Shown here piece after piece: positions 1 to 64,000 of a stretch of DNA of 64,000 bases (the first letter of the stretch is position 1; every line of letters starts with the position of its first letter). Both the position numbers and the translations under genes were made by a program. Source of the stretch: Granulicella mallensis (GTDB taxonomy: Bacteria; Acidobacteriota; Terriglobia; Terriglobales; Acidobacteriaceae); the NCBI RefSeq assembly GCF_014203225.1, contig NZ_JACHIO010000002.1, positions 124,001 through 188,000 on the forward strand, in the 5' to 3' direction. The notes under the pieces were generated by a model. The model saw only the letters and a list, made by a program, of their open reading frames with translations. It ran no database searches and was not told where the DNA came from.

Positions 1-1
1 C

Positions 2-883
2 TCGGCCAACAGCCCCATCGATCCCGGTGTAACGATCGCTTCCAACATCAGCGAGGTGAACAGCATCGGCACCTCGAACTACAATGCCCTGTGGCTGGTG
101 TTCAGCAAGAACTTGCACCATGGACTCGAACTCAATATGAACTACGAGTGGGCGAAGTCGATGGACATTAACTCGCTTGGATCGCAGGGTGGGTTGAACC
201 TGCAGGACAGCAACAACCCCAGCGGCAACTATGGCCTGTCGGACTTCGACGTGCGCCATCACTTCGCCGGTACAGCGATCTATGTGCTGCCCTTCAAGGG
301 CAACCGCCTGGTCTCGGGCTATCAGCTTTCAACGATCGTCCAGTACCAGACCGGCAACCCGGTCAACATCACCGCAGGCAGCTCAAGCTTCAACGGCCTT
401 ACCGGCGTTATCCGTCCCAATCTGGTTGGTCATGTCATCACACATAAGTCGCAGGCTCCTGTTGCTGGTTCGGTAAGTTCCGCGACCAATGTCACCTTCA
501 TCCAGAACTCCCCAGGCACTATCTGCGACGTGACGACGTACACTCCAGCCTGCACCTTTGAGATTCCGGGAACACAAGCCAGTGCCACCGCACCTACCGC
601 ACCCACGGCTTATACCGGCATCGGCAACATACAGCGTAACGGCGTTACCGGCCCCGGCTTTGCGGATGTCGATCTGTCAGGACAGAAAGAGACCAAACTC
701 TTCAAGAACGTGATGTTCACGCTTCGTGCCGACGCGTTCGATATCCTCAACCACCCCAACTTTGGTCAACCATCGGGGAACGTTCAATCGTCAACCTTTG
801 GCCAGATCAGCGCCACCCGCTTTGCTACCAGCGATGGCGGCTCCTCTCGTCAACTCCAAATCAGTGGTAAGTTCACCTTCTAG
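2..883 (+). CDS. TonB-dependent receptor, Oar-like, C-terminal part (5' end outside window)
   Basis: This is the C-terminal part of an outer-membrane receptor. The frame is open from the first complete codon, so the start lies to the left. The 293 visible residues are rich in Asn, Gly, Ser, Thr and aromatics, as in beta-strands. They include FDVRHHFAGTAIYVLPF and, near the end, DAFDILNHPNFGQPSG, and they finish with Phe (GKFTF), the usual last residue of BAM-assembled barrels. Acidobacterial receptors of this type normally carry an N-terminal carboxypeptidase-regulatory-like domain and a plug, which would lie outside the window. The substrate cannot be read from this part. The GntR regulator and gamma-glutamyltransferase that follow on the same strand make a peptide- or amino-acid-derived ligand possible, but that is inference. 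Confidence 0.85.
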   Translation, partial: SANSPIDPGVTIASNISEVNSIGTSNYNALWLVFSKNLHHGLELNMNYEWAKSMDINSLGSQGGLNLQDSNNPSGNYGLSDFDVRHHFAGTAIYVLPFKGNRLVSGYQLSTIVQYQTGNPVNITAGSSSFNGLTGVIRPNLVGHVITHKSQAPVAGSVSSATNVTFIQNSPGTICDVTTYTPACTFEIPGTQASATAPTAPTAYTGIGNIQRNGVTGPGFADVDLSGQKETKLFKNVMFTLRADAFDILNHPNFGQPSGNVQSSTFGQISATRFATSDGGSSRQLQISGKFTF

Positions 884-893
884 TTCGTGAGGT

Positions 894-930
894 GTGCGCT
901 CGACCAAAACGTTTCGCCGGTCGAGCGCAC
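894..930. terminator. 12-bp perfect inverted repeat after the receptor gene
   Basis: The arms at 894-905 and 919-930 (GTGCGCTCGACC and its exact complement) enclose a 13-nt loop 11 bases after the receptor stop codon. There is no clear T tract, so this is a terminator-like or mRNA-stabilising hairpin rather than a textbook Rho-independent terminator. Confidence 0.5.
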
Positions 931-1043
931 ATGTCTTACGAAGGTATTCAAGTTTCTTCCACGCAACAGGATGTCGGTCTCCCCTCGAACCTTTACCATA
1001 GCGTCCGAGGACCAGAGAATCTATTGGATTCCGAGCATACACA

Positions 1044-1745
1044 ATGATCAAAATCTCTAAACCACCGAACCTGACAGAGCTCGCCTATCTCAGCGTCAAG
1101 CAGTCCCTCGTCGACGGTTCCCTGGGCGAGGGCCAGAGATTGACAGAAGAATCTCTCTCCACCCAGCTAGGCATCAGCAAATCCCCCATACGCGAGGCGC
1201 TCACCCGCCTTGAAAGCGAAGGCCTGCTCAACATCGAAGCCAGGCGCGGCGCCTATGTTCGCCGGTTCAACAGAAAAGATGTCAGCGACCTGTATGACCT
1301 TCGCGAACTGCTGGAGGTGCATGCGGTAGGGTTGGCGGTGATTACTCCAGCGTTCCTCGGCACGCTCGCGGAGAGCATCGAACACACCCGGAAGCATCTC
1401 GATGCAGGCGACAGAATGGCACACGTGGAAGAGGATATTCGCTTCCACAATCTCATCGCCGCCGCTACGGGCAATGAAGAGCTCCGTCGCGTCCTTGAAA
1501 ACATGAACCACAAGAGTCTTCTATGCCGGTCGAAGACCTTCAATCTCTCTTCGACAACCGCGCCGATAAGTCACAGCAGGATCTACCTTGCCCTGAAGGA
1601 AGGCGAGCGGGTTTTGGCTCAGCAGGCCATGAAAGATCACATCCAATACGTTCGCGACTCTCTGCTGCGTTCGCTGAAGGCAACAGAACCCCTAACCATC
1701 TACGAGGAAGACGCCGGTCTTGCCCTTTCTACCAATCGCAGTTAA
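1044..1745 (+). CDS. GntR family transcriptional regulator, FadR/FCD subfamily
   Basis: This 233-residue one-component repressor has an N-terminal winged helix (about residues 8-72; LTEESLSTQLGISKSPIREA and the wing ending RRGAYVRRF). An all-helical FCD ligand domain follows (about 80-215), with the family pattern DIRFHNLIAAATGN and later His residues (SHSRIY, KDHIQYV) that bind a metal or carboxylate ligand in relatives. Length is normal for FCD regulators. It lies 33 bases before the gamma-glutamyltransferase gene on the same strand, so the two are probably co-transcribed and it may control that gene and the receptor upstream. Ligand and operator are unknown. Confidence 0.88.
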   Translation: MIKISKPPNLTELAYLSVKQSLVDGSLGEGQRLTEESLSTQLGISKSPIREALTRLESEGLLNIEARRGAYVRRFNRKDVSDLYDLRELLEVHAVGLAVITPAFLGTLAESIEHTRKHLDAGDRMAHVEEDIRFHNLIAAATGNEELRRVLENMNHKSLLCRSKTFNLSSTTAPISHSRIYLALKEGERVLAQQAMKDHIQYVRDSLLRSLKATEPLTIYEEDAGLALSTNRS

Positions 1746-1778
1746 ATAACAACCGTTACGCGGTAAAAGGAGAGCTTC

Positions 1779-3629
1779 ATGCTCCGTCGAACGTTTCTTG
1801 CAACGCTACCCCTGGCTACTGCGGGCTCTCTCGTTGCCGCCACCAACAACGGTGTCCATGAACCGGCTCTCCTCCCTGGCGAAGAAGAACTATCGAAGCT
1901 GCCTAAATTTCAGGCCCCCGGAGAGGACCGGTTTCTCCGGCCTGATGTGCACGCCGGAGATCGGCCTGCCGGTGCCAGCTTCTCCTCGCGCTCCCCTGCA
2001 CTGGGTTGTTCGGGGGCTGCGGGAACGGCGCATCCGCTGGCGACACAGGCAGCTATCGAGATGCTCAAGCGCGGCGGATCGGCAGTCGATGCGGCTATCG
2101 CGGCCAATGCCCTGCTGGGCTTCGTCGAACCGACGAGCTCCGGGCTCGGGGGAGATTGCTACGCCTTCGTGTGGGACCCCAAGGTTGGCAAGCTGGCCGG
2201 AATGGCCAGCTCGGGCCGCTCACCGAAGTCGCTCTCGCTCGAGACCGTTCGCTCGCGCGCAGTCAACGGTGCTCTGCCTGCACTGGGAGCAGTCAGCGTC
2301 TCCACGCCCGGCGCGCTCGACGGCTGGTGGACGCTGCACCAGCGCTACGGCAAGCTCAAGTGGGCCGAGCTCTTCGAGCCGGCCATCCACTACTGCGAAG
2401 CCGGCGCCCCAGCGCCGCAGATCATCGGCTGGTACATCAAGCGGAACATGGCGATCTTTTTGAGGCCGCACTCGGGTGTCGAAGAGACCGCCAACGCGGT
2501 GAAGACTTATAGCCCTGGCGGCATCTCGCCCAACGAATACGATGTGCGGCGTAACCCCGATCTTGCGAAGACCTATCGGATGATCGCAGCAGGTGGGCGC
2601 GATGCTTTTTACGATGGCCCGATTGCGAAGACGATCGATGCGTACTTCAAGCGGATCGGCGGCTGGCTCTCGGCGGACGATCTGCGCGAGCATCATGCGG
2701 AGTGGGTTGAGCCGCTGGTGACGAAGTATCGCGGCGTAGACGTCTATGCCATGGGCGCCAACACACAGGGACTCGCCACCCTGCAGATGCTCAACATCAT
2801 CGAGCAGTTTGATCTACGCGGATATGGCTTCCAGTCCCCTGAGTCACTGCATGTGCAGATCGAGGCGAAGCGACTTGCCTATGAGGATCGTGCCCGCTTC
2901 TACGCCGACCCACACTTTTCGAAGATCCCGATCGACTGGCTCAAGTCGAAGGAGTATGCCAAAGAGCGTGCCAAGCTGATCCAGCTCGACCGCATCCTCG
3001 AACCTGTCTATCCCGGCCAGGCTCCCAGCCACGGTGACACTACTTATTTCTCTACCGCCGACAAGGACGGGATGATGGTGTCGATGATCCAGTCCAACTT
3101 CCGCGGCATGGGCTCAGGCCTGGTCGCGGACGGCCTCGGCTTCATGTTCCAGGATCGCGGCCAGTTGTTCTCGCTGCAGGATGGCCACCCAAACATCTAT
3201 GCGCCCGGCAAGCGTCCCTTCCAGACCATCATCCCGGGCTTTGCAGCCAAAGATGGTGTGCCATGGCTCGCCTTTGGAGTGATGGGTGGCGACATGCAGC
3301 CCCAGGGGCAAAGCCAGATCATCATCAATCGCGTCGACTACGGGATCGATGTGCAGGCGGCTGGAGACAGTCCGCGCTGGCACCACGAAGGCTCATCGCA
3401 AAGCATGGGCGAAGACCCACCGCACCTTACTCCTCGCGGCATTCTACGCCTGGAGAGCGGTGTTCCCGCAGCCACTCGTAAAGCTCTCGTCGAAATGGGT
3501 TGGCCGATGGGTGAAAGCGATGGCGGTTATGGACGCTACGAGTGCATCGAAAACCGCAAGCAGGGTGAAGATCGTGTCTATGCGGCTGCCAGCGAGATGC
3601 GCGCAGATGGCGTGGCTCTGGCCTATTGA
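1779..3629 (+). CDS. gamma-glutamyltransferase family Ntn-hydrolase, exported
   Basis: Members of this family hydrolyse or transfer gamma-glutamyl groups (glutathione and similar amides), usually in the periplasm. The 616-residue product starts with a Tat-like leader (LRRTFLATLPLATAGSLVAA). An AAGTAHPLATQAAIEMLKRG-type N-terminal segment follows. The expected autoprocessing site is HGDTTYFSTADKDG, where Thr421 aligns with the catalytic Thr that becomes the N terminus of the small subunit. GGDMQPQGQSQ near residue 505 matches the conserved small-subunit region. A Shine-Dalgarno AAGGAG precedes the ATG. It probably forms an operon with the GntR regulator. The exact substrate is uncertain, because many acidobacterial paralogues are annotated only by family. 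Confidence 0.88.
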   Translation: MLRRTFLATLPLATAGSLVAATNNGVHEPALLPGEEELSKLPKFQAPGEDRFLRPDVHAGDRPAGASFSSRSPALGCSGAAGTAHPLATQAAIEMLKRGGSAVDAAIAANALLGFVEPTSSGLGGDCYAFVWDPKVGKLAGMASSGRSPKSLSLETVRSRAVNGALPALGAVSVSTPGALDGWWTLHQRYGKLKWAELFEPAIHYCEAGAPAPQIIGWYIKRNMAIFLRPHSGVEETANAVKTYSPGGISPNEYDVRRNPDLAKTYRMIAAGGRDAFYDGPIAKTIDAYFKRIGGWLSADDLREHHAEWVEPLVTKYRGVDVYAMGANTQGLATLQMLNIIEQFDLRGYGFQSPESLHVQIEAKRLAYEDRARFYADPHFSKIPIDWLKSKEYAKERAKLIQLDRILEPVYPGQAPSHGDTTYFSTADKDGMMVSMIQSNFRGMGSGLVADGLGFMFQDRGQLFSLQDGHPNIYAPGKRPFQTIIPGFAAKDGVPWLAFGVMGGDMQPQGQSQIIINRVDYGIDVQAAGDSPRWHHEGSSQSMGEDPPHLTPRGILRLESGVPAATRKALVEMGWPMGESDGGYGRYECIENRKQGEDRVYAAASEMRADGVALAY

Positions 3630-3636
3630 GCTGGCA

Positions 3637-3670
3637 CAGAGGAAACAGCAGAAGCATGCTGTTTCCTCTG
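3637..3670. terminator. bidirectional terminator hairpin between convergent genes
   Basis: The 14-bp perfect arms at 3637-3650 (CAGAGGAAACAGCA) and 3657-3670 enclose a 6-nt loop. They sit between the stop codons of the gamma-glutamyltransferase (plus) and the CPBP protease (minus), so one hairpin could serve both directions. Confidence 0.65.
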
Positions 3671-3673
3671 CCG

Positions 3674-4756
3674 CTACTCTGTTTTGTCGGAGTTCGTCCT
3701 GAGATGTTCATCAATGATCGGCATCGTTGAAGCGCTCGTCGAGGTGGTGCCGAGTATCTGCACCAGCGGTACGGGCTTTGCGGCGGCAGCCGCTTCCATA
3801 GCAGTGTGCGCGGGGGGCGGAGCGACGGTCGTCTCATAGCCTGCCGGGACGATCGGCGGATGGGTGTACTCCCAGGCATAGTCTGTGGTCATGCGATAAA
3901 GTACGATCATCCCAACCACCAGCACGATCACCGTGAACAACGCGCCTTCAGGCCCATAGGGTCCACCTGTGATCCAGGCCACTCCACTGCTATCCGTAGT
4001 CACGAGACTGCTGTACGTCTCCAGCCCACCGACGGGCAAACCCAGCAGAACTCCCATGGCCGCAGTCCAGGCGAAGTGCAATCCCCAGCCGAGCCAGAGA
4101 CCGTGCGTTCTTAGATAAGCCAGAGAGAACAGAATGCCCAGGAGAAAGGCGATGCCGACGCTGGAACTGGTTGAGTTGGGATGGAAGCTCGAGAACAACG
4201 CATAGATTCCAGAGAGCAGAATCGTTGCCAGTACAGACCCTACAGCGGCGATAAGCCTGGCGTAGAGATATCCGCGGAAGGCGACTTCCAAAGCGAGTGT
4301 GCCGACAGCCAGCGTGGCAAGGGAGATCAGTGCAAGGCCCCAGGACCGTGGAGCAAGCCAGAACTCCGGGTGCAGATCGCCGACGAGCATCATCGGAAGC
4401 ACGGCGACCAACAGCATGGCCCAACCCAGCACGATCCCCTGCTGTCCTTCGCGAAGTGCCGTCGCACGCTGCGGCAGCGCATTATCTCTGCGGAGATTGC
4501 CGGTGCGGGTAGCGATCCAGCTTAATGTTGCAAACCCAACGAGCAGCAGGAAGAGGAAAAAGCCTTCGCTGAGCAGCGGCTGAATCAGAGCAAGGTTCAG
4601 GTGGTTCGCAATGCCCTGCGCGGAGTGATCCGCGACCGAATGAGAGGCAAGAAGCCACAGCAGTCCCGTGATGAAAAGAGCGAACTGCATGGAGCGCGGA
4701 ATCGCGCGTTGGGGCTGGTTGGGTTGCAACAGTGACTGGCTCCTTAGGAACTCCAC
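3674..4756 (-). CDS. CPBP family (CAAX/Abi-type) intramembrane metalloprotease-like protein
   Basis: This polytopic membrane protein (up to 360 residues, about eight hydrophobic segments) has the CPBP core in its middle. Motif 1 reads LEVAFRGYLYA, motif 2 ALFSSFH and motif 3 WGLHFAWT. Family members normally have EExxxRG in motif 1. Here the first Glu is Leu, while the second Glu, the Arg and both His residues remain, so activity is uncertain. The start is ambiguous: GTG at 4756 gives the full frame, whereas AAGGAG lies just inside it and an ATG is found at codon 23. It follows accA by 15 bases on the same strand and is probably co-transcribed. The C-terminal tail is hydrophilic and Ala/Pro-rich. 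Confidence 0.8.
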   Translation of the reverse strand: MEFLRSQSLLQPNQPQRAIPRSMQFALFITGLLWLLASHSVADHSAQGIANHLNLALIQPLLSEGFFLFLLLVGFATLSWIATRTGNLRRDNALPQRATALREGQQGIVLGWAMLLVAVLPMMLVGDLHPEFWLAPRSWGLALISLATLAVGTLALEVAFRGYLYARLIAAVGSVLATILLSGIYALFSSFHPNSTSSSVGIAFLLGILFSLAYLRTHGLWLGWGLHFAWTAAMGVLLGLPVGGLETYSSLVTTDSSGVAWITGGPYGPEGALFTVIVLVVGMIVLYRMTTDYAWEYTHPPIVPAGYETTVAPPPAHTAMEAAAAAKPVPLVQILGTTSTSASTMPIIDEHLRTNSDKTE

Positions 4757-4771
4757 CGCCGGCGGTCAGGC

Positions 4772-5620
4772 TCAGGCTATGGTATAAAACTGCGCGATAT
4801 TACGAAACTTTGCATACCGGGCAGCCAGCAGATCGTCGATCGAGAGACGCTTCAGGTCGCTGAGATGGCGTTCCAGCCGTTCGTTGACCAGCTCCATGGC
4901 ATAGGCCGGATCCATCTGCGTACCGCCCTCAGGTTCAGGGATCACATCGTCCACACAGCCTAAGCTTTGGACGCTATCGGCGGTGTATCGGAGAGCTTCA
5001 GCCGCCAGCTGTTTCTTACTGGAGTCCTTCCAGGTGATGGCTGCGCAGCTCTCCGGCGTAATGACGGTATAGATCGCGTTTTCCAGCATCAACACGCGGT
5101 CGGCAACTGCCAGAGCCAGAGCTCCGCCTGAACCGCCTTCCCCGGTGACGGTGGCGATGGTAGGAACCCGGAGACGGGACATCTCGCGGATGTTACGTGC
5201 GATGGCTTCCCCCTGTCCGCGCTCCTCGGCACTGAGACCAGGATAGGCTCCGGCAAGGTCGATGAAAGTGAAGACAGGACGGCCAAATTTTTCCGCTATC
5301 TTCATGGCGCGCAAAGCCTTACGATAACCCTCGGGATCGGGCATGCCGAATTTGCGAGCGGTGCGCTCTTTGAGGGTTCGGCCCTTGAGATTGCCCACCA
5401 CCAGCACAGGCTCGCCGTGAAAGCGGGCCATACCCGCAGTCATCGCGGCGTCATCGGCAAACTGCCGGTCACCGTGAATCTCGCTGAAATCGGTAAAGAG
5501 TGCTTCGATGTAGTCCATCGGATAAGGACGCTGAGGGTGCCGCGCGAGTTCGGTCTTGATCCACGACTCGGGCGTTGGTGCGGGTGCAGTGACAGACTTC
5601 TGAGGAATGTTTTCGGCCAT
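4772..5620 (-). CDS. accA: acetyl-CoA carboxylase carboxyltransferase subunit alpha
   Basis: With AccD it transfers CO2 from carboxybiotin to acetyl-CoA, the committed step of fatty acid synthesis. The 282-residue protein has the crotonase-like fold with diagnostic stretches HPQRPYPMDYIEALFTDF, FGMPDPEGYRKALR, FIDLAGAYPGLSAEERGQ, ATVTGEGGSGGALALAVAD and TPESCAAITWKD. It is about 35 residues shorter at the N terminus than the E. coli protein. accD, accB and accC are not in the window, so the complex is encoded at scattered loci. The CPBP protease gene follows closely on the same strand. Confidence 0.97.
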   Translation of the reverse strand: MAENIPQKSVTAPAPTPESWIKTELARHPQRPYPMDYIEALFTDFSEIHGDRQFADDAAMTAGMARFHGEPVLVVGNLKGRTLKERTARKFGMPDPEGYRKALRAMKIAEKFGRPVFTFIDLAGAYPGLSAEERGQGEAIARNIREMSRLRVPTIATVTGEGGSGGALALAVADRVLMLENAIYTVITPESCAAITWKDSSKKQLAAEALRYTADSVQSLGCVDDVIPEPEGGTQMDPAYAMELVNERLERHLSDLKRLSIDDLLAARYAKFRNIAQFYTIA

Positions 5621-5655
5621 CTTTGTACCTAAACGATTGTATGCGATAGCCGGGG

Positions 5656-6093
5656 TCAGAAGTTGTCCCGATGACGGAAGAGCTGCGGCCAGGAGAGATC
5701 GTAGCGCTCCCGGGCAAAGAGCAAAAGAAACAGGACAAGACCATACATCAGTTGCTGCATGGCGATATTCCAGTCCTGTTTGAGCGTGATACCGAACATC
5801 AGCACAAACATCAGCAGGAAGGCGAGGATGAGCGTGTATCGAGTGAACAGGCCAAGCAGAAGCAAGATCCCGATCAACAACTCAACACAAGGAATGGCAT
5901 AGCCGCTGACGAGAGTCAGCGAGGACGGTAGCGGCGTCGATGCCATGCTCTTCACCATGCCCTGCGCAAAGCCCGAGAGGTGGGAGCCGGTGAAGATGCG
6001 CGCAAAGCCATGGCCAAAGAAATCCAGACCGGTGAGCAGACGGAAGAGGACGTAAGCGTGGAGTTGTTCGATGCTGGGAGGTTGATCGCTCAT
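5656..6093 (-). CDS. DoxX family membrane protein
   Basis: This is a small four-helix integral membrane protein of the DoxX/DoxD family (145 residues from ATG 6093; an upstream GTG at 6120 would add nine). The pattern is typical: an N-terminal helix with RLLTGLDFFGHGFARI, then CVELLIGILLLLGLFTRY, then two more hydrophobic segments, and a short tail RERYDLSWPQLFRHRDNF. Relatives are linked to quinone-dependent or redox processes, but most have no assigned activity. It lies between accA and a TIGR03435 gene on the same strand with no clear operon partner. Confidence 0.8.
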   Translation of the reverse strand: MSDQPPSIEQLHAYVLFRLLTGLDFFGHGFARIFTGSHLSGFAQGMVKSMASTPLPSSLTLVSGYAIPCVELLIGILLLLGLFTRYTLILAFLLMFVLMFGITLKQDWNIAMQQLMYGLVLFLLLFARERYDLSWPQLFRHRDNF

Positions 6094-6138
6094 GGCTAAA
6101 TTGGATGCACGCAATCGCACCGTTGACGAACAGCACGA

Positions 6139-6996
6139 CTAGTTTTCCGTCGGCTCGGTCACACTGTCGATCACGATCGTTTCGACGGGGCCTTTCGCAG
6201 CCTTCAGCTTGAGTCCCAGCCGATTCATGGCGTCAACAATAGCTGCGGTCATGTCGTGATTCGTAGGATCGTCCGGTTCGAGCTGGAAGTCATAAAGTCC
6301 TGGTAAACCGGTTCGATCCAGTACCGGGCGATCAAGATTCGAACTCAACTGTCTCGCCAGAAATGGCATGGAGATATTTAAACCGAACGCCGATCCATCG
6401 GCGATGCCGCCCTGCATCATGATCACACCTCCCCTGGAGTCGCCCTCCGGGTGCGCTGGGGCTTCCAGCCGAAGTTGCCCTTTTCCTCGGAGCAAAAGAT
6501 AGACCGGCCCTTCTTTCGTCTCACGATGGAACTTCAATCCGAATCGCTCGACCAGAAGATTCTGCAGCATCTTTCGTTGCTCGTCACTGGGAGTTGCTTT
6601 CATTGGAGGTTGTACTGCAGTGCGTGATTCGGAGGAAGCGGGAGGCAAAGCCTCTATGTCGTAGCGATTCTTGTCAGCCCAGGCTGGAACGCCGGATATC
6701 TGGAAGCTCTGAAGGTCAAACGCAAAGTACAAAAGCATCTTCAAGTTGGCAGCTCCAACGACGACTCTGCCTCCGGGATACGAGATAAATCCCAGCATTC
6801 CGCCATGATTAAAATCATGGGGTTTGATCGTAGAAACCTCGAACGCGGGCATCTGAGCAGAGCCGGCTTCTGTCTGCGAGCCGGTTATTTTTGGAGATGT
6901 AGACGTTTGGCCATGAAGCGCCGTTGATGAGCCGCACGCTACCGTGGCAAAGCATAGTAGAAACCCGCCACACCTATAGGCAATACACTTTGCCAT
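6139..6996 (-). CDS. TIGR03435 family secreted protein (copy 1)
   Basis: This is a 285-residue exported protein of unknown function belonging to a family expanded in soil Acidobacteria. It has a signal-like N terminus (AYRCGGFLLCFATVACGSS), the opening motif FEVSTIKPH, a central LQNLLVERFGLKFHRETKEGP block, the PVLDRTGLPGLYDFQLE motif and the family ending VIDSVTEPTEN. A Cys in the leader (VACGSS) could be lipidated. AGAGG precedes the ATG. Two paralogues lie at 40.5 and 42.1 kb. Confidence 0.9.
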   Translation of the reverse strand: MAKCIAYRCGGFLLCFATVACGSSTALHGQTSTSPKITGSQTEAGSAQMPAFEVSTIKPHDFNHGGMLGFISYPGGRVVVGAANLKMLLYFAFDLQSFQISGVPAWADKNRYDIEALPPASSESRTAVQPPMKATPSDEQRKMLQNLLVERFGLKFHRETKEGPVYLLLRGKGQLRLEAPAHPEGDSRGGVIMMQGGIADGSAFGLNISMPFLARQLSSNLDRPVLDRTGLPGLYDFQLEPDDPTNHDMTAAIVDAMNRLGLKLKAAKGPVETIVIDSVTEPTEN

Positions 6997-7098
6997 CTCT
7001 CAGTCCTCTTCACGGATTGCGTATGTTCGTTCGACGCAATCAAAAGATAAAGGCTAGGAATCTTTTTAGCTTGTGCGTGCCCTCGCGCTGGAACCGCT

Positions 7099-7776
7099 CT
7101 ATGGATATTGCAGAATCACTCGCAGAAACTGCGCTCCGGCACTCAATCGAATCGAGCCGTCCTTGTACGCTGGGACCCAGACCGTGTCTCCTGGCGTAAG
7201 AGTACGTTCACTTCCGGCAATCGATGCTTTGGCTGTCCCGATAGAGACCAGCAACGAGCGTGGTCCAGCAGAGGATATCGTGCAGGACTCAGTTGTGGGG
7301 CACTGCGTGCGCTCAATCTTTAGCGCGGCATCATGATACTCGGTCCGCGTGCCGGGAGTTGCCGGTAGCGCTGGAGCTTCTCCACGGAAGACCTCCTTTA
7401 GGTCGTCCGACGGAATGCTCTTCAGTTCAACACGCAGGAAGTCCGAGGGGACATCTCCCAGATTGGTGACGCTATGCCTCTCCGCCATGCCTGGGCTAAT
7501 GCGGAAGGCTCCCGTGTGCGTTGGAGGACGATGAGCCGTGAAGCCGTTCGGGCCCTCGTGTTTGAGGTCGACCTCGCCGGAGTTGTTCAGGTACACATAC
7601 ACCGTTGGATAGGCCGAGTGGTCGTGCATCGGCACAAACTCGTGCGCACCATAATGCACGCGCATCACGATGATGTCGGAGTTCTCAAACGTTGTCTTGT
7701 AGTTGGGCGGCAGGGACTGAGTCTGCGCGCCCGCGCTACCAAGAACCAGACAAGCTGCGATGCACGATATCTTCAT
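7099..7776 (-). CDS. cupin-fold exported protein
   Basis: This 225-residue protein has a signal peptide (MKISCIAACLVLGSAGAQ) followed by a cupin-like barrel. The first half holds VHYGAHEFVPMHDHSAYPT, in which the His cluster matches cupin motif 1, and the second half has LTPGDTVWVPAYKDGS. It may be a bicupin-like sensor or enzyme of unknown substrate. Its ATG overlaps the dnaE stop codon (TGATG), so it is translationally coupled to dnaE. No link to replication is evident, and the coupling may be positional only. Confidence 0.7.
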   Translation of the reverse strand: MKISCIAACLVLGSAGAQTQSLPPNYKTTFENSDIIVMRVHYGAHEFVPMHDHSAYPTVYVYLNNSGEVDLKHEGPNGFTAHRPPTHTGAFRISPGMAERHSVTNLGDVPSDFLRVELKSIPSDDLKEVFRGEAPALPATPGTRTEYHDAALKIERTQCPTTESCTISSAGPRSLLVSIGTAKASIAGSERTLTPGDTVWVPAYKDGSIRLSAGAQFLRVILQYP

Positions 7777-10700
7777 CAGATCACCTGCACAGCGCCGCGG
7801 CCGACAAGGGCTTCGACTCCTTCGATAAAGGCCACGTCCGCAGCGACATGGAAGCCGCTCGGTTCGAGCACGGCACAGAACTGGCCCGGCTCTTCGAGGT
7901 TCAGCAATAGCTTGCCGTTCCCGGGAGCGCTAAGGAAGAGCGTGTGCAGCTTGTCCAGCAGAGTCTCATCGTGGCTATGCAGTGGAATGCGGATACGAAG
8001 TGCATCCGGCAGCTTGATCTTGACGTCCTCAAGCGCCTGGATGCTGGAGATCGCCAGCTTCGGCGCCGAGTCTTCTTCACCACGCAGCGAGCCACGGACC
8101 AGTACGGGCACGTCGATGCGAAGCTTCTCGGCAAGCTTCTCGTAGCTCTGCGGGAAGGCGATGAGATCGATCTTGCCGACCGTATCTTCGAGGTACGCCT
8201 GCGCGTACATCTCGCCGGAGCGCTTGGACTTCGCGACCTTCAGGCCGGTGATCACACCGGCAATCTGGATCTCGTTGCCCTGCTCTGCCTGTCCGCGGCG
8301 GAAGACCTGGGGCTCGGGCTTCATCTCGCAGGCTGTCGCCGTATCGACGACCTTCATATTGCGCAGCTTCTCGCGATACTTGTCCATCGGATGGCCGGAG
8401 ACGAAGAAGCCGAGCACGTCCTTCTCGTTCTGCAAACGGGTGTGCTCGTCCCAATCGGGCGCAGGCGGAAGCGTCTCTTCTCCTGTAGAGGAGGAAGAGG
8501 CGGGGCCGGGGTCGTCGAACATGCCGAAGAGCCCGGACTGACCAGCGGCAGCGTCGCGCTGCGACTTCTGTGCGCGCTCCATCGCCTTGTCCAGCGCGGC
8601 GAAGACCCGGGCGCGGGGACCGAAGGCATCGAGCGCACCGGCCTTGCACAGAGACTCCAGCACGCGCTTGTTCATCAGGCGAAGGTCGACCTTGTCGCAG
8701 AACTCCCACAGGCTGACGAAGCCCTGCTTCCCTGCGGCCTGCAGTTCTTCGCGGGCTTTGATAATAGAGTCGATCGCGTTGTGGCCTACGTTCTTGATCG
8801 CAGCCAGGCCGAAGCGGATGCTGTCTCCAGCCGGAGTGAAGTTAGCAGCAGAGATCTGCACGTCGGGCGGAACGACCGGGATGTTGATCTCTCGGCACTC
8901 ACCGATGTACTTGACGACGTTCTCCGGCTTCGAGGTTTCAGAGGTCAGCAGGGCGGCCATGAACTCAACCGGGTAGTGAGTCTTGAGCCAGGCCGTGTGA
9001 TACGCCAGCAGCGCGTAGGCAGCCGAGTGCGACTTGTTGAAGCCGTATCCGGCGAACTGCTCCATGAGGTCGAAGAGTTGCCCCGCGCGATCCTTGTTGA
9101 ACTTGCGCTCGGCAGCGCCCGCCATGAACAAGACGCGCTGCTTGGCCATCTCCTCAGCGTTCTTCTTACCCATCGCGCGGCGCAACAGATCGGCGCCACC
9201 GAGCGAGTAGCCCGCGATAGCACTCGAGATCTGCATGACCTGTTCCTGGTAGACGATGACGCCCAGCGTCTCCTTGAGGATCGGTTCAAGTTCAGGGAAG
9301 AGATATTCAACGGCGCGGCGTCCCCACTTGCGCTCGATGAAGTCATCGATCATGCCGCCCTGGATTGGGCCGGGACGATAGAGTGCGTTGAGCGCGGTAA
9401 GATCTTCGACCGTGGTGGGCTTGTAGCGGCGCAGAACATCGCGCATGCCGCCGGATTCAAACTGGAACACGCCGCTGGTAAGAGCGCGATGGTAGACCTT
9501 CTCGTAAGTCTCGGCATCGTCGAGCGGGATGGTCGCCATATCGACATCGACGCCACGATTGGACTTGATCAGCTTGAGGCAGTCGTCGATGACGGTCAGC
9601 GTCGTCAGGCCAAGGAAGTCCATCTTCAGCAGGCCCATCTTCTCGACGGCCTTCATGTCGTAGCTGGTGACGATGGCGTCGTCCTTGGTGCGCGTGACGG
9701 GGACGAGTTCCGTCAGCGGCTGCGGCGCGATCACGACACCGGCAGCGTGAACGCCAGCGCCACGTACCAGACCTTCAAGGCGCAGAGCTGTGTCGATCAA
9801 CTCCTTGATCTTAGGATCTTCATAAGCTTGAGCCAGCGGAGGTGAATCCTTTAGCGCCTGTTCGATGGTGATGCCGATGGTCGCGGGAATCAGCTTGGCG
9901 ATGCGATCGACTTCACCATAGGGCATGTCGAGCGCACGTCCAACGTCCTTGATCGCAGCCTTCGCGGCCATGGTGTTGAAGGTGATGATCTGCGCGACCT
10001 GGTCCTCGCCGTACTTCTCGCGCACGTACTTGATGACCTCGCCGCGGCGGTTCATGCAGAAGTCGATGTCGACGTCAGGCATGGAGACGCGTTCGGGGTT
10101 CAGGAAGCGCTCGAAGAGCAGATCGTTCTGCAACGGGTCGACGTCGGTGATCTCCATGACGTACGCGACCAGCGATCCAGCTGCCGATCCACGGCCCGGG
10201 CCGACGGGAATGCTCTGCTGCTTGGCGTAGCGGATAAAGTCCCAGACGATCATGAAGTAGCCGGGAAACTTCATCTGCTTGATACAGTCGATCTCGCGGT
10301 TCAGGCGCGCTTCATAGTCAGCGATGGACTTGCGCAGAATGCCGCGATCTTCAAGGTGCTTGATGGCGGTCTCACGGCGATGTCTCCAACCCGCGCGACA
10401 TACCTGCTCGAAGTAGCTGTCGAGGTCTTCGCCCTCGGGCACGTCAAACTTGGGGAACGGGTTCTTGACGGCCTTGAGCTCGAGCTGGCAGCGCTCCGGA
10501 AACTGCATCGTGCGAGTACAGACCTCGGGCGCATGGCTGAAGAGACGGTGCATCTCATCCGCCGACTTGATGTAGAACTCCTGCGTATCGAACTTGAAGC
10601 GCTTGGGATCGTTCATCGACCCGGCGGTCTGCACGCAGAGCAGCACCTCATGGGCACGCGAGTCTTCGTTTTCGATGTAGTGCGAGTCATTGGTCGCGAT

Positions 10701-11309
10701 CAGCGGGATGTCGAGATCTTTTTCAAGCCGGAACATCGCTTCGGTAACCGCCTTGTCAGGCTCGAGTCCGTGGTCCTGAATCTCGAGGAAGAAGTTGCCA
10801 CGGCCGAACATCGTCTCGTAGTCGCCAGCGGCCTTCTTGGCCTTCTCGTAGTCCCCTTCCATCAGATGCTGGCTGACCTCGCCGGCGAGACAACCGGAGA
10901 AGCCGATGAGTCCCTCAACGTGTTTGGCGAGGAAGTTCTTGCTGACACGCGGCTTCTTGTAGAAGCCATGCAGCGCTGCCTCACTGGTCAGGCGAACGAG
11001 GTTGCGGTAACCGGCTTCGTTCTCGGCCAGCACCAGCATGTGGTTGTACTTGGAGCTGGGATCGGCGAACTCGCGGCGATGGTCTTCTTCTTTGCAGACA
11101 TAGAGCTCGCAGCCGAGGATGGGCTTCAGATTCTTCTTCTTCATCGCGTCGAAGAAGTGAACGGCTCCATAGATGTTGCCGTGGTCGGTCATGGCGGCCG
11201 AGGTCTGCCCGATTTTGACGAGATGCTTGGCCAGTTTGTCGACGTCGCAAGCTCCGTCGAGGAGGGAGTAATCGGTATGTAGATGGAGGTGCGTAAACTC
11301 AGCGGCCAT
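7776..11309 (-). CDS. dnaE: DNA polymerase III subunit alpha (replicative polymerase)
   Basis: This is the catalytic subunit of the chromosomal replicase (1177 residues, DnaE type). An N-terminal PHP domain has apparently intact metal ligands (HLHTDYSLLDGA, MTDHGNIYG, ATNDSHYI). The palm catalytic aspartates are in MPDVDIDFCMNRRGEV (about residue 410). The region GFNKSHSAAYALLAYHTAWL is characteristic of the family, and an OB domain (IQIAGVITGLKVAKSKRSGE) sits before the tau-binding C-terminal region. The start codon has no Shine-Dalgarno but follows TAAACT by 6 bases, so the mRNA may be leaderless. The cupin gene is coupled downstream. Confidence 0.98.
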   Translation of the reverse strand: MAAEFTHLHLHTDYSLLDGACDVDKLAKHLVKIGQTSAAMTDHGNIYGAVHFFDAMKKKNLKPILGCELYVCKEEDHRREFADPSSKYNHMLVLAENEAGYRNLVRLTSEAALHGFYKKPRVSKNFLAKHVEGLIGFSGCLAGEVSQHLMEGDYEKAKKAAGDYETMFGRGNFFLEIQDHGLEPDKAVTEAMFRLEKDLDIPLIATNDSHYIENEDSRAHEVLLCVQTAGSMNDPKRFKFDTQEFYIKSADEMHRLFSHAPEVCTRTMQFPERCQLELKAVKNPFPKFDVPEGEDLDSYFEQVCRAGWRHRRETAIKHLEDRGILRKSIADYEARLNREIDCIKQMKFPGYFMIVWDFIRYAKQQSIPVGPGRGSAAGSLVAYVMEITDVDPLQNDLLFERFLNPERVSMPDVDIDFCMNRRGEVIKYVREKYGEDQVAQIITFNTMAAKAAIKDVGRALDMPYGEVDRIAKLIPATIGITIEQALKDSPPLAQAYEDPKIKELIDTALRLEGLVRGAGVHAAGVVIAPQPLTELVPVTRTKDDAIVTSYDMKAVEKMGLLKMDFLGLTTLTVIDDCLKLIKSNRGVDVDMATIPLDDAETYEKVYHRALTSGVFQFESGGMRDVLRRYKPTTVEDLTALNALYRPGPIQGGMIDDFIERKWGRRAVEYLFPELEPILKETLGVIVYQEQVMQISSAIAGYSLGGADLLRRAMGKKNAEEMAKQRVLFMAGAAERKFNKDRAGQLFDLMEQFAGYGFNKSHSAAYALLAYHTAWLKTHYPVEFMAALLTSETSKPENVVKYIGECREINIPVVPPDVQISAANFTPAGDSIRFGLAAIKNVGHNAIDSIIKAREELQAAGKQGFVSLWEFCDKVDLRLMNKRVLESLCKAGALDAFGPRARVFAALDKAMERAQKSQRDAAAGQSGLFGMFDDPGPASSSSTGEETLPPAPDWDEHTRLQNEKDVLGFFVSGHPMDKYREKLRNMKVVDTATACEMKPEPQVFRRGQAEQGNEIQIAGVITGLKVAKSKRSGEMYAQAYLEDTVGKIDLIAFPQSYEKLAEKLRIDVPVLVRGSLRGEEDSAPKLAISSIQALEDVKIKLPDALRIRIPLHSHDETLLDKLHTLFLSAPGNGKLLLNLEEPGQFCAVLEPSGFHVAADVAFIEGVEALVGRGAVQVI

Positions 11310-11315
11310 GAAGCT

Positions 11316-11321
11316 AGTTTA
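11316..11321 (-). promoter_or_regulatory. candidate leaderless -10 box of dnaE
   Basis: On the minus strand TAAACT ends 6 bases before the dnaE ATG (spacer AGCTTC). No Shine-Dalgarno is present. The layout closely matches those before 13739 and 25904 (TAAACT followed by AGCT-type spacers), suggesting transcription starts at or next to the start codon. Confidence 0.45.
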
Positions 11322-11400
11322 CTGCTTGGTCAACAGGGATGAGGCAGAGGAAAACCTGAACCAAATAGGGTTCGTTCGTGCCAATGCCAGAATCCCGCTC

Positions 11401-11760
11401 ATGAGTGACACGTTCGTTGGCGCGATATCTCAGCTTGCAGGCAAACTTCTACATTTGAAGGGGCAGGAAGCACCGACAGACTGGCCCACCGCAGTCGCCG
11501 GGGCGATGATCCCAGCACACGGCGGCGCATCGAACGACCACTCTCTACAGATTCGAGCCACACTCGCGATCACTGTGGATGGTCATCGACATTACGGTCT
11601 GCTGAACAGTGTCGGCATGGGTGATTATCCGGCCCTCGAGTTTCTGAACCATTCAGAGAAACCCGCGACTTTATTGGTTCGTTATAACGCGAAGGATCCG
11701 GACGAGATGATCGTCATGCCCAACGATGAAGTTCTTCCCTTCGAGATTAGCCGAGACTAA
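11401..11760 (+). CDS. hypothetical protein, 119 residues
   Basis: I do not recognise this protein. The open frame extends back to 11308, where it would share bases with the dnaE start codon. The internal ATG at 11401 is the more natural start because it leaves room for the dnaE promoter. The product is soluble with no signal peptide or membrane segment. It has short hydrophobic strands (LQIRATLAITVDGHRHYGLL, PATLLVRYN) and an acidic end (NDEVLPFEISRD), which suggests a small beta-rich domain. Codon use is less GC-biased than in dnaE, so it may be a recent arrival. It is divergent from dnaE. Confidence 0.55.
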   Translation: MSDTFVGAISQLAGKLLHLKGQEAPTDWPTAVAGAMIPAHGGASNDHSLQIRATLAITVDGHRHYGLLNSVGMGDYPALEFLNHSEKPATLLVRYNAKDPDEMIVMPNDEVLPFEISRD

Positions 11761-11857
11761 TTCAGAGGCACTTATTTCAGACTGACGATCTGCCCTCTCA
11801 ACCGAAGGTGGCCAATTCTTTCAATAAGTCTTCGAGTCCGTTATGACGTCAAAGATT

Positions 11858-12301
11858 TCAGGCGGCAATGGCAGAAGATTCTTGACGTTTCGGACGTCCA
11901 CCCCGGCGACCGTTCGCACGGGACGCCCTTCTCTTTGCAATGCTGCTAGCGGCACCGCCCTTGGCGCCAATCTCTGCCATCCACTTTCGGGTTCCATAGA
12001 TTCCTTGTAGAAGTGCAGGAACGTAGAGGTCTACATCGAGGGCCGGCCAATGCAGTCCCGTGCCATTGCCAAGAATCTCAATCTGCGAAATCTGTTGTCG
12101 GGTAGCTCCCTGCAACCCCTGAAGATCTTCGCGCGGGAGAACGCAGCGATGCCCGTCACTCATCTGCAGAATCAACAGATCGAGCCCAGGTCCTGGCCGA
12201 TACGTTACATCGGTTACTCGTGGTTCATTCGCTAGTGCTTTGGCGCGGGAGATCGCCTGATCGATTTGAGCATCCGTGGTAACCACCCTATGCGTTGTCA
12301 T
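11858..12301 (-). CDS. DUF2442 domain protein, partner of DUF4160
   Basis: The protein has 147 residues from ATG 12301. Residues about 25-105 match the DUF2442 pattern: RVTDVTYRPGPGLDLLIL, a DGH turn, and GNGTGLHWPALDVDLYVPAL, where the HWPxLDxD core is diagnostic. A basic Ala/Gly/Arg-rich tail follows (IGAKGGAASSIAKRRAS, RRGGRPKRQ) and could bind nucleic acid. It overlaps the upstream DUF4160 gene by 14 bases. Such two-gene pairs are widespread on mobile and accessory DNA and have been proposed to be toxin-antitoxin-like. No activity can be claimed from sequence alone. Confidence 0.8.
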   Translation of the reverse strand: MTTHRVVTTDAQIDQAISRAKALANEPRVTDVTYRPGPGLDLLILQMSDGHRCVLPREDLQGLQGATRQQISQIEILGNGTGLHWPALDVDLYVPALLQGIYGTRKWMAEIGAKGGAASSIAKRRASRANGRRGGRPKRQESSAIAA

Positions 12302-12548
12302 GATTCTTCTCCCAGAGTTCCACCAACTCGTCAAAGTGTGATGCTGCTGCGGACAATATCTTTTTCACGTCTGAGCGCTTAGCGTTTGAAGGGCGAACAG
12401 CGTCCGCACGCTCTGCCAATGCCGCATTCCCATCGGGCAGCAAATCCACGATCGCCTCAGTCTCACCCGTAAATCCATGCACGTGGCGTGGAAGATGGTC
12501 GTTTGGATATGCCACGAAGAGGACACCACCAAACTTGGATGAACCCAC
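12288..12548 (-). CDS. DUF4160 domain protein
   Basis: This 86-residue protein has the DUF4160 core: a short beta-strand, then AYPNDHLPRHVHGFTGE, then strand residues EAIVDLLPDG. The invariant NDH..P.HVH pattern could bind metal or nucleotide. A C-terminal helix contains FDELVELWEKNHD. It is the first gene of a pair with DUF2442, overlapping by 14 bases, so expression is coupled. The role is unknown, and a small toxin or regulator is a reasonable guess only. Confidence 0.78.
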   Translation of the reverse strand: MGSSKFGGVLFVAYPNDHLPRHVHGFTGETEAIVDLLPDGNAALAERADAVRPSNAKRSDVKKILSAAASHFDELVELWEKNHDNA

Positions 12549-12590
12549 AAACCTATCCTAACCTAAGCGGCTTGGGTTTTCGATGATTAG

Positions 12591-13631
12591 TTAGACAGAT
12601 ACGAGGTGTGTCGCAAGCTGGACGTAGAGATCCACGCAGTCCAGCAATTCTTTCTTGCTGATCTTCTCGTCCGGCGTATGCGCAACATGGATGCTCCCCG
12701 GTCCCAGCAGAAACGGCTCACCCCAGTTGGTGAGAGAGGGGATGTCCGTCGTGAACTTTGCGACCATCGTCTCGAAGCCTTCGACCGTACGCATCTGGAT
12801 GAACGGCAGCTTCAGCGAAAAATTTACCTCGCAACGTCCAGCAGCCGCCTTGAGGATCGCAGCCTGCGTCTCGTCCGCTGGCCCCACAAGGCGGATCAAC
12901 AGATGCGCCTCTGCCTTATCGGCGATGACGTTTGGAGCCACACCGCCCTTGATGATGCCTACGTTCATCGTCGAGTCGCCGATGCCCTCAATGACAGGCA
13001 GCGGCAGCGCCTGGATATCGTGCAGTGCGGCCAGGAGCTTATCGACGGCGGACTCACCAAGTTCGGGATAAGCCGAATGCGCCATCTTGCCATGCGCAAA
13101 GAGTTCAACGCGCAGGCAGCCCTTCGAGGCGACCGCGAGACGATTGTCCGTGGGCTCGCCATTGATCAGGAAGCGCGATCCGCGTGGATTCTCATTCGCA
13201 ATCTTCGCCCCTGCGGAGTCACGCTCTTCACCGACAACGAAGAGCAGGCCTACGCGAACACCGGCAGCACGCAGCTTTTCGGCAGCGGCAATCTGCGCGG
13301 CGATGATGCCCTTCGCGTCACAGGTCCCACGGCCATACAGAAAGTCGGCGTCCTCGCGGCAGGGGCCGAGGAATGGGGGTACGGTGTCCATGTGGGTCGA
13401 GAGCACGACATCGGGGATGATCCCCTGCTCCACGGCATACACATTGAAGCGCGGGCCGCTGGCGCCGTTGGGTGTCTTCGAGGGATCGGGCTGGGGCACG
13501 GGCTGGCGCTCCACAGCATAGCCCTGCTTCCCCAGAAACTCCGCGAGGAACTCACCCGCCGGGGCTTCGTGATAGGTGGTCGATTCAATGTCGACGAGCT
13601 GCTTCGTGAGTTGGATCGGGTCGATTGCCAT
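12591..13631 (-). CDS. M20 family metallopeptidase (ArgE/DapE type)
   Basis: This di-zinc amidohydrolase or peptidase is 346 residues from ATG 13631. An ORF reaching 13688 adds 19 unlikely residues. Metal ligands and catalytic residues are in place: STHMDTVPPF (His, Asp), YGRGTCDAKG (bridging Asp), VVGEERDSAGA (catalytic Glu pair), LINGEPTD and the C-terminal HVAHTPDEKISKKEL (His). A dimerisation domain (KMAHSAYPELGESAVDKL) is inserted. Best guess is an acetylornithine or succinyl-diaminopimelate deacylase, but no biosynthetic neighbours are present and a dipeptidase role is possible. Confidence 0.88.
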   Translation of the reverse strand: MAIDPIQLTKQLVDIESTTYHEAPAGEFLAEFLGKQGYAVERQPVPQPDPSKTPNGASGPRFNVYAVEQGIIPDVVLSTHMDTVPPFLGPCREDADFLYGRGTCDAKGIIAAQIAAAEKLRAAGVRVGLLFVVGEERDSAGAKIANENPRGSRFLINGEPTDNRLAVASKGCLRVELFAHGKMAHSAYPELGESAVDKLLAALHDIQALPLPVIEGIGDSTMNVGIIKGGVAPNVIADKAEAHLLIRLVGPADETQAAILKAAAGRCEVNFSLKLPFIQMRTVEGFETMVAKFTTDIPSLTNWGEPFLLGPGSIHVAHTPDEKISKKELLDCVDLYVQLATHLVSV

Positions 13632-13726
13632 GCGAGTCCAGAATACCCGAGCCGATGAATCCTGACGGCGAGGGCTGCGACTTATCACCCTTCTTTAACG
13701 CAGAGGGCGCGGAGGTCGCTTTCTTC

Positions 13727-13732
13727 TAAACT
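13727..13732 (+). promoter_or_regulatory. candidate leaderless -10 box before the 13739 hydrolase
   Basis: TAAACT lies 6 bases (AGCTCT) before the ATG at 13739, with no Shine-Dalgarno in between. It is almost the same string as the dnaE upstream region. Confidence 0.45.
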
Positions 13733-13738
13733 AGCTCT

Positions 13739-14431
13739 ATGTCTGACGCACTTCCCTTTCAGTCTCATGTAAAAGCCGTCGAAGACCTGCACGGTCCAGT
13801 CGGACGGCTCGAAGCTATCCTCAACACCGGACGTGAGGACGCTCTCTACGCCGCCATCGTCGCGCATCCGCATCCGCTCGGCGGCGGCACCATGCACAAC
13901 AAGGTCGTCTATCACGCAGCCAAAGCGTTTTCCAGCTTCGGCCTGCCTGTGTTGCGGTTCAACTTTCGCGGAACCGGCCTGAGCGAAGGTGTGCACGATG
14001 AAGGACGCGGCGAGGTCGACGATGTAAGGGCTGCGCTCGACTGGATGACCGAAAGATATCGGCTGCCGATCTTATTTGCGGGTTTCTCGTTTGGATCGAA
14101 CGTTGGCTTTCGCGCCTGCTGTGGCGACGCAAGAGTACGAGGGCTGGTGGGGTTGGGTCTGCCGGTACGCGCCGAGGGGCGCGACTATACGTATGGGTTT
14201 CTACCTGGCTGCGGCGCTGTGCCCAAGCTCTTCATCAGTGGAGACCACGATCAGTTCGGACCTAAAGATGTGCTGGAATCTGTCCTGGTCTCGGCGCAGG
14301 AACCGAAGCGTGTGATCTGGGTCGAGGGTGCCGACCACTTCTTCGCGGGAACCGCTCAGTCGCCGGCTTCCAAGCTGGGAACCATGAATGCAGGAATCCG
14401 GCTCTGGCTCGCAGAGGAGTTCGGCTTGTAG
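13739..14431 (+). CDS. alpha/beta hydrolase, dienelactone-hydrolase/KANL3-Tex30-like
   Basis: This compact 230-residue serine hydrolase has the early strand and oxyanion turn in VAHPHPLGGGTMHN, then LRFNFRGTGLSEG, the nucleophile elbow AGFSFGSN (Ser), the acid in SGDHDQFG (Asp) and the catalytic His in GADHFF. No signal peptide is present, so it is cytoplasmic. The substrate is unknown; relatives are often annotated only as hydrolases of this fold. Its last 76 bases overlap, tail to tail, the end of the hydrolase gene on the other strand. Confidence 0.85.
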   Translation: MSDALPFQSHVKAVEDLHGPVGRLEAILNTGREDALYAAIVAHPHPLGGGTMHNKVVYHAAKAFSSFGLPVLRFNFRGTGLSEGVHDEGRGEVDDVRAALDWMTERYRLPILFAGFSFGSNVGFRACCGDARVRGLVGLGLPVRAEGRDYTYGFLPGCGAVPKLFISGDHDQFGPKDVLESVLVSAQEPKRVIWVEGADHFFAGTAQSPASKLGTMNAGIRLWLAEEFGL

Positions 14432-15291
14432 TGCTGCTGATGGGCCGCAGCTTCGGCACGCAGCATCCACGACTCAATCAACCCGGCAGTAAGCTCAGGC
14501 TGCTCTTCAGCGGGACGATGTCCGACGCCTGGCAGAACATGCAGCTCGGACTGGCGCAGGTGAGCGCGCAGCTTCTCGGCCGTGCGCACAGGAACGGCCC
14601 GATCGCAATCTCCCCAGAGAATCAGCGTGGGCTGCGTGACGGGCTTGCGCAGCAGATGGCGCAGTTCAGCCATATCCTCATGCCAGGTGCCCAAAAGGCG
14701 CAGAAGATGTGACATCGTACCGCGGATGCGGAGATTCGCCCGATAGGGCATGAGGCGCTCCGGCGTGTCCCAGCTCTGGGGACCAGCCATACGGCGCAGG
14801 CCCATCATCTGGAACCACTGCGGATACCAGGGCATGGTGTACGCAAAGATTCTGCCCGGAAGCGAGAGATAGAATTTGATGATCTGGTCGGCTTCGTTGA
14901 AATAAGGGTGCGCGGGGCCCAGCAGAACCAGCGAACGAACGCGGTTCGGAGAGGTCCGGGCAAGACGCAAGGCAACCGCTCCACCGTGCGAATGGCCTAT
15001 CAAACAGGGCTTTTCGAGACCGAGAGAATCGAGGAACCGCTCAATGAAGGCGGCCGTTGCGGGCATGGTGGCAGCAAGATCATCGCGGCGTTCGGAGAGT
15101 CCCGAGCCGGGCATATCGAGCGCGATCACATGCCAGTGTGAGGGCATCTCCGCAAGCAGAGGCTGGAAGGTCTCGGCCGATCCCATCAGACCGTGCAGGA
15201 GCACGAACGAAGGATCACCCGCAGTCGCCGTACCTTTTTCAAGGTACGAGAGGCGAAGTCCGTCGAGGTCTAGATGGTGCCGTTCCAGCAT
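14356..15291 (-). CDS. alpha/beta hydrolase (epoxide hydrolase/lipase-like)
   Basis: This 311-residue protein has a canonical alpha/beta hydrolase core: HG oxyanion motif in VLLHGLMGSAETF, DMPGSGLSERRD, nucleophile elbow IGHSHGGA (Ser), acid in LWGDCDRAVPV (Asp) and base in PGVGHRPAEE (His). A cap region around residues 130-200 is Trp/Met-rich (YTMPWYPQWFQMMGL), which suggests a hydrophobic ligand. The last 25 codons, beyond the fold, run antisense over the neighbouring hydrolase gene and encode a Ser/Ala-rich tail. Confidence 0.85.
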   Translation of the reverse strand: MLERHHLDLDGLRLSYLEKGTATAGDPSFVLLHGLMGSAETFQPLLAEMPSHWHVIALDMPGSGLSERRDDLAATMPATAAFIERFLDSLGLEKPCLIGHSHGGAVALRLARTSPNRVRSLVLLGPAHPYFNEADQIIKFYLSLPGRIFAYTMPWYPQWFQMMGLRRMAGPQSWDTPERLMPYRANLRIRGTMSHLLRLLGTWHEDMAELRHLLRKPVTQPTLILWGDCDRAVPVRTAEKLRAHLRQSELHVLPGVGHRPAEEQPELTAGLIESWMLRAEAAAHQQHYKPNSSASQSRIPAFMVPSLEAGD

Positions 15292-15434
15292 TTCGAATAT
15301 GTCTTTTGAATTAAACTGCCGCTGGAACCATCACTTCGGCGTTAGCCTCACTCTGATCCTGCGCAGACGGCGACTCCACACTCCCATCGCTCGTTATATT
15401 AATAATACGTGAAATTAACTCGATTGCAAAGTCC

Positions 15435-15479
15435 ACGTGTTCCCTCTCCAGCAGGAAGGAGAGGGGAGCTGTAACACGT
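15435..15479. repeat. bipartite 15-bp hairpin in the intergenic region
   Basis: Outer arms ACGTGTT (15435-15441) and AACACGT (15473-15479) and inner arms CCCTCTCC (15442-15449) and GGAGAGGG (15458-15465) pair perfectly around an 8-nt loop, with a 7-nt bulge on one side. It could be a transcript-end structure or a small structured RNA. No T tract follows on either strand. Confidence 0.4.
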
Positions 15480-15658
15480 TTCCCTGCAACACATTGAGCA
15501 GGACGTCTTCAACCTGTACTGCCTCTGCAACGGTTGTCATGCCCAGGAAAGTTCAAGCCTCTGTAACAATCCCTGCCTGCTGGCTTCCACTGCAACGGGG
15601 GTTGGCCTGAGCCAATTTGGCGCAAACTTTCAAACAAATAAGCCCCAGTATCCTGCAC

Positions 15659-15781
15659 CTATTCGAGTAAGCCTTCTTCCTCAAGAATATGCAGGAGCTC
15701 CAGGATTTTGGGCGGCAGCATTCTGCCGAAGGTCGGAGGATATTGTCCCTTCGTATCCCAGAAGTTGCATGTCGGGGGCAA
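15659..15781 (-). pseudogene. short protein-like frame, possible gene remnant or small gene
   Basis: On the minus strand, 40 codons from a TTG at 15781 to TAG at 15659-15661 encode a sequence that looks like real protein: CNFWDTKGQYPPTFGRMLPP followed by an amphipathic helix ILELLHILEEEGLLE. The frame is closed upstream by TGA at 803-805 of the 15-kb block (15803-15805). There is no ATG and no Shine-Dalgarno. I cannot name a family. It may be the surviving 3' end of a lost gene or a real small protein. Confidence 0.3.
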
Positions 15782-15990
15782 CCGGTTTAAGTCCGTGCGG
15801 AATCACACAGGATACGGCAAAATAGAAGAAGAGATGGAACTTAGGCCTCCAGAAAACCGTATTTGCCTATGAATCCAAGCATAACGTTCTCTCTAAACCT
15901 CGTAAGTACCCGCAATTGCAACAAAAAGGCCTTTGGCCCCTGGGTTGCTATCAGTCCACTGGGGACATCATCTCTTAAAAGAGTATTCGT

Positions 15991-18900
15991 GTGAAAGCTG
16001 GGTCTCAAACTCGTCTGTTGGCCATTCTGCTCGCGGTTGTTACACTCGCTGCGTTCGGGCTGTCGATTGCCAATTTGATGCAGGAGAGCTCCTACTCCGC
16101 GCCTACCGACGGTGTTCACTGGGCTGAAACAGAAGGTGGCCTGCGCGCCTACATCGTTCCCAGGGATACCCCGGCATACCGCGCGGGCATTCGTACCGGC
16201 GATGTGCTTACCGCTATTCGGCGCGGAGATATCCTCTCCGGGGGAAATGACGTCCCAACCCCCAAGGTTGCCTCCTTTGAACGGGAGATCGAACGCAGCG
16301 GCGTCTGGTCTCATGCAACATACTCCCTGCAGAGAAATACCGTCAGCAACGGCAGGCCGATGGTTCGGGAGATCCTTGCCGTCGTCTACCTCGAGCCGAC
16401 GGATCGGGCAGATCACTACGTGCTGCGATTGATCGCCCTGGTCTACCTGGCGATCGGACTTTATGTGCTCTTTCGGCGCTGGACAGCGCCGAAGTCGATG
16501 CACTTTTACGTCTTCTGCCTCGTCTCCTTCATCTTCTATGCCTTTCAGTACTCCGGAGTGCTGGATGGCCTGGATCAGGTCATCCTGTGGGCCAATATCC
16601 TGGCGATGGCTCTGCAGCCGGCCCTCTTTCTGCACTTTGCCGTCTCTTTCACGGGAGAGGGTTCCCGGCAGAAAACGTGGCGGTTTTTCTATTCCCTGCT
16701 CTATCTGCCTGGAGCAGCCCTGCTGGTGCTGCGCTTTCTTTCGTTCCATCTCTGGTCGAGCACCGGGCGCCTGCAGCACCGGCTGGATCAGATCGATTAC
16801 GCGTACCTCGCGGCCTATTACGTCATTGCCGCGCTCGTCTTCTGGATACGCTATCGGCGTGAGCAGCAGCCTCTCCAACGGCAACAACTGAAATGGCTCT
16901 CGCGCGGAACGCTGATGACAGTGTTTCCGTTCACCGCCTTTTACGTCATTCCGTTCCTGCTCGACGCAAACGTTCCTGGCGCACTGACGAAGGTAGCGCT
17001 ACTGTCGATCCTTCTGCTGCCGCTGACATTTAGTTGGGCGATTGTGCGTTACCGCCTGATGGACGTCGACCTGATCTTCAAGCGCGGCGTCACGTACACG
17101 CTGGCGACAGCAGCCCTGGTTGGGCTTTATTTCGGCGTTGTTGGGCTCACAGCCAAGATGGCATCGGCCATGGCGGCTGACCGGCTACCGCCGGGCCTTC
17201 GCGAATGGGGCCTTGTGGCCGCCATCATCGCGGCAGCACTCCTCTTCGATCCCTTGAAGCGTGCCATTCAGGCACGCGTGGACCGTGTCTTCGACCAGAA
17301 GCGTCTCGACTACCGCGAAACGCTGGTGGAGTTTGGCCGCGAGCTGAACGCCCAGACGGATCTTGGCGCTCTGGTCGGCTCTATCGTCGAGCGCCTGCCC
17401 CAGACGTTGCTGCTGACGAGAGTCGCCGTATTCCTGGCCGACGATGAACTGCCCGGACAGCGTACGCACTTCAAGCTGATCGCTTCGCACGGCCTGTCCA
17501 AGGCGATCAGCGACACCAGTGACCGCTTCGATCTTGGCTTCCTGGACTTCGACCGCCGCGATGCCGATAACCACATCTTCTTTGAGAGCCCTCAGGCAGC
17601 GCTTCGACTGCCCGAGCCTCAACGACAGACCGTGGCAACGCTCGATCTCAACTACTACGTTCCCTGTCGCGTAGCCAGGCACGAGGGCGGTGGTCTCAGC
17701 ACCATTGCAGTACTCGGACTGGGCCGCACGGGCGAAGGCGACTTCCTCTCCAGCGAAGACGTCGAGCTGCTCGAATCGCTGGCCAGCTACATCGGTATTG
17801 CTATCCAGAACGCGCAGCTTTATCGCCGCCTGGAACAGAAGATCTTCGACTTCGAGCGGCTGCGCGACTTCAACGAGAACATCGTCGAGTCGATCAACAT
17901 CGGTGTGTTTGCGGTCGATCTCGAGGACCGGATTGAGAGCTGGAACGCGCAGATGGAGGTCATGTACGCCACGCCGCGCGCCGAAGCCCTGCGCCGCCCG
18001 TTGAACGAAGTCTTCCCTGTCGAGTTCCTGCAGGAGTTCGACCGCCTGCGCGCCGAGCAGGGCCTCTGTACGCTCTACAAGTTTCGGCTCCCAACGCCGA
18101 CGGGCGAGTCCCGCACGGCAAACATCACCATCGCGCCACTGCTCAATCGCGACTTCCGCGCGGTGGGCCGCATCATCATCATCGATGACATCACCGACTC
18201 CATCAACATGGAGAAGCAGCTCACGCAGTCGGAGAAGCTGTCTTCCATCGGCCTGCTGGCTGCCGGCGTTGCGCACGAAGTCAACACACCTCTGGCCGTG
18301 ATCTCCAGCTATACCCAGATGCTCGGCAAGCAGCTTCGCGGTGACGAAGCCAACCATGCGCGCCTGCAGCCTGTACTCGAAAAGATCACGCAGCAAACCT
18401 TCCGTGCCTCAGAGATCGTGAATGGCCTGCTGAACTTTGCCCGCATGGGGACCGTCGACTTTGCGCGGGTAGATGTCAATGCGATGCTGCGCGATACAGC
18501 TCTGTTGTTAGAGCACCAGTTGCGCTCCGGCCGCGTCGCCGTGGAGATGCACCTGGACCCACAACTGCCGGCGATCTCCGGCAACCTGGGCAAGCTGCAG
18601 CAGGTTGCGGTCAATATGATGATGAATGCCAAGGACGCCCTGCAGGACAAGGGCTCGGGACGTATCAAGATTTCGACCTCGCAAACGTCAGATAGTGTAG
18701 AGATCCTCTTCGAGGACGACGGCCCAGGAATGCCGCCGGAGGTACTGCGCAAGATCTACGATCCGTTCTTCACCACCAAGAGCAATCCGAAAGAAGGCCA
18801 GCGCAAAGGCACGGGGCTTGGGCTCGCAGTGACCTATGGCATCGTGCAGGAGCATGGCGGAACGATCGAGGCGAGCAGCACAGTCGGCGAGGGCACGGCC

Positions 18901-18996
18901 TTCAGACTATTGTTCCCCGCTATCGAAAATGTGCGTCCGCGTCCCAGTGACTCCAGTACCGCGGCTGGTTTGGAAGGAAAGGTAGTACATGTCTAA
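15991..18996 (+). CDS. membrane histidine kinase with PDZ-like, GAF and PAS domains
   Basis: This 1001-residue sensor kinase starts at GTG 15991. In order: a transmembrane helix (8-30); an extracytoplasmic PDZ-like stretch (about 45-125) with DTPAYRAGIRTGDVLTAI; about seven to nine further hydrophobic helices (130-410); a GAF domain (about 445-605); a PAS domain (about 620-740, NIVESINIGVFAVDLEDRIE); HisKA with phosphoacceptor His762 in GVAHEVNTPLAV; and an ATPase domain with N box MMMNAKDAL, G1 DDGPGMPP and G2 GTGLGLAVTYG. It overlaps the NtrC-type regulator by 8 bases, so the two are a cognate pair. The HxxNTPL H-box form resembles NtrB-like kinases. The signal may be a peptide or lipid sensed through the PDZ-like and membrane parts (inference). 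Confidence 0.92.
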   Translation: MKAGSQTRLLAILLAVVTLAAFGLSIANLMQESSYSAPTDGVHWAETEGGLRAYIVPRDTPAYRAGIRTGDVLTAIRRGDILSGGNDVPTPKVASFEREIERSGVWSHATYSLQRNTVSNGRPMVREILAVVYLEPTDRADHYVLRLIALVYLAIGLYVLFRRWTAPKSMHFYVFCLVSFIFYAFQYSGVLDGLDQVILWANILAMALQPALFLHFAVSFTGEGSRQKTWRFFYSLLYLPGAALLVLRFLSFHLWSSTGRLQHRLDQIDYAYLAAYYVIAALVFWIRYRREQQPLQRQQLKWLSRGTLMTVFPFTAFYVIPFLLDANVPGALTKVALLSILLLPLTFSWAIVRYRLMDVDLIFKRGVTYTLATAALVGLYFGVVGLTAKMASAMAADRLPPGLREWGLVAAIIAAALLFDPLKRAIQARVDRVFDQKRLDYRETLVEFGRELNAQTDLGALVGSIVERLPQTLLLTRVAVFLADDELPGQRTHFKLIASHGLSKAISDTSDRFDLGFLDFDRRDADNHIFFESPQAALRLPEPQRQTVATLDLNYYVPCRVARHEGGGLSTIAVLGLGRTGEGDFLSSEDVELLESLASYIGIAIQNAQLYRRLEQKIFDFERLRDFNENIVESINIGVFAVDLEDRIESWNAQMEVMYATPRAEALRRPLNEVFPVEFLQEFDRLRAEQGLCTLYKFRLPTPTGESRTANITIAPLLNRDFRAVGRIIIIDDITDSINMEKQLTQSEKLSSIGLLAAGVAHEVNTPLAVISSYTQMLGKQLRGDEANHARLQPVLEKITQQTFRASEIVNGLLNFARMGTVDFARVDVNAMLRDTALLLEHQLRSGRVAVEMHLDPQLPAISGNLGKLQQVAVNMMMNAKDALQDKGSGRIKISTSQTSDSVEILFEDDGPGMPPEVLRKIYDPFFTTKSNPKEGQRKGTGLGLAVTYGIVQEHGGTIEASSTVGEGTAFRLLFPAIENVRPRPSDSSTAAGLEGKVVHV

Positions 18997-20434
18997 TACC
19001 GCTGTTACAGAACGAAACGCACCCGATTCACCCCAGGCAGGAGGCAGTGCGCGTAGTCAGCGGATCCTCATCATCGACGACGAAGCCGGTATTCGTGACT
19101 CCCTCGAAACCCTGCTGGTGCTGGAAGACTTTACGGTTGAGATGGCCGTGGATGGATCTTCAGGGCTCGATCTCCTGGCGCGTCACCACTACGATTTATT
19201 GCTGCTGGATTTAGCCCTGCCGGGCGATAGCGGCATCGACCTGCTGCCACGCATCAAGTCTCTCGTGCCGGATCTTCCGGTCATCATGATTACGGCCTAT
19301 GGCACCGTTGGGAACGTCGTGGATGCCATCCGCGCCGGCGCTGCCAACTTCGTCCAGAAGCCCTGGGATAATGAAAAGCTGCTGGCCGACATTCGTGCGG
19401 CGATCGGCCGCAACCTCGCCGAGCAGGAGGTCGTGCAACTCAAGCGCACGCTGAAGCAGCGTTACTCCTTCCACAATATCGTCGGCAAAAGCGACGTCAT
19501 GTTGCGGCTCTTCGACATGGTGGCGCAGGTAGCTCCCAGTCGTTCGACCGTGCTGATCCAGGGCGAAAGCGGCACCGGCAAGGAACTCATAGCCAAAGCC
19601 ATCCATGCGAACTCGCCCCGCCGCGACCACGCCTTCATCCCTGTCAACACGGGCTCAGTACCGTCGGATCTTCTTGAGTCGACCCTGTTCGGTCATGAGC
19701 GTGGTGCGTTTACTTCTGCAGTAGCCGCGAAGAAGGGCCTCTTCGAAGTCGCCGATGGGGGAACGCTCTTCCTCGATGAGATCGGCACCATGAGCATGGA
19801 CATGCAGGCCAAGCTGCTGCGCGTGCTCCAGGATCGCCGCTTCATGCATCTTGGCGGAACGCACGAGATCCAGGTGGATGTCCGCATCGTCGCCGCCACC
19901 AACGTGAATCTCCAGAACGCTGTCAAAGAAGGGCGCTTCCGCGAAGACCTCTTCTACCGCCTGAATGTCATCTGCCTCGAACTGCCGCCGCTTCGCGCAC
20001 GGAAAGAAGATATTCCCTTGCTTGCGGCGCACTATCTAAAGTTCTACGCGGAAGAAAACGGTTTCCCGGCGCGCGTGCTTTCTCCGGAGGCGTTGCGCGT
20101 CATGATGGACTACGAGTGGCCCGGCAATGTACGCGAACTGGAGAATGCAATGGAGCGCGGCGTTGTACTCTCCAGCAGCACGGAGATCACACCCGAACTT
20201 CTGCCCGCACAACTCCGCGGGACCAGCTACTCGACGAGCCTGCTGGAACAGAAGCCTGATGCCTCCCTGTTCGATGTCATGGAAGAGATTGAACGGCGCA
20301 TCATCGCCGACCGTCTCGAGCGCTGCAACTGGAACCAGACGGAAGCAGCGGAGTACTTCCGGATTCCGCTCTCAACGCTGAACCAGAAGATCAAGCGGCT
20401 CAGCGTTGAGGTCAAGAAGCGCATCCGGGATTAA
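18989..20434 (+). CDS. sigma-54-dependent response regulator, NtrC family (GAFTSA variant)
   Basis: This 481-residue activator has a receiver domain (about 24-140; phosphoacceptor Asp74 in LLLLDLALPG), an AAA+ domain with Walker A GESGTGKELIAKAIH, Walker B GGTLFLDEIG and the sensor residues VRIVAATN, and a C-terminal Fis-type helix-turn-helix (WNQTEAAEYFRIPLSTLNQK). The sigma-54 contact loop reads GAFTSA (residues 239-244) instead of GAFTGA; the essential Phe and Thr are kept. Its start overlaps the kinase stop. Targets should be sigma-54 promoters, and none is obvious next to the operon. Confidence 0.94.
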   Translation: MSNTAVTERNAPDSPQAGGSARSQRILIIDDEAGIRDSLETLLVLEDFTVEMAVDGSSGLDLLARHHYDLLLLDLALPGDSGIDLLPRIKSLVPDLPVIMITAYGTVGNVVDAIRAGAANFVQKPWDNEKLLADIRAAIGRNLAEQEVVQLKRTLKQRYSFHNIVGKSDVMLRLFDMVAQVAPSRSTVLIQGESGTGKELIAKAIHANSPRRDHAFIPVNTGSVPSDLLESTLFGHERGAFTSAVAAKKGLFEVADGGTLFLDEIGTMSMDMQAKLLRVLQDRRFMHLGGTHEIQVDVRIVAATNVNLQNAVKEGRFREDLFYRLNVICLELPPLRARKEDIPLLAAHYLKFYAEENGFPARVLSPEALRVMMDYEWPGNVRELENAMERGVVLSSSTEITPELLPAQLRGTSYSTSLLEQKPDASLFDVMEEIERRIIADRLERCNWNQTEAAEYFRIPLSTLNQKIKRLSVEVKKRIRD

Positions 20435-20442
20435 AGTCACAT

Positions 20443-20553
20443 CTGACGAATTGAAGACATCTTTCTCTTTGCTGTTGTATTTGAGATAGGCCTAGGCTAA
20501 AGCCCGGGCCTATCTCAAATACAACAGCAAAAACGTAGTCGTCAATTCGTCAG
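20443..20553. repeat. nested inverted repeat between convergent genes
   Basis: Outer 12-bp arms (20443-20454 and 20542-20553) and inner 25-bp arms (20468-20492 and 20507-20531) are both perfect. The 14-nt tip contains another GGCT/AGCC pair. The tip GGCTAAAGCC shares the CTAAAG-type module with the palindromes near 56.8 kb. It separates the convergent NtrC and membrane-protein genes and could end transcription both ways, but its length suggests a mobile palindromic element. Confidence 0.7.
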
Positions 20554-20560
20554 GCACACC

Positions 20561-21559
20561 CTAAAGAGGAACCTGAAGCTGCGTCCGGCTACCGGTCGTT
20601 GCCTCCGCACGTTCCCCACGCCATCGAAGCGTCAGGAACCGCAGTGTGTGCCAGTTCAGCGGGAACTCCAACAGCACATGCAGCACGCTTAGAAAGGTCG
20701 ATACAACGAGACCTATACGGAAGTTCCACGCATAGATCGCGATCGATGCGGCATACAGCGTGAGTATCCCCACCCATCCTCGTCTCGAAGTCTTATGCCA
20801 CTGCAGCAGCTCGGTCTTCGCAAACCAGTTCAGATAGTGGTAGAGGTAGATGAACGCAAACAGCCTCAGCAAGCCTGCAACCACGGGATCGTTGAACAGC
20901 TTCGAGTTCAACAGCAGCGTGTGATGCAGATCGCCTGCGAGCTTCGCGTGGATCGCGGCGAAGCTTGCCGACTCAGCCCATAACCAAAAACCGCTGGGCG
21001 CGGAATAGTGCATCGGCAGGAAGAGCAGCAGTAGCGGAAAGGCGGCCAGCAGTCCAGGGTTGAGCCACTTCAATAGGGTCGTCCGCTTGTCCCGCAGCGC
21101 ACCGCTCACCATAAAGGCCAGGGTAAAGAAGAAGACATGTACCAGTGTCGGCACCATGGTGCTGATGAAATACACCCAGGTCCGCAGAACGAAGGACACA
21201 CCCACAGCGGCTAACGCAATCATCGCGATGAGATAAGCATTGCGGACCCATACCGTGAGGGAAAGTAGCAGGAGAACACCGACGATCCAGAAGGCGAAGT
21301 CAGCTCTCTTTGCAAGCCCCTCGACCAGCGCCAGGATCGACATGCCGATAGCCAGCAGTGCATAGACACGTGGCGAAACCAGGCCTTTGCCAAAGTAAAA
21401 CTGCTTTCCGCGCAGCCAGGCAATTTCAGTGAGGTAGTGGAAGGGTCCAAGAAAGGCGTACGAAAGGATAAGCACCTGTAGCGGAGCCACAGTCGCAGCT
21501 ACCACGCTTACCAGGAGAGCCATCAGATCTCCCCAGTCGGATCGCCGCAGACCTTGCAT
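20561..21559 (-). CDS. polytopic membrane protein of unknown function
   Basis: This 332-residue protein has about nine hydrophobic helices. It begins with a cytoplasmic MQGLRRSDWGDL and then VVAATVAPLQVLILSYAFLG. The stretch AFLGPFHYLTEIAWLRGKQF and the His-rich motifs GDLHHTLLL and LYHYLNWFAKTELLQWH sit at membrane edges and could bind metal or a cofactor. I do not recognise a named family. The His/Trp-rich pattern is reminiscent of membrane di-iron or carotenoid-cleaving proteins, but that is only a resemblance. It is convergent with the NtrC regulator and preceded on its own strand by cca. Confidence 0.7.
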   Translation of the reverse strand: MQGLRRSDWGDLMALLVSVVAATVAPLQVLILSYAFLGPFHYLTEIAWLRGKQFYFGKGLVSPRVYALLAIGMSILALVEGLAKRADFAFWIVGVLLLLSLTVWVRNAYLIAMIALAAVGVSFVLRTWVYFISTMVPTLVHVFFFTLAFMVSGALRDKRTTLLKWLNPGLLAAFPLLLLFLPMHYSAPSGFWLWAESASFAAIHAKLAGDLHHTLLLNSKLFNDPVVAGLLRLFAFIYLYHYLNWFAKTELLQWHKTSRRGWVGILTLYAASIAIYAWNFRIGLVVSTFLSVLHVLLEFPLNWHTLRFLTLRWRGERAEATTGSRTQLQVPL

Positions 21560-21615
21560 GAGTCCTCCACCTTGCGAGATGACTTCACGCCAGGGTGTGT
21601 CTCAATCAGTATCGA

Positions 21616-23439
21616 TTAGCGACGAGCCTTTGCGGGCGCCTTTTTCTTGGCAGGAGACTTAGGCTTGGCCTTCGCCGGAACCTTGGGCTTCGGAGCCGGC
21701 TTCAGGTTCTTCTTCGGAGCGGCTTTCTTTGCAGGCGCAGCCTTGACCGCTTTCTTCGCGGGAGTCGTGGCTGTCTTATGCTTAATGGCCTTTACCGCTG
21801 CCTTAGTAGCTTTTTTCGCGGGGGCTTTTACGGCCTTCTTGGCGGGAGCTGGCTTAGGAGCAGCCTTCTTGACTGCAGCCTTGGCTTCCACTTTCTTTCC
21901 AGCCACAGCCTTCTTCTCCGGAGCCTTGGCCGCAGGCTTGGCAGCCACTGGCTTAGGCGTCTCAGCCTTAGAAGCCGCAGCTTTTGCCGCAACCGGCTTT
22001 GCCTTCACCGGAGCGACTGCCGGTTCCTTGTGTGCGGCAGGTGCGGTCACGGATTCGACGTCGCTGGAATCCTCAGACTCGGCCACAACCTTCTTGCTCC
22101 GAGACTTGGGAACCTTCGCTTCCTTCTTCACAGCACGACGACGCAGATTTATCGGCGGCGGCGGTGCTGGGGGAGAATACGGCTCCAGATAGGCCCTGGC
22201 TGTCTCAGGGGTATCGAGCTTGCCGTCCATAATGGCAAAGAAAAGCTCGCCAATCAGGTCGTTATAGCCGGGCAGTTCGGGGGTGATGCGCATCTCCTGC
22301 ATCAACTGATACGGAATGCGTTGACGGGCTTGCGGCCATTCTTCAAAGAAGGCCTTGAAGCGTGCCTGAATAGCCGCGGTCTTGGAGCTATGAGCCAGCC
22401 ACAGGACTTGCTCGGGAACGGCGGACATCAACATCTTCCAGGCGTCGGAAGGAGCGGCAGCCGCCTTGCTCGTAAACTGTGTGGCAAAGTTCTTTGTTTC
22501 GCCCTCAAGTGCGGCGATCTGATTCACAAATCCTGGACGTGCAAAGCTCGCCTTGAGGTCCGCGACGTCCTTAGGTGCAAGCTTTGCGGTCAGCAGCGGA
22601 AAGTAGGCCGCGGAAGGATCAGGGTGGATGCCCATCGCTTCAAGCTGGCCCACCGTGTCGCGCAGCCGGTTCAACTCGGTCTCGTTGGCCTTTGCCGATG
22701 TCCATGCCGGGAACAGGAACTTGTTCCAGCCCTCGGACTCCAGACGGCGCAGCACCCGAAGCGGATCTTCCTCGTGGAAGATCTCTTCGGTCTCATAGCC
22801 GCGCTCAGCACTGCCCATGGCGGAGATGTAGCCTTCAGCCTTGCCCGTGTCGTAGCGCTGCTGGGTCTTCTCTTCCATGTGCCAACCCAGGCGTGCGCCA
22901 AAACGTGCCGCACGAATCATACGGGCAGGATCTTCGATGAACCCATAGTTGGACACCAGCCGCAGTTCGCGGTTGTCGATATCGGCAACGCCATTGAGCG
23001 GGTCCATCAGCAGGCCATAGGAACCCTCATTCAGCGAGATGGCCATGGCGTTCGCGGTAAAGTCGCGGCGGCGCAGGTCGTCGAGGATGGTCGCGGCCTT
23101 CACAACAGGTTTACCCGGCTTCGGATAGGTGACCGAAAGGGTTGAACCCACTTCCAGGCGAATGCCACCCGGAAACGTAAAGTAAAGCGCCTGCATGAGA
23201 TCGGACTCGCCGACCAGGACTGCGCCAGCATGCTGCAGGTCTTTCTTGAGCTTTAATGCATTTCCCTGAACTGTAACGTCAAGATCACGGATGGGTGAAC
23301 CGCTCGTAAGGTCGCGGACGGCCCCACCAACGAGAAAAACAGTCATGCCGTGCGCACGCGCGACATCACGAACCTTTGCCAGAGCCTGTTGTTGTGCGCC
23401 TGTCAGTCGGGTTTGCAGCAGATAGATGTAATCAGCCAT
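21616..23439 (-). CDS. CCA tRNA nucleotidyltransferase/poly(A) polymerase family with histone-H1-like tail
   Basis: This enzyme adds or repairs the CCA end of tRNAs or polyadenylates RNA. The 607-residue product has the class II nucleotidyltransferase head: FLVGGAVRDL (GG motif), PIRDLDVTVQG (metal-binding DxD), DDLRRRDFTANAMAI (motif B), DPLNGVADI and EDPARMIRAARFGARLGW. A helical body runs to about residue 440. The last 165 residues or so are an extended Lys/Ala/Pro-rich region (KKAVKAPAKKATKAAVKAIK and similar) like bacterial H1-type or AlgP proteins, which would bind nucleic acid. Family enzymes are usually about 400-450 residues, so the tail is an addition. Whether it is CCA-adding or poly(A) polymerase is undecided. 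Confidence 0.88.
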   Translation of the reverse strand: MADYIYLLQTRLTGAQQQALAKVRDVARAHGMTVFLVGGAVRDLTSGSPIRDLDVTVQGNALKLKKDLQHAGAVLVGESDLMQALYFTFPGGIRLEVGSTLSVTYPKPGKPVVKAATILDDLRRRDFTANAMAISLNEGSYGLLMDPLNGVADIDNRELRLVSNYGFIEDPARMIRAARFGARLGWHMEEKTQQRYDTGKAEGYISAMGSAERGYETEEIFHEEDPLRVLRRLESEGWNKFLFPAWTSAKANETELNRLRDTVGQLEAMGIHPDPSAAYFPLLTAKLAPKDVADLKASFARPGFVNQIAALEGETKNFATQFTSKAAAAPSDAWKMLMSAVPEQVLWLAHSSKTAAIQARFKAFFEEWPQARQRIPYQLMQEMRITPELPGYNDLIGELFFAIMDGKLDTPETARAYLEPYSPPAPPPPINLRRRAVKKEAKVPKSRSKKVVAESEDSSDVESVTAPAAHKEPAVAPVKAKPVAAKAAASKAETPKPVAAKPAAKAPEKKAVAGKKVEAKAAVKKAAPKPAPAKKAVKAPAKKATKAAVKAIKHKTATTPAKKAVKAAPAKKAAPKKNLKPAPKPKVPAKAKPKSPAKKKAPAKARR

Positions 23440-23718
23440 CGTTTTTTGCTCTTCGCTCCGGATGGTTCTGAGGCGCTTCTGAACCGTGGTGTAACTTGCG
23501 GCGAATCAACTATTTGGAGAGCGCTGAAGGCTCGACGCAAACCTAGATTCTACACGATGACTATTACTTTTACCAGTTTTTTGCACCATTTTTGCTACGG
23601 TTTCGCAGGACACCCTCCAGCTCCCCCCGGTGGAGGGCTCGCTTTACCCGAAATTTCACGATTTTGGCTGTTTATGACAGCCCTATGCGACAATCCGACA
23701 AACTGGCAATTCTGCCCT

Positions 23719-24228
23719 ATGGCAATCGCACAGAAGAAAACGGTGGTTCGTCAGTTCGACGGCTCTGTCACCTGGGGCTATCTGCCGCAGAACGGCTTTG
23801 TTTCTGGCGAAACGGTTGAGGTCCTCGACACCTCAGGACGCGTGATCCCCCTTGCGCTGAACCAGATCAAGACGATTGCTTATGTAAAGGATTTCAATCT
23901 TGAGGGTGGAACCGATCCGGAACAGATTGGGCGGCGCAGCTTTCTGAGCAGGCCGCGTGCCGAGGGTCTCTGGCTCAAGCTCGGGTTCCGGGACAACGAT
24001 TCTCTCGAAGGGCTGGCAAACTTCGATCTGGGTTTTATCGAGTCTCTTCTCGAAGATCGCGGGCTTACGGTCTCCCCGCCCGATGCACGGTCGAACACCC
24101 AGCGCCTCTTCGTTCCAAGAGCAGCCCTGATCTCGGTTCAGGTGTTGGGCTTTATCGGTGCCGCCTCCAAGCAGAAGACGGCAGCTCGCGTTGTAAGCAC
24201 GATCCAGACCGAGCTCTTCGGAGAGTAG
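23719..24228 (+). CDS. conserved hypothetical protein, 169 residues
   Basis: I cannot assign a function. From ATG 23719 the protein is soluble. The N-terminal half (VVRQFDGSVTWGYLPQNGF, LDTSGRVIPLALNQIKTIAY) looks like a small beta-barrel in which a strand is followed by a DG turn. The second half repeats the theme (KLGFRDNDSLEGLANF, PRAALISVQVLGFIG). Two internally similar barrel-like halves are plausible. The open frame reaches back to 23350 over the cca start, but that part has no support. It precedes lpxD by 27 bases on the same strand, yet lpxD may have its own leaderless start. Confidence 0.65.
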   Translation: MAIAQKKTVVRQFDGSVTWGYLPQNGFVSGETVEVLDTSGRVIPLALNQIKTIAYVKDFNLEGGTDPEQIGRRSFLSRPRAEGLWLKLGFRDNDSLEGLANFDLGFIESLLEDRGLTVSPPDARSNTQRLFVPRAALISVQVLGFIGAASKQKTAARVVSTIQTELFGE

Positions 24229-24242
24229 ATCCAAGCCTTCGA

Positions 24243-24248
24243 TACAAT
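24243..24248 (+). promoter_or_regulatory. candidate leaderless -10 box of lpxD
   Basis: TACAAT lies 7 bases (CGCGAAC) before the lpxD ATG and 14 bases after the previous stop codon. No Shine-Dalgarno is seen. Confidence 0.45.
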
Positions 24249-24255
24249 CGCGAAC

Positions 24256-25278
24256 ATGAAGCTGAAGGATCTGGCAGAGCGCCTGGGCGCGGAACTGGTA
24301 ACGAGCGACGGGCAGGAAGCTCCGGGTGAAGTAGAAGTCACGGGAATCGCAGGTATAGAAGATGCCGGCCCCGGGCACGTGACGTTTGTCGCCAATCCCA
24401 AGTATGCCGGGCTGGCCCGCTCGACCCGGGCAGCGGCCGTAATCGTAGAGCCGGAGTTTGCCGTCATCGGCGTTCCCACGCTGCGGATCAAAAATCCCTA
24501 TCTGGCGTTTGCCAAAGCGATCGAAGTCTTCTATCAGCCCCCGGTGTATGCCTCTGGCATTCATCCGACAGCAGTGATCGATCCCAGCGCCAGCGTTGGC
24601 AGCAACGCGCATATTGGGGCCTATGTCGTGATCTCTGCTGGGTGCGCTATAGGGAATGACGCAGTCCTGCTTCCCCATGTGGTGATCTATCCGGAGGTAA
24701 CGATCGGCGACCGTTTCTTTGCGCATGCGCATGCCGTGGTCCGCGAGGGTTGCCGGCTGGGAAATGACGTCGTGCTCCAGAATGGAGCGATCGTCGGAGC
24801 GGACGGCTTCGGCTTTGCCAAGGGGGCAGAGGGACGCTGGGTCAAGATCGTGCAGTCCGGCCCTGCTGTTCTGGAAGACTCCGTGGAAGTACAGGCCAAC
24901 GCCTGCATCGACCGCGCCTCCATCGGGGAGACGCGGATCGGGCGGGGCGCCAAGGTCGATAACCTGGTGCAGGTCGGGCATGGTTCCACGGTTGGAGAAA
25001 ACACGCTGCTCTGCGCCCAGGTTGGGCTCGCAGGATCGACCACGATTGGCAAGAATGTCATCCTTGCCGGCCAGGTGGGGGTTGCCGGGCATCTGACGGT
25101 TGGCGATGGCGCTGTGGCCACAGCGCAGAGTGGAATTCCTTCGGATGTGGCGCCGGGAGCGGTGGTGAGCGGGTATCCGGCGATGGACAACCGGGCATGG
25201 CTGCGAACGGTAGCTGCCGTGAATCGACTACCCGAACTGCTGCGCCGCCTGAAATCCAGCGAAAGAGATGCGAAGTGA
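24256..25278 (+). CDS. lpxD: UDP-3-O-(3-hydroxyacyl)glucosamine N-acyltransferase
   Basis: It adds the N-linked hydroxyacyl chain from acyl-ACP in lipid A synthesis, acting as a soluble trimer. The 340-residue protein has the N-terminal uridine-binding domain (VTGIAGIEDAGPGHVTFVAN, Tyr/Ser-rich). A left-handed parallel beta-helix of hexapeptide repeats follows (about 105-300; VIDPSASVGSNAHIGAYV), with the catalytic-His region NLVQVGHGSTVGENT, and a C-terminal helix NRLPELLRRLKSSE. Length is normal. It shows that the organism makes lipid A. The other lpx genes are elsewhere. Confidence 0.96.
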   Translation: MKLKDLAERLGAELVTSDGQEAPGEVEVTGIAGIEDAGPGHVTFVANPKYAGLARSTRAAAVIVEPEFAVIGVPTLRIKNPYLAFAKAIEVFYQPPVYASGIHPTAVIDPSASVGSNAHIGAYVVISAGCAIGNDAVLLPHVVIYPEVTIGDRFFAHAHAVVREGCRLGNDVVLQNGAIVGADGFGFAKGAEGRWVKIVQSGPAVLEDSVEVQANACIDRASIGETRIGRGAKVDNLVQVGHGSTVGENTLLCAQVGLAGSTTIGKNVILAGQVGVAGHLTVGDGAVATAQSGIPSDVAPGAVVSGYPAMDNRAWLRTVAAVNRLPELLRRLKSSERDAK

Positions 25279-25295
25279 CTGGTAGGCTTGTGGCT

Positions 25296-25655
25296 ATGGA
25301 TAGACGGAGATCTTTTGCGATCAGTGGGCTTGCAGGATTTGTTTTGCTGGCGGCTTCAGGCTGCCATTCAGCCTACGTCGAAGCTGTAGTGCGGAACGAC
25401 TCTGGTGCTGCCGTATCGCTGGTGGAGCTGGACTATCCAAGTGCCAGCTTTGGGACCGAAACCCTGGCGGCAGGGGGCGAGTATCACTACCGGTTCAAGA
25501 TTCTTGGCAATGGCCCGACCAAGGTGATTTGGACGGATTCCGCACGGAAGGAACACACGGTGGCAGGGCCGGAGTTGCAGGAGGGATTGCAGGGCCGTCT
25601 CACGGTGGCCCTCTCTGCCACCAGCGCAACGTGGAACACGCAGTTGCATCGCTAA
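25296..25655 (+). CDS. small predicted lipoprotein
   Basis: The protein is 119 residues from ATG 25296. Arg residues and a hydrophobic stretch (FAISGLAGFVLLAASGC) lead to Cys25, a lipobox-like site for Lgt and LspA, both of which are encoded in this window. The mature part is beta-rich (YVEAVVRNDSGAAVSLVELD, KEHTVAGPEL) and may be a single immunoglobulin-like sandwich. The open frame extends back into lpxD to 25197, but that part overlaps lpxD codons and is unlikely. No function can be assigned. Confidence 0.7.
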   Translation: MDRRRSFAISGLAGFVLLAASGCHSAYVEAVVRNDSGAAVSLVELDYPSASFGTETLAAGGEYHYRFKILGNGPTKVIWTDSARKEHTVAGPELQEGLQGRLTVALSATSATWNTQLHR

Positions 25656-25670
25656 GGCATTTGCCTTTGC

Positions 25671-25852
25671 CTTTCTGGTTGTCATTCCGAGCGTAGCGAG
25701 GAACCTGCTGTCTCCCGTTTTTTGCTTATGCTTCCGAAAGCGTATGCAAAAAGCAAAGGTGTTATTTCGTTGCAGAACAGCTTTTGCGATGGCATAGGCG
25801 AAGAGCGGGAGACAGCAGGTTCCTCGCTGCGCTCGGAATGACAAACAGAAAA
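25671..25852. repeat. paired-arm palindromic element, copy A
   Basis: Arms of about 49 bp at 25671-25719 and 25804-25852 are nearly perfect inverted copies, containing GTCATTCCGAGCG, GCGAGGAACCTGCTG and TCTCCCG. They flank an 84-bp centre with no gene. The same arm sequence occurs as copy B at 47.9 kb. The GTCATTCCGAGCGCAGCGAGGAA word type is common between genes in several bacterial phyla. It is non-coding and most likely a MITE- or REP-like element. Confidence 0.85.
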
Positions 25853-25890
25853 GCAAGACTGGTTCTTCGATGCCATTGAAAGTCGTGCAG

Positions 25891-25896
25891 TAAACT
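25891..25896 (+). promoter_or_regulatory. candidate leaderless -10 box of tmk
   Basis: TAAACT lies 7 bases (CAGCTTC) before the tmk GTG, in the same arrangement as in front of dnaE (TAAACT, AGCTTC). No Shine-Dalgarno is present. Confidence 0.45.
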
Positions 25897-25903
25897 CAGC
25901 TTC

Positions 25904-26569
25904 GTGAGCCGAGGTTTTTTCATTACGTTTGAGGGTTTGGATGGGTCGGGCAAGACGACCCAGTTGCGGCGTCTGGCCGCAGCGCTGGAGGCCGAGGGCC
26001 TTCGCGTAGTTACACTGCGTCAACCGGGAGGAACTGCTCTGGGCGATCGCATTCGCAGCGTTCTGCTGGACTCCCGTACGGAATCCGAACTTGGCGGTAT
26101 TGCCCCGACAGCCGAGATGGCGCTGATGTTCGCCGACCGTGCGCAGTCTCTGGCACATGTGATTCATCCTGCGCTGGCAGAGGGCGCGGTGGTGCTCTGT
26201 GACCGTTACACCGACTCCTCCGAGGCTTACCAGGGAGCAGGGCGTGGGCTCGGGAGCGAGCGAATTCGGGCGATGCATGCCGCCGTCTGCGACGGCTTCC
26301 AGCCGGAGCTGACGATTCTTCTCCTCCCACCATTGGAGGGTTCCCTGGCCCGCGCCAGACGCCGCAATGAACGCAACGTCCGGACGCGCGGTACGGATGA
26401 GAATCGCTTCGAGCGCGAAGGCGATGAGTTCTATCGGCGAATCTATGACCAATACGTCGAGATTGCCCGGCGGGACTCCGAGCGTGTCGTAACGATTGAA
26501 GAGGAAGCCAGCATCGAAGCGATTGCAGAGCATATCCGCACCATCGTTCACGAACGCATGGCACAGTAA
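25904..26569 (+). CDS. tmk: thymidylate kinase (dTMP kinase)
   Basis: It phosphorylates dTMP to dTDP for DNA synthesis. The 221-residue protein starts at GTG 25904. It has the P-loop FEGLDGSGKTTQLRRLA, the DR-type motif VLCDRYTDSSEAYQGAGRG with the dTMP-contact residues, and a lid region RNERNVRTRGTDENRFE. Length is normal. Its stop codon is followed directly by the P450 ATG. tmk and holB, often adjacent in bacteria, are here separated by that P450 gene. Confidence 0.95.
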   Translation: MSRGFFITFEGLDGSGKTTQLRRLAAALEAEGLRVVTLRQPGGTALGDRIRSVLLDSRTESELGGIAPTAEMALMFADRAQSLAHVIHPALAEGAVVLCDRYTDSSEAYQGAGRGLGSERIRAMHAAVCDGFQPELTILLLPPLEGSLARARRRNERNVRTRGTDENRFEREGDEFYRRIYDQYVEIARRDSERVVTIEEEASIEAIAEHIRTIVHERMAQ

Positions 26570-28015
26570 ATGGCTGAAAACGACGATTACGTTCAGGCGA
26601 AGGAAGAAGGTAGTTGGCGCCTGCCCCCTGGCCTGCGCAAGGCGCTTCCCTTTTATATGCGGCGCGCCTGGGTCAGTTTTGGCGAGCCCATTCCCCTGTT
26701 CGAGCATCTGCATAAGACCTTCGGACCGATTGCGCACTACCGGTTCATGGGAACCTTGATCGTCTTTGTGAACGACCCTGCCTGGATTCAGGAGATCCTG
26801 ATTAACCAGGCAGGCAGCTTCGTCAAAGAGCGGACGCTGCAACGGATGAAGATCCTGCTGGGCGAAGGACTGATCACCTCCGACGACCCGATCCACATGC
26901 GGCAACGGCGCATCGCCGCACCGGCCTTTCATCGCCAGCGGATTGCGGGCTACGCCGAACAGATTGCCGCCAGCGCGGCCACGATACGCGATGGGTGGAA
27001 GAAAGATGTGGAGTTCGACGTTGCCGAGTCGATGATGCAGCTCAGCCTGCGCATCGTAGCGCGAACATTGTTCGATACCGAGGTAACGCCGGAGGTCTTG
27101 TCCGTGGCCGATGAGGTCGACACGATCATGGGCCTCTACAACTACCTGGTCGCCTTTCCAAGACTGGAGAGAGTGCTGCACTGGCCGATTCCGGGAGTCA
27201 TGAAGTTTCGCCGCTCGCGCGCACGGTTGGATGTGATTGTGGAGCGCATGATTGCCAGCCGTAGAGCACTCTCGAGGGAAGACCTGGAGAGCCGGGGCGA
27301 TCTGCTCTCGGAGCTTGTGGCCGCGCGAGACGAGGCTGCGGCAGAAGGCGACCCCGACGGCATGAGTGATAAGCAGCTCCGCGATGAGACGCTGACGATC
27401 TTTCTTGCCGGGTACGAGACCGTTGCCAATGCACTGAGCTGGACCTGGTATCTGCTGAGCCAGAATCCCGAGGTCGCCGCGCGTATGGAGGCGGAGATCG
27501 ACCAGGTGCTCGGCGGTCGCCCCGTCACCATGCAGGAGTATCCCAACCTGCGCTATACGGAGATGGTCTTTGCAGAGGCCATGCGGCTTTATCCGCCAGC
27601 CTGGGCCATGGGACGAAGGTCGACGAAGGCCGTTGAGCTTGGCCCATACAGGATTCCGCCGGGAGCGCATTTTTTCTTCAGCCAATATGTCATGCATCGC
27701 TCCGCCGAGTTCTGGGACGAACCCGAGGCGTTTCGGCCCGAACGCCACACTCCTGAAGCCAAGGCCGAACGGCCGCGATTCGTGTACTTCCCTTTTGGCG
27801 GCGGCCGTCGGCAATGCATCGGAGAAGGCTTTGCGTGGATGGAGGGGGTACTTTCTCTCGCGACCATCGCGCAAAAGTGGCGGCTGGAGTTCGTGAATCG
27901 CTATCCCGTCGTAGCCCAGGCAAAGATTACCTTGCGGCCTAAATTTCCAATGATCATGATTCCTCGCGAGCGCTTTCCTCAAGCCGTGCCGGAACACCCC
28001 GGCCAGGTGCGATAG
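26570..28015 (+). CDS. cytochrome P450
   Basis: This heme-thiolate monooxygenase of 481 residues has all core motifs: I-helix AGYETVANALSWTW, K-helix ExxR in EAMRLYPPAWAMGRRS, PERF-like FRPERHTPEA and the heme loop FPFGGGRRQCIGEGFAWMEG with Cys416 as the iron ligand. There is no N-terminal membrane anchor, so it should be soluble and needs separate ferredoxin and reductase partners, which are not nearby. The sequence resembles the CYP102/CYP4-like side of the superfamily (inference). It starts immediately after the tmk stop and ends 10 bases before holB, so all three are probably one transcript. The substrate is unknown; fatty acids or terpenoids are candidates. Confidence 0.93.
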   Translation: MAENDDYVQAKEEGSWRLPPGLRKALPFYMRRAWVSFGEPIPLFEHLHKTFGPIAHYRFMGTLIVFVNDPAWIQEILINQAGSFVKERTLQRMKILLGEGLITSDDPIHMRQRRIAAPAFHRQRIAGYAEQIAASAATIRDGWKKDVEFDVAESMMQLSLRIVARTLFDTEVTPEVLSVADEVDTIMGLYNYLVAFPRLERVLHWPIPGVMKFRRSRARLDVIVERMIASRRALSREDLESRGDLLSELVAARDEAAAEGDPDGMSDKQLRDETLTIFLAGYETVANALSWTWYLLSQNPEVAARMEAEIDQVLGGRPVTMQEYPNLRYTEMVFAEAMRLYPPAWAMGRRSTKAVELGPYRIPPGAHFFFSQYVMHRSAEFWDEPEAFRPERHTPEAKAERPRFVYFPFGGGRRQCIGEGFAWMEGVLSLATIAQKWRLEFVNRYPVVAQAKITLRPKFPMIMIPRERFPQAVPEHPGQVR

Positions 28016-28025
28016 GCTGGAAGAG

Positions 28026-29159
28026 ATGGCAATTCCTTCCAGCTTTGCGGAGTTTCTCGGCAACCCCTCGACGGTTGAAAGCCTGCGCGCGGCCATTGCT
28101 GCCGGACGTCTGCCGCACTCGATGATCGTGGCCGGCCCGCGTGGCGCGGGCAAGTACACCCTCGCGCTCATGCTGACGATGGCCCTGCAGTGCGAGCAGC
28201 AGCCGCGTGAGACCGCTCCCGATGGACGTCCGCTGGCAAACTTCTGCGGCGTCTGCCGCAACTGCACCCGCATAGCCGAAAGCGCGGAGCTGGAACAGAA
28301 GGTCGAAGAGGCCGTCGCGGCGCGCGAGGACATGCGCGAGACCGACAAGAAAGACACGCGCGTACTGGTACAGACACATCCGGACGTGCTGATTCTGCCA
28401 CCCGACCCCCCACAACTGCTGATCAAGCTCGGACAGGTGCGGACACTCATCGGCCGCTCCCAACGCATGCCTTCCGAGGCCCCGGCGAAGGTCTTCATCA
28501 TCACCACTGCCTCGTTCATGAAAGAAGCAGCCAACTCCCTGCTGAAGGTTTTGGAAGAGCCGCCGACCTATGCGCACATTCTGATTCTTGCGGAGAACCT
28601 CGGAGAGCTGCTTCCGACCATCCGGTCGCGCTGCGCGATCGTACGCCTGGGAGCCCTTCCCGCAGAGGAGATCGAGACTCTGCTGACACGGCTCCGGCCG
28701 GAGAGCAACAAGACAGAACGTGCCCTGCTGGCGCGGCTGAGCGAAGGGGCAGTCGGGCGTGCACTGGGCTTCAATCTTGCCGAATATGTCGCAGCACGAG
28801 CGGATGCGCTGATTATCATGCGCGGAGCGGTGCAGACCGGCGATCACTCTTCCCTGTTCCGGATGACGGAAACCTATCGCGCCGGGGCGGAGGGGCAGGC
28901 GAAGACCACGGCCCTGCTGCGGGCGCTGGCAAGCGTGCTGGAGGACGTTCTGCTGCTGCAGGGTGGTTCTCCCGAGCGCATTCGCAATACGGATATTCGA
29001 GAAGAACTTCGTAGATTCTCAGAAAGCGTTGATTTTGCGTGGCTTGAAGAGGCTGTCCGAGGCCTGGATGCGGTCCAGAGCGGGATGCGGCGCAATCTGC
29101 TGCGCAGCCTGAGCCTGGATGCGTTCGCAGCCGAGCTGGGAGTAGCTGGCCGGTTATAG
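28026..29159 (+). CDS. holB: DNA polymerase III subunit delta' (clamp loader)
   Basis: Part of the clamp loader that places the beta clamp on DNA. The 377-residue AAA+ protein has LPHSMIVAGPRGAGKYTLAL (P-loop), the zinc ribbon FCGVCRNC, the signature FMKEAANSLLKVLEEPPTYA with the conserved Lys and EEPP segment, and TIRSRCAIVRLGALP (SRC motif of clamp loaders). Between ribbon and core is a charged insertion of about 35 residues (KVEEAVAAREDMRETDKKDT). tmk and P450 precede it on the same strand. A possible -10 box (TAGGCT) lies 7 bases before the ATG. Confidence 0.92.
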   Translation: MAIPSSFAEFLGNPSTVESLRAAIAAGRLPHSMIVAGPRGAGKYTLALMLTMALQCEQQPRETAPDGRPLANFCGVCRNCTRIAESAELEQKVEEAVAAREDMRETDKKDTRVLVQTHPDVLILPPDPPQLLIKLGQVRTLIGRSQRMPSEAPAKVFIITTASFMKEAANSLLKVLEEPPTYAHILILAENLGELLPTIRSRCAIVRLGALPAEEIETLLTRLRPESNKTERALLARLSEGAVGRALGFNLAEYVAARADALIIMRGAVQTGDHSSLFRMTETYRAGAEGQAKTTALLRALASVLEDVLLLQGGSPERIRNTDIREELRRFSESVDFAWLEEAVRGLDAVQSGMRRNLLRSLSLDAFAAELGVAGRL

Positions 29160-29297
29160 GAATATCCTGTAATAGACTTTGCAATTTCTGCGAAACCATT
29201 CGACGCTGTAGCGCGTCTTCCGTACAACGATTGCTCTACAACGTTAATTTGTGCGGCCAAGCGCCGTGATGAAACACGCCTCCTCGCGTCGCTTCAG

Positions 29298-29717
29298 ATG
29301 CGGGCAGGTTTTGAACCGGAGAGGATATTGAACGATTTGACCGAGATCGCACGCAAGGCCGAGGCTAGCGCCTTCAACGGGACGCGCAAGCTGGTGCGCC
29401 CCCATTTGCCCATTGGCAATCAGCGACGCGATTCCCTGCACAGCGACGATCCGTTAACCCATGCGATGTCCGATACGCATAGTGTTCCCGAGAGCTCCCA
29501 TGCCGAGGTCTTCTACTTCCAGAAGCAGGTACAGCAGCACACCGAGATGACCGTCGTGCTCGAAGATGGCGAGGAGATCAACGGAGTCATCGAGTGGTAC
29601 GACAAGTGTGTTGTTAAACTAAAGGCTGGACGGCGGCGGATGATGATCTATAAGAGCGGCATCAAGTACATGTACAAGGCCAGCGAAGCCTTGGCAGGCA
29701 AGAGCGTCATGAAGTAG
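29298..29717 (+). CDS. hfq: Hfq-like RNA chaperone with N-terminal extension
   Basis: The last 60 residues or so form an Sm fold: FYFQKQVQQHTEMTVVLEDG (N-terminal helix and strands), INGVIEWYDKCVVKLKAG (Sm1) and RRMMIYKSGIKYMYKAS (Sm2, in place of the proteobacterial YKHAI). Hfq rings pair small RNAs with mRNAs. An in-frame extension of up to 56 residues precedes it, with FNGTRKLVRPHLP and high GC third positions, so it is probably translated. Candidate starts: ATG 29298; TTG 29328, which has GGAGAGG at 29318-29324 six bases upstream and is perhaps the best; or ATG 29466, giving the bare 83-residue form. Usual Hfq is 70-110 residues. It is convergent with the Sua5 gene, with 3 bases between. 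Confidence 0.82.
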   Translation: MRAGFEPERILNDLTEIARKAEASAFNGTRKLVRPHLPIGNQRRDSLHSDDPLTHAMSDTHSVPESSHAEVFYFQKQVQQHTEMTVVLEDGEEINGVIEWYDKCVVKLKAGRRRMMIYKSGIKYMYKASEALAGKSVMK

Positions 29718-29720
29718 TGC

Positions 29721-30752
29721 CTACGCCTGCCGCGCCGCCTTCTCCAGCCGATCCCGAATCGCGTCATTAAGACCGCCGGAGAGTGGCAACGGACAGAGAA
29801 TGATCGTGGCTCCACGATCGTCGAGAGCCCGCAGGCCAGCAAACAACGCAGCAGCCAGAGCAGCCTGATCCTCCCACGCGGCCCAGGGTTCAATCAGGGC
29901 TGAGGCATCTAGTCGCCAGCCATCGGGTAGAAGCACGCCGACCCGTTCTCCCCCTTGAGCCAGCACCTCCCGCAACGCCTGTCTCAACGCCTCCTCAGAA
30001 CCTTCCACCAGGATCAGACGTGCCCGCGGAGCATAATGCCGAATGCCGACACCTGGTGATGGCAAAGATTCTTTTGGCTGTGTCGGAAGAGTTCCAGCCG
30101 CGCGAAAGATCTCAACAGGTACGTCAGTCGCAGCAGCAATCTGTTCTGCCGTGACGGCACCCGGGCGATACAGCACCATAGGCGTCTGTGCCGGGTCAAT
30201 GACAGTAGATTCCAACCCAACCGATGTGGGACCTGCATCGAGCACCGCGTCGATGCGTCCCTCCAGATCCGCCAGAACGTGGGCAGCCGTCGTGGGGCTT
30301 GTATGGCCAAAGGTATTGGCACTGGGGGCGGCAATCGGTAATCCAGTAGCCCGCAGCAAAGCGAGCGCCGCTGGATGGGATGGGACGCGCACCCCTACGA
30401 GTGGCCGACCAGCCGTGACGGAGTCCGGCACAACAGCCTTGCGCGGCAGCAATAGCGTAAGCGGCCCCGGCCAGAACGCCTCCGCCAGAAGATCGACGCG
30501 ACGCTGCAACTCCCCTTCCACGTTGGTAATAGAAGAGATATCGGCCACAGAAGAAAGATGAACGATGAGCGGGTCCCAGGAGGGCCGTTGCTTGGCCTCG
30601 AAGATCCTGGCCACTGCTGCCTCAGAGAGCGCATTGGCGCCCAGGCCGTAGACCGTCTCCGTGGCAAAGGCCACCGTTCCGCCGGAACGCAGCAGGTCAG
30701 CGGCACGGGAGATATCCCCTGGGTCTTCGGCGTGGAGGTGAAGCGTCGTCAT
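29721..30752 (-). CDS. L-threonylcarbamoyladenylate synthase (Sua5/TsaC type)
   Basis: It makes threonylcarbamoyl-AMP for the t6A37 modification of ANN-decoding tRNAs. The 343-residue protein has a YrdC domain (1-205) with VAFATETVYGLGANA, EAKQRPSWDPLIVHL, FWPGPLTLLLPR, VGVRVPSHPAAL and LPIAAPSANTFGHTSPTTA. A C-terminal Sua5 domain (about 235-340) starts after the linker SPGVGIRHYAPRARL. The long two-domain form is Sua5 rather than the short TsaC. tsaB, tsaD and tsaE are not in the window. Confidence 0.94.
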   Translation of the reverse strand: MTTLHLHAEDPGDISRAADLLRSGGTVAFATETVYGLGANALSEAAVARIFEAKQRPSWDPLIVHLSSVADISSITNVEGELQRRVDLLAEAFWPGPLTLLLPRKAVVPDSVTAGRPLVGVRVPSHPAALALLRATGLPIAAPSANTFGHTSPTTAAHVLADLEGRIDAVLDAGPTSVGLESTVIDPAQTPMVLYRPGAVTAEQIAAATDVPVEIFRAAGTLPTQPKESLPSPGVGIRHYAPRARLILVEGSEEALRQALREVLAQGGERVGVLLPDGWRLDASALIEPWAAWEDQAALAAALFAGLRALDDRGATIILCPLPLSGGLNDAIRDRLEKAARQA

Positions 30753-30822
30753 AGGTTCTTTCAGGATATCCGGCTCTCTATGTTTCTTTTAGGGTAGTGG
30801 GCCTATCATGCCCAACCGAACG

Positions 30823-30828
30823 TATACT
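30823..30828 (+). promoter_or_regulatory. candidate leaderless -10 box of the CYTH gene
   Basis: TATACT lies 7 bases (GAACCGC) before the ATG at 30836. There is no Shine-Dalgarno and no good -35 hexamer at the expected distance. Confidence 0.45.
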
Positions 30829-30835
30829 GAACCGC

Positions 30836-31426
30836 ATGCACGGTGCGGAGATCGAACTGAAGTTTCCTGTGACGGATGAACGGAGGTTCCGGTCATCCGC
30901 AAGTGAGCTTGGTTTTCGGCTCGAAACGGAACGAACCTTCGAGAGTAACACTCTCTATGACACCCCGGAACGTACGTTGCGTGCCGGCAAACAGCTCTTG
31001 CGATTGCGGCAATACGGCACCCGCAACACGGTGACCCACAAACGGCAATCGACCAATGGGGATGCGGGTGCGCGCTATAAGACGCGGATCGAGACCGAGA
31101 GTGTCGTAGAAGATGCCGAGGCTCTTGCAGAGATCTTCAACCAGTTGGGCTATGCTCCGGTGTTCCGTTACGAGAAGTACCGAACCGAGTGGGTAGCGGA
31201 AGGCGGCGGACACCTTGTGCTCGACGAAACCCCTATCGGTCTGTGGGCCGAACTGGAGGGCGAGCCGGCCTGGATTGATGCGGTACTGCAGCAACTAGGC
31301 ATCGATCCCGAAACCTGCTCCACCCTAAGCTATGGGGCACTCTTCAATGCCTGGAAGGAAGCAACCGACAGTCCTGCTGAAAACCTGACCTTCGCGGAAG
31401 CCGGAGTCCTCGCAACTCACGGGTAG
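30836..31426 (+). CDS. CYTH domain protein (class IV adenylate cyclase/thiamine triphosphatase superfamily)
   Basis: The protein has 196 residues from ATG 30836; the frame extends to 30797 with poor support. The diagnostic ExExK appears as EIELKFPV at the N terminus. LRAGKQLLRLRQY, VTHKRQ, RYKTRIETE and YRTEWVAEGGGHLVLDE supply the charged residues lining the tunnel. LWAELEGEPAWIDAVLQQLGI is typical of the AC-IV (CyaB) branch. These enzymes bind triphosphate compounds with divalent metals. Whether this one cyclises ATP or hydrolyses a triphosphate is undecided. Confidence 0.88.
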   Translation: MHGAEIELKFPVTDERRFRSSASELGFRLETERTFESNTLYDTPERTLRAGKQLLRLRQYGTRNTVTHKRQSTNGDAGARYKTRIETESVVEDAEALAEIFNQLGYAPVFRYEKYRTEWVAEGGGHLVLDETPIGLWAELEGEPAWIDAVLQQLGIDPETCSTLSYGALFNAWKEATDSPAENLTFAEAGVLATHG

Positions 31427-31434
31427 ATTTCCTG

Positions 31435-31478
31435 AAAAGCCAGGTTTCGCCATATTGGTATGGCGAAACCTGGCTTTT
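31435..31478. terminator. strong bidirectional terminator
   Basis: The 20-bp perfect arms 31435-31454 and 31459-31478 have a TTGG loop, with A and T runs at the outer ends. It lies between the convergent CYTH and tonB genes and should stop transcripts from both sides. Confidence 0.88.
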
Positions 31479-31499
31479 TCTTGTCCTGGCATCAAGGAC

Positions 31500-32477
31500 T
31501 TAGAAGATCTGGAAGTTAACCTCAACGTACATATCTACCTTGACAGGCTTGCCGTTGAGCATCGCGGGCTTGAACTTGTACTGGCGAACGGCTTCGATAG
31601 CCTTCTCATCCAATCCCATTCCCACGCCGCGAGAGACCTTGATATGGGATGGATGTCCCTGCTCATCGACCCACAGATAAACCACTACATTGCCTGAAAA
31701 CTTGGCTTTGCGGGCCTCTTCCGAGAACTCGGGGTCAGGAGTAAAGATCGGGATCGGTGCCTTTACCGCGCCGCCCGGGTGCATCACGCCACCGCCCGTA
31801 TTGCCTCCGGAACCCGGCCCAATGCCATTGCCGTTGCCTGAACCGATGCCTGAGCCGTTGCCATTGCCCATCGAGAAGCCCTTGAGCGTCGAGTTAGGCG
31901 CGCCGATGTTCGGCATCGTGTTGTTGGCCATCTTCAGGTCAGGCTGAACGACGACCGTAGGCTCCACAGCGAGCTTGGGAGCGATGGTGGGAGGAGCCTT
32001 GGGTGGAACAATCTGCTGCTGCGCCAGCTTCGGCAGATGTCCCTGCGTCACCGGTGCGAGGTCGTGTTGCCCGCCGCCGCCGCCAATCTGGGAGGGTCTT
32101 GGAGCTACTGGGGGCGGTGGGGGCGGAACGATATCCGTCAGGATCACCGTCTTCTTGACTGGCGGCGCAATATGTACCTGATGCGCTATCAGGAGCGCGA
32201 TCAGAAGAATCGCGACGACGTGAAGGGCCACTGCACCCGCGGTCGAGGCAGGGCTCCGCTTGGTAGCCATGCGGTCCACGACGGCCACCGGCTTGGACTG
32301 GAGCACGAGAGGGGGCAGTTTAGCCGGAAAAAAAACATCGCGAAAGCTGGATACGAGAGAGGCAAAGACGCCTTCTTCCTTGATCTCGCCGGTCAGATGC
32401 AGTGCTTCTTCGGCTGGACGAAGGGACGCGTCAGCGTGTTGGGGGTTGTCGGGGGGGAGGATATCGGTATCGGCCAT
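31500..32477 (-). CDS. TonB family energy transducer
   Basis: It couples the inner-membrane proton gradient to outer-membrane receptors such as the one at the left end of this window. The 325-residue protein has a cytoplasmic N-terminal stretch of about 80 residues, one transmembrane helix (AGAVALHVVAILLIALLIAH), and a Pro-rich periplasmic linker (VPPPPPPVAPRP). A Gly/Asn repeat region follows (GNGNGSGIGSGNGNGIG), then the C-terminal TonB domain (ARKAKFSGNVVVYLWVDEQG, AVRQYKFKPAMLNGKPV). The long cytoplasmic N terminus is unusual compared with proteobacterial TonB. exbB and exbD are not adjacent. Confidence 0.92.
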   Translation of the reverse strand: MADTDILPPDNPQHADASLRPAEEALHLTGEIKEEGVFASLVSSFRDVFFPAKLPPLVLQSKPVAVVDRMATKRSPASTAGAVALHVVAILLIALLIAHQVHIAPPVKKTVILTDIVPPPPPPVAPRPSQIGGGGGQHDLAPVTQGHLPKLAQQQIVPPKAPPTIAPKLAVEPTVVVQPDLKMANNTMPNIGAPNSTLKGFSMGNGNGSGIGSGNGNGIGPGSGGNTGGGVMHPGGAVKAPIPIFTPDPEFSEEARKAKFSGNVVVYLWVDEQGHPSHIKVSRGVGMGLDEKAIEAVRQYKFKPAMLNGKPVKVDMYVEVNFQIF

Positions 32478-32738
32478 AAGTTACAAAACGAGGAGCTTAT
32501 TCCAGACTGAAACAATATTTTGCGTACTGCGGTCTGCCATGCCGCACCGGGAAGGTACTTCGCACACAGGGATTCATTCTACAAACTATGTCCCCGTTCC
32601 TGCTTTCTTTTAGACGCATAGTACCCGCAAGAGGTCTCCCTCGCAGCAACTATGTCTCCGCTGACTTTACAATAAGAGTTTGCGCGTTGGGTTGCCTGGC
32701 TCTGTTCTATGGGTGCCGCGCGAATGATGGAGAGCTGG

Positions 32739-35618
32739 ATGCCGGAAGTTCCTGAAACGAAGACCTTGAAGAGCACGCTCAACCTGCCAAAGACGGATTT
32801 CGCCATGAAGGCGAACCTTCCGCAGAATGAGCCTACACGTCTGGCGCAGTGGGACGCCGACGATCTGTATGCCAAGATTCGGGCAGCGCGCGAGGGCGCT
32901 CCGAAGTACATCCTGCACGATGGCCCGCCCTACGCCAATGGCGCGATTCACTTGGGCCACGCCCTGAATAAGTGCATCAAAGACTTCGTCGTCAAGACCA
33001 AGACGATGGCCGGCTTCGATGCCCCCTATGTTCCCGGCTGGGACTGCCACGGCCTTCCGATTGAGATCAAGGTCGATGAGAAGCTCGGCGGCAAGAAGCT
33101 GGAGATGGACCCGGTCGCCGTCCGCAAGGCCTGCCGCGAGTATGCGGCGAAGTTTATCGACCTGCAGCGCTCGCAGTTCAAGCGGCTGGGCGTCTTTGGA
33201 CGTTGGGCTAAACCCTATGCCACCATGGACTTCCCCTACGAAGCCAGCATCCTTGAGACGTTCTACGGGTTCTACGAAAAGGGCTACGTCTACAAGGGCC
33301 TGAAGCCGGTCTACTGGTGCTCTCACGACCACACGGCTCTGGCTGAGGCCGAGGTGGAGTATGAGATGCACACCTCGCCCAGCGTCTATGTGCGCTACAA
33401 GCTGACGAGCGCCCCCGAGAATATCGATCCCCGGCTGGCGGGCAAAGAGGTCTACACCATCATCTGGACCACGACGCCCTGGACGTTGCCCGCGTCGGTG
33501 GCTGTCGCCTTCAATCCGGAGATTGAGTACGTCGCGCTCGAAGACGGCAATGTCGTCTATATCGTTGCGAAGGAACTGGTCGGGCAGGTGCGAGAGGCTT
33601 GCGATCTCCTCGGCAGCCTGAAAACGGCGGTCGAGATCGCCAGCTTCCCCGGATCGAAGCTCGATCGCGTCACGTTCGCGCATCCTTTTCTTGATCGCGA
33701 GATCCTCGGTGTCAACGCCGATTACGTCACCACCGAGCAAGGCACCGGAGCTGTACACACCGCTCCCGCACACGGCCCTGACGATTTTGCGACAGGTCAA
33801 CGTTACGATCTGCCCCTGACCTGCAACGTCGATGCTCACGGCAAGCTGCGCAACGGCCTGCCGGAGTACGACGGCCTGTTCGTCCATAAGGCGAATGCGC
33901 CGATCATCGAGCTGGTGGCGACGAAAGCCGCGCTGATGGGCCGGCACAATCTGGAGCACAAGTATCCGCACTGCTGGCGCTGCCACAATCCGCTGATCTT
34001 CCGCGCGACGGAGCAGTGGTTCATCGGTATGGAGACGCCCGTACTCTCGCCCAAGGGCGCGGGTACGACGTTCCGTGAGCGTGCGCTCGACGAGATCAAA
34101 CGCGTGGTCTGGGACCCGTCATGGGGCGAAGAGCGCATCTCCAACATGATCGCCACGCGGCCCGACTGGTGCATCTCTCGGCAACGCATCTGGGGTGTGC
34201 CTATCGCAGTGTTCCTCTGCGAGAAGTGCCACGAGCCGTTGAACGACCCGAAGATCAACGCCAGCATCGTCAAGCTGTTTCAGAGCGAAGGCGCCGACGC
34301 CTGGTACTCCCACTCGGCCGAGCAACTGCTTCCGGCGGGAACCTCGTGCAAGAGCTGCGGTGCCGTCATGCAGTTCCGCAAGGAGATGGACATTCTCGAC
34401 GTGTGGTTCGAGAGCGGCGCAAGCTGGCATGCCGTGCTCGACGTCGAACCTGAACTGCACTGGCCTGCCGATCTCTATACCGAAGGCGGCGACCAGCATC
34501 GCGGCTGGTTCCACTCTTCCCTGCTAAGCTCCGTAGGCATTCGCGACTCCGCGCCCTACAAGTACGTGGCAACGAGCGGATGGACGCTCGATGAGCAGGG
34601 CCGCGCCTTCTCCAAGTCGCTGGGCAATGGCGTCGATCCTGTCGACGTCGCGAACCGCCTGGGCGGCGAGATCATTCGTCTCTGGGTGGCGAGCGTCGAC
34701 TTCCGTGAAGATGTCGCCGCCAGTGAAGGCCTGATGCAGCGCGTGAGCGAGAACTATCGCAAGCTGCGCAACACGCTGCGCTTTCTGCTCTCGAACCTGT
34801 TCGACTTCGATCCCGCAAAGAACGTGGTGGAGTGGGCCGCGCTGCAGCCGCTCGATCAGTACATCCTGGCGCGCACGGCTGAGCTTGATGCGAAGATTCG
34901 CAACTCCTATGACCACTTTGAATTCCATCGTGCCTACCAGGCGTTGAATGAGTTCATCAACACCGATCTCAGCGCAATGTACCTCGATGTCATCAAGGAC
35001 AGGCTCTACACCTTTGCGCCCAATAGTCAGGCCCGGCGCAGTGCGCAGACCTCTCTGTGGCGCATCGCCGAAGCCCTGACCCGGCTCATCGCACCGATCC
35101 TCTCGTTCACCGCCGAGGAGGTCTGGCAGTACCTGCCGAAGATGGAGGACCGTGTTTCCAGCGTTCATCTGGCGCTGTTCCCGGCTATGCAGGAGATCGT
35201 GCCCGGAACCGTCTCGGGAATTGAGGCTGACTGGGAACGGTTGCTGGCCATTCGTTCGATTGTCATGGTCGAACTCGAGGCTCTGCGGCTATCGAAGGCT
35301 ATCGGCAAATCGCTCGAAGCAAGCATCCAGATCATGGTTGAAGAAGGCTCTGCGGATGCCATCCTGCTCGTGAAATACGAAGAGGCTCTACCGGAGTTCT
35401 TCAACGTGTCGCAAGCCAGCGTGCAGGTTGTGGGCGCGACCAATGAAGACAAAGTGATCCTCATCCGAGCCACTGTTGCCGAAGGCACCAAGTGCGGCCG
35501 CTGCTGGCGTGTCGTTCCCGATGTGGGCGTTGATGCCCGTTGGCCCGCGGTCTGCGGGCGTTGCGCTGAGGCGCTTGAAGCAATTGATTTTCCGGCAATG
35601 TCCGGGGAGGCTGTGTAA
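32739..35618 (+). CDS. ileS: isoleucyl-tRNA synthetase
   Basis: It charges tRNA-Ile. The protein has 959 residues from ATG 32739, chosen because GGAG (32729-32732) is 6 bases upstream; the frame extends to 32709. Class I signatures: HLGH in PPYANGAIHLGHALNK, WDCHGLPIE and the KMSKS equivalent GRAFSKSLGN, where the first Lys and Met are Ala and Phe. The editing (CP1) domain includes IIWTTTPWTLPAS. The C-terminal zinc ribbon is CGRCWRVVPDVG and CGRCAEAL. It heads the ileS-lspA-uvrA-TPR run, with the lspA ATG overlapping its stop (TAATG). Confidence 0.97.
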   Translation: MPEVPETKTLKSTLNLPKTDFAMKANLPQNEPTRLAQWDADDLYAKIRAAREGAPKYILHDGPPYANGAIHLGHALNKCIKDFVVKTKTMAGFDAPYVPGWDCHGLPIEIKVDEKLGGKKLEMDPVAVRKACREYAAKFIDLQRSQFKRLGVFGRWAKPYATMDFPYEASILETFYGFYEKGYVYKGLKPVYWCSHDHTALAEAEVEYEMHTSPSVYVRYKLTSAPENIDPRLAGKEVYTIIWTTTPWTLPASVAVAFNPEIEYVALEDGNVVYIVAKELVGQVREACDLLGSLKTAVEIASFPGSKLDRVTFAHPFLDREILGVNADYVTTEQGTGAVHTAPAHGPDDFATGQRYDLPLTCNVDAHGKLRNGLPEYDGLFVHKANAPIIELVATKAALMGRHNLEHKYPHCWRCHNPLIFRATEQWFIGMETPVLSPKGAGTTFRERALDEIKRVVWDPSWGEERISNMIATRPDWCISRQRIWGVPIAVFLCEKCHEPLNDPKINASIVKLFQSEGADAWYSHSAEQLLPAGTSCKSCGAVMQFRKEMDILDVWFESGASWHAVLDVEPELHWPADLYTEGGDQHRGWFHSSLLSSVGIRDSAPYKYVATSGWTLDEQGRAFSKSLGNGVDPVDVANRLGGEIIRLWVASVDFREDVAASEGLMQRVSENYRKLRNTLRFLLSNLFDFDPAKNVVEWAALQPLDQYILARTAELDAKIRNSYDHFEFHRAYQALNEFINTDLSAMYLDVIKDRLYTFAPNSQARRSAQTSLWRIAEALTRLIAPILSFTAEEVWQYLPKMEDRVSSVHLALFPAMQEIVPGTVSGIEADWERLLAIRSIVMVELEALRLSKAIGKSLEASIQIMVEEGSADAILLVKYEEALPEFFNVSQASVQVVGATNEDKVILIRATVAEGTKCGRCWRVVPDVGVDARWPAVCGRCAEALEAIDFPAMSGEAV

Positions 35619-36121
35619 TGACGACTCGCACCGTGGGGCGCGATTCGCGCTGGTTACTGTTGGTACTGTCTGCGCTCGTGATTCTTGTCGATCGCCTGAC
35701 CAAGGCCTGGATCGAAGCCCATATCAAGATTGGTCACACGATTGTTGTCATCCCGAAGGTCTTTCGGCTCTCACATGTTCTGAACACGGGCGCGGCCTTC
35801 AGCATGTTTGAGAGTGCCAAGTCTCCCCTGTTCGTAAGAAACCTGCTCGTTGGTTTCTCGGTTGCGGCTATCGTGCTTGTGCTCGTGCTGCTGTGGAAGC
35901 TGGGGCGCAGCTTCACGCTTACGTCCGTTGCGTTGGCGTTAATCCTGGGCGGCGCGATCGGCAATCTCTATGACCGCATTCTCTATAAGCATGTCGTGGA
36001 CTTTCTCGAAGTCCACATCGTGCACTATCACTGGCCGGACTTCAATGTGGCCGATTCGGCCATCGTGGTGGGCGCGTGCCTGTTGCTGATTGAGATCCTG
36101 CGGCCCCAGAGGGCAAACTAA
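35618..36121 (+). CDS. lspA: lipoprotein signal peptidase (signal peptidase II)
   Basis: This inner-membrane aspartyl protease removes the leader of lipidated prolipoproteins after Lgt has acted. The 167-residue protein has four helices and both catalytic Asp motifs: [11 protein letters not shown] and [11 protein letters not shown], plus the conserved NTGAAFSMF loop. It overlaps ileS by one base, a classic ileS-lspA pairing, and uvrA starts 3 bases after its stop. lgt lies 8 kb away. Confidence 0.97.
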
Positions 36122-36124
36122 TCC

Positions 36125-39100
36125 ATGGCAACACCGGCAGCTAACGACAAGATCGTCATTCGCGGTGCGCGAACGCACAATCTGAAGAGCATCGACGTCG
36201 ATATTCCGCATAACTCGCTGACCGTGGTCAGCGGTGTCTCCGGCTCGGGCAAATCCTCGCTCGCGTTCGACACGGTGTATGCCGAAGGTCAGCGCCGCTA
36301 TGTCGAAAGCCTGTCGGCCTATGCGCGTCAGTTTCTCGAACGCATCGAGAAACCCGATGTCGATCACATGGACGGCCTCGCTCCGGCGATCGCGATCAAG
36401 CAGAAGAATCAGACTCGCAATCCCCGCTCTACGGTGGCCACTGCGACGGAGATCTATGACTATCTGCGCCTGCTTTATGCTCGCTGCGGAACGGTAACAT
36501 GCCTACACTGCGGCGGCATCGTTCGCCACGATACCGTGGATGAGATCGTAACCCGCGTGCTCGCACAGCCGGAAGGCACGCGGGTCTATGCACTCTTCCC
36601 TGTCGTGCGACGCGAGATCAAGTTCGAGCCCATGCAGGGGCCCTCGGCAGATGCCGAAGCCGCTGTGGCGGGGCCTGTAAAGAAGGCTCCGAAGAAAACC
36701 TCCAAGGCAAAGAAAGACGCCGCACCCGTCGCGGTGGATGTGACCGATGCCATCAAGGAGCGGCTGGGAGAGCTTCGCCGCCGTGGCTACAACCGGCTCT
36801 GGCAGGCTTCGGAGGACGGTGAAGGCGCGGGCCATATCGTTGAGTTCTCCACTCCTGAATCGCTGCTGGAACTCGATTTCCGTGCTGTCGAGAAGCGGCC
36901 GATCTACGTGCTCACGGACCGCCTTGCGCTGTCGAGCGACATCCGCAGCCGCCTGGTCGATGCCATCGAGACGGGCTATCGCGAGGCCGGCGAGATCGTC
37001 TTCCGCACCGTTCCGCGCGAGGACGACGAACAGGCCAAGACGCTGCGTTTCTCCGCAGCGTTTGAGTGCTCCACCTGCCATCGCGCCTATCGCGAGCCGG
37101 AACCGAGGCTGTTCAGCTTCAACAACCCGTTCGGCGCGTGTCCGCGCTGCCAGGGCTTCGGCAACACCATCGACTTCGATCCCGGGCTCATCATTCCCGA
37201 TAAGTCGAAGACACTTGATGCAGGTGCGATCGATCCGTGGACGAAGCCGAAGTATCGGGCACACCACGGCGAGATGAAGCGCGCAGCCAAGACCGCCGGC
37301 ATTCCGACCGACGTGCCGTGGTACGACCTGACCGAGGCGCAGCAGCGCTTCATCGAAGACGGGCAAGGCAGTTGGTCCGGCATCCGCGGCTTCTTCGCCG
37401 ACCTCGAACGCAAGAAGTACAAGCTGCATGTGCGCGTCTTCCTGTCGCGCTATCGCGGCTATGCCACCTGCCCCGATTGCCGGGGCCAGCGTCTCCGCGC
37501 CGAGGCTCGCGCTGTGCTGATCGAAGGCCGGAATATCTGCGAGGTTAGCGCCCTTACGATCACCGCTGCCGAAGAGTTCTTTGACGGGTTGAAGCTCACA
37601 CCCGCGCAGACCGAGATCGCGGGAAAGATTCTCGAAGAGGTGCGCCAGCGAGTGCACTTTCTCGAGCAGGTCGGGCTGGAGTACCTGACGCTCGACCGCC
37701 TGAGCTCCACCTTGAGCGGAGGCGAGTCGCAGCGCATTCAGCTCGCGACGAGTCTGGGTTCACGACTGGTCGGTGCGCTCTATGTACTCGACGAGCCCTC
37801 CATCGGCCTGCACGCACGCGACACCGCGAAGCTCGTCACGATCATGGAAGAGCTCCGCGATCTCGGCAACACCATCCTCGTCGTCGAACACGATCCCGAC
37901 GTCATTCGCTCCGCCGACTACCTGCTCGACCTTGGACCGGGGGCCGGAGAGCTTGGTGGCCGCCTGCTGGCTGCGGGAACAGTTGACGAAGTCCGGAACA
38001 ACCCGGCATCCCTGACCGGCAAGTACCTGAGCGGACGCGCAAAGATTGCTATCCCGAAACATCGCCGCGAACCGGGCCGCGAAAAACTGCTGCTCAAGGG
38101 TGCTCGCATTCATAACCTGCGCGGCGTAGACCTCGAGGTTCCGCTCGGCCTGTTGTGCTGCGTCACGGGCGTCTCCGGCTCAGGCAAATCAACTATCGTG
38201 CACCAGGTGCTCTATCGCGCGCTGATGCAGGCACTGGGACAGACCGAAGGCGGCGACCCGGCACACCTCTATCGTGAGCTTTCGGGCACGCAGTACCTGA
38301 ACGATGTAGTTCTGGTCGATCAGTCGCCGATTGGGCGCACGCCACGCTCGAATCCCGTGACGTACATCAAGGCCTTCGACGCCATCCGCGAACTCTTCGC
38401 GGCGCAGCCTGATTCCAAACGCAAAGGACTGTCGGCAGGATCGTTCTCCTTCAACGTCCCCGGCGGACGCTGCGATGTCTGCGAGGGAGACGGCACCGTT
38501 ACGGTCGAGATGCAGTTTCTCGCCGACGTCGAGCTTCCCTGCGAGGAGTGCAACGGCACCCGCTACAAGGCGTCGCTGCTTGAGGTCAAGTACAAGGGCA
38601 AGAACATTCACGACGTGCTTGGCATGACGGTGAAAGAGGCGCTCGTGTACTTTGCAGGCTATCCCAAGATCGTCGACAAGCTCGCGGTGCTCGATGAAGT
38701 GGGCCTGGGCTATGTGCGGCTCGGCCAGAGCGCGACGACGCTCAGCGGTGGCGAGGCACAGCGAGTCAAGCTGGCACAGCATCTCGCCTCGGCGCGTTCC
38801 GGAGCCTCCGGCGGCGCAGGCAGTGTCAAGAGCGAAGCCAAGCGGGTTGCAAGCCGTATCCTCTACATCCTCGATGAGCCGACGACCGGCCTGCACTTTG
38901 AAGATGTCGCCACACTGCTCTCCGCGTTTCGCAAGCTGATCGATGGCGGTGGATCGCTGCTGGTGATCGAGCATAATCTCGATGTCATCAAGAGCGCCGA
39001 TTGGGTGATCGACATGGGCCCTGAGGGCGGCTCGGGCGGCGGACAGATCGTCGCTACCGGAACCCCCGAAGAGATCGTCAAAGTGACGGGTTCGCACACA

Positions 39101-39148
39101 GGAAAGTGGCTCGCTACGGTGCTGGGCGACGGAAACGAGAGAGCATGA
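36125..39148 (+). CDS. uvrA: excinuclease ABC subunit A
   Basis: This is the damage-recognition ATPase of nucleotide excision repair. The 1007-residue protein has two ABC modules: Walker [21 protein letters not shown] and [14 protein letters not shown], two signatures ([28 protein letters not shown]), Walker [15 protein letters not shown] and [14 protein letters not shown]. Its zinc sites are [22 protein letters not shown] and [17 protein letters not shown]. It is about 65 residues longer than usual. Part of this is a Lys/Ala-rich insertion at about 185-210 ([17 protein letters not shown]) and part a loop before the second Walker B ([17 protein letters not shown]). Confidence 0.97.
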
Positions 39149-40479
39149 TTCGGCCTTCGATCTTCTTCACCATCGCTTTTGGCGTGACTCTGGGAACAGC
39201 GCAGGCGCAGCAGTTGCCCGCAGGCACCCACGCCGCCGATGACCACTCCCGCGAAGACGCCGCCAGCGCTCGTATTCAGGAGGCGGAGACAGCGCTCGAA
39301 CACCAGGACTACAAGGACGCCTCGGCCAAACTCAAGGTTCTGGCCGCAGAGCTTCCGAAAGATGCGCACGTTCTCTACGATCTGGGCTTTGCGGAAGAGC
39401 GAAACGGTGAGGAAGATGCCGCGGCGCAGGCCTACGCCAATGCGATCGCTGCAGACGCAACTCTGGGCGAGCCTCGTGTAGCTCTCGGGCTGTTGGACGC
39501 GCGCGCCGGCCGGCTGGAGAAGGCCCACCAGGAGCTGCAGGATGCCGCTGCACTGACCTCAGCGGCTCCTGAACTGCGTGGCCGGGCGCTGCGGGCCCTG
39601 GCATCGATGGATGAATCGTCGCACCCGGACGCAGCACGCGATGAGTTGCTGGCGGCAGTGAAGTTGACAGGAGAAGCTTCCAGCGACACGTTAGCCACTG
39701 CAGATCTCGCCGCTCGCGCGGGAGACAATGACGATGCAGAGACAGAGTTCCGCCGCGCGATCACTGCCGATCCCCAGAACATCGATGCCGTCGCCGGACT
39801 CGCTCATGTGCTCGTGCAGGAGAAAAAGTCGGAAGAGGCAGAGACGGTTCTAACCTCAGCACTGAAGACCCATCCCAATGATCCGCGGCTCGTATCGCAG
39901 CTGGCGTCGGTCTATGTCTCGGAAGACAAGGCGCAGCAGGCGATTCCGCTGGTGGAGCAGATGCGCGCGGCCGATCCCCAGCTTGCCACCGACGACAGTA
40001 CCACCCGCCTGCTCGCCCGGCTGTATGGCATGAACGGCCAATACGAAGACTCCGAAAAGATCTACAAGACGCTCGTCGACCGCAACCCCAAAGACCCGTC
40101 TCTGCTGGACGATCTTGCGGACGCGTTCATCCAGCAACAGCACTACCCTGAGGCCCAGGTTCTGCTGGAGAAGGCTGTCGGCATGCGTTCGAACTTTGCT
40201 ACTCCTGAGGATTGGGGTGAGGCTGCCGGTCATCTGGCCTTTGCAGCCTCCAAGAATCACGATCCGCACGTCACCCTGCAGGCGCTCACAGCACGCGCTA
40301 CCGTCCTGCCCAACTCACCCTCGTCGCTCTTCCTCGAAGCGACCGCGCATGACACGCTGCACGAGTCCAAGGAAGCGTCGCGGGCTTACCGTGCATTTCT
40401 CTCCGTGGCCAACGGCAAGTTTCCCGATCAGGAGTTCCAGGCGCGCCACCGCCTGATCGCGTTGCAGAATGTGAAGTAG
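39145..40479 (+). CDS. exported TPR-repeat protein
   Basis: The protein has 444 residues from ATG 39145, which overlaps the uvrA stop (ATGA). It has a signal peptide (IFFTIAFGVTLGTAQAQQ). The rest is helical hairpins typical of tetratricopeptide repeats, for example KDAHVLYDLGFAEERNGEED, DNDDAETEFRRAITADPQN, DPRLVSQLASVYVSEDKAQQ and NGQYEDSEKIYKTLVDRNPK. It is a periplasmic scaffold for protein-protein contacts, with partner unknown. Coupling to uvrA is positional; no repair role is implied. Confidence 0.88.
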   Translation: MIRPSIFFTIAFGVTLGTAQAQQLPAGTHAADDHSREDAASARIQEAETALEHQDYKDASAKLKVLAAELPKDAHVLYDLGFAEERNGEEDAAAQAYANAIAADATLGEPRVALGLLDARAGRLEKAHQELQDAAALTSAAPELRGRALRALASMDESSHPDAARDELLAAVKLTGEASSDTLATADLAARAGDNDDAETEFRRAITADPQNIDAVAGLAHVLVQEKKSEEAETVLTSALKTHPNDPRLVSQLASVYVSEDKAQQAIPLVEQMRAADPQLATDDSTTRLLARLYGMNGQYEDSEKIYKTLVDRNPKDPSLLDDLADAFIQQQHYPEAQVLLEKAVGMRSNFATPEDWGEAAGHLAFAASKNHDPHVTLQALTARATVLPNSPSSLFLEATAHDTLHESKEASRAYRAFLSVANGKFPDQEFQARHRLIALQNVK

Positions 40480-40506
40480 ACTACGGCAGTGTCTGCGAGG
40501 CGTTCT

Positions 40507-41277
40507 ATGGTCGGGTTCAACGGGATCGTCAAAAGGCTTTTCATCCTTGGCGTGCTCATCGGAACTCTCGCGCTGTGCGGCGAGGCTGTTCCCTCTAGCC
40601 ACGCCCAGACCCCAATTACGTTCGAAGTGGCGTCGGTAAGACTCAGTCCACCAGGTGGAACCGGGCTTAGCTCATTCAACTATTTGGGGACGACTCGATT
40701 TACCGCGACGAATGTATCTCTTCCTCTTCTTTTGCAGTTGGCATTTGGAGTCGATGACTACCAGATTCTGCAAAAAACCAGTTGGTCTGATTCAACGCTT
40801 TACGATGTCTCGGCGAAGCCCGAGGGAGAAACTGCTCTTACCTATGAGCAGCTCAAGCCCTTGTTGCAGCAGCTACTTGAACAGCGCTTTCATCTGGCGG
40901 TTCATCACGAGACCAAGTATGTCAAAGGGTACGTACTGTTAGTAGCCAAGGGCGGCCCCAAGCTACAGACAAGTAAAGGGGAGGCCAACCATCATGCCAG
41001 TATTCTCCCCAACGGGTTACAGGGGCAGAACCTGTCGCTGCAGGACCTTGCCTCACTCCTTTCGCATCCGGTGGGACGTCCGGTCGTCGATAAGACAGGC
41101 ATTCAAGGTAGTTACGACTTCAAGCTCGACTACTCCCCCAACGAATCAACGGATTCCCCGTTCCCCTCGGTCTTCACGGCTGTGACAGAACAATTGGGAC
41201 TCAGGCTGGAAACCCAACAGGTGCCTGTCGACATAGTGGTGATCGACCATGTCGATAGAGAGCCCACGGAGAATTAG
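40507..41277 (+). CDS. TIGR03435 family secreted protein (copy 2)
   Basis: The protein has 256 residues from ATG 40507 (a GTG at 40489 would add six). A signal peptide (RLFILGVLIGTLALCGEAV) is followed by ITFEVASVRLSPPGG, a central LEQRFHLAVHHETKYVKGY block, PVVDKTGIQGSYDFKLDY and the family ending VIDHVDREPTEN. The layout matches the copies at 6.1 and 42.1 kb. It follows the TPR gene by 27 bases and may be its last operon member. Function is unknown. Confidence 0.88.
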   Translation: MVGFNGIVKRLFILGVLIGTLALCGEAVPSSHAQTPITFEVASVRLSPPGGTGLSSFNYLGTTRFTATNVSLPLLLQLAFGVDDYQILQKTSWSDSTLYDVSAKPEGETALTYEQLKPLLQQLLEQRFHLAVHHETKYVKGYVLLVAKGGPKLQTSKGEANHHASILPNGLQGQNLSLQDLASLLSHPVGRPVVDKTGIQGSYDFKLDYSPNESTDSPFPSVFTAVTEQLGLRLETQQVPVDIVVIDHVDREPTEN

Positions 41278-41336
41278 CCTTCACAACCAGCCTCCCCATA
41301 GCGTTTGAGCCTCCGCGTGTTAAGCTGACCAAAGCC

Positions 41337-42047
41337 GTGTCTGTTACCGCTTTGCCATCTGTTTCACCCGAACTCCTCTCGATCTTCGAGCAGGAGTACC
41401 GCGAGATTCGCCCGCGCGCTCCCATTCCTGCGCTGGAGATCAAGTTTCGCCGCTTCACCAGCCTCAACACGACGATCCGGTTGCGCGATGGCAAACTCAT
41501 CGTCCGGCTCTCGGACCTTCTGATCTACGCTCCCGACACAATCCATCACGCCATCGCGCACATCCTGCTGGCCAAGCTGTATCGCAAACCGATCTTCCCT
41601 GTTCATGCCGACCGCTATCGCCGCTATACGCAGTCGGAGGTGGTCTCCAAACAGGCGGAGCGCATCCGGCAGGATCGCGGACGCAAGCGCATCAGTACGG
41701 CTCAGGGACATCTCTACGACCTGGATGAGGTCTTTGAAGCCGTCAATCTACGCTTCTTCCATGGTCTGCTGGGACGGCCTACGCTGACCTGGAGCGCCCA
41801 CGTAGCCAAGCGCATGCTCGGCCACTATGACGCGGCGCACAATACCATCGTCGTCAGCCGCGTCTTCGACAGGCCCGGAACCCCGCGCTACGCCATCGAA
41901 TACCTGCTGTACCACGAGATGCTGCACCTGAAGCACCCCGTGCGTGTACGGGCCGGGCGGCGGTGTGTGCACTCCAAGGAGTTTCAAGCGGAGGAACGGT
42001 TGTTTCCTGAGCTGGAGCTAGCGCGGGAGTATCTGAAGCGATTATAA
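41337..42047 (+). CDS. SprT-like zinc metalloprotease domain protein
   Basis: This 236-residue protein (GTG start) has two similar parts. The N-terminal part resembles a degenerate copy (LEIKFRRFTSLNTTIRL, APDTIHHAIAHILLAKLY, where HHAIAH stands in for HExxH). The C-terminal part is an apparently intact SprT-like domain: TLTWSAHVAKRMLGHYD, NTIVVSRVFDRPG, the zinc motif YHEMLHLKHP and the third ligand HSKEFQAEERLFPE. SprT-like enzymes degrade DNA-protein crosslinks in eukaryotes; bacterial roles are unclear. The duplication is my reading of the sequence. Confidence 0.78.
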   Translation: MSVTALPSVSPELLSIFEQEYREIRPRAPIPALEIKFRRFTSLNTTIRLRDGKLIVRLSDLLIYAPDTIHHAIAHILLAKLYRKPIFPVHADRYRRYTQSEVVSKQAERIRQDRGRKRISTAQGHLYDLDEVFEAVNLRFFHGLLGRPTLTWSAHVAKRMLGHYDAAHNTIVVSRVFDRPGTPRYAIEYLLYHEMLHLKHPVRVRAGRRCVHSKEFQAEERLFPELELAREYLKRL

Positions 42048-42103
42048 GGAAAAGCGCGATACATTCGTCTGGCAATCGGCTGGCCAGGTGTATAAGGTGC
42101 CTT

Positions 42104-43021
42104 ATGGTGAACCCTTTGGGATGCAAACGAAGCTTCGCTCGCGAGCTATTGCTGCTTGTCTCTGGGTGGATCATCTTCGCCGTGCCAGCGGCATTCGCGC
42201 AGGCAAGTACGAGTGAAGATGCTACGCATGCTGCCCCTGCGAGCGAGGGCTATGTGCCCACGCTGACGTTTGATGTGGCTTCAATCCGGCAGAGCCCAGA
42301 GGCAAGTTCTTATATGGTCACGGGAATGTTCCAGCCTCATTCCAGCTCTGTCCGTATCGTAAACTTCGACGCCATGAATCTTCTTAGCATGGCTTATGAC
42401 GTCCGATGGGACCAGATAGTGGATATGCCGAATTGGCACCACGCGATGTTTAATATCCAGGCGAAGTCAGATAGCGCCGCCGATGAACGCCTGGCAAAGT
42501 TGAGCAAAGGTCAAGAAAAGCTGGAACAACAACATATGATGCAAGTGCTCCTCGCTGACCGCTTCAAGCTGAAAACCCACTGGGAGACGCGAGAAGGTCC
42601 GATCTACAATCTGATCGTTGCCAAGAATGGACCGAAATTAAGAGAAGCAAAAAATGAGCCACCAAGTCCAGAAGCCATCAAAATATGGGGTGACAAACCC
42701 ATGCCACCCATCTATCAGCAAGGCGATAGCCGAACTGGCTTTGATTTCATTGCCTATCAATGCTCAACGGACAAGATAGCGGAAGAACTGGCTGGACAAT
42801 TTGGCCATCCCGTTTCGAATAAGACAGGGCTTACAGGGAAATATAACTTCAAACTGCGCTACCACGGCATCCACCTGAGCGAGAGAAGTGCAGACGACCT
42901 TGACCCCGTGCCAACGCTAGACACAGCGGTTCAGGATCAGCTTGGGCTCAAGCTGGAGCCATCGAAGGGCCCTATTCAGGTTCTCGTAATCGACCACATC
43001 GAGAAGCCTTCCGAGAACTAG
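42104..43021 (+). CDS. TIGR03435 family secreted protein (copy 3)
   Basis: This 305-residue exported protein has a signal peptide ending near FAVPAAFAQA, the opening TFDVASIRQSPEASS, a LLADRFKLKTHWETREGPIY block, PVSNKTGLTGKYNFKLRY and the ending VIDHIEKPSEN. Its GC is lower than that of its neighbours and it is the longest of the three copies in the window. TATAAG lies 7 bases before the ATG. Function is unknown. Confidence 0.88.
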   Translation: MVNPLGCKRSFARELLLLVSGWIIFAVPAAFAQASTSEDATHAAPASEGYVPTLTFDVASIRQSPEASSYMVTGMFQPHSSSVRIVNFDAMNLLSMAYDVRWDQIVDMPNWHHAMFNIQAKSDSAADERLAKLSKGQEKLEQQHMMQVLLADRFKLKTHWETREGPIYNLIVAKNGPKLREAKNEPPSPEAIKIWGDKPMPPIYQQGDSRTGFDFIAYQCSTDKIAEELAGQFGHPVSNKTGLTGKYNFKLRYHGIHLSERSADDLDPVPTLDTAVQDQLGLKLEPSKGPIQVLVIDHIEKPSEN

Positions 43022-43027
43022 TAACTG

Positions 43028-43744
43028 TTATCTCCTGTAAGAGGAAGAACGGCTATTTTCTGATGTCTTACGAATTCGCAAGACATAGCCCAATAGCATT
43101 CCTAACCCCGCAAGAGGCAGAAGCAGCAGACCAACAGCGTAGACATAGTCGAACCAACTGTTGCGATAGTCGCAGAACACGTTCCAGAACGGTCGCAAGT
43201 GCTGGTGCAGCCCGAGATTCTGGATAGCCTGATTGAACTCAGCCATGCTTTTAAATTGCTGCTTCACACCATTTTTGGCATTCAGTATGAAATATTGATC
43301 TTCGGCATCTTCCGAGCGCCCAAAAGACTGAAGCGCAAGACTATCGCTGGTTCCCGAAATCATGTCCCCGTCAACCTGAAGGCGGCGGACATTAGAAACA
43401 GTCTCTCCATCCGCTTGTTTTTGGGGGGCGGAGATACTGCCATACTCCGTTACATCGATCATCTGGAGCATGTAGCCGTTTGGCATTGGCGTATACCAAC
43501 TGTCACCAAGACCTGCATCGCGGTGAAAAATGGTGTCATTGATGACCCAGTAACAAGGGAAAGAAAGCCCACAAAACAGAACGCAACATGGAGGCAGAAG
43601 AAGAGAAAATGCCAGTGCTCGTTTGCGACCAGACTCTACATGCCGGGTGAAGAAAGCAACCAGCGCGAACAATACGCCCATGGAAACGACTGCCGCAATG
43701 CTGAGCGCACCAGCATAAAAGAGCAGTACGAAGGCAATCCCCAT
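43028..43744 (-). CDS. hypothetical membrane protein, 238 residues
   Basis: I do not recognise this protein. Two N-terminal helices (IAFVLLFYAGALSIAAVVSM and LAFSLLLPPCCVLFCGLSF) are followed by an extracytoplasmic domain of about 120 residues (GSISAPQKQADGETVSNV, AEDQYFILNAKNGVKQQF) and a final helix pair region (FDYVYAVGLLLLPLAGLG) with a basic tail. Codon use is AT-richer than that of lgt next to it. It is convergent with the TIGR03435 gene (6 bases apart) and follows lgt on the same strand by 12 bases. It may be acquired DNA. Confidence 0.6.
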   Translation of the reverse strand: MGIAFVLLFYAGALSIAAVVSMGVLFALVAFFTRHVESGRKRALAFSLLLPPCCVLFCGLSFPCYWVINDTIFHRDAGLGDSWYTPMPNGYMLQMIDVTEYGSISAPQKQADGETVSNVRRLQVDGDMISGTSDSLALQSFGRSEDAEDQYFILNAKNGVKQQFKSMAEFNQAIQNLGLHQHLRPFWNVFCDYRNSWFDYVYAVGLLLLPLAGLGMLLGYVLRIRKTSENSRSSSYRR

Positions 43745-43756
43745 GTCTGGCTATCC

Positions 43757-44635
43757 CTAGGCCGTTGCAGGGTTGGTTTGTGCCTTCTTGGGTAACGGCG
43801 AGGATACAATCGCCTCGTTATTCCGTGTCGCAAACATGACCAGGGCACCGACAACGATCGTTCCGAGCGCGGCGACCTGTGCATTCGACATTGTATGACC
43901 AAAGTAGAGCTTCGGGTTGATGCGGACGAACTCCACCAGGAAGCGGCCGATGCCGCTGAGTACAAGGTATTCCCCTGTCAGGAAGCCCAGAGCGAGCGGC
44001 TTCGAACCGCGCTTCCAGAGCCACCAGCCGATCACCAGAGCAAACAGCAACTCGTAGACCGGAGTCGGCTGAACCAGGGCGTTCGGGGGATTGGGAGGAA
44101 CCAGCGCATTCCAGGCCATATGAACGCCCCAGGGGAGCGTGGTGTTGATGCCGTAGTCGCCGTCGCCCGAGGTCAGGCAGCCGATGCGACCCACGCCATA
44201 GCCAATCGCTGCCGCTGGCGCCGCGAAATCCATCAACCGCAAGCCCGCGCGCAGCCCGCGCAGACCATTGGGCCTGGCCAGATGCCCCTGAACGATCAGC
44301 ATGATAATCCCGGCCAGCAGACCTCCAAACCAGGCAAAACCCGCCTGGAACCAACGTAGAAAGCCGAAAAGGATATCCACAGGATGATGCCATCCCGGAA
44401 GCATGATCTGGTGCCAGGCGAGAACGAGTTCTCGCGGATTCTCCAGCTCATGCCAGGCCTTTGCGCCCAGAATACCGGCAAGTGTGACCAGAGCGACGAT
44501 CGTGAGCGCGTCGGCATCTACGCCGTTGCGAACAAAGTTCTTATGCAGTACGACGGTGGCACAGACGGCCGCCAGCCAGAGAAGCAGTCCAAACGTTCCG
44601 ATATGGAAGGAACCAATATTGATAAACGGGTACAT
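43757..44635 (-). CDS. lgt: prolipoprotein diacylglyceryl transferase
   Basis: It attaches diacylglycerol from phosphatidylglycerol to the lipobox Cys of prolipoproteins. The protein has 292 residues from ATG 44635 (MYPFINIGSFHIGTFGLLLW); an upstream TTG at 44689 is less likely. Seven helices are visible. HELENPREL and GFAWFGGLLAGI contain expected residues. The signature GRIGN is here GRIGCLTSGDGDYG, a Cys-for-Asn form, and the conserved HPTPLYE-like site is QPTPVYELLF. TATACT lies 10 bases before the ATG. Confidence 0.93.
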   Translation of the reverse strand: MYPFINIGSFHIGTFGLLLWLAAVCATVVLHKNFVRNGVDADALTIVALVTLAGILGAKAWHELENPRELVLAWHQIMLPGWHHPVDILFGFLRWFQAGFAWFGGLLAGIIMLIVQGHLARPNGLRGLRAGLRLMDFAAPAAAIGYGVGRIGCLTSGDGDYGINTTLPWGVHMAWNALVPPNPPNALVQPTPVYELLFALVIGWWLWKRGSKPLALGFLTGEYLVLSGIGRFLVEFVRINPKLYFGHTMSNAQVAALGTIVVGALVMFATRNNEAIVSSPLPKKAQTNPATA

Positions 44636-44742
44636 GTCGTCTTCGAGTATATCGGGAGGAGGGGCAAACTCCCGTTCGGATAGCGTCAAGCTTTAGATAG
44701 TCACACGTTTTCCTCAGCATGTTTTCGCGCTAACCTACGCCC

Positions 44743-45306
44743 ATGTCTACGAATCTGCCCGAGTTTGTGCCGCCTGGAACAATGGAAGTCCTTTTTTCAA
44801 AAGAACAGATCGCTGAGCGTGTTCGCGCGCTGGGCAAAGAAATCTCCGAGGAGTATGCCGGACAAGCCATTGTGCTGATCGGCGTGCTCAAGGGCGCGGC
44901 GATCTTTCTCGCCGATCTCGCCCGTTCGATCGAAGTGGACAATACCTTCGATTTCGTCGCCGTCTCCAGCTATGGCCGCGCCCGTGTCTCCTCCGGCGCC
45001 GTCAAGCTCATCAAGGACATCGACAACCCCATTGAAGGCAAGCACGTCATCCTGGTCGAGGACATTCTCGACACCGGCCTGACCCTGAGCTACCTGCGCG
45101 GCCTCATGTTGCAGCACAAACCCGCCTCGCTGAAGATTGCGACCTGCCTGGATAAGCCGGAGCGCCGTCTCGTGCCGATCGAAGCCGACTACGTCTGCTT
45201 CAAGATCCCCAACAGCTTTGTGATTGGCTACGGCATGGACTACGCCGAGCGCTATCGCGGCGTCGAAGACATTCGCATCATGCCGGAGAATCCTCCGGGA
45301 CACTAA
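44743..45306 (+). CDS. hpt: hypoxanthine phosphoribosyltransferase
   Basis: A purine-salvage enzyme converting hypoxanthine (and guanine) with PRPP to IMP or GMP. The 187-residue protein has EVLFSKEQIAERVRALGKEI, IVLIGVLKGAAIFLADL, the Tyr flap VSSYGRARVSSGAV, the PRPP loop VILVEDILDTGLTLSYL and DYVCFKIPNSFVIGYGMDY. Length is normal. TAACCT lies 6 bases before the ATG, so it may be leaderless. It is separated from aroA by a long imperfect hairpin. Confidence 0.95.
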   Translation: MSTNLPEFVPPGTMEVLFSKEQIAERVRALGKEISEEYAGQAIVLIGVLKGAAIFLADLARSIEVDNTFDFVAVSSYGRARVSSGAVKLIKDIDNPIEGKHVILVEDILDTGLTLSYLRGLMLQHKPASLKIATCLDKPERRLVPIEADYVCFKIPNSFVIGYGMDYAERYRGVEDIRIMPENPPGH

Positions 45307-45315
45307 GCAGCAGGA

Positions 45316-45384
45316 AACAGGAAGTAGCAAACAGGAAACAGAGGGAGAGTTATCTTTCCCGTTTCCTGTTTTCTACTTTCTGTT
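45316..45384. terminator. long imperfect hairpin between hpt and aroA
   Basis: Outer arms 45316-45327 and 45373-45384 (one mismatch) and inner perfect 11-bp arms 45329-45339 (AAACAGGAAAC) and 45361-45371 form an extended stem. It lies about 10 bases after the hpt stop and could end its transcript. The repeated CAGGAAACAG units suggest local duplication. Confidence 0.55.
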
Positions 45385-45397
45385 CATGTGTTGGCTC

Positions 45398-45403
45398 TAA
45401 GAT
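45398..45403 (+). promoter_or_regulatory. candidate leaderless -10 box of aroA
   Basis: TAAGAT lies 6 bases (AAAAGT) before the aroA ATG. No Shine-Dalgarno is present. Confidence 0.35.
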
Positions 45404-45409
45404 AAAAGT

Positions 45410-46723
45410 ATGTCCTCTGTCTCACACGCTTCAGCCTCCACGACACAGATCGTTCGTCCAGCGCGCAGCCTGCGCGGTTCTCTTACCCTGCCTGGCGATA
45501 AGTCGATCTCGCATCGCTACGCCATGCTGGCCGGCTTTGCCGCGGGGACCTCGCGGCTGACAAACTTTTCTACCGGCGCTGATCCCCACAGCTCGTTGGG
45601 CTGCATGAAGGCCATGGGCGCACAGGTTGCGCTCGATGGCCGGACGATCTCCGTGACCGGGACAGCCGGCAACCTGCATCAGCCGAAGCACAACCTCGAT
45701 TGCGGCAACTCCGGCTCGACGATGCGCATGCTCGCAGGGCTCGTAGCGCCGCAGCAGGGTGTGTACACGTTCGTCGGCGACGAGTCGCTGACCGTGCGGC
45801 CCATGGAGCGCATTCGCAAGCCTCTTGAGGCCATGGGCGCCCGCATCGAGCTCACCGAAGGCCATGCCCCGATGACGGTCCACGGCGCTCCGCTCAAAGC
45901 CATTGACTTCGACGCCCCCATCGCCAGCGCGCAGGTTAAGACCGCCGTTTTGTTCGCTGGTCTGCAGGCACAGGGCGTCACCTCGTTCGCCGAATCCGTT
46001 CGCACGCGCGACCATACTGAGCATGCCCTGCGAGCCTTCGGTGTAGAGCTCGAACGGCGCGACGAACGTCTGTATATCCAAGGCGGACAGAAGCTGCAAG
46101 CCATCGACGCAACCGTACCGGGCGATATGTCTTCCGCTGCGTTCTTCCTGTGCGCTGCGTTGCTGTTTGAAGACTCGAATCTCGTGCTCGACCTGCTGGG
46201 AATGAACCCGACACGCGCTGCGCTGCTGGACGTCATCACCGCTCTGGGCGGCACCATCAAGGTACTCGACGTACAGGAACAGTACGGTGAGATGGCCGGC
46301 ACCATCCAGGTCAATCGCAGCCGCGGCGGCCTGAAAGGGATCGACATCGCGGGCGCACTCTCCGCGCAGCTGATCGACGAGTTGCCCGTCATCGCCGCCA
46401 TCGCACCCTACACGCAGGATGGCATCCGTATCCGCGATGCGAAGGAGCTGCGCGTGAAGGAGTCCGACCGCATCGCTCTCGTCGTGAAGAACCTCCGTGC
46501 AATGGGCGCGGAAGTTACGGAGCACGAGGACGGCATGGATGTCCCCGGCGGCCAGCGTCTGCGCGGCGGAATTGTCGACTCCGGCATGGACCACCGCATC
46601 GCCATGGCCTTCTCCATCGCGGCATTGCGTGCCGAGGGCGAGACAGAGATCCACGGCGCGGAAGCGGCAAGCATCTCGTTCCCCGAGTTCTTTACCTATC
46701 TCGACGAACTGGCCGTTCGATAA
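45410..46723 (+). CDS. aroA: 3-phosphoshikimate 1-carboxyvinyltransferase (EPSP synthase)
   Basis: The sixth step of the shikimate pathway, joining shikimate-3-phosphate and PEP. The 437-residue two-domain protein has LPGDKSISHRYAMLAGFAAG, the PEP-binding LDCGNSGSTMRMLAGL (GNSGSTMR form, like Bacillus-type enzymes), ESLTVRPMERIRKPLEAMGA, the GDMSSAAFFLCAAL site, DELPVIAAIAPYTQ and KELRVKESDRIA. The C-terminal GMDHRIAMAF is complete. The glycosyltransferase follows 12 bases later and is probably co-transcribed. Confidence 0.97.
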   Translation: MSSVSHASASTTQIVRPARSLRGSLTLPGDKSISHRYAMLAGFAAGTSRLTNFSTGADPHSSLGCMKAMGAQVALDGRTISVTGTAGNLHQPKHNLDCGNSGSTMRMLAGLVAPQQGVYTFVGDESLTVRPMERIRKPLEAMGARIELTEGHAPMTVHGAPLKAIDFDAPIASAQVKTAVLFAGLQAQGVTSFAESVRTRDHTEHALRAFGVELERRDERLYIQGGQKLQAIDATVPGDMSSAAFFLCAALLFEDSNLVLDLLGMNPTRAALLDVITALGGTIKVLDVQEQYGEMAGTIQVNRSRGGLKGIDIAGALSAQLIDELPVIAAIAPYTQDGIRIRDAKELRVKESDRIALVVKNLRAMGAEVTEHEDGMDVPGGQRLRGGIVDSGMDHRIAMAFSIAALRAEGETEIHGAEAASISFPEFFTYLDELAVR

Positions 46724-46735
46724 CCCAGGAGGACG

Positions 46736-47848
46736 ATGAGCCGAGAGATCCCGATGAACTCACGCGCCATCGTCCTGACCGAGATTGAGGCGATGGGCGG
46801 TGCGGAGCGCAGTGTCCTCGCACTGTCGCGCTGGCTGATGCAGCACGATCTTCCGCACCACTTCGTCACCTACGTCGACCATGTCGACATGGCAGCTCAC
46901 GCAGGCCATCCCATCGAGGTCGTGCAGCTTCATCCGGAGATGCGCGCGACGAAGAAGATTGCCGCCCTGCGCCGCTATTTCTCCGCAAGGCCCCAGGCCC
47001 CTGCTCCGCTGATGTCAGGCTTTCAGCCAGCGCTGCACGCCACACTCGCTGGAATGCGCGGCTTCCACTGCCTGATGCACGATACGCCGAGTCTCTTTGA
47101 AGACTCGAGCCAACTCACCGCCAAACGGCGCCTTGCACGCTGGGTCTCCGACAAGATCGCCGCACACGGCCTGCGCAGCGGCGGCCATACTATCGTCACC
47201 AGCGAGTACCTCCGCGATGAGACGCGGCGCGTCTACGGGGTGGAGGCCGACATCGCACGCATGGGTGGGCTGAGCGATCCCCAGGCCTTCCATCTGCGAC
47301 CGGTACAGAGCGAGTTGCGGATGTTGAGCGTGTCGCGGATCGAAGCCAACAAGAGAATCGACTGGATACTGCGCGCCCTGGCAGCATTGGAGAATGCCTC
47401 TTCCCCACTCTCATCGCAGTTGAATTGGACTCTGGATATCACCGGTCGCGGCTCACAGATCGAGGCGATGCAATCGCTGGCCTCCGAGCTTGGACTAACC
47501 AACCGCGTTCATTTCCTCGGATACATTAGCGATACCGAACTGCAGCAAATCTACGCGCAGGCCCATCTGTTCCTTATGCCTGCCGTCCAGGGGTACGGCA
47601 TTCCCGCGATTGAGGCTCTCGAACGCGGCCTGCCGGTGCTGCTGCATCGCGAGTCCGGCGTGAGCGATATCCTGCGCTCAACGCCTTGGGCCACGGTCAT
47701 CGAAGGCGGTGAAGAAGGCATGTTGCCTGGGCTTCGGAGCGCGATTAGTGGCGTGGTTCGCGGGATACAACTCGAGGTTCCACTGCCACCGCTTCCAACG
47801 GAAGACGAGTGGGCGGAACGCGTGGCGGCGCTCTGCGAGTGGCTTTAG
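46736..47848 (+). CDS. glycosyltransferase, GT4 (GT-B fold)
   Basis: This cytoplasmic sugar transferase has 370 residues. Its N-terminal domain opens with VLTEIEAMGGAERSVLALSR (GGAE motif of GT4). The C-terminal domain has RMLSVSRIEANKRIDWILRA, TLDITGRGSQIEAMQSLASE, VHFLGYISDTELQQIYAQAH and the acidic-motif region GYGIPAIEALERGLPVL (ExxxxGxPV). AGGAGG is only 3 bases before ATG 46736; the ATG at 46754 is an alternative start. It follows aroA closely. Donor and acceptor sugars are unknown; a polysaccharide or glycolipid role is likely. Confidence 0.88.
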   Translation: MSREIPMNSRAIVLTEIEAMGGAERSVLALSRWLMQHDLPHHFVTYVDHVDMAAHAGHPIEVVQLHPEMRATKKIAALRRYFSARPQAPAPLMSGFQPALHATLAGMRGFHCLMHDTPSLFEDSSQLTAKRRLARWVSDKIAAHGLRSGGHTIVTSEYLRDETRRVYGVEADIARMGGLSDPQAFHLRPVQSELRMLSVSRIEANKRIDWILRALAALENASSPLSSQLNWTLDITGRGSQIEAMQSLASELGLTNRVHFLGYISDTELQQIYAQAHLFLMPAVQGYGIPAIEALERGLPVLLHRESGVSDILRSTPWATVIEGGEEGMLPGLRSAISGVVRGIQLEVPLPPLPTEDEWAERVAALCEWL

Positions 47849-47883
47849 AAGCCGCTTCCCCTATAGATATACGGCGATGTTGC

Positions 47884-48071
47884 TTTTCTGGTTGTCATTC
47901 CGAGCGCAGCGAGCGAATCTGCTGTCTCCCGTTTTTGCCAGCGCCGCCGCAAACATTTATGCGAAGGCTACAACCATGCCGCAGTTCTAATCCACATATC
48001 TTCTGGGTAGTTCGAACGAAGAACGGGAGACAGCAGATTCGCTCGCTGCGCTCGGAATGACAACCAGAAAA
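47884..48071. repeat. paired-arm palindromic element, copy B (perfect 50-bp arms)
   Basis: The arms 47884-47933 and 48022-48071 are exact 50-bp inverted copies, starting TTTTCTGGTTGTCATTCCG, around an 88-bp centre. Arm sequence and overall size match copy A at 25.7 kb except for a 1-bp deletion and a few substitutions, while the centres differ. It lies between the convergent glycosyltransferase and GH3 genes and carries no ORF of its own. Confidence 0.9.
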
Positions 48072-48130
48072 ACAAATGCAACTGCGATCATACCTCCGGG
48101 CTGTCCGAAGGCATTCCCTGATTCCCTGCC

Positions 48131-50452
48131 TCAAGGCTGAAGCTCGAACTCCTTCGACAAGTCCGCCTCGGAAGATCCACCTACCCACACCGTGTACTTC
48201 CCTCCCTCGACAGCCCACTTCTCATCGGCATTCCAAACCGCCAATTCGGACCGAGGAATCTTCAGGGTCACCGTTCTGCTCTCTTTTGGCTGTAGCGGTA
48301 TACGGGTAAAAGCTTTCAAGGATCGCACCGGAGTCTCTACGCTGCTGAACTGCTCGCGCAGATAGACCTGCGACACTTCGTCTCCTGCCCTGGTCCCTGT
48401 ATTCGTAACGGTGAAGGTGACGGAGACGTCTTCATTGGACTTTGCAGCCGGCGGCGTGACCTGAAGATCACCATAATGAAAAGTCGTGTAACTCAGGCCA
48501 TAGCCAAAGGGAAACAGTGGTTGGCTATCGTTATCGACGTAGACCTTTTTCCTGGTAAGGTCCGAGTCATAAGCCCTGGAAGGATCCGTGTTGTAGTAGT
48601 CGGGGATCTGGCCCACCGTCTTGGGGAAGGTAATGGTGAGCCGGCCCGCAGGATTGTTGTCTCCAAAGAGTGTCTCCGCAATGGCTTGACCGCCGAATTC
48701 GCCGGGATACCAAGCCTCGACGATCGCTCCAACGTGGGACTTGGCCCAGCTGATCGTGAGCGGCCGTCCGTTCTGCAGCACCAGCACGACGGGCTTATTA
48801 GTCGCCGTAATCGCTTCCAGCAGTTTTTCCTGTTCCCCCGGCAAGTCCAGCGAGGTTCGGTCGAAGGATTCGCCTGAGATACCCTGCCACTCTCCGAGGC
48901 CCATAATGACAACGTCTGCCGACTTGGCTTTGGCGACTGCGGAGTCGATATCTTTGCCCGAATCGAACTCTACCTGCACATGAGGCGCTTCAGCCTTTAT
49001 GCCCTGCAGGATGCTGATGTGAAGGCCATGGCTCTCCTCCTCGTAATCTCCGTAGCGAGCGACATCTGCATTCGGGCCAATCACAGCGATTCGTTGGACG
49101 GACTTTGAAAGTGGCAATAAACCATTCTCGTTTTTGAGCAGTACCAGTGACTCCCGCGCAGACTGCAGGGAGACATCGAGGTGAGGCTTCGAACGATACG
49201 TTTTCGCATTGAGGGCTGGATCGACGTAGGGATGATCAAAGAGACCCAGCGAGAACTTGAGACGGAGGACCGCTGAAGCCGCTCTATCCACATCGGCCTG
49301 AGGCAGGCTGCCTTCGTGTACGCAGTCGATGAGAGCTTTCTGAAACACATCGTGGTCGAAGTCGTAAAACTGCATATCGACCCCGGACTTGATCGCCAGA
49401 CACGACGCCGCCTTGGGAGAAGAAGCCACCTGGTGCAGTTGGTAGAGACGCCGAATTGCACCCAGATCGGAGAGCACCAGGCCTTGAAAGCCCCATTCCT
49501 GGCGAAGGATGGTCTTCAACAGGTAGGGGTCCGCAGTCACGGGGATGCCGTCGATCTCATGGTAGGCCGCCATCGTCGCCATCGCGTGACCTTCCCGGAA
49601 CGACGGCTCGAAGGACTTAAGCATCACGCTGCGCAACTCGCGCTCACCGATATGAACGGGAGACGTGTTCGTGCCGCCTTCCGGAGAGCCGTGAGCGGCA
49701 AAATGCTTCGGCTCCGCAACTACGTTGTGATCCGTGTTGAGACTTTCGCCCTGTGCTCCCCGCACATAAGCCAGTCCCATCTGACCGGTAAGATAAGGAT
49801 CTTCACCGAAGTCCTCTTCTATGCGGCCCCATCGCGGGTCACGCGCGAGATCGAGCACCGGGGCAAGAATCATCCCTACACCGGTAGCGCGAGCCTCAGC
49901 GGCAATCGCGGCTCCTGTTTTCTCTGCGACGGAAGGGTTCCAGGTGGATGCGAGATTGAGCGGTGCAGGAAAGACCGTTCCGGTATCAAAACCATGCAAC
50001 CCCTCTTCTATAAAAAGAGCCGGGATATGCAAGCGAGTGTGTTCAAGAACCCACTTTTGGATCGTGTTGTATTGCTCAGGTGTAGGGTCCAGATCATGAA
50101 TCGCACCAGCTCCCAGTCCGCCCAAGAGAGTATCAGCCTTCGCCGGACTAAAGGGCGACTGTTTGGACGGCAGCGAGTTCTTAGGCCCGCGATCAAGAAA
50201 ACTGTCCGTTCCGCTATAGAAGTCGAGTTGCCGGACCTTCTCCTCGAGAGTCATCCGGCCCAGGAGGTCTGCCAAACGCGTTTCGATCGGCAGATTGGAT
50301 TGCTCGTAAACCAGAACAGTCTTCGTCTTTCCAGAAGAAGCAGTCGATTGGGAATACACGGGAAAGAGGGCCACCGAAGACAGGCATACGCCAGTCAGCA
50401 CCAGAAATCTATTTTTCAGGGATGAACAACCGATGATTCCCTTCCAGTTCAC
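48131..50452 (-). CDS. beta-glucosidase, glycoside hydrolase family 3
   Basis: An exported retaining glycosidase acting on beta-linked gluco- or xylo-oligosaccharides. The 773-residue protein has a signal peptide (NRFLVLTGVCLSSVALFPVY). The GH3 N-terminal barrel shows ARDPRWGRIEEDFGEDPYL, VVAEPKHFAAHG and the nucleophile Asp in GLVLSDLGAIRRL. The C-terminal alpha/beta sandwich has VIMGLGEWQGISGESFDR. A fibronectin-III-like end domain follows (VTFTVTNTGTRAGDEVSQVY). The layout matches BglX-like enzymes of plant polysaccharide degradation. It is monocistronic, with its promoter in the 212-bp gap to the right. Confidence 0.95.
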   Translation of the reverse strand: MNWKGIIGCSSLKNRFLVLTGVCLSSVALFPVYSQSTASSGKTKTVLVYEQSNLPIETRLADLLGRMTLEEKVRQLDFYSGTDSFLDRGPKNSLPSKQSPFSPAKADTLLGGLGAGAIHDLDPTPEQYNTIQKWVLEHTRLHIPALFIEEGLHGFDTGTVFPAPLNLASTWNPSVAEKTGAAIAAEARATGVGMILAPVLDLARDPRWGRIEEDFGEDPYLTGQMGLAYVRGAQGESLNTDHNVVAEPKHFAAHGSPEGGTNTSPVHIGERELRSVMLKSFEPSFREGHAMATMAAYHEIDGIPVTADPYLLKTILRQEWGFQGLVLSDLGAIRRLYQLHQVASSPKAASCLAIKSGVDMQFYDFDHDVFQKALIDCVHEGSLPQADVDRAASAVLRLKFSLGLFDHPYVDPALNAKTYRSKPHLDVSLQSARESLVLLKNENGLLPLSKSVQRIAVIGPNADVARYGDYEEESHGLHISILQGIKAEAPHVQVEFDSGKDIDSAVAKAKSADVVIMGLGEWQGISGESFDRTSLDLPGEQEKLLEAITATNKPVVLVLQNGRPLTISWAKSHVGAIVEAWYPGEFGGQAIAETLFGDNNPAGRLTITFPKTVGQIPDYYNTDPSRAYDSDLTRKKVYVDNDSQPLFPFGYGLSYTTFHYGDLQVTPPAAKSNEDVSVTFTVTNTGTRAGDEVSQVYLREQFSSVETPVRSLKAFTRIPLQPKESRTVTLKIPRSELAVWNADEKWAVEGGKYTVWVGGSSEADLSKEFELQP

Positions 50453-50501
50453 AGTCTCTCCTTGGTTGTGTATGACAACGGCCTCTTAGCTCTCAATACA
50501 G

Positions 50502-50526
50502 AAAAGGCCCTCAGCGAGGGACCTCT
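50502..50526 (-). terminator. Rho-independent terminator on the minus strand
   Basis: Read on the minus strand, AGGTCCCTCGCTGAGGGCCT forms a GC-rich stem with one bulge and is followed by TTTTC. It lies about 140 bases after the stop codon of the membrane glycosyltransferase-like gene and before the GH3 promoter. Confidence 0.65.
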
Positions 50527-50664
50527 TTGCCTTATTTGTATCCATCTTCCACACAAAACGATAACGTTCACAAAACTGATTCAGAGAGGCTCGCACGTAG
50601 GCGTTGTTCATACGGTGAGTTGATGGAGCGCCCTTTATAGCAATCCAATTCTTAGGGTGTCAAC

Positions 50665-52476
50665 TTACCGGGAGCGTCGCACATACAAACGTATCGGGTT
50701 ATCTCCGGGCTGGAGACAGAAGGTATCCACCAGTTGATACTCCGCTGCAAGTGTATCGAGTACCGCGACGAGATCGCGTTGCCCGCTGCGGTTTCCGTTA
50801 CGCCAGACAGCTTCTTCAAGGCGAAGCTGGGCCTCGGTAGGCCGCGCATAGAGCAGGACAGCAGGCCGGGCTCGCAACACGCGGCTGGACTCCTCTCGCG
50901 CGAAGCTGTCGGGAACCACATCGATGTTGTGCGAACCCGACCACGTCGGCGGATTCTTTCCGCTCAGAACATAGAGCAGGCCCATCTCAGGATAGGTAAA
51001 GACCGTATCGCCCGCTCCAGCCTTCGCTCTCATCGTCGAGGCCGCCACATCCAGAAGACGCACAGTCTCCGGTGGCAGGCGCATGCCGCGCAGCATAGGC
51101 TCTGTGGAGGGCTGCGTGGCAAAGCGAACGGCGGGTTCATCCTGATGGTCGAAGCTGAACGGCAGATCCAGCTTTTCGCGCACCGCAAGAAAGACCATCG
51201 CTGCGATCACCAGAAAGAGAAACCGCCTGCCCCAACCCTTTGAACCCTCCAGAACGGCAGCAAGCAGTAGGGCCAATCCCGGAAGAGTCATGGCTTCAAA
51301 CGCCGGCCACGAGAGAGAAAGCGTTACAGCCACAGACCATCCGACTCCTGCAAACAAAACGATCTGCCAGAGGCGCGTATCCACTCTGCGAGCCTTCAGT
51401 CCATACCCAAGAACCACCGCACCCAAAACACTATCGGCCAGCAGAACGTAATACACGGAACACTTCGAGAAATCGTTGAGAGCAGGCAACGCCGTAAGAT
51501 CGAGCGCCACAGCCAACCCGATCACCGCAAACACAACCAGCCAAAGATAAAACCAGCGCACAGGAGGACACTCTTCACTTCTCCTGGTACCCGTTACCGA
51601 ACGCCAGATAGCGCAAGCACTCAGCACTATGGCAATCAGGGCCGGGATCACCCAGGCCGGATTGTCCGCAGCGACAGAAAACTCGCGCGTCAAAAAAGCA
51701 TGCGGAGCGGAGGCCTTGGCCGAGGGGCCGCTCACAAAGAGCATCGTGAGGCACGCTCGCAGAAGACCGAGACGATGGAGATAGATCCCTAACGCGAGTA
51801 CAGGCACGGCAAAGCCACCCAGATAGGCCATCGCCCACCCTATGGAGCTCCTGATCCCACGCAGTTGAAAGATTGCAACAGCTCCAAGAGCCAGCACAGC
51901 GACCGTCGATCCGAGCCCCACCGTCTGCTTCGTCAGAGAGCTGAGACTAGCGGCCACTCCAGCCAGAGCTGCCAAAAGTAGGCCTCTCCGTGTGTGTTTG
52001 GTTTCCAGAGAGAGACTCGCCAGAAAGCCGCACAAGATCGCGAAGAGAATCGCGTCGTGATTGTAAGAAGCCAGCGGGTCCGTGTGATCGCCTGCCGAGA
52101 CGATGATCGTCACCAGAGCGGCGATGGCCGAGGCCCAGGAGCTGAAGATCCGCCGCAGCCACGTATACAGCAGCGCTGCAATCGCCAATCTTTCCGCCAC
52201 CCCAGCCAGACGAGTCACCAGAAGTGTCTTGCCAAAGATTGCAAGTTCCAGTGCCGACTTGATCTGATTGAGCGGGGGGCCCGCCGTATAGTAATCGCGA
52301 TACGGGAGCTTGCCGGCCAGGAAGGCTACGCCGCCACTGAACTCGCCGTCTCCCGAGCGAAGCCCGGCAAATCGATTGAAGTAGGTAAGGAAGAAGATCG
52401 CCGCAAGGGAAAGGAGAAAAGCCAGGGGCCAGGCTCCATCGCCCTTCTTGCTCTCCTCGTATGCGGCTTTATCCAT
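50665..52476 (-). CDS. GT-C-like membrane glycosyltransferase (ArnT/RgtA-like fold)
   Basis: The protein has 603 residues from ATG 52476; the frame extends to 52845 antisense to the HAD gene without support. There are about twelve hydrophobic helices (from WPLAFLLSLAAIFFLTYFN). The first extracytoplasmic loop GLRSGDGEFSGGVAFLAG then LPYRDYYTAGPPLNQ matches the acidic-pair loop of lipid-linked-sugar transferases. A C-terminal periplasmic domain of about 130 residues contains TMRAKAGAGDTVFTYPEMGL and ends YQLVDTFCLQPGDNPIRLYV. It probably moves sugars from a polyprenyl-phosphate donor to a glycan. It is divergent from the HAD gene. Confidence 0.8.
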   Translation of the reverse strand: MDKAAYEESKKGDGAWPLAFLLSLAAIFFLTYFNRFAGLRSGDGEFSGGVAFLAGKLPYRDYYTAGPPLNQIKSALELAIFGKTLLVTRLAGVAERLAIAALLYTWLRRIFSSWASAIAALVTIIVSAGDHTDPLASYNHDAILFAILCGFLASLSLETKHTRRGLLLAALAGVAASLSSLTKQTVGLGSTVAVLALGAVAIFQLRGIRSSIGWAMAYLGGFAVPVLALGIYLHRLGLLRACLTMLFVSGPSAKASAPHAFLTREFSVAADNPAWVIPALIAIVLSACAIWRSVTGTRRSEECPPVRWFYLWLVVFAVIGLAVALDLTALPALNDFSKCSVYYVLLADSVLGAVVLGYGLKARRVDTRLWQIVLFAGVGWSVAVTLSLSWPAFEAMTLPGLALLLAAVLEGSKGWGRRFLFLVIAAMVFLAVREKLDLPFSFDHQDEPAVRFATQPSTEPMLRGMRLPPETVRLLDVAASTMRAKAGAGDTVFTYPEMGLLYVLSGKNPPTWSGSHNIDVVPDSFAREESSRVLRARPAVLLYARPTEAQLRLEEAVWRNGNRSGQRDLVAVLDTLAAEYQLVDTFCLQPGDNPIRLYVRRSR

Positions 52477-52521
52477 GCTGGCGAGAGTACCATCGCACCC
52501 AATTGGCGCGTCTGCGTTCAT

Positions 52522-52527
52522 TACAAT
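52522..52527 (+). promoter_or_regulatory. candidate leaderless -10 box of the 52534 HAD gene
   Basis: TACAAT lies 6 bases (GAGCGC) before ATG 52534 in the short divergent gap. There is no Shine-Dalgarno. Confidence 0.45.
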
Positions 52528-52533
52528 GAGCGC

Positions 52534-53283
52534 ATGAGCTCGATCATCGCAGGAACTCCAACCGGCTCGCAAGCTGAGCTTCCAGCTCGCGCCCTCAACC
52601 AGACGCTCCTCTTCGACGCGGACGACACGCTGTGGGAGAACAACATCTACTTCGAGCGCGCGATTGCAGCGTTCATCTCCTATCTCGACCATCGCGTGCA
52701 TTCGCCCGAAGAGGTCCGCGAACATCTGAACACCTGCGAGCGCGCCACCATTGCCGCGCATGGCTATGGACTGCAGAGCTTTCGCCGATCGCTGGTCACC
52801 TGCTTTGAGCAACTCACGGACTCCGTGATCACCCCGGAGAAGCATGCACGCATCGTGTCCTTCACCGAGTCGATCTCAGCGGCGGAGATCGAGCTGCTCG
52901 ACGGCGTCTCCGAAACCCTCAAAGAACTGAGCCTTCGCCACCGGCTCATCCTGGTCACCAAGGGAAATCTGGAAGAGCAGACCGACAAGCTCGAGCGCTC
53001 GGGACTGCGGCCCTTCTTTTCAGCCGTGGAAGTTCTGGCCGAAAAGAACGAAACGGCCTACCGTGAACTCGCCGCACGCCACAGTCTCGATAAGGCGAAC
53101 ACCTGGATGATCGGCAACTCGCCGAAGTCGGACATCAATCCGTCCCTGGCGGCCGGACTCCATGCCGTGTTTGTTCCGCATGATTTCACCTGGGTGCTGG
53201 AGCACGAGACCGTCGACGCTCCCACCGGCAATGCAAAGCTGCTTGAACTGGCCGGCATCGCGGAGCTTACCCGCTATTTTTAA
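52534..53283 (+). CDS. HAD superfamily hydrolase
   Basis: The protein has 249 residues from ATG 52534. The frame upstream to 51994 is antisense to the neighbouring membrane-protein gene and is not coding. Catalytic motifs in order: LLFDADDTLWENN (nucleophile and acid Asp pair), LVTKGNLEEQ (motif 2 Thr), a Lys in VLAEKNETAYRE and MIGNSPKSDINPSLAAGL (motif 4 Asp). A helical cap (about 30-110) is inserted. It is a phosphatase of unknown substrate. tRNA-Leu follows 124 bases later with its own promoter. Confidence 0.88.
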   Translation: MSSIIAGTPTGSQAELPARALNQTLLFDADDTLWENNIYFERAIAAFISYLDHRVHSPEEVREHLNTCERATIAAHGYGLQSFRRSLVTCFEQLTDSVITPEKHARIVSFTESISAAEIELLDGVSETLKELSLRHRLILVTKGNLEEQTDKLERSGLRPFFSAVEVLAEKNETAYRELAARHSLDKANTWMIGNSPKSDINPSLAAGLHAVFVPHDFTWVLEHETVDAPTGNAKLLELAGIAELTRYF

Positions 53284-53324
53284 TATCCACCGCTGCCGTC
53301 TTCAAATCAGTGATCCACAGGGGT

Positions 53325-53352
53325 TTGAATGCCCCGCCGAAGGTGCTATACT
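53325..53352 (+). promoter_or_regulatory. sigma-70-type promoter of tRNA-Leu
   Basis: TTGAAT (53325-53330) and TATACT (53347-53352) are separated by 16 bp, placing the start near 53359, about 48 bases before the mature tRNA. This is the best-matched -35/-10 pair in the window. Confidence 0.6.
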
Positions 53353-53406
53353 CAACTACGGATTGCACGTCACTCCTGTCGCACTTTCGCGTGTGTCAGG
53401 CTCCAT

Positions 53407-53491
53407 GCGGAGGTGGCGAAATTGGCAGACGCACTAGCTTGAGGTGCTAGCGCCGCAAGGCATAGGGGTTCAAGTCCCCTCCTCCGCACCA
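53407..53491 (+). tRNA. tRNA-Leu (anticodon GAG), CCA encoded
   Basis: The 85-nt gene has a perfect 7-bp acceptor stem (GCGGAGG with CCTCCGC), a 5-bp anticodon stem CTAGC/GCTAG with loop TTGAGGT and anticodon GAG at 53441-53443, a long class II variable arm, a T arm GGGGTTCAAGTCCCC and genomic CCA. It decodes CUC and CUU. A promoter and a terminator flank it. A degenerate copy of its 3' half lies at 55580-55634. Confidence 0.97.
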
Positions 53492-53512
53492 ATCCAAAGT
53501 TTCAAGTACTAC

Positions 53513-53546
53513 GAAGGTCAACCGGAATCGGTTGGCCTTCTTTTTT
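53513..53546 (+). terminator. Rho-independent terminator after tRNA-Leu
   Basis: The 12-bp arms 53513-53524 and 53529-53540 (one G-U pair) with a GAAT loop are followed by six Ts (53541-53546), 21 bases after the tRNA. Confidence 0.88.
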
Positions 53547-53758
53547 CGTCACGACGACGGCTGCAGAAGATTGAATGCAATGCACCGCATGATGTAAGGG
53601 GCAAACCTCGCCCTTCAGAGTCTGCTCAATTCCCCTTCAGGCAAACGCGAAGCTTTGAGGCATCGATCTCTCGAATGCGAGCGCATGGGAATAGATCACC
53701 GGGCCAGGTGTTATTTCTCCAGGAACGAGATCTACAAGCTCTTAAAGCTGGAGAAGCA

Positions 53759-54400
53759 ATGCCCATTATCGAACCGAATTCATTGAACGCAAACCTCCAT
53801 CCAAGCAGCCATGTGATGGATCTCTACAAAAATAATGACAAAACCGAGTTTCTCCACGAGATATTTAAAGATCTCGCAATTGATGAGTTTCGGTTTCCCA
53901 CTACAGGCCTCGATGGCTGCATAGGACGCAGTAACTGCATCTCGAAGGCATACATTCCTCCCGCCAAGAGCGGTAGTCTCCCATTAGCTTTTCACCTGAA
54001 CTTCACATGTGTTCCAACCTCCTTTCGGGGTGCGGAGCTCAATCTGAAGATTACCCAATTTCATCTGACTGCCCGGCGATCGACGGCTCAAAAACTGATT
54101 AACAATAATGGCCCGTCTATTTTGACTGCCGCAGATTCAATTCATATAAGCAGAACAACCGAATGGGGTCGCCCCAACAACATGAAGAGTCTTGTTCAAG
54201 CTCTTGACAAAAGCGAAGCGGACTTGAGGGCAGTCTTGAGGAAGGAAGGTTTCGACAAGGCTTTTATGGAATTTACCGTGTTCCATGCGAAGAAACAGAT
54301 GACTGAGCGCGTATCGCGCAACCTGGGAACGCCCATAGAGATAACGTGGAACGATAGTGACGTTACTTTTGAAGCAACAGGCACCAACGAAGAAGAATAA
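53759..54400 (+). CDS. hypothetical protein in the tRNA-Leu-flanked segment
   Basis: The protein has 213 residues from ATG 53759, chosen because GGAG (53750-53753) lies 5 bases upstream; the frame extends back into the tRNA with no support. I do not recognise a family. It is soluble and mixed alpha/beta (FLHEIFKDLAIDEFRFPTT, SLPLAFHLNFTCVPTSF, LNLKITQFHLTARRSTAQKL, MEFTVFHAKKQMTERV) with an acidic end (ATGTNEEE). Codon use is clearly more AT-rich than in neighbouring genes, a sign of transfer. It lies between tRNA-Leu and the partial tRNA copy. Confidence 0.65.
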   Translation: MPIIEPNSLNANLHPSSHVMDLYKNNDKTEFLHEIFKDLAIDEFRFPTTGLDGCIGRSNCISKAYIPPAKSGSLPLAFHLNFTCVPTSFRGAELNLKITQFHLTARRSTAQKLINNNGPSILTAADSIHISRTTEWGRPNNMKSLVQALDKSEADLRAVLRKEGFDKAFMEFTVFHAKKQMTERVSRNLGTPIEITWNDSDVTFEATGTNEEE

Positions 54401-54436
54401 GGCGGAATCATTGTGGCCCTGGCTTCTGATGCAGTG

Positions 54437-54480
54437 GCCTCTTGTGTAAGGCTCTCCGTAATCAGCACCACACAAGAGGC
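54437..54480. repeat. 11-bp inverted repeat between the cargo genes
   Basis: GCCTCTTGTGT (54437-54447) and its exact complement (54470-54480) enclose a 22-nt loop. It may be the transcript end of the upstream hypothetical gene or an operator; neither strand has a T tract. Confidence 0.4.
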
Positions 54481-54543
54481 ACGCTGCAAGAGGACAATCA
54501 ATAAAACCATCGACGATGGAACAAGGAATATAGGACAGGAATC

Positions 54544-55428
54544 ATGAGTCCCAAAGAACGCCTTATGGAAGATCACACCGTCAACCTCAATGGAGTCGAT
54601 CTTCATTACAGGACTATCGGCAATGGCCCGGCACTCTTTCTTGTGTCTCCGGGCTGGGGAGTAACTTCCGGCTACTTGCAGCGCGCTTTCAGCTCCCTGG
54701 CCAGGCACTTTAAGCTCGTCTTTATCGATAGCCGAGGCAGTGGACTTTCAGGCCGTCCAGCCGATGCCACGCACATGGGAAGTATCGATATGGCAGATGA
54801 TCTTGAGGCCCTGCGGGAGCATCTTGACCTCTCACAAATCAGCATCCTGGGCCACTCCAACTCTGGCGCCATTGCTCTCTCCTATGCCACTCGCTATCCT
54901 GACCGCGTGAATAAGTTGGTGCTCTGCGACAGCCAGGTGCTGGGCTTGAGCGCGGCTGCAGACACACAACGAATCCTCCAGGATCGATCTACCGATCCAC
55001 GGTTTGAAGAGGCTACAAAAGTTGTATCGGCATTTTTTACAGGACAGATCAACCCTGCCTCAAGCGATGAGAGCCTTGAATCATTCATTGCTCAGGTTCT
55101 GCCGCTCTACCTTTACAGCCCGGAAAAGTCGTTATCTCTGGCCCGCAAGCATCTGTCCGGTCCCATCTCTTCCTATGCCTTCACCTCTCAATTTGCAGCG
55201 GACAGGGCTGTCCCAACGGACCAGACCAAATCTCTGGATGCGATCAAGGCAAAGACACTCATCCTGGTAGGACGGCATGACTTTATCTGTCCTGTGGCCT
55301 TATCGGAACGCCTGCACGAGGGCATCCCTGAATCTTCGTTAGTGATCTTTGAGAAAAGTGGACACTTCCCCTGGCTGGAAGAAACACCCGCGTTCTTCGC
55401 AGAGCTGGAGCGCTTTCTGCTCTCATAA
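54544..55428 (+). CDS. alpha/beta hydrolase in the tRNA-Leu-flanked segment
   Basis: A 294-residue serine hydrolase: the oxyanion strand reads ALFLVSPGWGVTSGYL (SPG in place of the common HG), FIDSRGSGLSGRP, nucleophile elbow ILGHSNSGAIAL (Ser), acid LVGRHDFICPV (Asp) and base FEKSGHFPWLEE (His). It is proline-iminopeptidase or haloperoxidase-like by overall pattern, with substrate unknown. GACAGGA lies just before the ATG as a weak ribosome site. It is the second gene between tRNA-Leu and the partial tRNA repeat. Confidence 0.85.
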   Translation: MSPKERLMEDHTVNLNGVDLHYRTIGNGPALFLVSPGWGVTSGYLQRAFSSLARHFKLVFIDSRGSGLSGRPADATHMGSIDMADDLEALREHLDLSQISILGHSNSGAIALSYATRYPDRVNKLVLCDSQVLGLSAAADTQRILQDRSTDPRFEEATKVVSAFFTGQINPASSDESLESFIAQVLPLYLYSPEKSLSLARKHLSGPISSYAFTSQFAADRAVPTDQTKSLDAIKAKTLILVGRHDFICPVALSERLHEGIPESSLVIFEKSGHFPWLEETPAFFAELERFLLS

Positions 55429-55579
55429 AGCTGCTCTTGGGGAGAAGTCGAGCTATGCAACAGCTTGTTGACACACGGATCGGAAGGGCCTGCACAGTTC
55501 GACCTCACAAACCGGGACGCTACCAATAAAATCAATCACATGACACCGCACGATAACCGGTGATAAACTTACATCGAGA

Positions 55580-55634
55580 TTGAGGAGCTAACGCCGCAAG
55601 GCATGGGGGCACATCCCTCCTCCGTACCAATCCA
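55580..55634 (+). pseudogene. degenerate copy of the tRNA-Leu 3' half (candidate att site remnant)
   Basis: These 55 bases align with tRNA-Leu positions 53439-53496 from the anticodon loop through the CCA end and five bases beyond. They share TTGAGG, CGCCGCAAGGCAT, TCCTCCG and ACCAATCCA, with a 3-base gap and a handful of substitutions. The 5' half is missing, so it cannot make a tRNA. It lies 50 bases before secG. Such a 3'-end repeat is what integration at a tRNA gene leaves behind; a decayed tandem tRNA copy is the alternative. Confidence 0.8.
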
Positions 55635-55683
55635 CTATTTCAGGACTCTGCCGCAGTTGCGGCCCGAAGGCAACGCTCGAACC

Positions 55684-55977
55684 ATGATCATTCTTCTCGT
55701 TATTCTGCACGTCGTTGTCTGCTTGTTCCTTATTGGCGTTGTTCTGGTACAGCAGGGTAAATCGGCCGACCTCGCCGGCGCCTTCGGCGGTCAGGGTTCT
55801 CAGACGGCTTTCGGTCCTCGTGGCGCAGCCAACCTGCTGACTCGCCTGACCACTTGGTCCGCCATCATCTTCATGCTGACCTCCATTGGCCTCACGGTCA
55901 TGATGTCGCGCAATGCCGGCGGCCACTCCGTGTTCTCGGGCACGCCGTCGAGCCAGACGACACCCGCCAAGAAGTAA
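55684..55977 (+). CDS. secG: preprotein translocase subunit SecG
   Basis: A small inner-membrane component of the SecYEG channel. The protein has 97 residues from ATG 55684. Helix 1 is ILLVILHVVVCLFLIGVVL, then the conserved VQQGKSADLAGAFGGQGSQT loop, FGPRGAANLLTRLT, helix 2 WSAIIFMLTSIGLTVMMS, and a short Ser/Thr-rich tail. The frame extends upstream into the tRNA-like repeat, which is not coding. A Rho-independent terminator follows. secG beside a leucine tRNA is a known arrangement in other bacteria. Confidence 0.95.
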   Translation: MIILLVILHVVVCLFLIGVVLVQQGKSADLAGAFGGQGSQTAFGPRGAANLLTRLTTWSAIIFMLTSIGLTVMMSRNAGGHSVFSGTPSSQTTPAKK

Positions 55978-55995
55978 CCCATTTTTAGCATCGAC

Positions 55996-56022
55996 AGCGC
56001 AGGCTACCCGCCTGCGCTTTTG
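55996..56022 (+). terminator. Rho-independent terminator of secG
   Basis: The 9-bp stem AGCGCAGGC (55996-56004) with GCCTGCGCT (56010-56018), a 5-nt loop and a T-rich tail lies 18 bases after the secG stop. Confidence 0.85.
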
Positions 56023-56036
56023 TTTTGGAGACAACA

Positions 56037-56663
56037 TTGATTCGCGAGACCCTGGCTGTCGGACTTCTTGGATGCAACTGCACCGTACTTGGTGACGAGG
56101 CTTCGCGCGAGGCCATCGTCGTCGATCCGGGATACGATATCCCGCGCATCCTGGCCGTGCTCGCGAAGCATCAACTCACCGTGAAGCAGATCGTCGTGAC
56201 CCACGCGCACATCGATCACATCGCCAGCGCCTTCGAACTCAAACAGATCACCGGCGCGCCGATTCTCTACAACCAGGCCGACTTACCCCTCGTCGCGATC
56301 ATGGAGGAACAGGCTGCCTGGATTGAGGTCGCCGTCCCCGAGGTCAAGCCGCCCGATCACTCTCCCGCCGACGAAGAAAAGATCACCGTGCGCGGAATCG
56401 AGGCCACCGTGCTGCACACTCCTGGCCACACCGAAGGCAGCCTCTGCCTGTACATTCCCACTGAAAACCTGTTGCTGGCAGGAGACACCCTCTTTGCGCG
56501 CAGCATAGGACGCACCGACCTCCCCGGCGGCAACACCGCCAAGATCCTGGAGAGTATTCGGGAACGCCTGCTTCCCTTGCCCGACGCAACCCTTGTGGTT
56601 CCCGGCCATGGGCCGACAACGACCATCGTGCGGGAGCGGACATCCAATCCCTTCTTGATCTGA
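56037..56663 (+). CDS. MBL-fold metallo-hydrolase (glyoxalase II-like)
   Basis: The protein has 208 residues from TTG 56037, chosen because GGAG (56027-56030) lies 6 bases upstream; a TTG at 56025 is possible but lies over the ribosome site. Metal motifs: VVTHAHIDHIASA (HxHxDH), TPGHTEGSLCLY (His), LLAGDTLFARSIGRTDL (bridging Asp) and VVPGHGPTTTIVRE (His). The pattern is YcbL/glyoxalase II-like, so a thioester or sulfur-carrier substrate is plausible. It is separated from secG by a terminator and should have its own promoter. Confidence 0.9.
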   Translation: MIRETLAVGLLGCNCTVLGDEASREAIVVDPGYDIPRILAVLAKHQLTVKQIVVTHAHIDHIASAFELKQITGAPILYNQADLPLVAIMEEQAAWIEVAVPEVKPPDHSPADEEKITVRGIEATVLHTPGHTEGSLCLYIPTENLLLAGDTLFARSIGRTDLPGGNTAKILESIRERLLPLPDATLVVPGHGPTTTIVRERTSNPFLI

Positions 56664-56678
56664 CGCCCGTTCCGAATA

Positions 56679-56921
56679 GCGCGAAGCGCAAACCGTGACG
56701 CTTTAGCGTCGCGGTACGGAGGGTAAGGGAGGCAATCGCCTTTAGGCTACAGAATCAAGGGCAGACCGAGAATCGGGCTTTAGCCCCAGGCCTCTTGTCC
56801 GCAGTCGAAAGAAGGCCCGGGCCTAAAGGCCACATCTTCGTCAGGCCTGAATTCCGTAGCCTAAAGGCTACGGCTCCCTCCGACTCCCTGACGCTAAAGC
56901 ATCAGGGAACGCGCTTCGCGC
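56679..56921. repeat. composite palindromic repeat region
   Basis: The 351-bp gap 56664-57014 holds no gene but a large imperfect inverted repeat. GCGCGAAGCGC (56679-56689) mirrors 56911-56921, TGACGCTTTAGCGTC mirrors CTGACGCTAAAGCATCAG, CGGAGGG mirrors CCCTCCG, and GCCTTTAGGCTAC mirrors GTAGCCTAAAGGC. The centre contains further CTTTAG/CTAAAG palindromes (GGGCTTTAGCCC, GGGCCTAAAGGCC). It is non-coding and REP/MITE-like. Confidence 0.75.
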
Positions 56922-57014
56922 CATAGATGGCCACACGGCTTCTTCGACGAACTAACGGCTCATCACACTAGAGCTAACTTCGGAAAGAACTCTCTACACC
57001 TCTACGGAACACCT

Positions 57015-58166
57015 TTAGTCGATGGGCAAGCGCTCTAAACCGCTCTGCCAGATCGACAACGGCGTCAACAAACTAAGCACTACGCGCCCTTCAGGCAAGC
57101 CATAAAACTCGCCTGGCTGGACGATCACCCCTTGCCTCAGCGCGGCCTCCGCAAAGGGCCTTCCCTGCACGGTTCGTGGCACTCGCAGCACAGCCGTCCA
57201 TCCGCCCTGCATCGCGAGCCTGTTGGCCTGCGTTCCTGGTAGCCGCGCATCGAGCATGGCAAGATTCGTCTGCATCCGTGCTCGAATCTGCTGTTGCAGA
57301 TCTCTCCGTTCAGCCAGCCAATGTGGCAGGGCCCTCTGCATCGGTGCATTCATCGAAAGGAAGGTATCGGCGATCACCTCGATGCGTGCCATGGCCTCGG
57401 ACACGATTGTGTCTGGCCCCGTTGCCGCGATCCACGAGACCTTCATCTGCGGCAGGCCACAGACCTTGCTGAGACCGCTGAGCACAAAGGTCAGCGCCTG
57501 CGAGCTATCTGCCGCAAAGCTGGGCGGCGTAGTCTCGGCAACCGAATAATCGAGAAAGACCTCGTCGACGATCAGGGCAAGGTTGCGCCTCGCGCAGAGA
57601 TCGTCCAGCGCAGCACGCTCGGCATCGGAGGCAAAATTCCCTGTCGGATTGTTCGGATGAACGATAACGATGGCGCGCGTTCGTGGAGTGATGGACTGCT
57701 CCAGCGAATGAAAATCAATGTGCCAGCCGTGATCGTAGAGCAGCGGGTACTCGACGAGCCGCACATCGTCCAGCCGCGCGATGAAGTCGAACAACGGATA
57801 ACTTGGCCGCGCGATCAGAACTTCGTCGCCGGGGTCGCAGAGCAGTCGAAAGAGAAAGCTGTAGGCCTCACTGGTACTGGTCGTCAGGCAGATGCGTTCG
57901 ATGGCGATCTCAGCCCCTGCGTCGCGATAGTACTGCGCAACAGCCGCACGGGCAGTAGACATGCCGAGCGGGTCGGGCTCGTAGTGCATCGCTTCCAGTT
58001 GCCCCAGGGGCTTAAGCAGCGCTTCAGCGTCGTAGGTAAAGCCGCAGGACGTCGGATTGGACACCGTCAGATCGAAGAGCTCAGCGCCGGAGCTGTAAGC
58101 CTCACGCACCGCGACGGTGAAATCATTCTCCGCAAGGTTCCAGTTGGTTCGTGTCGAAAAGTTCAT
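57015..58166 (-). CDS. class I/II pyridoxal-phosphate aminotransferase
   Basis: The protein has 383 residues from ATG 58166, preceded by GAGAG at a good distance; the frame reaches 58193. The fold type I core is complete: VSNPTSCGF, TTSTSEAYSFLFRLLCDPGD, RPSYPLFDFIARL, IVIVHPNNPTGNF, LIVDEVFLDY and the Schiff-base Lys in LSGLSKVCGLPQMKVSW. The C-terminal Arg is in PEGRVVLSLLTP. It is related to the AspC/AlaT-like group; donor and acceptor cannot be told. It is divergent from the HAD phosphatase with 54 bases between. Confidence 0.9.
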   Translation of the reverse strand: MNFSTRTNWNLAENDFTVAVREAYSSGAELFDLTVSNPTSCGFTYDAEALLKPLGQLEAMHYEPDPLGMSTARAAVAQYYRDAGAEIAIERICLTTSTSEAYSFLFRLLCDPGDEVLIARPSYPLFDFIARLDDVRLVEYPLLYDHGWHIDFHSLEQSITPRTRAIVIVHPNNPTGNFASDAERAALDDLCARRNLALIVDEVFLDYSVAETTPPSFAADSSQALTFVLSGLSKVCGLPQMKVSWIAATGPDTIVSEAMARIEVIADTFLSMNAPMQRALPHWLAERRDLQQQIRARMQTNLAMLDARLPGTQANRLAMQGGWTAVLRVPRTVQGRPFAEAALRQGVIVQPGEFYGLPEGRVVLSLLTPLSIWQSGLERLPID

Positions 58167-58220
58167 GTTGCTCTCTCGAGGATACGCGTCCACCCTCGAT
58201 TCTCTTACAATCGCTGAAGG

Positions 58221-58865
58221 ATGCCCCTCTCAAAAGCAACGATCCGCGCCGTCCTCTTCGACTTCGGAATGGTTCTCTCCGGCCCCCCGGACCCAGCTTC
58301 CTGGGAACGCCTGAAGCGCGTCTTCTCCGCCGACGAAGCGAGCTTCCATCAGGCCTACTGGAGCCATCGCGACGACTATGATCGCGGCACACTGACCAGC
58401 CGGGCCTACTGGCAGATCGTTGCCGACGATCTGCACCAGCCTCTCACCCCCGAGGCTCTGGCCGAGCTCGTCGCTGCGGACATCGGCCTCTGGACGCAGC
58501 CGAACCAGGCAATGATCGACTGGGCTGCCAGCCTGCAGCGCGCGGGGATCAAGACCGGAATACTTTCCAATATGCCCGACGCCATGGAAGTAGGCATCGT
58601 GCAGACCTTCGCCTGGCTCGCGGACTTCGACCACCATACCTGGTCCCACAGACTCCTGCTCGCGAAGCCGGAGCCTGCGATCTATCATCACGCAGCCGAA
58701 GGGCTCGGACTGCCACCGTCAGAGATTCTGTTCATCGACGATCGCATGGAAAATATCAAAGCGGCAGAGGCTGTGGGGATGCAGGCCATCCAATACACAA
58801 ACCATGCCGCGTTCGTTCAAACGATGAATGAGCGCGGATTCGGCTCGCTGCTGAATATTCTTTAG
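58221..58865 (+). CDS. HAD family phosphatase, subfamily IA
   Basis: This 214-residue protein has the nucleophile motif AVLFDFGMVLSGP, with Gly instead of the second Asp as in DFGGVL-type HAD phosphatases. A small helical cap follows (about 20-85), then GILSNMPDAM (motif 2 Ser), Lys in LAKPEPAIYHHAAEGL (motif 3) and EILFIDDRMENIKAAEAVGM (motif 4 Asp pair). It is probably a phosphatase for a small sugar phosphate or nucleotide. TACAAT lies 9 bases before the ATG, together with GAAGG directly before it. Confidence 0.88.
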   Translation: MPLSKATIRAVLFDFGMVLSGPPDPASWERLKRVFSADEASFHQAYWSHRDDYDRGTLTSRAYWQIVADDLHQPLTPEALAELVAADIGLWTQPNQAMIDWAASLQRAGIKTGILSNMPDAMEVGIVQTFAWLADFDHHTWSHRLLLAKPEPAIYHHAAEGLGLPPSEILFIDDRMENIKAAEAVGMQAIQYTNHAAFVQTMNERGFGSLLNIL

Positions 58866-58906
58866 GATGTCATGCAACTGTGTTTCAGGATTTGGCCATA
58901 CTTTTG

Positions 58907-59124
58907 GTTTTGAAGGGGCGGGGCTTCAGCCCCGCCGTTGAGCCAACGCAATAAGTAAAGCGGCTTCAGCCGCGGAGGGAGCTAGGGGCAAGGGCTCTGT
59001 CTCTTGGAATATCTTTGCCCTTAAGAAGCACCTGAGCTTGCACAGACATCGTTCCCTCAGTGACTAAAGTCACTGTATCCGGCGGCTTCTAACGGCGGGG
59101 CTGAAAGCCCCGCCCCTTCAAAAC
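58907..59124. repeat. 218-bp element with 33-bp inverted ends
   Basis: GTTTTGAAGGGGCGGGGC at 58907 onward and its complement ending at 59124 form 33/34-bp arms that differ by one inserted A. The GGGGCTTCAGCCCC palindrome lies inside each arm. The centre holds another palindrome (CGGCTTCAGCCG) and TGACTAAAGTCA. No ORF lies inside. It fills the gap between the convergent HAD phosphatase and RibBA-like genes. Confidence 0.8.
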
Positions 59125-59156
59125 AAAACCCGCCTTCTACGTTAAAGCTCTTCCTC

Positions 59157-60332
59157 TTACCGCTTGACCGCCTCTACCGGAATCGACACCTGATCTACGA
59201 TCTCGATGCCGAACCCCTGCAGCGCAGGCACATGCGTGCGATGGTTGCTCAACAGCTTGATCTTCTTAATCCCAAGATCGGAGAGGATCTGTCCGCCAAG
59301 ACCAACCTGGCGCAGGATACGATGCTCCTTGTCGCCCGGTCCTTCATTGCTGCGGCCTTCTTCGCGATGGAAGCTCAGACGTCCCGGCTGCACGGTGCGA
59401 TCGATCCCGAAGCCGCGCTGCGTGTGATGCAGATAGACCAGCGCCCCGCGTCCGGCTTCGGCGATGGCTCGTAGCGAACCCTCGACGACCGCGCGGCAGT
59501 CGCACAGGCTGGCGGCAAAGATGTTGCCCGACAGGCAATGCGTGTGCACGCGCACCAGCACGGGATTGTCGACGGTTCCCTCTTCCACATCGCCATACAC
59601 GAGAGCCACGTGGGATTCTCCGCCCTCCACTTCACTCTCATAGGCGATCATACGGAACTCGCCAAAAGCCGTGGGCAACATAGCTTCCGCAACGCGCTTC
59701 ACGTAGCGCTCATGCTGCAGCCTGTAGCGGATGACCTCGGCGACCGTGATCATCTTGAGCTCATGCACGCGGCAGAACTCGATCAGGTCCGGCACACGAG
59801 CCATCGTGCCGTCTTCGTTCATGATCTCGCAGATCACGCCTGCCGGAATCAGCCCTGCCATGCGCGCCAGGTCGACCGAAGCCTCGGTCTGCCCTGCACG
59901 AACCAGCACGCCGCCCTTGCGCGCGCGCAGCGGAAAAACGTGGCCGGGACGCGCCAGGTCATGGGCCGTCGTCGTGGGGCTAATGGCCACTTGAATTGTG
60001 TGGGCACGGTCGGCGGCGGAGATGCCCGTCGTCACGCCTTCGCGCGCCTCGATGGACTCCGTGAACGCCGTTCCGAAGCGCGAGGTGTTGTCCTGGGTCA
60101 TCGGCCCGAGCCGCATTGCATCAGCCCGTTCCTCGGTCAGCGTCAGGCAGATGAGGCCGCGGCCGAACTTGGCCATGAAGTTGATCGCCTCAGGCGTGCA
60201 GAACTCCGCTGCCAGGGTCAGGTCGCCCTCATTCTCGCGGTCTTCGTCGTCGACCACGATGATCATCCGTCCGGCTTTCAGCTCCGCTACCGCTTCCGCT
60301 ACATCTACAAAGCCATTGCCGTGTTCTGCCAT
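59157..60332 (-). CDS. 3,4-dihydroxy-2-butanone-4-phosphate synthase with degenerate GTP cyclohydrolase II-like domain (RibBA-like)
   Basis: Riboflavin biosynthesis. The 391-residue protein has an intact RibB half (about 1-205): [74 protein letters not shown]. The RibA-like half keeps the zinc site [15 protein letters not shown]. However, the substrate segment HRQEGR..GL is [11 protein letters not shown], the catalytic Tyr (Tyr105 of E. coli RibA) is missing, and the YDTVEAN segment is replaced by [11 protein letters not shown]. The Arg128 equivalent may remain (KEHR). The first activity is likely, the second doubtful. Confidence 0.88.
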
Positions 60333-60355
60333 GTCTTTCCGGTTCTCCGCTTCAG

Positions 60356-60382
60356 TAAAAAGCCGCCCTTGCGGACGGCTTT
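60356..60382 (-). terminator. Rho-independent terminator on the minus strand
   Basis: On the minus strand GCCGTCC-GCAA-GGGCGGC, a 7-bp stem with one G-T pair and a GNRA loop, is flanked by A and T runs (TTTTTAC after it). It lies 18 bases after the stop of the small gene ending at 60400 and before ribBA. Confidence 0.8.
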
Positions 60383-60399
60383 GATGTTGGTTTGATGCG

Positions 60400-60627
60400 T
60401 TAGAGGGTCGACTCGATCTCGAAGCCCCAGGCCTCGAGCAGAGCCTCAGGAATGTACTTGGAGTTCTTGTTGCGACGAGCCCACTCGCGCAACCGCGTCG
60501 ACCGGACGTACTGGTCGGGCGTCAGCTTGTATTCCTTTACGACCTGCTCAAACGATGTGATGGTCGGGACGACGGGGCCAATCGGCTCCGGCTTGCCCCA
60601 ATTGGGATTGCCACGGCGTTTTGCCAT
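60400..60627 (-). CDS. small basic conserved hypothetical protein
   Basis: The protein has 75 residues from ATG 60627; the frame extends nine codons more. The basic N terminus (MAKRRGNPNWGKPEPIG) is followed by a helical domain (SFEQVVKEYKLTPDQYVRST, LREWARRNKNSKYIPEALLE) that looks like a small DNA- or RNA-binding helical bundle ending AWGFEIESTL. I cannot name a family. It is monocistronic with its own terminator. Upstream is a 275-bp gap with the Pho-box-like repeats. Confidence 0.65.
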   Translation of the reverse strand: MAKRRGNPNWGKPEPIGPVVPTITSFEQVVKEYKLTPDQYVRSTRLREWARRNKNSKYIPEALLEAWGFEIESTL

Positions 60628-60860
60628 GTAAGAGGTTCCTCGCTTTCCACGCAACGGACTGACTGAAAACCATTACCAAATCCGCAACTTCCTATTCTAC
60701 CGCCGGTTTGCGGTGTAAACAAGACGTCAAGATGCTGACTTTTCGCTGCAAATCAGGGAACCTGGACTAGAGGAAGCCCTTACATCCAATCATTCTTCGC
60801 ACCGGAATCGCGCGTGATCCAGTACCGATAAAAAGAATCTAGACCATCCCAACCCTTGGG

Positions 60861-60888
60861 TTGTCATCGAGTTGTCATCTAATTGTCA
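60861..60888 (+). promoter_or_regulatory. three direct repeats at 11-bp spacing, Pho-box-like
   Basis: TTGTCATC (60861), TTGTCATC (60872) and TTGTCACG (60883) repeat exactly every 11 bp, one helical turn. The E. coli Pho box is built of CTGTCAT units at 11-bp spacing, and each unit here matches six of seven or five of seven positions. The repeats sit 234 bases before the start of the small minus-strand gene and just after the end of the DJ-1-like gene. No plus-strand gene follows. Confidence 0.5.
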
Positions 60889-60902
60889 CGAATCAAACCT
60901 GT

Positions 60903-61532
60903 TTACCACGTCAACGTGCAGGCCGGCGTTGGCGGGATAGAGCCTGAGACCGGCGGCTTGGGAAAGTACTGCGTTGTTACCTGGACCTGCTCCGCGGTGG
61001 CTTCGTCGTATAGCAGCGTAATCAGCTTCAAAGCCTCATCCAATCCGGAAGAGATACCACCGCCTGTCAGACGGTTTCCGGACACGACAAAGCGTTGGTG
61101 AGTTGTATCGACTTCAATCTCTCGAAACTCCTGCAGACATCTCACGAACGCCCAGTGCGTGGTCGCTCTGCGGCCATCGAGCAGACCTGCACGGGCAAGC
61201 AGCATTGCGCCCTCGCAGACGGAACAAACCCATTTCGCATGAGCCGATACTTTCCGCAGATACGTGAAGTAGTGTGAGTCTGGATCCTGCAACATCTTCT
61301 GGAGCGCTGTCTCGATGCCACCTGGCACCCAGACAATATCCAACTTCGGAGTCTCCCGGAAGCTGGCGTGGGCATGGAACCGCACGCCATTTCCCGAGGT
61401 TACCGCGTCTCCGCAGGCGGAGAGAATCAGGGTCTCCAGGCCTTTGCTTTTATCGACCCAGCTAAACATCTCGTAGGGGCCCATGACATCGAGCAGATCG
61501 ACACCTTCATAGGCCAGGATTCCCAGCTTCAT
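60903..61532 (-). CDS. DJ-1/PfpI family protein (isonitrile-hydratase-like)
   Basis: The 209-residue flavodoxin-like alpha/beta protein has GILAYEGVDLLDVMGPYEMF at the N terminus (the acidic residue that pairs with the nucleophile), VWVPGGIETAL, and the nucleophile elbow WVCSVCEGAMLLARAGLL with Cys followed by Glu, then RRATTHWAF, typical of the isocyanide-hydratase branch. LTGGGISSGLDEALKLI is also conserved there. It is the last gene of a minus-strand run with the frameshifted gene and the multicopper oxidase (11- and 30-base gaps). The substrate is unproven. Confidence 0.85.
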   Translation of the reverse strand: MKLGILAYEGVDLLDVMGPYEMFSWVDKSKGLETLILSACGDAVTSGNGVRFHAHASFRETPKLDIVWVPGGIETALQKMLQDPDSHYFTYLRKVSAHAKWVCSVCEGAMLLARAGLLDGRRATTHWAFVRCLQEFREIEVDTTHQRFVVSGNRLTGGGISSGLDEALKLITLLYDEATAEQVQVTTQYFPKPPVSGSIPPTPACTLTW

Positions 61533-61543
61533 TCCCTGCTCCT

Positions 61544-61983
61544 TTAGCCTTGTTGGGCCAGGCCTGCCTTGACGACGATGATGGAAGCGACTACCCCTGC
61601 CGGCCTGCCATCATGCGGTTTTACGCGGATGGTCGAGCCGGTGATCGCGGGCACCTGCTTCACACCGTTGGGCCACTGTTCTGTCAGGGAGCCATCGTAG
61701 TCGTAGAAGTAATCCGCCGTCGGCGTGCCTGGCCGCCCTGAGCCGGTAATGTGTACGTGGGCCGGGCCGCCGGGCGCGGCTGGTGTGATGATACCGATGA
61801 GATCCATGTCTTCCCCTGCCCCGAAACTCAGCACACCTCTGAATCTTGGAGGGGGGTGTCTTCTACAGTCCACACCCCCTCGGCGAACAGGAGATGGTAC
61901 AGCTTGTCCTTGTCGTCGCCGACAAGGCCGGGATCATTTAGAAAACTGCGATAAGTCCAGGTACCTGCGAAAGGATTGCTCAT
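61544..61983 (-). pseudogene. frameshifted small gene between multicopper oxidase and DJ-1 genes
   Basis: An ideal ribosome site (AGGAGG, 6-base spacer) precedes ATG 61983. The frame reads MSNPFAGTWTYRSFLNDPGL and on to WTVEDTP, then ends early at 61828-61830. The next frame carries on the same protein from PPRFRGVLSFGAG to the stop at 61544. They join if one C is added to the run of six (plus-strand G6 at 61851-61856), giving about 146 residues. The sequence (GTWTYRSF, YFYDYDGSLTEQWPNGVKQ, GSTIRVKPHDG) resembles a lipocalin-like domain found near copper oxidases. It is either a true mutation or a homopolymer sequencing error. Confidence 0.75.
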
Positions 61984-62013
61984 CGAATTCCTCCTTTTGG
62001 CTGTCGCCAGTGA

Positions 62014-64000
62014 TTACTGCTCGTTATGGTCCATGTCCTTCATCTCGGGCATGCCTATGCCGTTGCCTGGAGCACCGAGGTCGGGAACGATCTCGACATT
62101 GGTCATCATTCCCCCATCCTCGTGATCCAGGATGTGACAGTGAATGACGAACTCGCCTATGTAGCGGTCATAGGTGGTACGGATGTGGACCTGGTATTTG
62201 TTTTGCACAAAGACTGTGTCCTTGAAGGTGTGCCACATGCCGCAGTACTGGTTCTGCAGGCCGACGCTGTCGGGTGGAACCAGGCACTCGCCGTGCGCTC
62301 CGTAGATGCTCTTCCCGTCGTGGGTGACGTCCATGACCTCGAAGGGATTGACGTGGATGTGAAAGATGTGGGGTTCGCCATAGGAGGTAAGCACCCAATC
62401 CTCGGTGGCGCCCACCTGACGGGTGAAGTCGATCCGGTGGGGGCTGTACTCCTTGGAGTTGATGTAGAAGCCAAATTTTCCTGGGGGATCCGTGGGTTTA
62501 GCGGGAGGGCTGGGGAGATTCCCGATATAGAAAGCGACTTCGAGCGGATCAGAAGAGTTGGAGGCAGGGCCAGACTCCGGCATGCCGCGCCAGGGAGTCA
62601 GGTCGCCATTAGCAAGACCTTTCAACGCGTTCGCTGGAAGATTCTTGTTGTTCTTGACCAGGGTCTGTTCCACATACTTTGTGAGTTGATCGGTGGGGAC
62701 TGTGATTCCAGCCTTCACAATGACAGTCGCAAGCAGCTGAGTCTCGTTGGGACCCTGACCACCGGGGCCTCCATCGGGGCCGGCATTGGCACGCTCTTCC
62801 GGCGTTGCCGCCTGGTTCAGGACGCAGTAGGTGCCGGCATGAGGAAAGACCATTAGCAAGTCGCTGCGATAGCCCGGCTGCAGGAAGTTACTGCCAACGC
62901 CTCCACTGACGCTCTTTTCATCAACCCCGATGGGATTAATCGCAGTACGTGTCAGGCCATCCGAAGCGATCTCAAACTGTGGGACCAGGGCAACAGGCTT
63001 GGTCGAATCGGGCTGGGTAATAGGGCAAACTTCTGCAATGATCTTGGCTTGTTGCGCCGGTGTTCCGGAGAAGATACCGCGTAGCGCCAGCGCGGCTGCC
63101 GGCCCCTTCGATACCATCGGAACGATCTGCAGATTCACCGTATCGTGAATGCCACCGTGAATGAGCCGCCAGCGCTGGATCTCCCCTGCCTTAACGTTGG
63201 TGATGGCAGGTTGCACGACGCCGTTAATGCTGGTGAACCGTCCGCTATTGTCCCAGACCGTTGGCGAAGAAAGCTGGTCATTAAAGTTTTCGACCACACC
63301 GGTATCGCCGGCCGGACAGCTCCAGGTGCCGTCAGGATTGGTAATGATCTTCTTATCGATCGGAGGATCACTAAAGCAGGCGTAGGGGATCTGCTGGAAG
63401 AGAAACACCTGCTCGGTAAAGGGCTTGTTATTAGCGTCGCGCAGAATGGTGTCAATATCGCCGGGAGTGTAGCCCGTGTACGGTCGGTTGCCGCGCACGA
63501 TCAGTACCCCCGAAGCTCCGCTCGCCACCTGCAAAGCGGTCGATCCGTGGCGATGTGCGTGATACCAGAAGGTACCTGCAGGATGGTCCTCAGGCACATT
63601 GACCTCGTATTGAAAATTGGTCTTAGGAGCAATGTTCAACAGGACGTTATCGCTGTTGCCCGCAGGCGAAACATGCATGCCGTGGAAGTGAAGATTGATG
63701 ATGCTGAAGCAGTTCGGGCCGCCATCCGGGCATTTAGGTGCGCCGGGTGGCGGCTGCTCCAGCTCATTGTGCAGAAACACACGTAGCGTGTTGCCAGGAT
63801 TCACTTCAATCAGAGGTCCAGTCAGGCATCCGCCATAGGAGCGCAGGTCCACATCATCCATGGATCCGGTGCCGGGATCGTAGATCTTGTTGGGCCGCTT
63901 GACCACATTGAGATCGAGCGTGACGAGGTTTCCGTTGTGGGTAACATCTCCGGAAGGATTGCAGCCAGGCTTCGGTTGGGAGAGTGCAAGAGAAAGAGTC
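62014..64000 (-). CDS. multicopper oxidase (5' end outside window)
   Basis: This laccase- or CotA/bilirubin-oxidase-like enzyme oxidises phenols or metals and reduces O2. The frame is open to the right edge, so the start is missing; 661 codons are visible. All copper motifs are present: INLHFHGMHVSP, GTFWYHAHRHGS, EPHIFHIHVNPFEVM and VIHCHILDHEDGGMM (the HCHxxxH axial Met region). It has three cupredoxin domains by spacing, and an acidic His/Met tail (MPEMKDMDHNEQ). No leader is seen because of the cut. It probably forms an operon with the frameshifted gene and the DJ-1-like gene. Confidence 0.93.
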   Translation of the reverse strand, partial: TLSLALSQPKPGCNPSGDVTHNGNLVTLDLNVVKRPNKIYDPGTGSMDDVDLRSYGGCLTGPLIEVNPGNTLRVFLHNELEQPPPGAPKCPDGGPNCFSIINLHFHGMHVSPAGNSDNVLLNIAPKTNFQYEVNVPEDHPAGTFWYHAHRHGSTALQVASGASGVLIVRGNRPYTGYTPGDIDTILRDANNKPFTEQVFLFQQIPYACFSDPPIDKKIITNPDGTWSCPAGDTGVVENFNDQLSSPTVWDNSGRFTSINGVVQPAITNVKAGEIQRWRLIHGGIHDTVNLQIVPMVSKGPAAALALRGIFSGTPAQQAKIIAEVCPITQPDSTKPVALVPQFEIASDGLTRTAINPIGVDEKSVSGGVGSNFLQPGYRSDLLMVFPHAGTYCVLNQAATPEERANAGPDGGPGGQGPNETQLLATVIVKAGITVPTDQLTKYVEQTLVKNNKNLPANALKGLANGDLTPWRGMPESGPASNSSDPLEVAFYIGNLPSPPAKPTDPPGKFGFYINSKEYSPHRIDFTRQVGATEDWVLTSYGEPHIFHIHVNPFEVMDVTHDGKSIYGAHGECLVPPDSVGLQNQYCGMWHTFKDTVFVQNKYQVHIRTTYDRYIGEFVIHCHILDHEDGGMMTNVEIVPDLGAPGNGIGMPEMKDMDHNEQ

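Follow-up and report, generated by a model that had tools for sequence, protein, structure and literature searches.

A probable decayed remnant of an integrative and conjugative element between tRNA-Leu(GAG) and secG in Granulicella mallensis

The window analysed here, i.e., a stretch of 64,000 nt from the genome of Granulicella mallensis (referred to as G000, other G numbers being the genomes of relatives), contains a single tRNA according to ARAGORN, namely tRNA-Leu(gag) at 53407-53491. Downstream of it lie two protein-coding genes, a degenerate copy of the tRNA 3′ half and secG, and the segment between tRNA and relic is an island of only about 2.1 kb. The features of this locus, some of which are labelled after the integrative and conjugative element (ICE) family discussed below, are as follows:

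53325..53352, + strand: promoter-like site of tRNA-Leu (TTGAAT-16-TATACT; TG precedes the second hexamer)
53407..53491, + strand: tRNA-Leu(GAG) (ARAGORN), the proposed target of integration
53439..53510, + strand: left repeat copy (attL-type core), spanning the anticodon loop through 19 bp beyond CCA
53513..53540, + strand: intrinsic terminator immediately 3′ of tRNA-Leu, within the putative left end of the element
53759..54400, + strand: orphan cargo gene (213 aa) with low G+C, under purifying selection
54544..55428, + strand: alpha/beta hydrolase cargo gene (294 aa; Abhydrolase_1), under purifying selection
55523..55569, + strand: putative ICE right-end remnant outside the repeat (37/47 bases as in G001 copy 1; 0/2000 shuffles)
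55540..55569, + strand: outward promoter-like site facing secG (ATGACA-18-TAAACT; TG before the second hexamer), overlapping the GATA pair
55551..55566, + strand: two GATA repeats with a spacing of 10 bp, an arrangement shared by several ICE right ends (21/2000 shuffles reach two sites)
55580..55647, + strand: right repeat copy (attR relic), what is left of the original tRNA-Leu 3′ half, putatively displaced and decayed
55684..55977, + strand: secG (TIGR00810, 8.5e-26), the probable ancestral neighbour of tRNA-Leu(GAG)

The right repeat copy ends 36 bp before the start of secG (55647 to 55684). A NiCo riboswitch match on the minus strand (55620-55708) was discarded, as its score of 21.3 remained below the gathering score of 37 (E 0.22).

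The degenerate copy of the tRNA-Leu(GAG) 3′ half just before secG, already pointed out in an earlier note on this DNA, was recovered at 55580-55647 with a score of 41 (the highest of 500 mononucleotide shuffles scored 15, i.e., 0/500) and with an E-value of 5.2e-10 when the full 6.47-Mb genome was searched. (Mononucleotide shuffles also served for the promoter and GATA/arm-site scans, and dinucleotide shuffles for the comparisons of element ends.) Similarity begins at the anticodon loop, continues through CCA and extends ~19 bp further, and the relic core is degenerate, i.e., its score is 41 out of a possible 74. Relics were likewise found before secG in G002 and G010 (scores of 43 and 23, each 0/500 shuffles); old remnants differ in the degree of attR decay, and the relic occupies the place where the intact tRNA 3′ half stands before secG in the uninserted genomes G016 and G018. 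No tRNA 5′ half was detected at the relic in G000 and G002 using the whole tRNA as query. The segment is flanked by an intact tRNA and a displaced fragment of that same tRNA, as are tRNA-integrated islands according to the Islander principle. Among 16 further same-genus loci without an adjacent tRNA, 15 lacked a clear attR relic. For a displaced copy on contig C3, the flank was present in G000 only among 31 genomes, and the empty site that was sought there was not found.

Across relatives, tRNA-Leu(GAG) lies upstream of secG, at a distance of up to 0.5 kb, in 16 of the 17 same-family genomes compared outside the genus, in line with the arrangement that the earlier note described as known elsewhere, and at 5 of 23 loci within the genus. 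(Of the 73 secG places outside the window's own genome, 40 were compared, i.e., 23/23 from the same genus and 17/20 from the same family, leaving out those at order and class level.) Since direct adjacency of tRNA-Leu(GAG) and secG is the commoner and, judging from these genomes, probably the ancestral order, the window segment is best taken as inserted, as the earlier note had supposed. The comparison of related genomes it had proposed also yielded both empty sites (five within the genus: G006, G007, G016, G018, and G024) and differently occupied ones (G002 and G010, plus G302 and G296 from other genera), and the integration history is well supported. The G010 interval holds different genes, including transporter-like ORFs, while that of G017 holds dnaE2-like and cytochrome-like ORFs (in both cases named by eye from mechanical ORF calls). 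In the closed relative G002, this tRNA has received a second insertion, which includes an integrase stub; the second insert neighbours the remnant and stands in tandem with it.

A likely source of the segment was found in the same setting. G001 carries a 25.6-kb ICE in tRNA-Leu(GAG), spanning from the tRNA to attR and encoding a TrwC relaxase, a TrwB-type coupling protein, VirB4-, VirB6-, and VirB10-type proteins, and a Phage_integrase protein. Pfam matches in G001 copy 1 were TrwC, TrwB_AAD_bind, TrbL, TrbI, P-loop_TraG/CagE_TrbE_VirB, and Phage_integrase, and those in the related copy 2, which has a VirB11-type domain, were TrwC and T2SSE. In G302, a 53-kb ICE lies between tRNA-Leu(GAG) and secG on one contig, and in both G296 and G302 the order is integrase, attR, and then secG directly. 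With a relaxase, a coupling protein, T4SS proteins, a tyrosine integrase, and att direct repeats, this source family is, by gene content, a TrwC/VirB-type ICE. While the G296 TrwC matches that of G001 over its full length, the G302 match spans residues 1-331 only, suggesting that the G302 copy may be defective. In G302, the variable arm is not the same in the rebuilt tRNA as in the displaced half, which fits a 3′ half contributed by the element. The integrase was found (E <= 1e-80) at 8 places in 398 family genomes, 7 of which have a tRNA-Leu 3′ half within ~175 bp after the integrase; the G481 and G690 places are identical in the bases compared and may be one element. VirB4 is 97.6% (G302) and 97.7% (G296) identical to that of G001, versus a SecG identity to the window's SecG of 64% (G302) and 76% (G296). 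This contrast can be read as an indirect sign of ICE self-transfer, and the TrwC-type family at tRNA-Leu(GAG)/secG shows signs of what may be recent spread between genera.

Outside the repeat, both ends of the window segment resemble the G001 ICE. The right end shares 37 of 47 bases with G001 copy 1 (0/2000 dinucleotide shuffles), and the left end reaches a score of 26, compared with at most 16 in the null (0/500 dinucleotide shuffles). At the right end this likeness concerns one G001 copy only, as the right flank did not rise above shuffles when compared with G001 copy 2, G010, or the second insert of G002 (312, 190, and 1111 of 2000, respectively), nor did the right ends of the two G001 copies when compared with each other (528). 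In a test of 11 further genomes from the genus in which tRNA and secG are separated, left-end likeness to G001 reached 0/500 in G002, G010 (score of 19), G014, G017, and G019, and did not do so in G003, G004, G008, G012, G015, and G027. As left-end likeness is not universal and a clear relic is lacking at 15 of the 16 loci mentioned above, ordinary rearrangement may account for a large share of the cases within the genus in which tRNA and secG stand apart.

Possible recombination sites within the ends were scanned with an arm-site pattern fitted to G302-type ends, which picked up 7/18 left flanks and 5/9 right ends and missed some ends that look arm-like by eye. This pattern detected no arm sites in G000, which is weak evidence because it is narrow and also misses the right end of the integrase-bearing G481. 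The GTAGTGGTT repeats and the GATA pair at the right end are possible candidates for arm, excision-factor, or promoter roles, and the GATA pair at 55551..55566 might constitute putative accessory or excision-factor sites.

In agreement with the earlier note, the segment showed no integrase, and it showed no transfer gene either (segment ORFs by eye; two cargo proteins scanned). The highest-scoring match to the G001 integrase in the G000 genome was 33% identical, with none at E <= 1e-80. Since islands under the Islander principle contain an integrase, the segment was filed as a remnant and not as an intact island.

The two genes that remain between the repeats are the AT-rich orphan and the alpha/beta hydrolase that had been recognised from the sequence before. 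The orphan has a G+C of 0.469 (z = –3.3), the lowest among 45 window ORFs, and the hydrolase matches Abhydrolase_1 (E = 1.5e-27). The G+C check that the earlier note had proposed came out clearly low for the former and only mildly so for the latter (0.539, rank 7/45), and composition by itself is supportive for the orphan and weak for the hydrolase. The 213-aa orphan protein has no NCBIfam match and only sub-threshold Pfam and PHROG matches (among which Nuclease_act, at E 0.037, fell under the cut-off and was not used), and its structure was predicted from a two-row alignment with a mean pLDDT of 40. Its gene was found in 2 of 399 class genomes, i.e., G000 and G002, with no match among plasmids and phages, and genome_contigs returned 50 pattern matches and no relatives, although that collection may lack records close to the window's own genome. 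Among 200 family genomes, the hydrolase was present in 3 (E <= 1e-70). Both cargo genes are under purifying selection, with dN/dS values of 0.106 and 0.132 between G000 and G002. Neither has homologs (E <= 1e-4) in the G001, G302, and G296 stretches examined, so both may have entered later.

Taken together, we estimate a probability of roughly 0.93 that the segment is a decayed ICE remnant in tRNA-Leu(GAG) beside secG, of which two ends and two cargo genes are left. This remnant would be of the cis-mobilizable element (CIME) type, i.e., a decayed ICE or IME keeping attL and attR, as excerpts of PMC5704250 define it: both ends match the G001 ICE, and integration and transfer genes are lost. Copies of attL and attR type are both recognisable, the latter being degenerate. 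In the most plausible order of events, a tyrosine integrase would have recombined the attP of the element with tRNA-Leu(GAG) in the region of the anticodon loop, and the element would have supplied a new 3′ half, thereby rebuilding the tRNA and displacing the original 3′ half downstream, where it has presumably been decaying before secG. Subsequent deletion of the integrase and transfer genes would have left both ends and the two cargo genes, which presumably arrived jointly with the ICE and are maintained by selection, and excision would by now be impossible. The earlier note contained neither the source ICE family nor the serial insertion.

Alternatively, the ICE might have inserted as described, with ordinary recombination bringing in the two genes only afterwards, between its decaying ends (hotspot cargo turnover), a scenario that differs from the above in cargo origin only and to which we give a real though minority chance. 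It draws on the missing homologs in the ICE stretches examined, and on G010, which combines a relic attR and an ICE-like left end (both 0/500) with different genes. However, the G010 right flank past the relic is unlike that of G000 (190/2000), so the G010 contents could stem from an independent insertion, and the orphan occurs in none of the 399 class genomes besides G000 and G002. It is improbable that the remnant could still be mobilised, in cis or in trans, by an incoming element related to it. In favour, the two ends and the two repeat copies can be recognised, the tRNA-side site still takes insertions (cf. G002), CIMEs can be mobilised when their att sites are intact (excerpts of PMC5704250), and the arm-site miss in G000 weighs little; yet the relic core is degenerate and the search of the G000 genome showed no close integrase. 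Of the earlier description as a decayed or passively mobilised island, the first part was retained, and these same two reasons leave present-day passive mobilisation unsupported. Finally, we rejected a decayed tandem tRNA-Leu duplicate with genes caught by chance between two copies as very improbable, since the repeat, although a tRNA piece near a tRNA, showed a 3′ half only when G000 and G002 were searched with the whole tRNA, sits in the native 3′-half position directly after DNA matching an ICE right end (0/2000 shuffles), and shares its anatomy with the G296 and G302 ICEs.

Within the reading as an ICE remnant, the transcription signals of the locus deserve separate mention. The best site upstream of the tRNA contained TG plus TATACT in 9 of 10 genomes scored, with the first hexamer 79-87 bp upstream (not in G001), and most of these sites were not rare in shuffles. 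The right-end promoter-like site was reached in score by 3/1000 (G000) and 4/1000 (G002) shuffles, and in other copies by 61 (G001 copy 1), 99 (G010), 670 (G001 copy 2), and 876 (G481) per 1000, so the site did not stand out in every ICE copy. No selection on the right-end block was evident between G000 and G002 (identity of 54/55, versus 255/265 for the left intergenic region and 138/142 between the genes). It is conceivable, if rather unlikely, that the ICE family brings its own punctuation, with a left terminator closing the rebuilt tRNA unit and an outward right promoter re-supplying secG once the insertion separates it from the tRNA promoter, and that the dependence of secG on this block has preserved it through decay. 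As the GATA pair overlaps the promoter-like site, excision-factor sites are a strong alternative. If the promoter reading were true, an ICE could separate an RNA gene from its downstream gene without silencing the latter.

Decayed ICE remnants are a known kind, and no description of the tRNA-Leu(GAG)/secG site for a TrwC-type ICE family in Terriglobia was present among the literature matches listed. The locus points to this site as one used by that family, and offers a worked example of ICE decay at one site, i.e., empty sites, integrase- and transfer-bearing elements, a later stub-bearing insertion, and old remnants. In terms of the CIMEs covered by the excerpts of PMC5704250, the segment similarly holds two cargo genes between attL- and attR-type copies with no integration or transfer genes seen, and in G002 the remnant similarly stands in tandem with a second insert; unlike them, its attR is degenerate, so it is a decayed CIME that is probably no longer mobilisable. 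It likewise resembles the Islander tRNA islands with anticodon-centred crossover (excerpts of PMC4383910) in its rebuilt tRNA and displaced 3′ fragment at the ends and in a repeat beginning at the anticodon loop, but differs in that the fragment is decayed, the integrase is gone, and the island is only ~2.1 kb. The Dehalococcoides ssrA islands (excerpts of PMC3146451), several of which are without an integration module, share serial insertions at one RNA gene and direct repeats, with a serine recombinase and tmRNA there versus a tyrosine integrase and tRNA-Leu(GAG) here. Finally, compared by attachment gene alone, the source family is like ICEBs1 of Bacillus subtilis, an ICE with its primary attB in a tRNA-leu gene (excerpts of PMC3715440).

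The interval between tRNA-Leu(GAG) and secG in the window genome (G000; other G-numbers denote genomes of relatives) reads as the decayed remnant of an integrative and conjugative element (ICE) at an integration site that is well documented by relatives. Its parts, and secG, are as follows.

53407–53491: tRNA-Leu(GAG), the sole tRNA of the window according to ARAGORN
53513–53540: terminator, part of the left end of the segment
53759–54400: orphan gene (213 aa), between the tRNA and the relic
54544–55428: alpha/beta hydrolase gene (294 aa; Abhydrolase_1, E = 1.5e-27)
55540–55569: promoter-like site pointing at secG (ATGACA-18-TAAACT with TG; score reached by 3/1000 shuffles)
55580–55647: degenerate copy of the tRNA-Leu 3′ half (the relic), from local alignment; 36 bp from secG
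55684: start of secG

The repeat before secG and the two genes between it and the tRNA, both reported in the earlier note, were thus recovered, the relic with an alignment score of 41 versus a maximum of 15 among 500 mononucleotide shuffles (E = 5.2e-10 in a search of the entire 6.47-Mb genome). The compositional check suggested for the cargo genes came out for the orphan, whose G+C content of 0.469 (z = –3.3) was the lowest among the window's 45 ORFs ≥150 aa long, while the hydrolase gene was just mildly low. Directly 3′ of the hydrolase gene lies a dispersed repeat of ~70 bp (55415–55492), with 11 more partial copies in the genome (76–87% identity).

A search of 81 genomes recovered SecG in 74, and 40 of the 73 places outside the window genome were fetched. 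tRNA-Leu(GAG) preceded secG by less than 0.5 kb in 16 of 17 genomes from the same family but outside the genus (the contig of the exception, G032, stops 5.9 kb upstream of secG), and in five of 23 loci within the genus (G006, G007, G016, G018 and G024). Of the other 18, six have the tRNA at a distance of 1 to 19 kb (G002, G010, G012, G017, G019, G027); in the remaining 12 it lies on a different contig or was not reached. Within the same order, search coordinates placed the tRNA match next to secG in G049, G050, G051, G052, G054 and G058, and the best match on a different contig from secG in G053, G055 and G056. Because this adjacency is common in the family and order, it most likely represents the ancestral order, from which the window genome departs; the proposed insertion between tRNA and secG is backed by five empty sites within the genus.

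In G000, G002 and G010, the alignment of the relic began at –104 or –102 and stopped at –36 or –37 relative to the secG start (scores 41, 43 and 23; each reached by 0/500 shuffles); the intact tRNA 3′ half of the uninserted genomes spans –104 to –48 in G016 and –97 to –29 in G018. We interpret the relic as the displaced half of the original tRNA. A decayed tandem tRNA copy, the alternative named beforehand, is unlikely: with the whole tRNA as query, the 3′ half was the sole match before secG in G000 and G002 (the G010 relic was tested with the 3′ half alone). A clear relic was absent from 15 of 16 further same-genus loci lacking an adjacent tRNA, the nearest being G001 (13/500 shuffles); in G005, one of these 16, the contig opens with an intact half. 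In G149 (L179) and G005 (L064), the first bases of the secG contig fall within the tRNA 3′ half. An assembly break at a repeated att site would produce this, and both contigs probably mark further insertions at this place.

The source family was identified in G001, taken as Granulicella sp. L46, where a ~25.6-kb element (copy 1) at tRNA-Leu(GAG) closes with 58 bp that repeat the tRNA 3′ half without mismatch, ~105 bp after the end of its 354-aa integrase gene. Pfam domains comprised Phage_integrase, TrwC relaxase, TrwB_AAD_bind, TrbL/VirB6, TrbI/VirB10 and VirB4-type in copy 1, and TrwC, T2SSE/VirB11 and an AbiEii gene in a related copy 2 on contig C39 (the T2SSE/VirB11 call belongs to copy 2, the VirB11-like ORF of copy 1 lying outside the Pfam scan). 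This AbiEii-type nucleotidyltransferase gene and a DUF6088 partner lie upstream of the transfer genes (L100). Across 398 family genomes, the integrase was found at eight places in six genomes (E ≤ 1e-80), seven of which have a tRNA-Leu 3′ half within ~175 bp downstream (six of GAG type, and one, on contig C5 of G302, UAG-like by eye); none was found after the G595 integrase. The G481 and G690 places were identical in the bases compared and may represent one element. In Terracidiphilus gabretensis S55 (L189, L193), a tRNA-Leu 3′ half that resembles the UAG type by eye comes after an integrase of 67% identity, so a switch between leucine tRNA targets may have occurred within the integrase family.

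Both ends of the window segment appear ICE-like. Outside the repeat, 37 of 47 bases (55523–55569) agreed with the right end of G001 copy 1, scoring 27 against a null maximum of 18 (0/2000 dinucleotide shuffles); the flank did not rise above shuffles against G001 copy 2 (312/2000), G010 (190) or the second G002 insert (1111), and the right ends of the two G001 copies showed no mutual match either (528/2000). The left end scored 26 against that of copy 1 (null maximum 16, 0/500), a level reached by none of the five uninserted genomes (nearest G024, 5/500). Among 11 other tested genomes of the genus with tRNA and secG apart, G002, G010, G014, G017 and G019 passed this left-end test (0/500) and G003, G004, G008, G012, G015 and G027 failed it, so not every separation in the genus seems creditable to this element.

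Left-end-like sequences also occur away from any full tRNA-Leu. A displaced one in the G000 genome outside the window (L002, contig C3:390856–390975) joins a tRNA-Leu 3′ half, a terminator-like sequence and one arm-type repeat (by sequence pattern), apparently inside a short reading frame, with recombinase-like ORFs (by eye) ~1.3 and 12 kb distant; its flank matched only G000 among the 31 genomes searched. In two other genera (L177 in G040, L178 in G149), the similarity begins a few bases upstream of the anticodon loop, and these are possible secondary integration sites.

The same site is occupied in other genera. In G302 (probably Terracidiphilus gabretensis S55), tRNA (1351–1435 of the retrieved sequence) and secG (54379) share one contig, with the transfer genes, integrase and repeat between them, so a ~53-kb element fills the interval; the G296 contig stops before any tRNA. 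secG follows the repeat by 58 bp in G302 and 67 bp in G296. TrwC matched at full length in G296 versus residues 1–331 only in G302, whose copy may thus be defective. VirB4 is near-identical to that of G001 (97.6% in G302, 97.7% in G296) despite divergent SecG (64% and 76% identity to the window's, respectively), which suggests recent transfer between genera. In G302 the variable arm differs between the rebuilt tRNA and the displaced half, the latter resembling the native G024 type; G035, of the same genus as G302, has a third type. Such a difference is consistent with an element that supplies the tRNA 3′ half itself.

G002, a closed genome, runs collinear with G000 up to the tRNA (91.7% over 9.8 kb), after which it has ~0.95 kb extra, ending in an integrase stub of 38 residues (63% identity to that of G001), and a second, well-kept 3′-half copy with its own terminator-like sequence, followed by the same two cargo genes and relic. 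G000, which lacks the extra piece, thus provides the empty site for this second insertion.

With a terminator between rebuilt tRNA and cargo genes, the promoter-like site at the right end could replace the tRNA promoter lost by secG, a reading we consider doubtful. Against it count that its score is poorer in G001 copy 1 (61/1000) and G010 (99), with no such site in G001 copy 2 (670) or G481 (876), that better conservation of the right-end block than of nearby intergenic DNA was not seen between G000 and G002, and that the site overlaps GATA repeats. Four such repeats, paired 10 bp apart, occur in G001 copy 1, G296 and G302 (0, 1 and 0 of 2000 shuffles), five in G481 (0/2000), and G000 and G002 retain one pair (21/2000 each); they look more like putative accessory-protein sites.

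Of the earlier description as decayed or passively mobilised, decay stands and present mobility is unlikely: the relic core scores 41 of a possible 74, and the window genome yielded no close integrase (best-scoring relative 33% identical; none at E ≤ 1e-80). In ICEs like the one of G302, the ends have GTAGTGGTT repeats to either side of the core; a pattern fitted to such ends found none in G000, which is weak evidence, since it also missed 4/9 right ends (including G481) and 11/18 left flanks. The cargo genes are kept, with dN/dS values between G000 and G002 of 0.106 (orphan) and 0.132 (hydrolase). The orphan occurs in two of 399 class genomes (G000 and G002), with no match in plasmid, phage and genome-contig searches, and the hydrolase in three of 200 family genomes at E ≤ 1e-70 (the third, G513, at 68% identity); no homolog of either (E ≤ 1e-4) turned up in the ICE stretches examined, so they may have come with the ICE or later.

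No description of this site or element was among the matches listed for ICEs in Acidobacteria/Acidobacteriota, Granulicella, Terracidiphilus or tRNA-Leu, or for secG with genomic islands. Acidobacteria genome papers report genomic islands and integrases (PMC3174227) and prophages and transposable elements (PMC5900883), the word "conjugative" having no occurrence in the main text of either. Supply of the 3′ half by the element, as proposed for G302, has been described for tRNA-integrating islands (PMC4383910), and the serial insertion in G002 matches the order of integration, then decay, then accretion given for CIMEs (decayed elements keeping attL and attR; PMC5704250).
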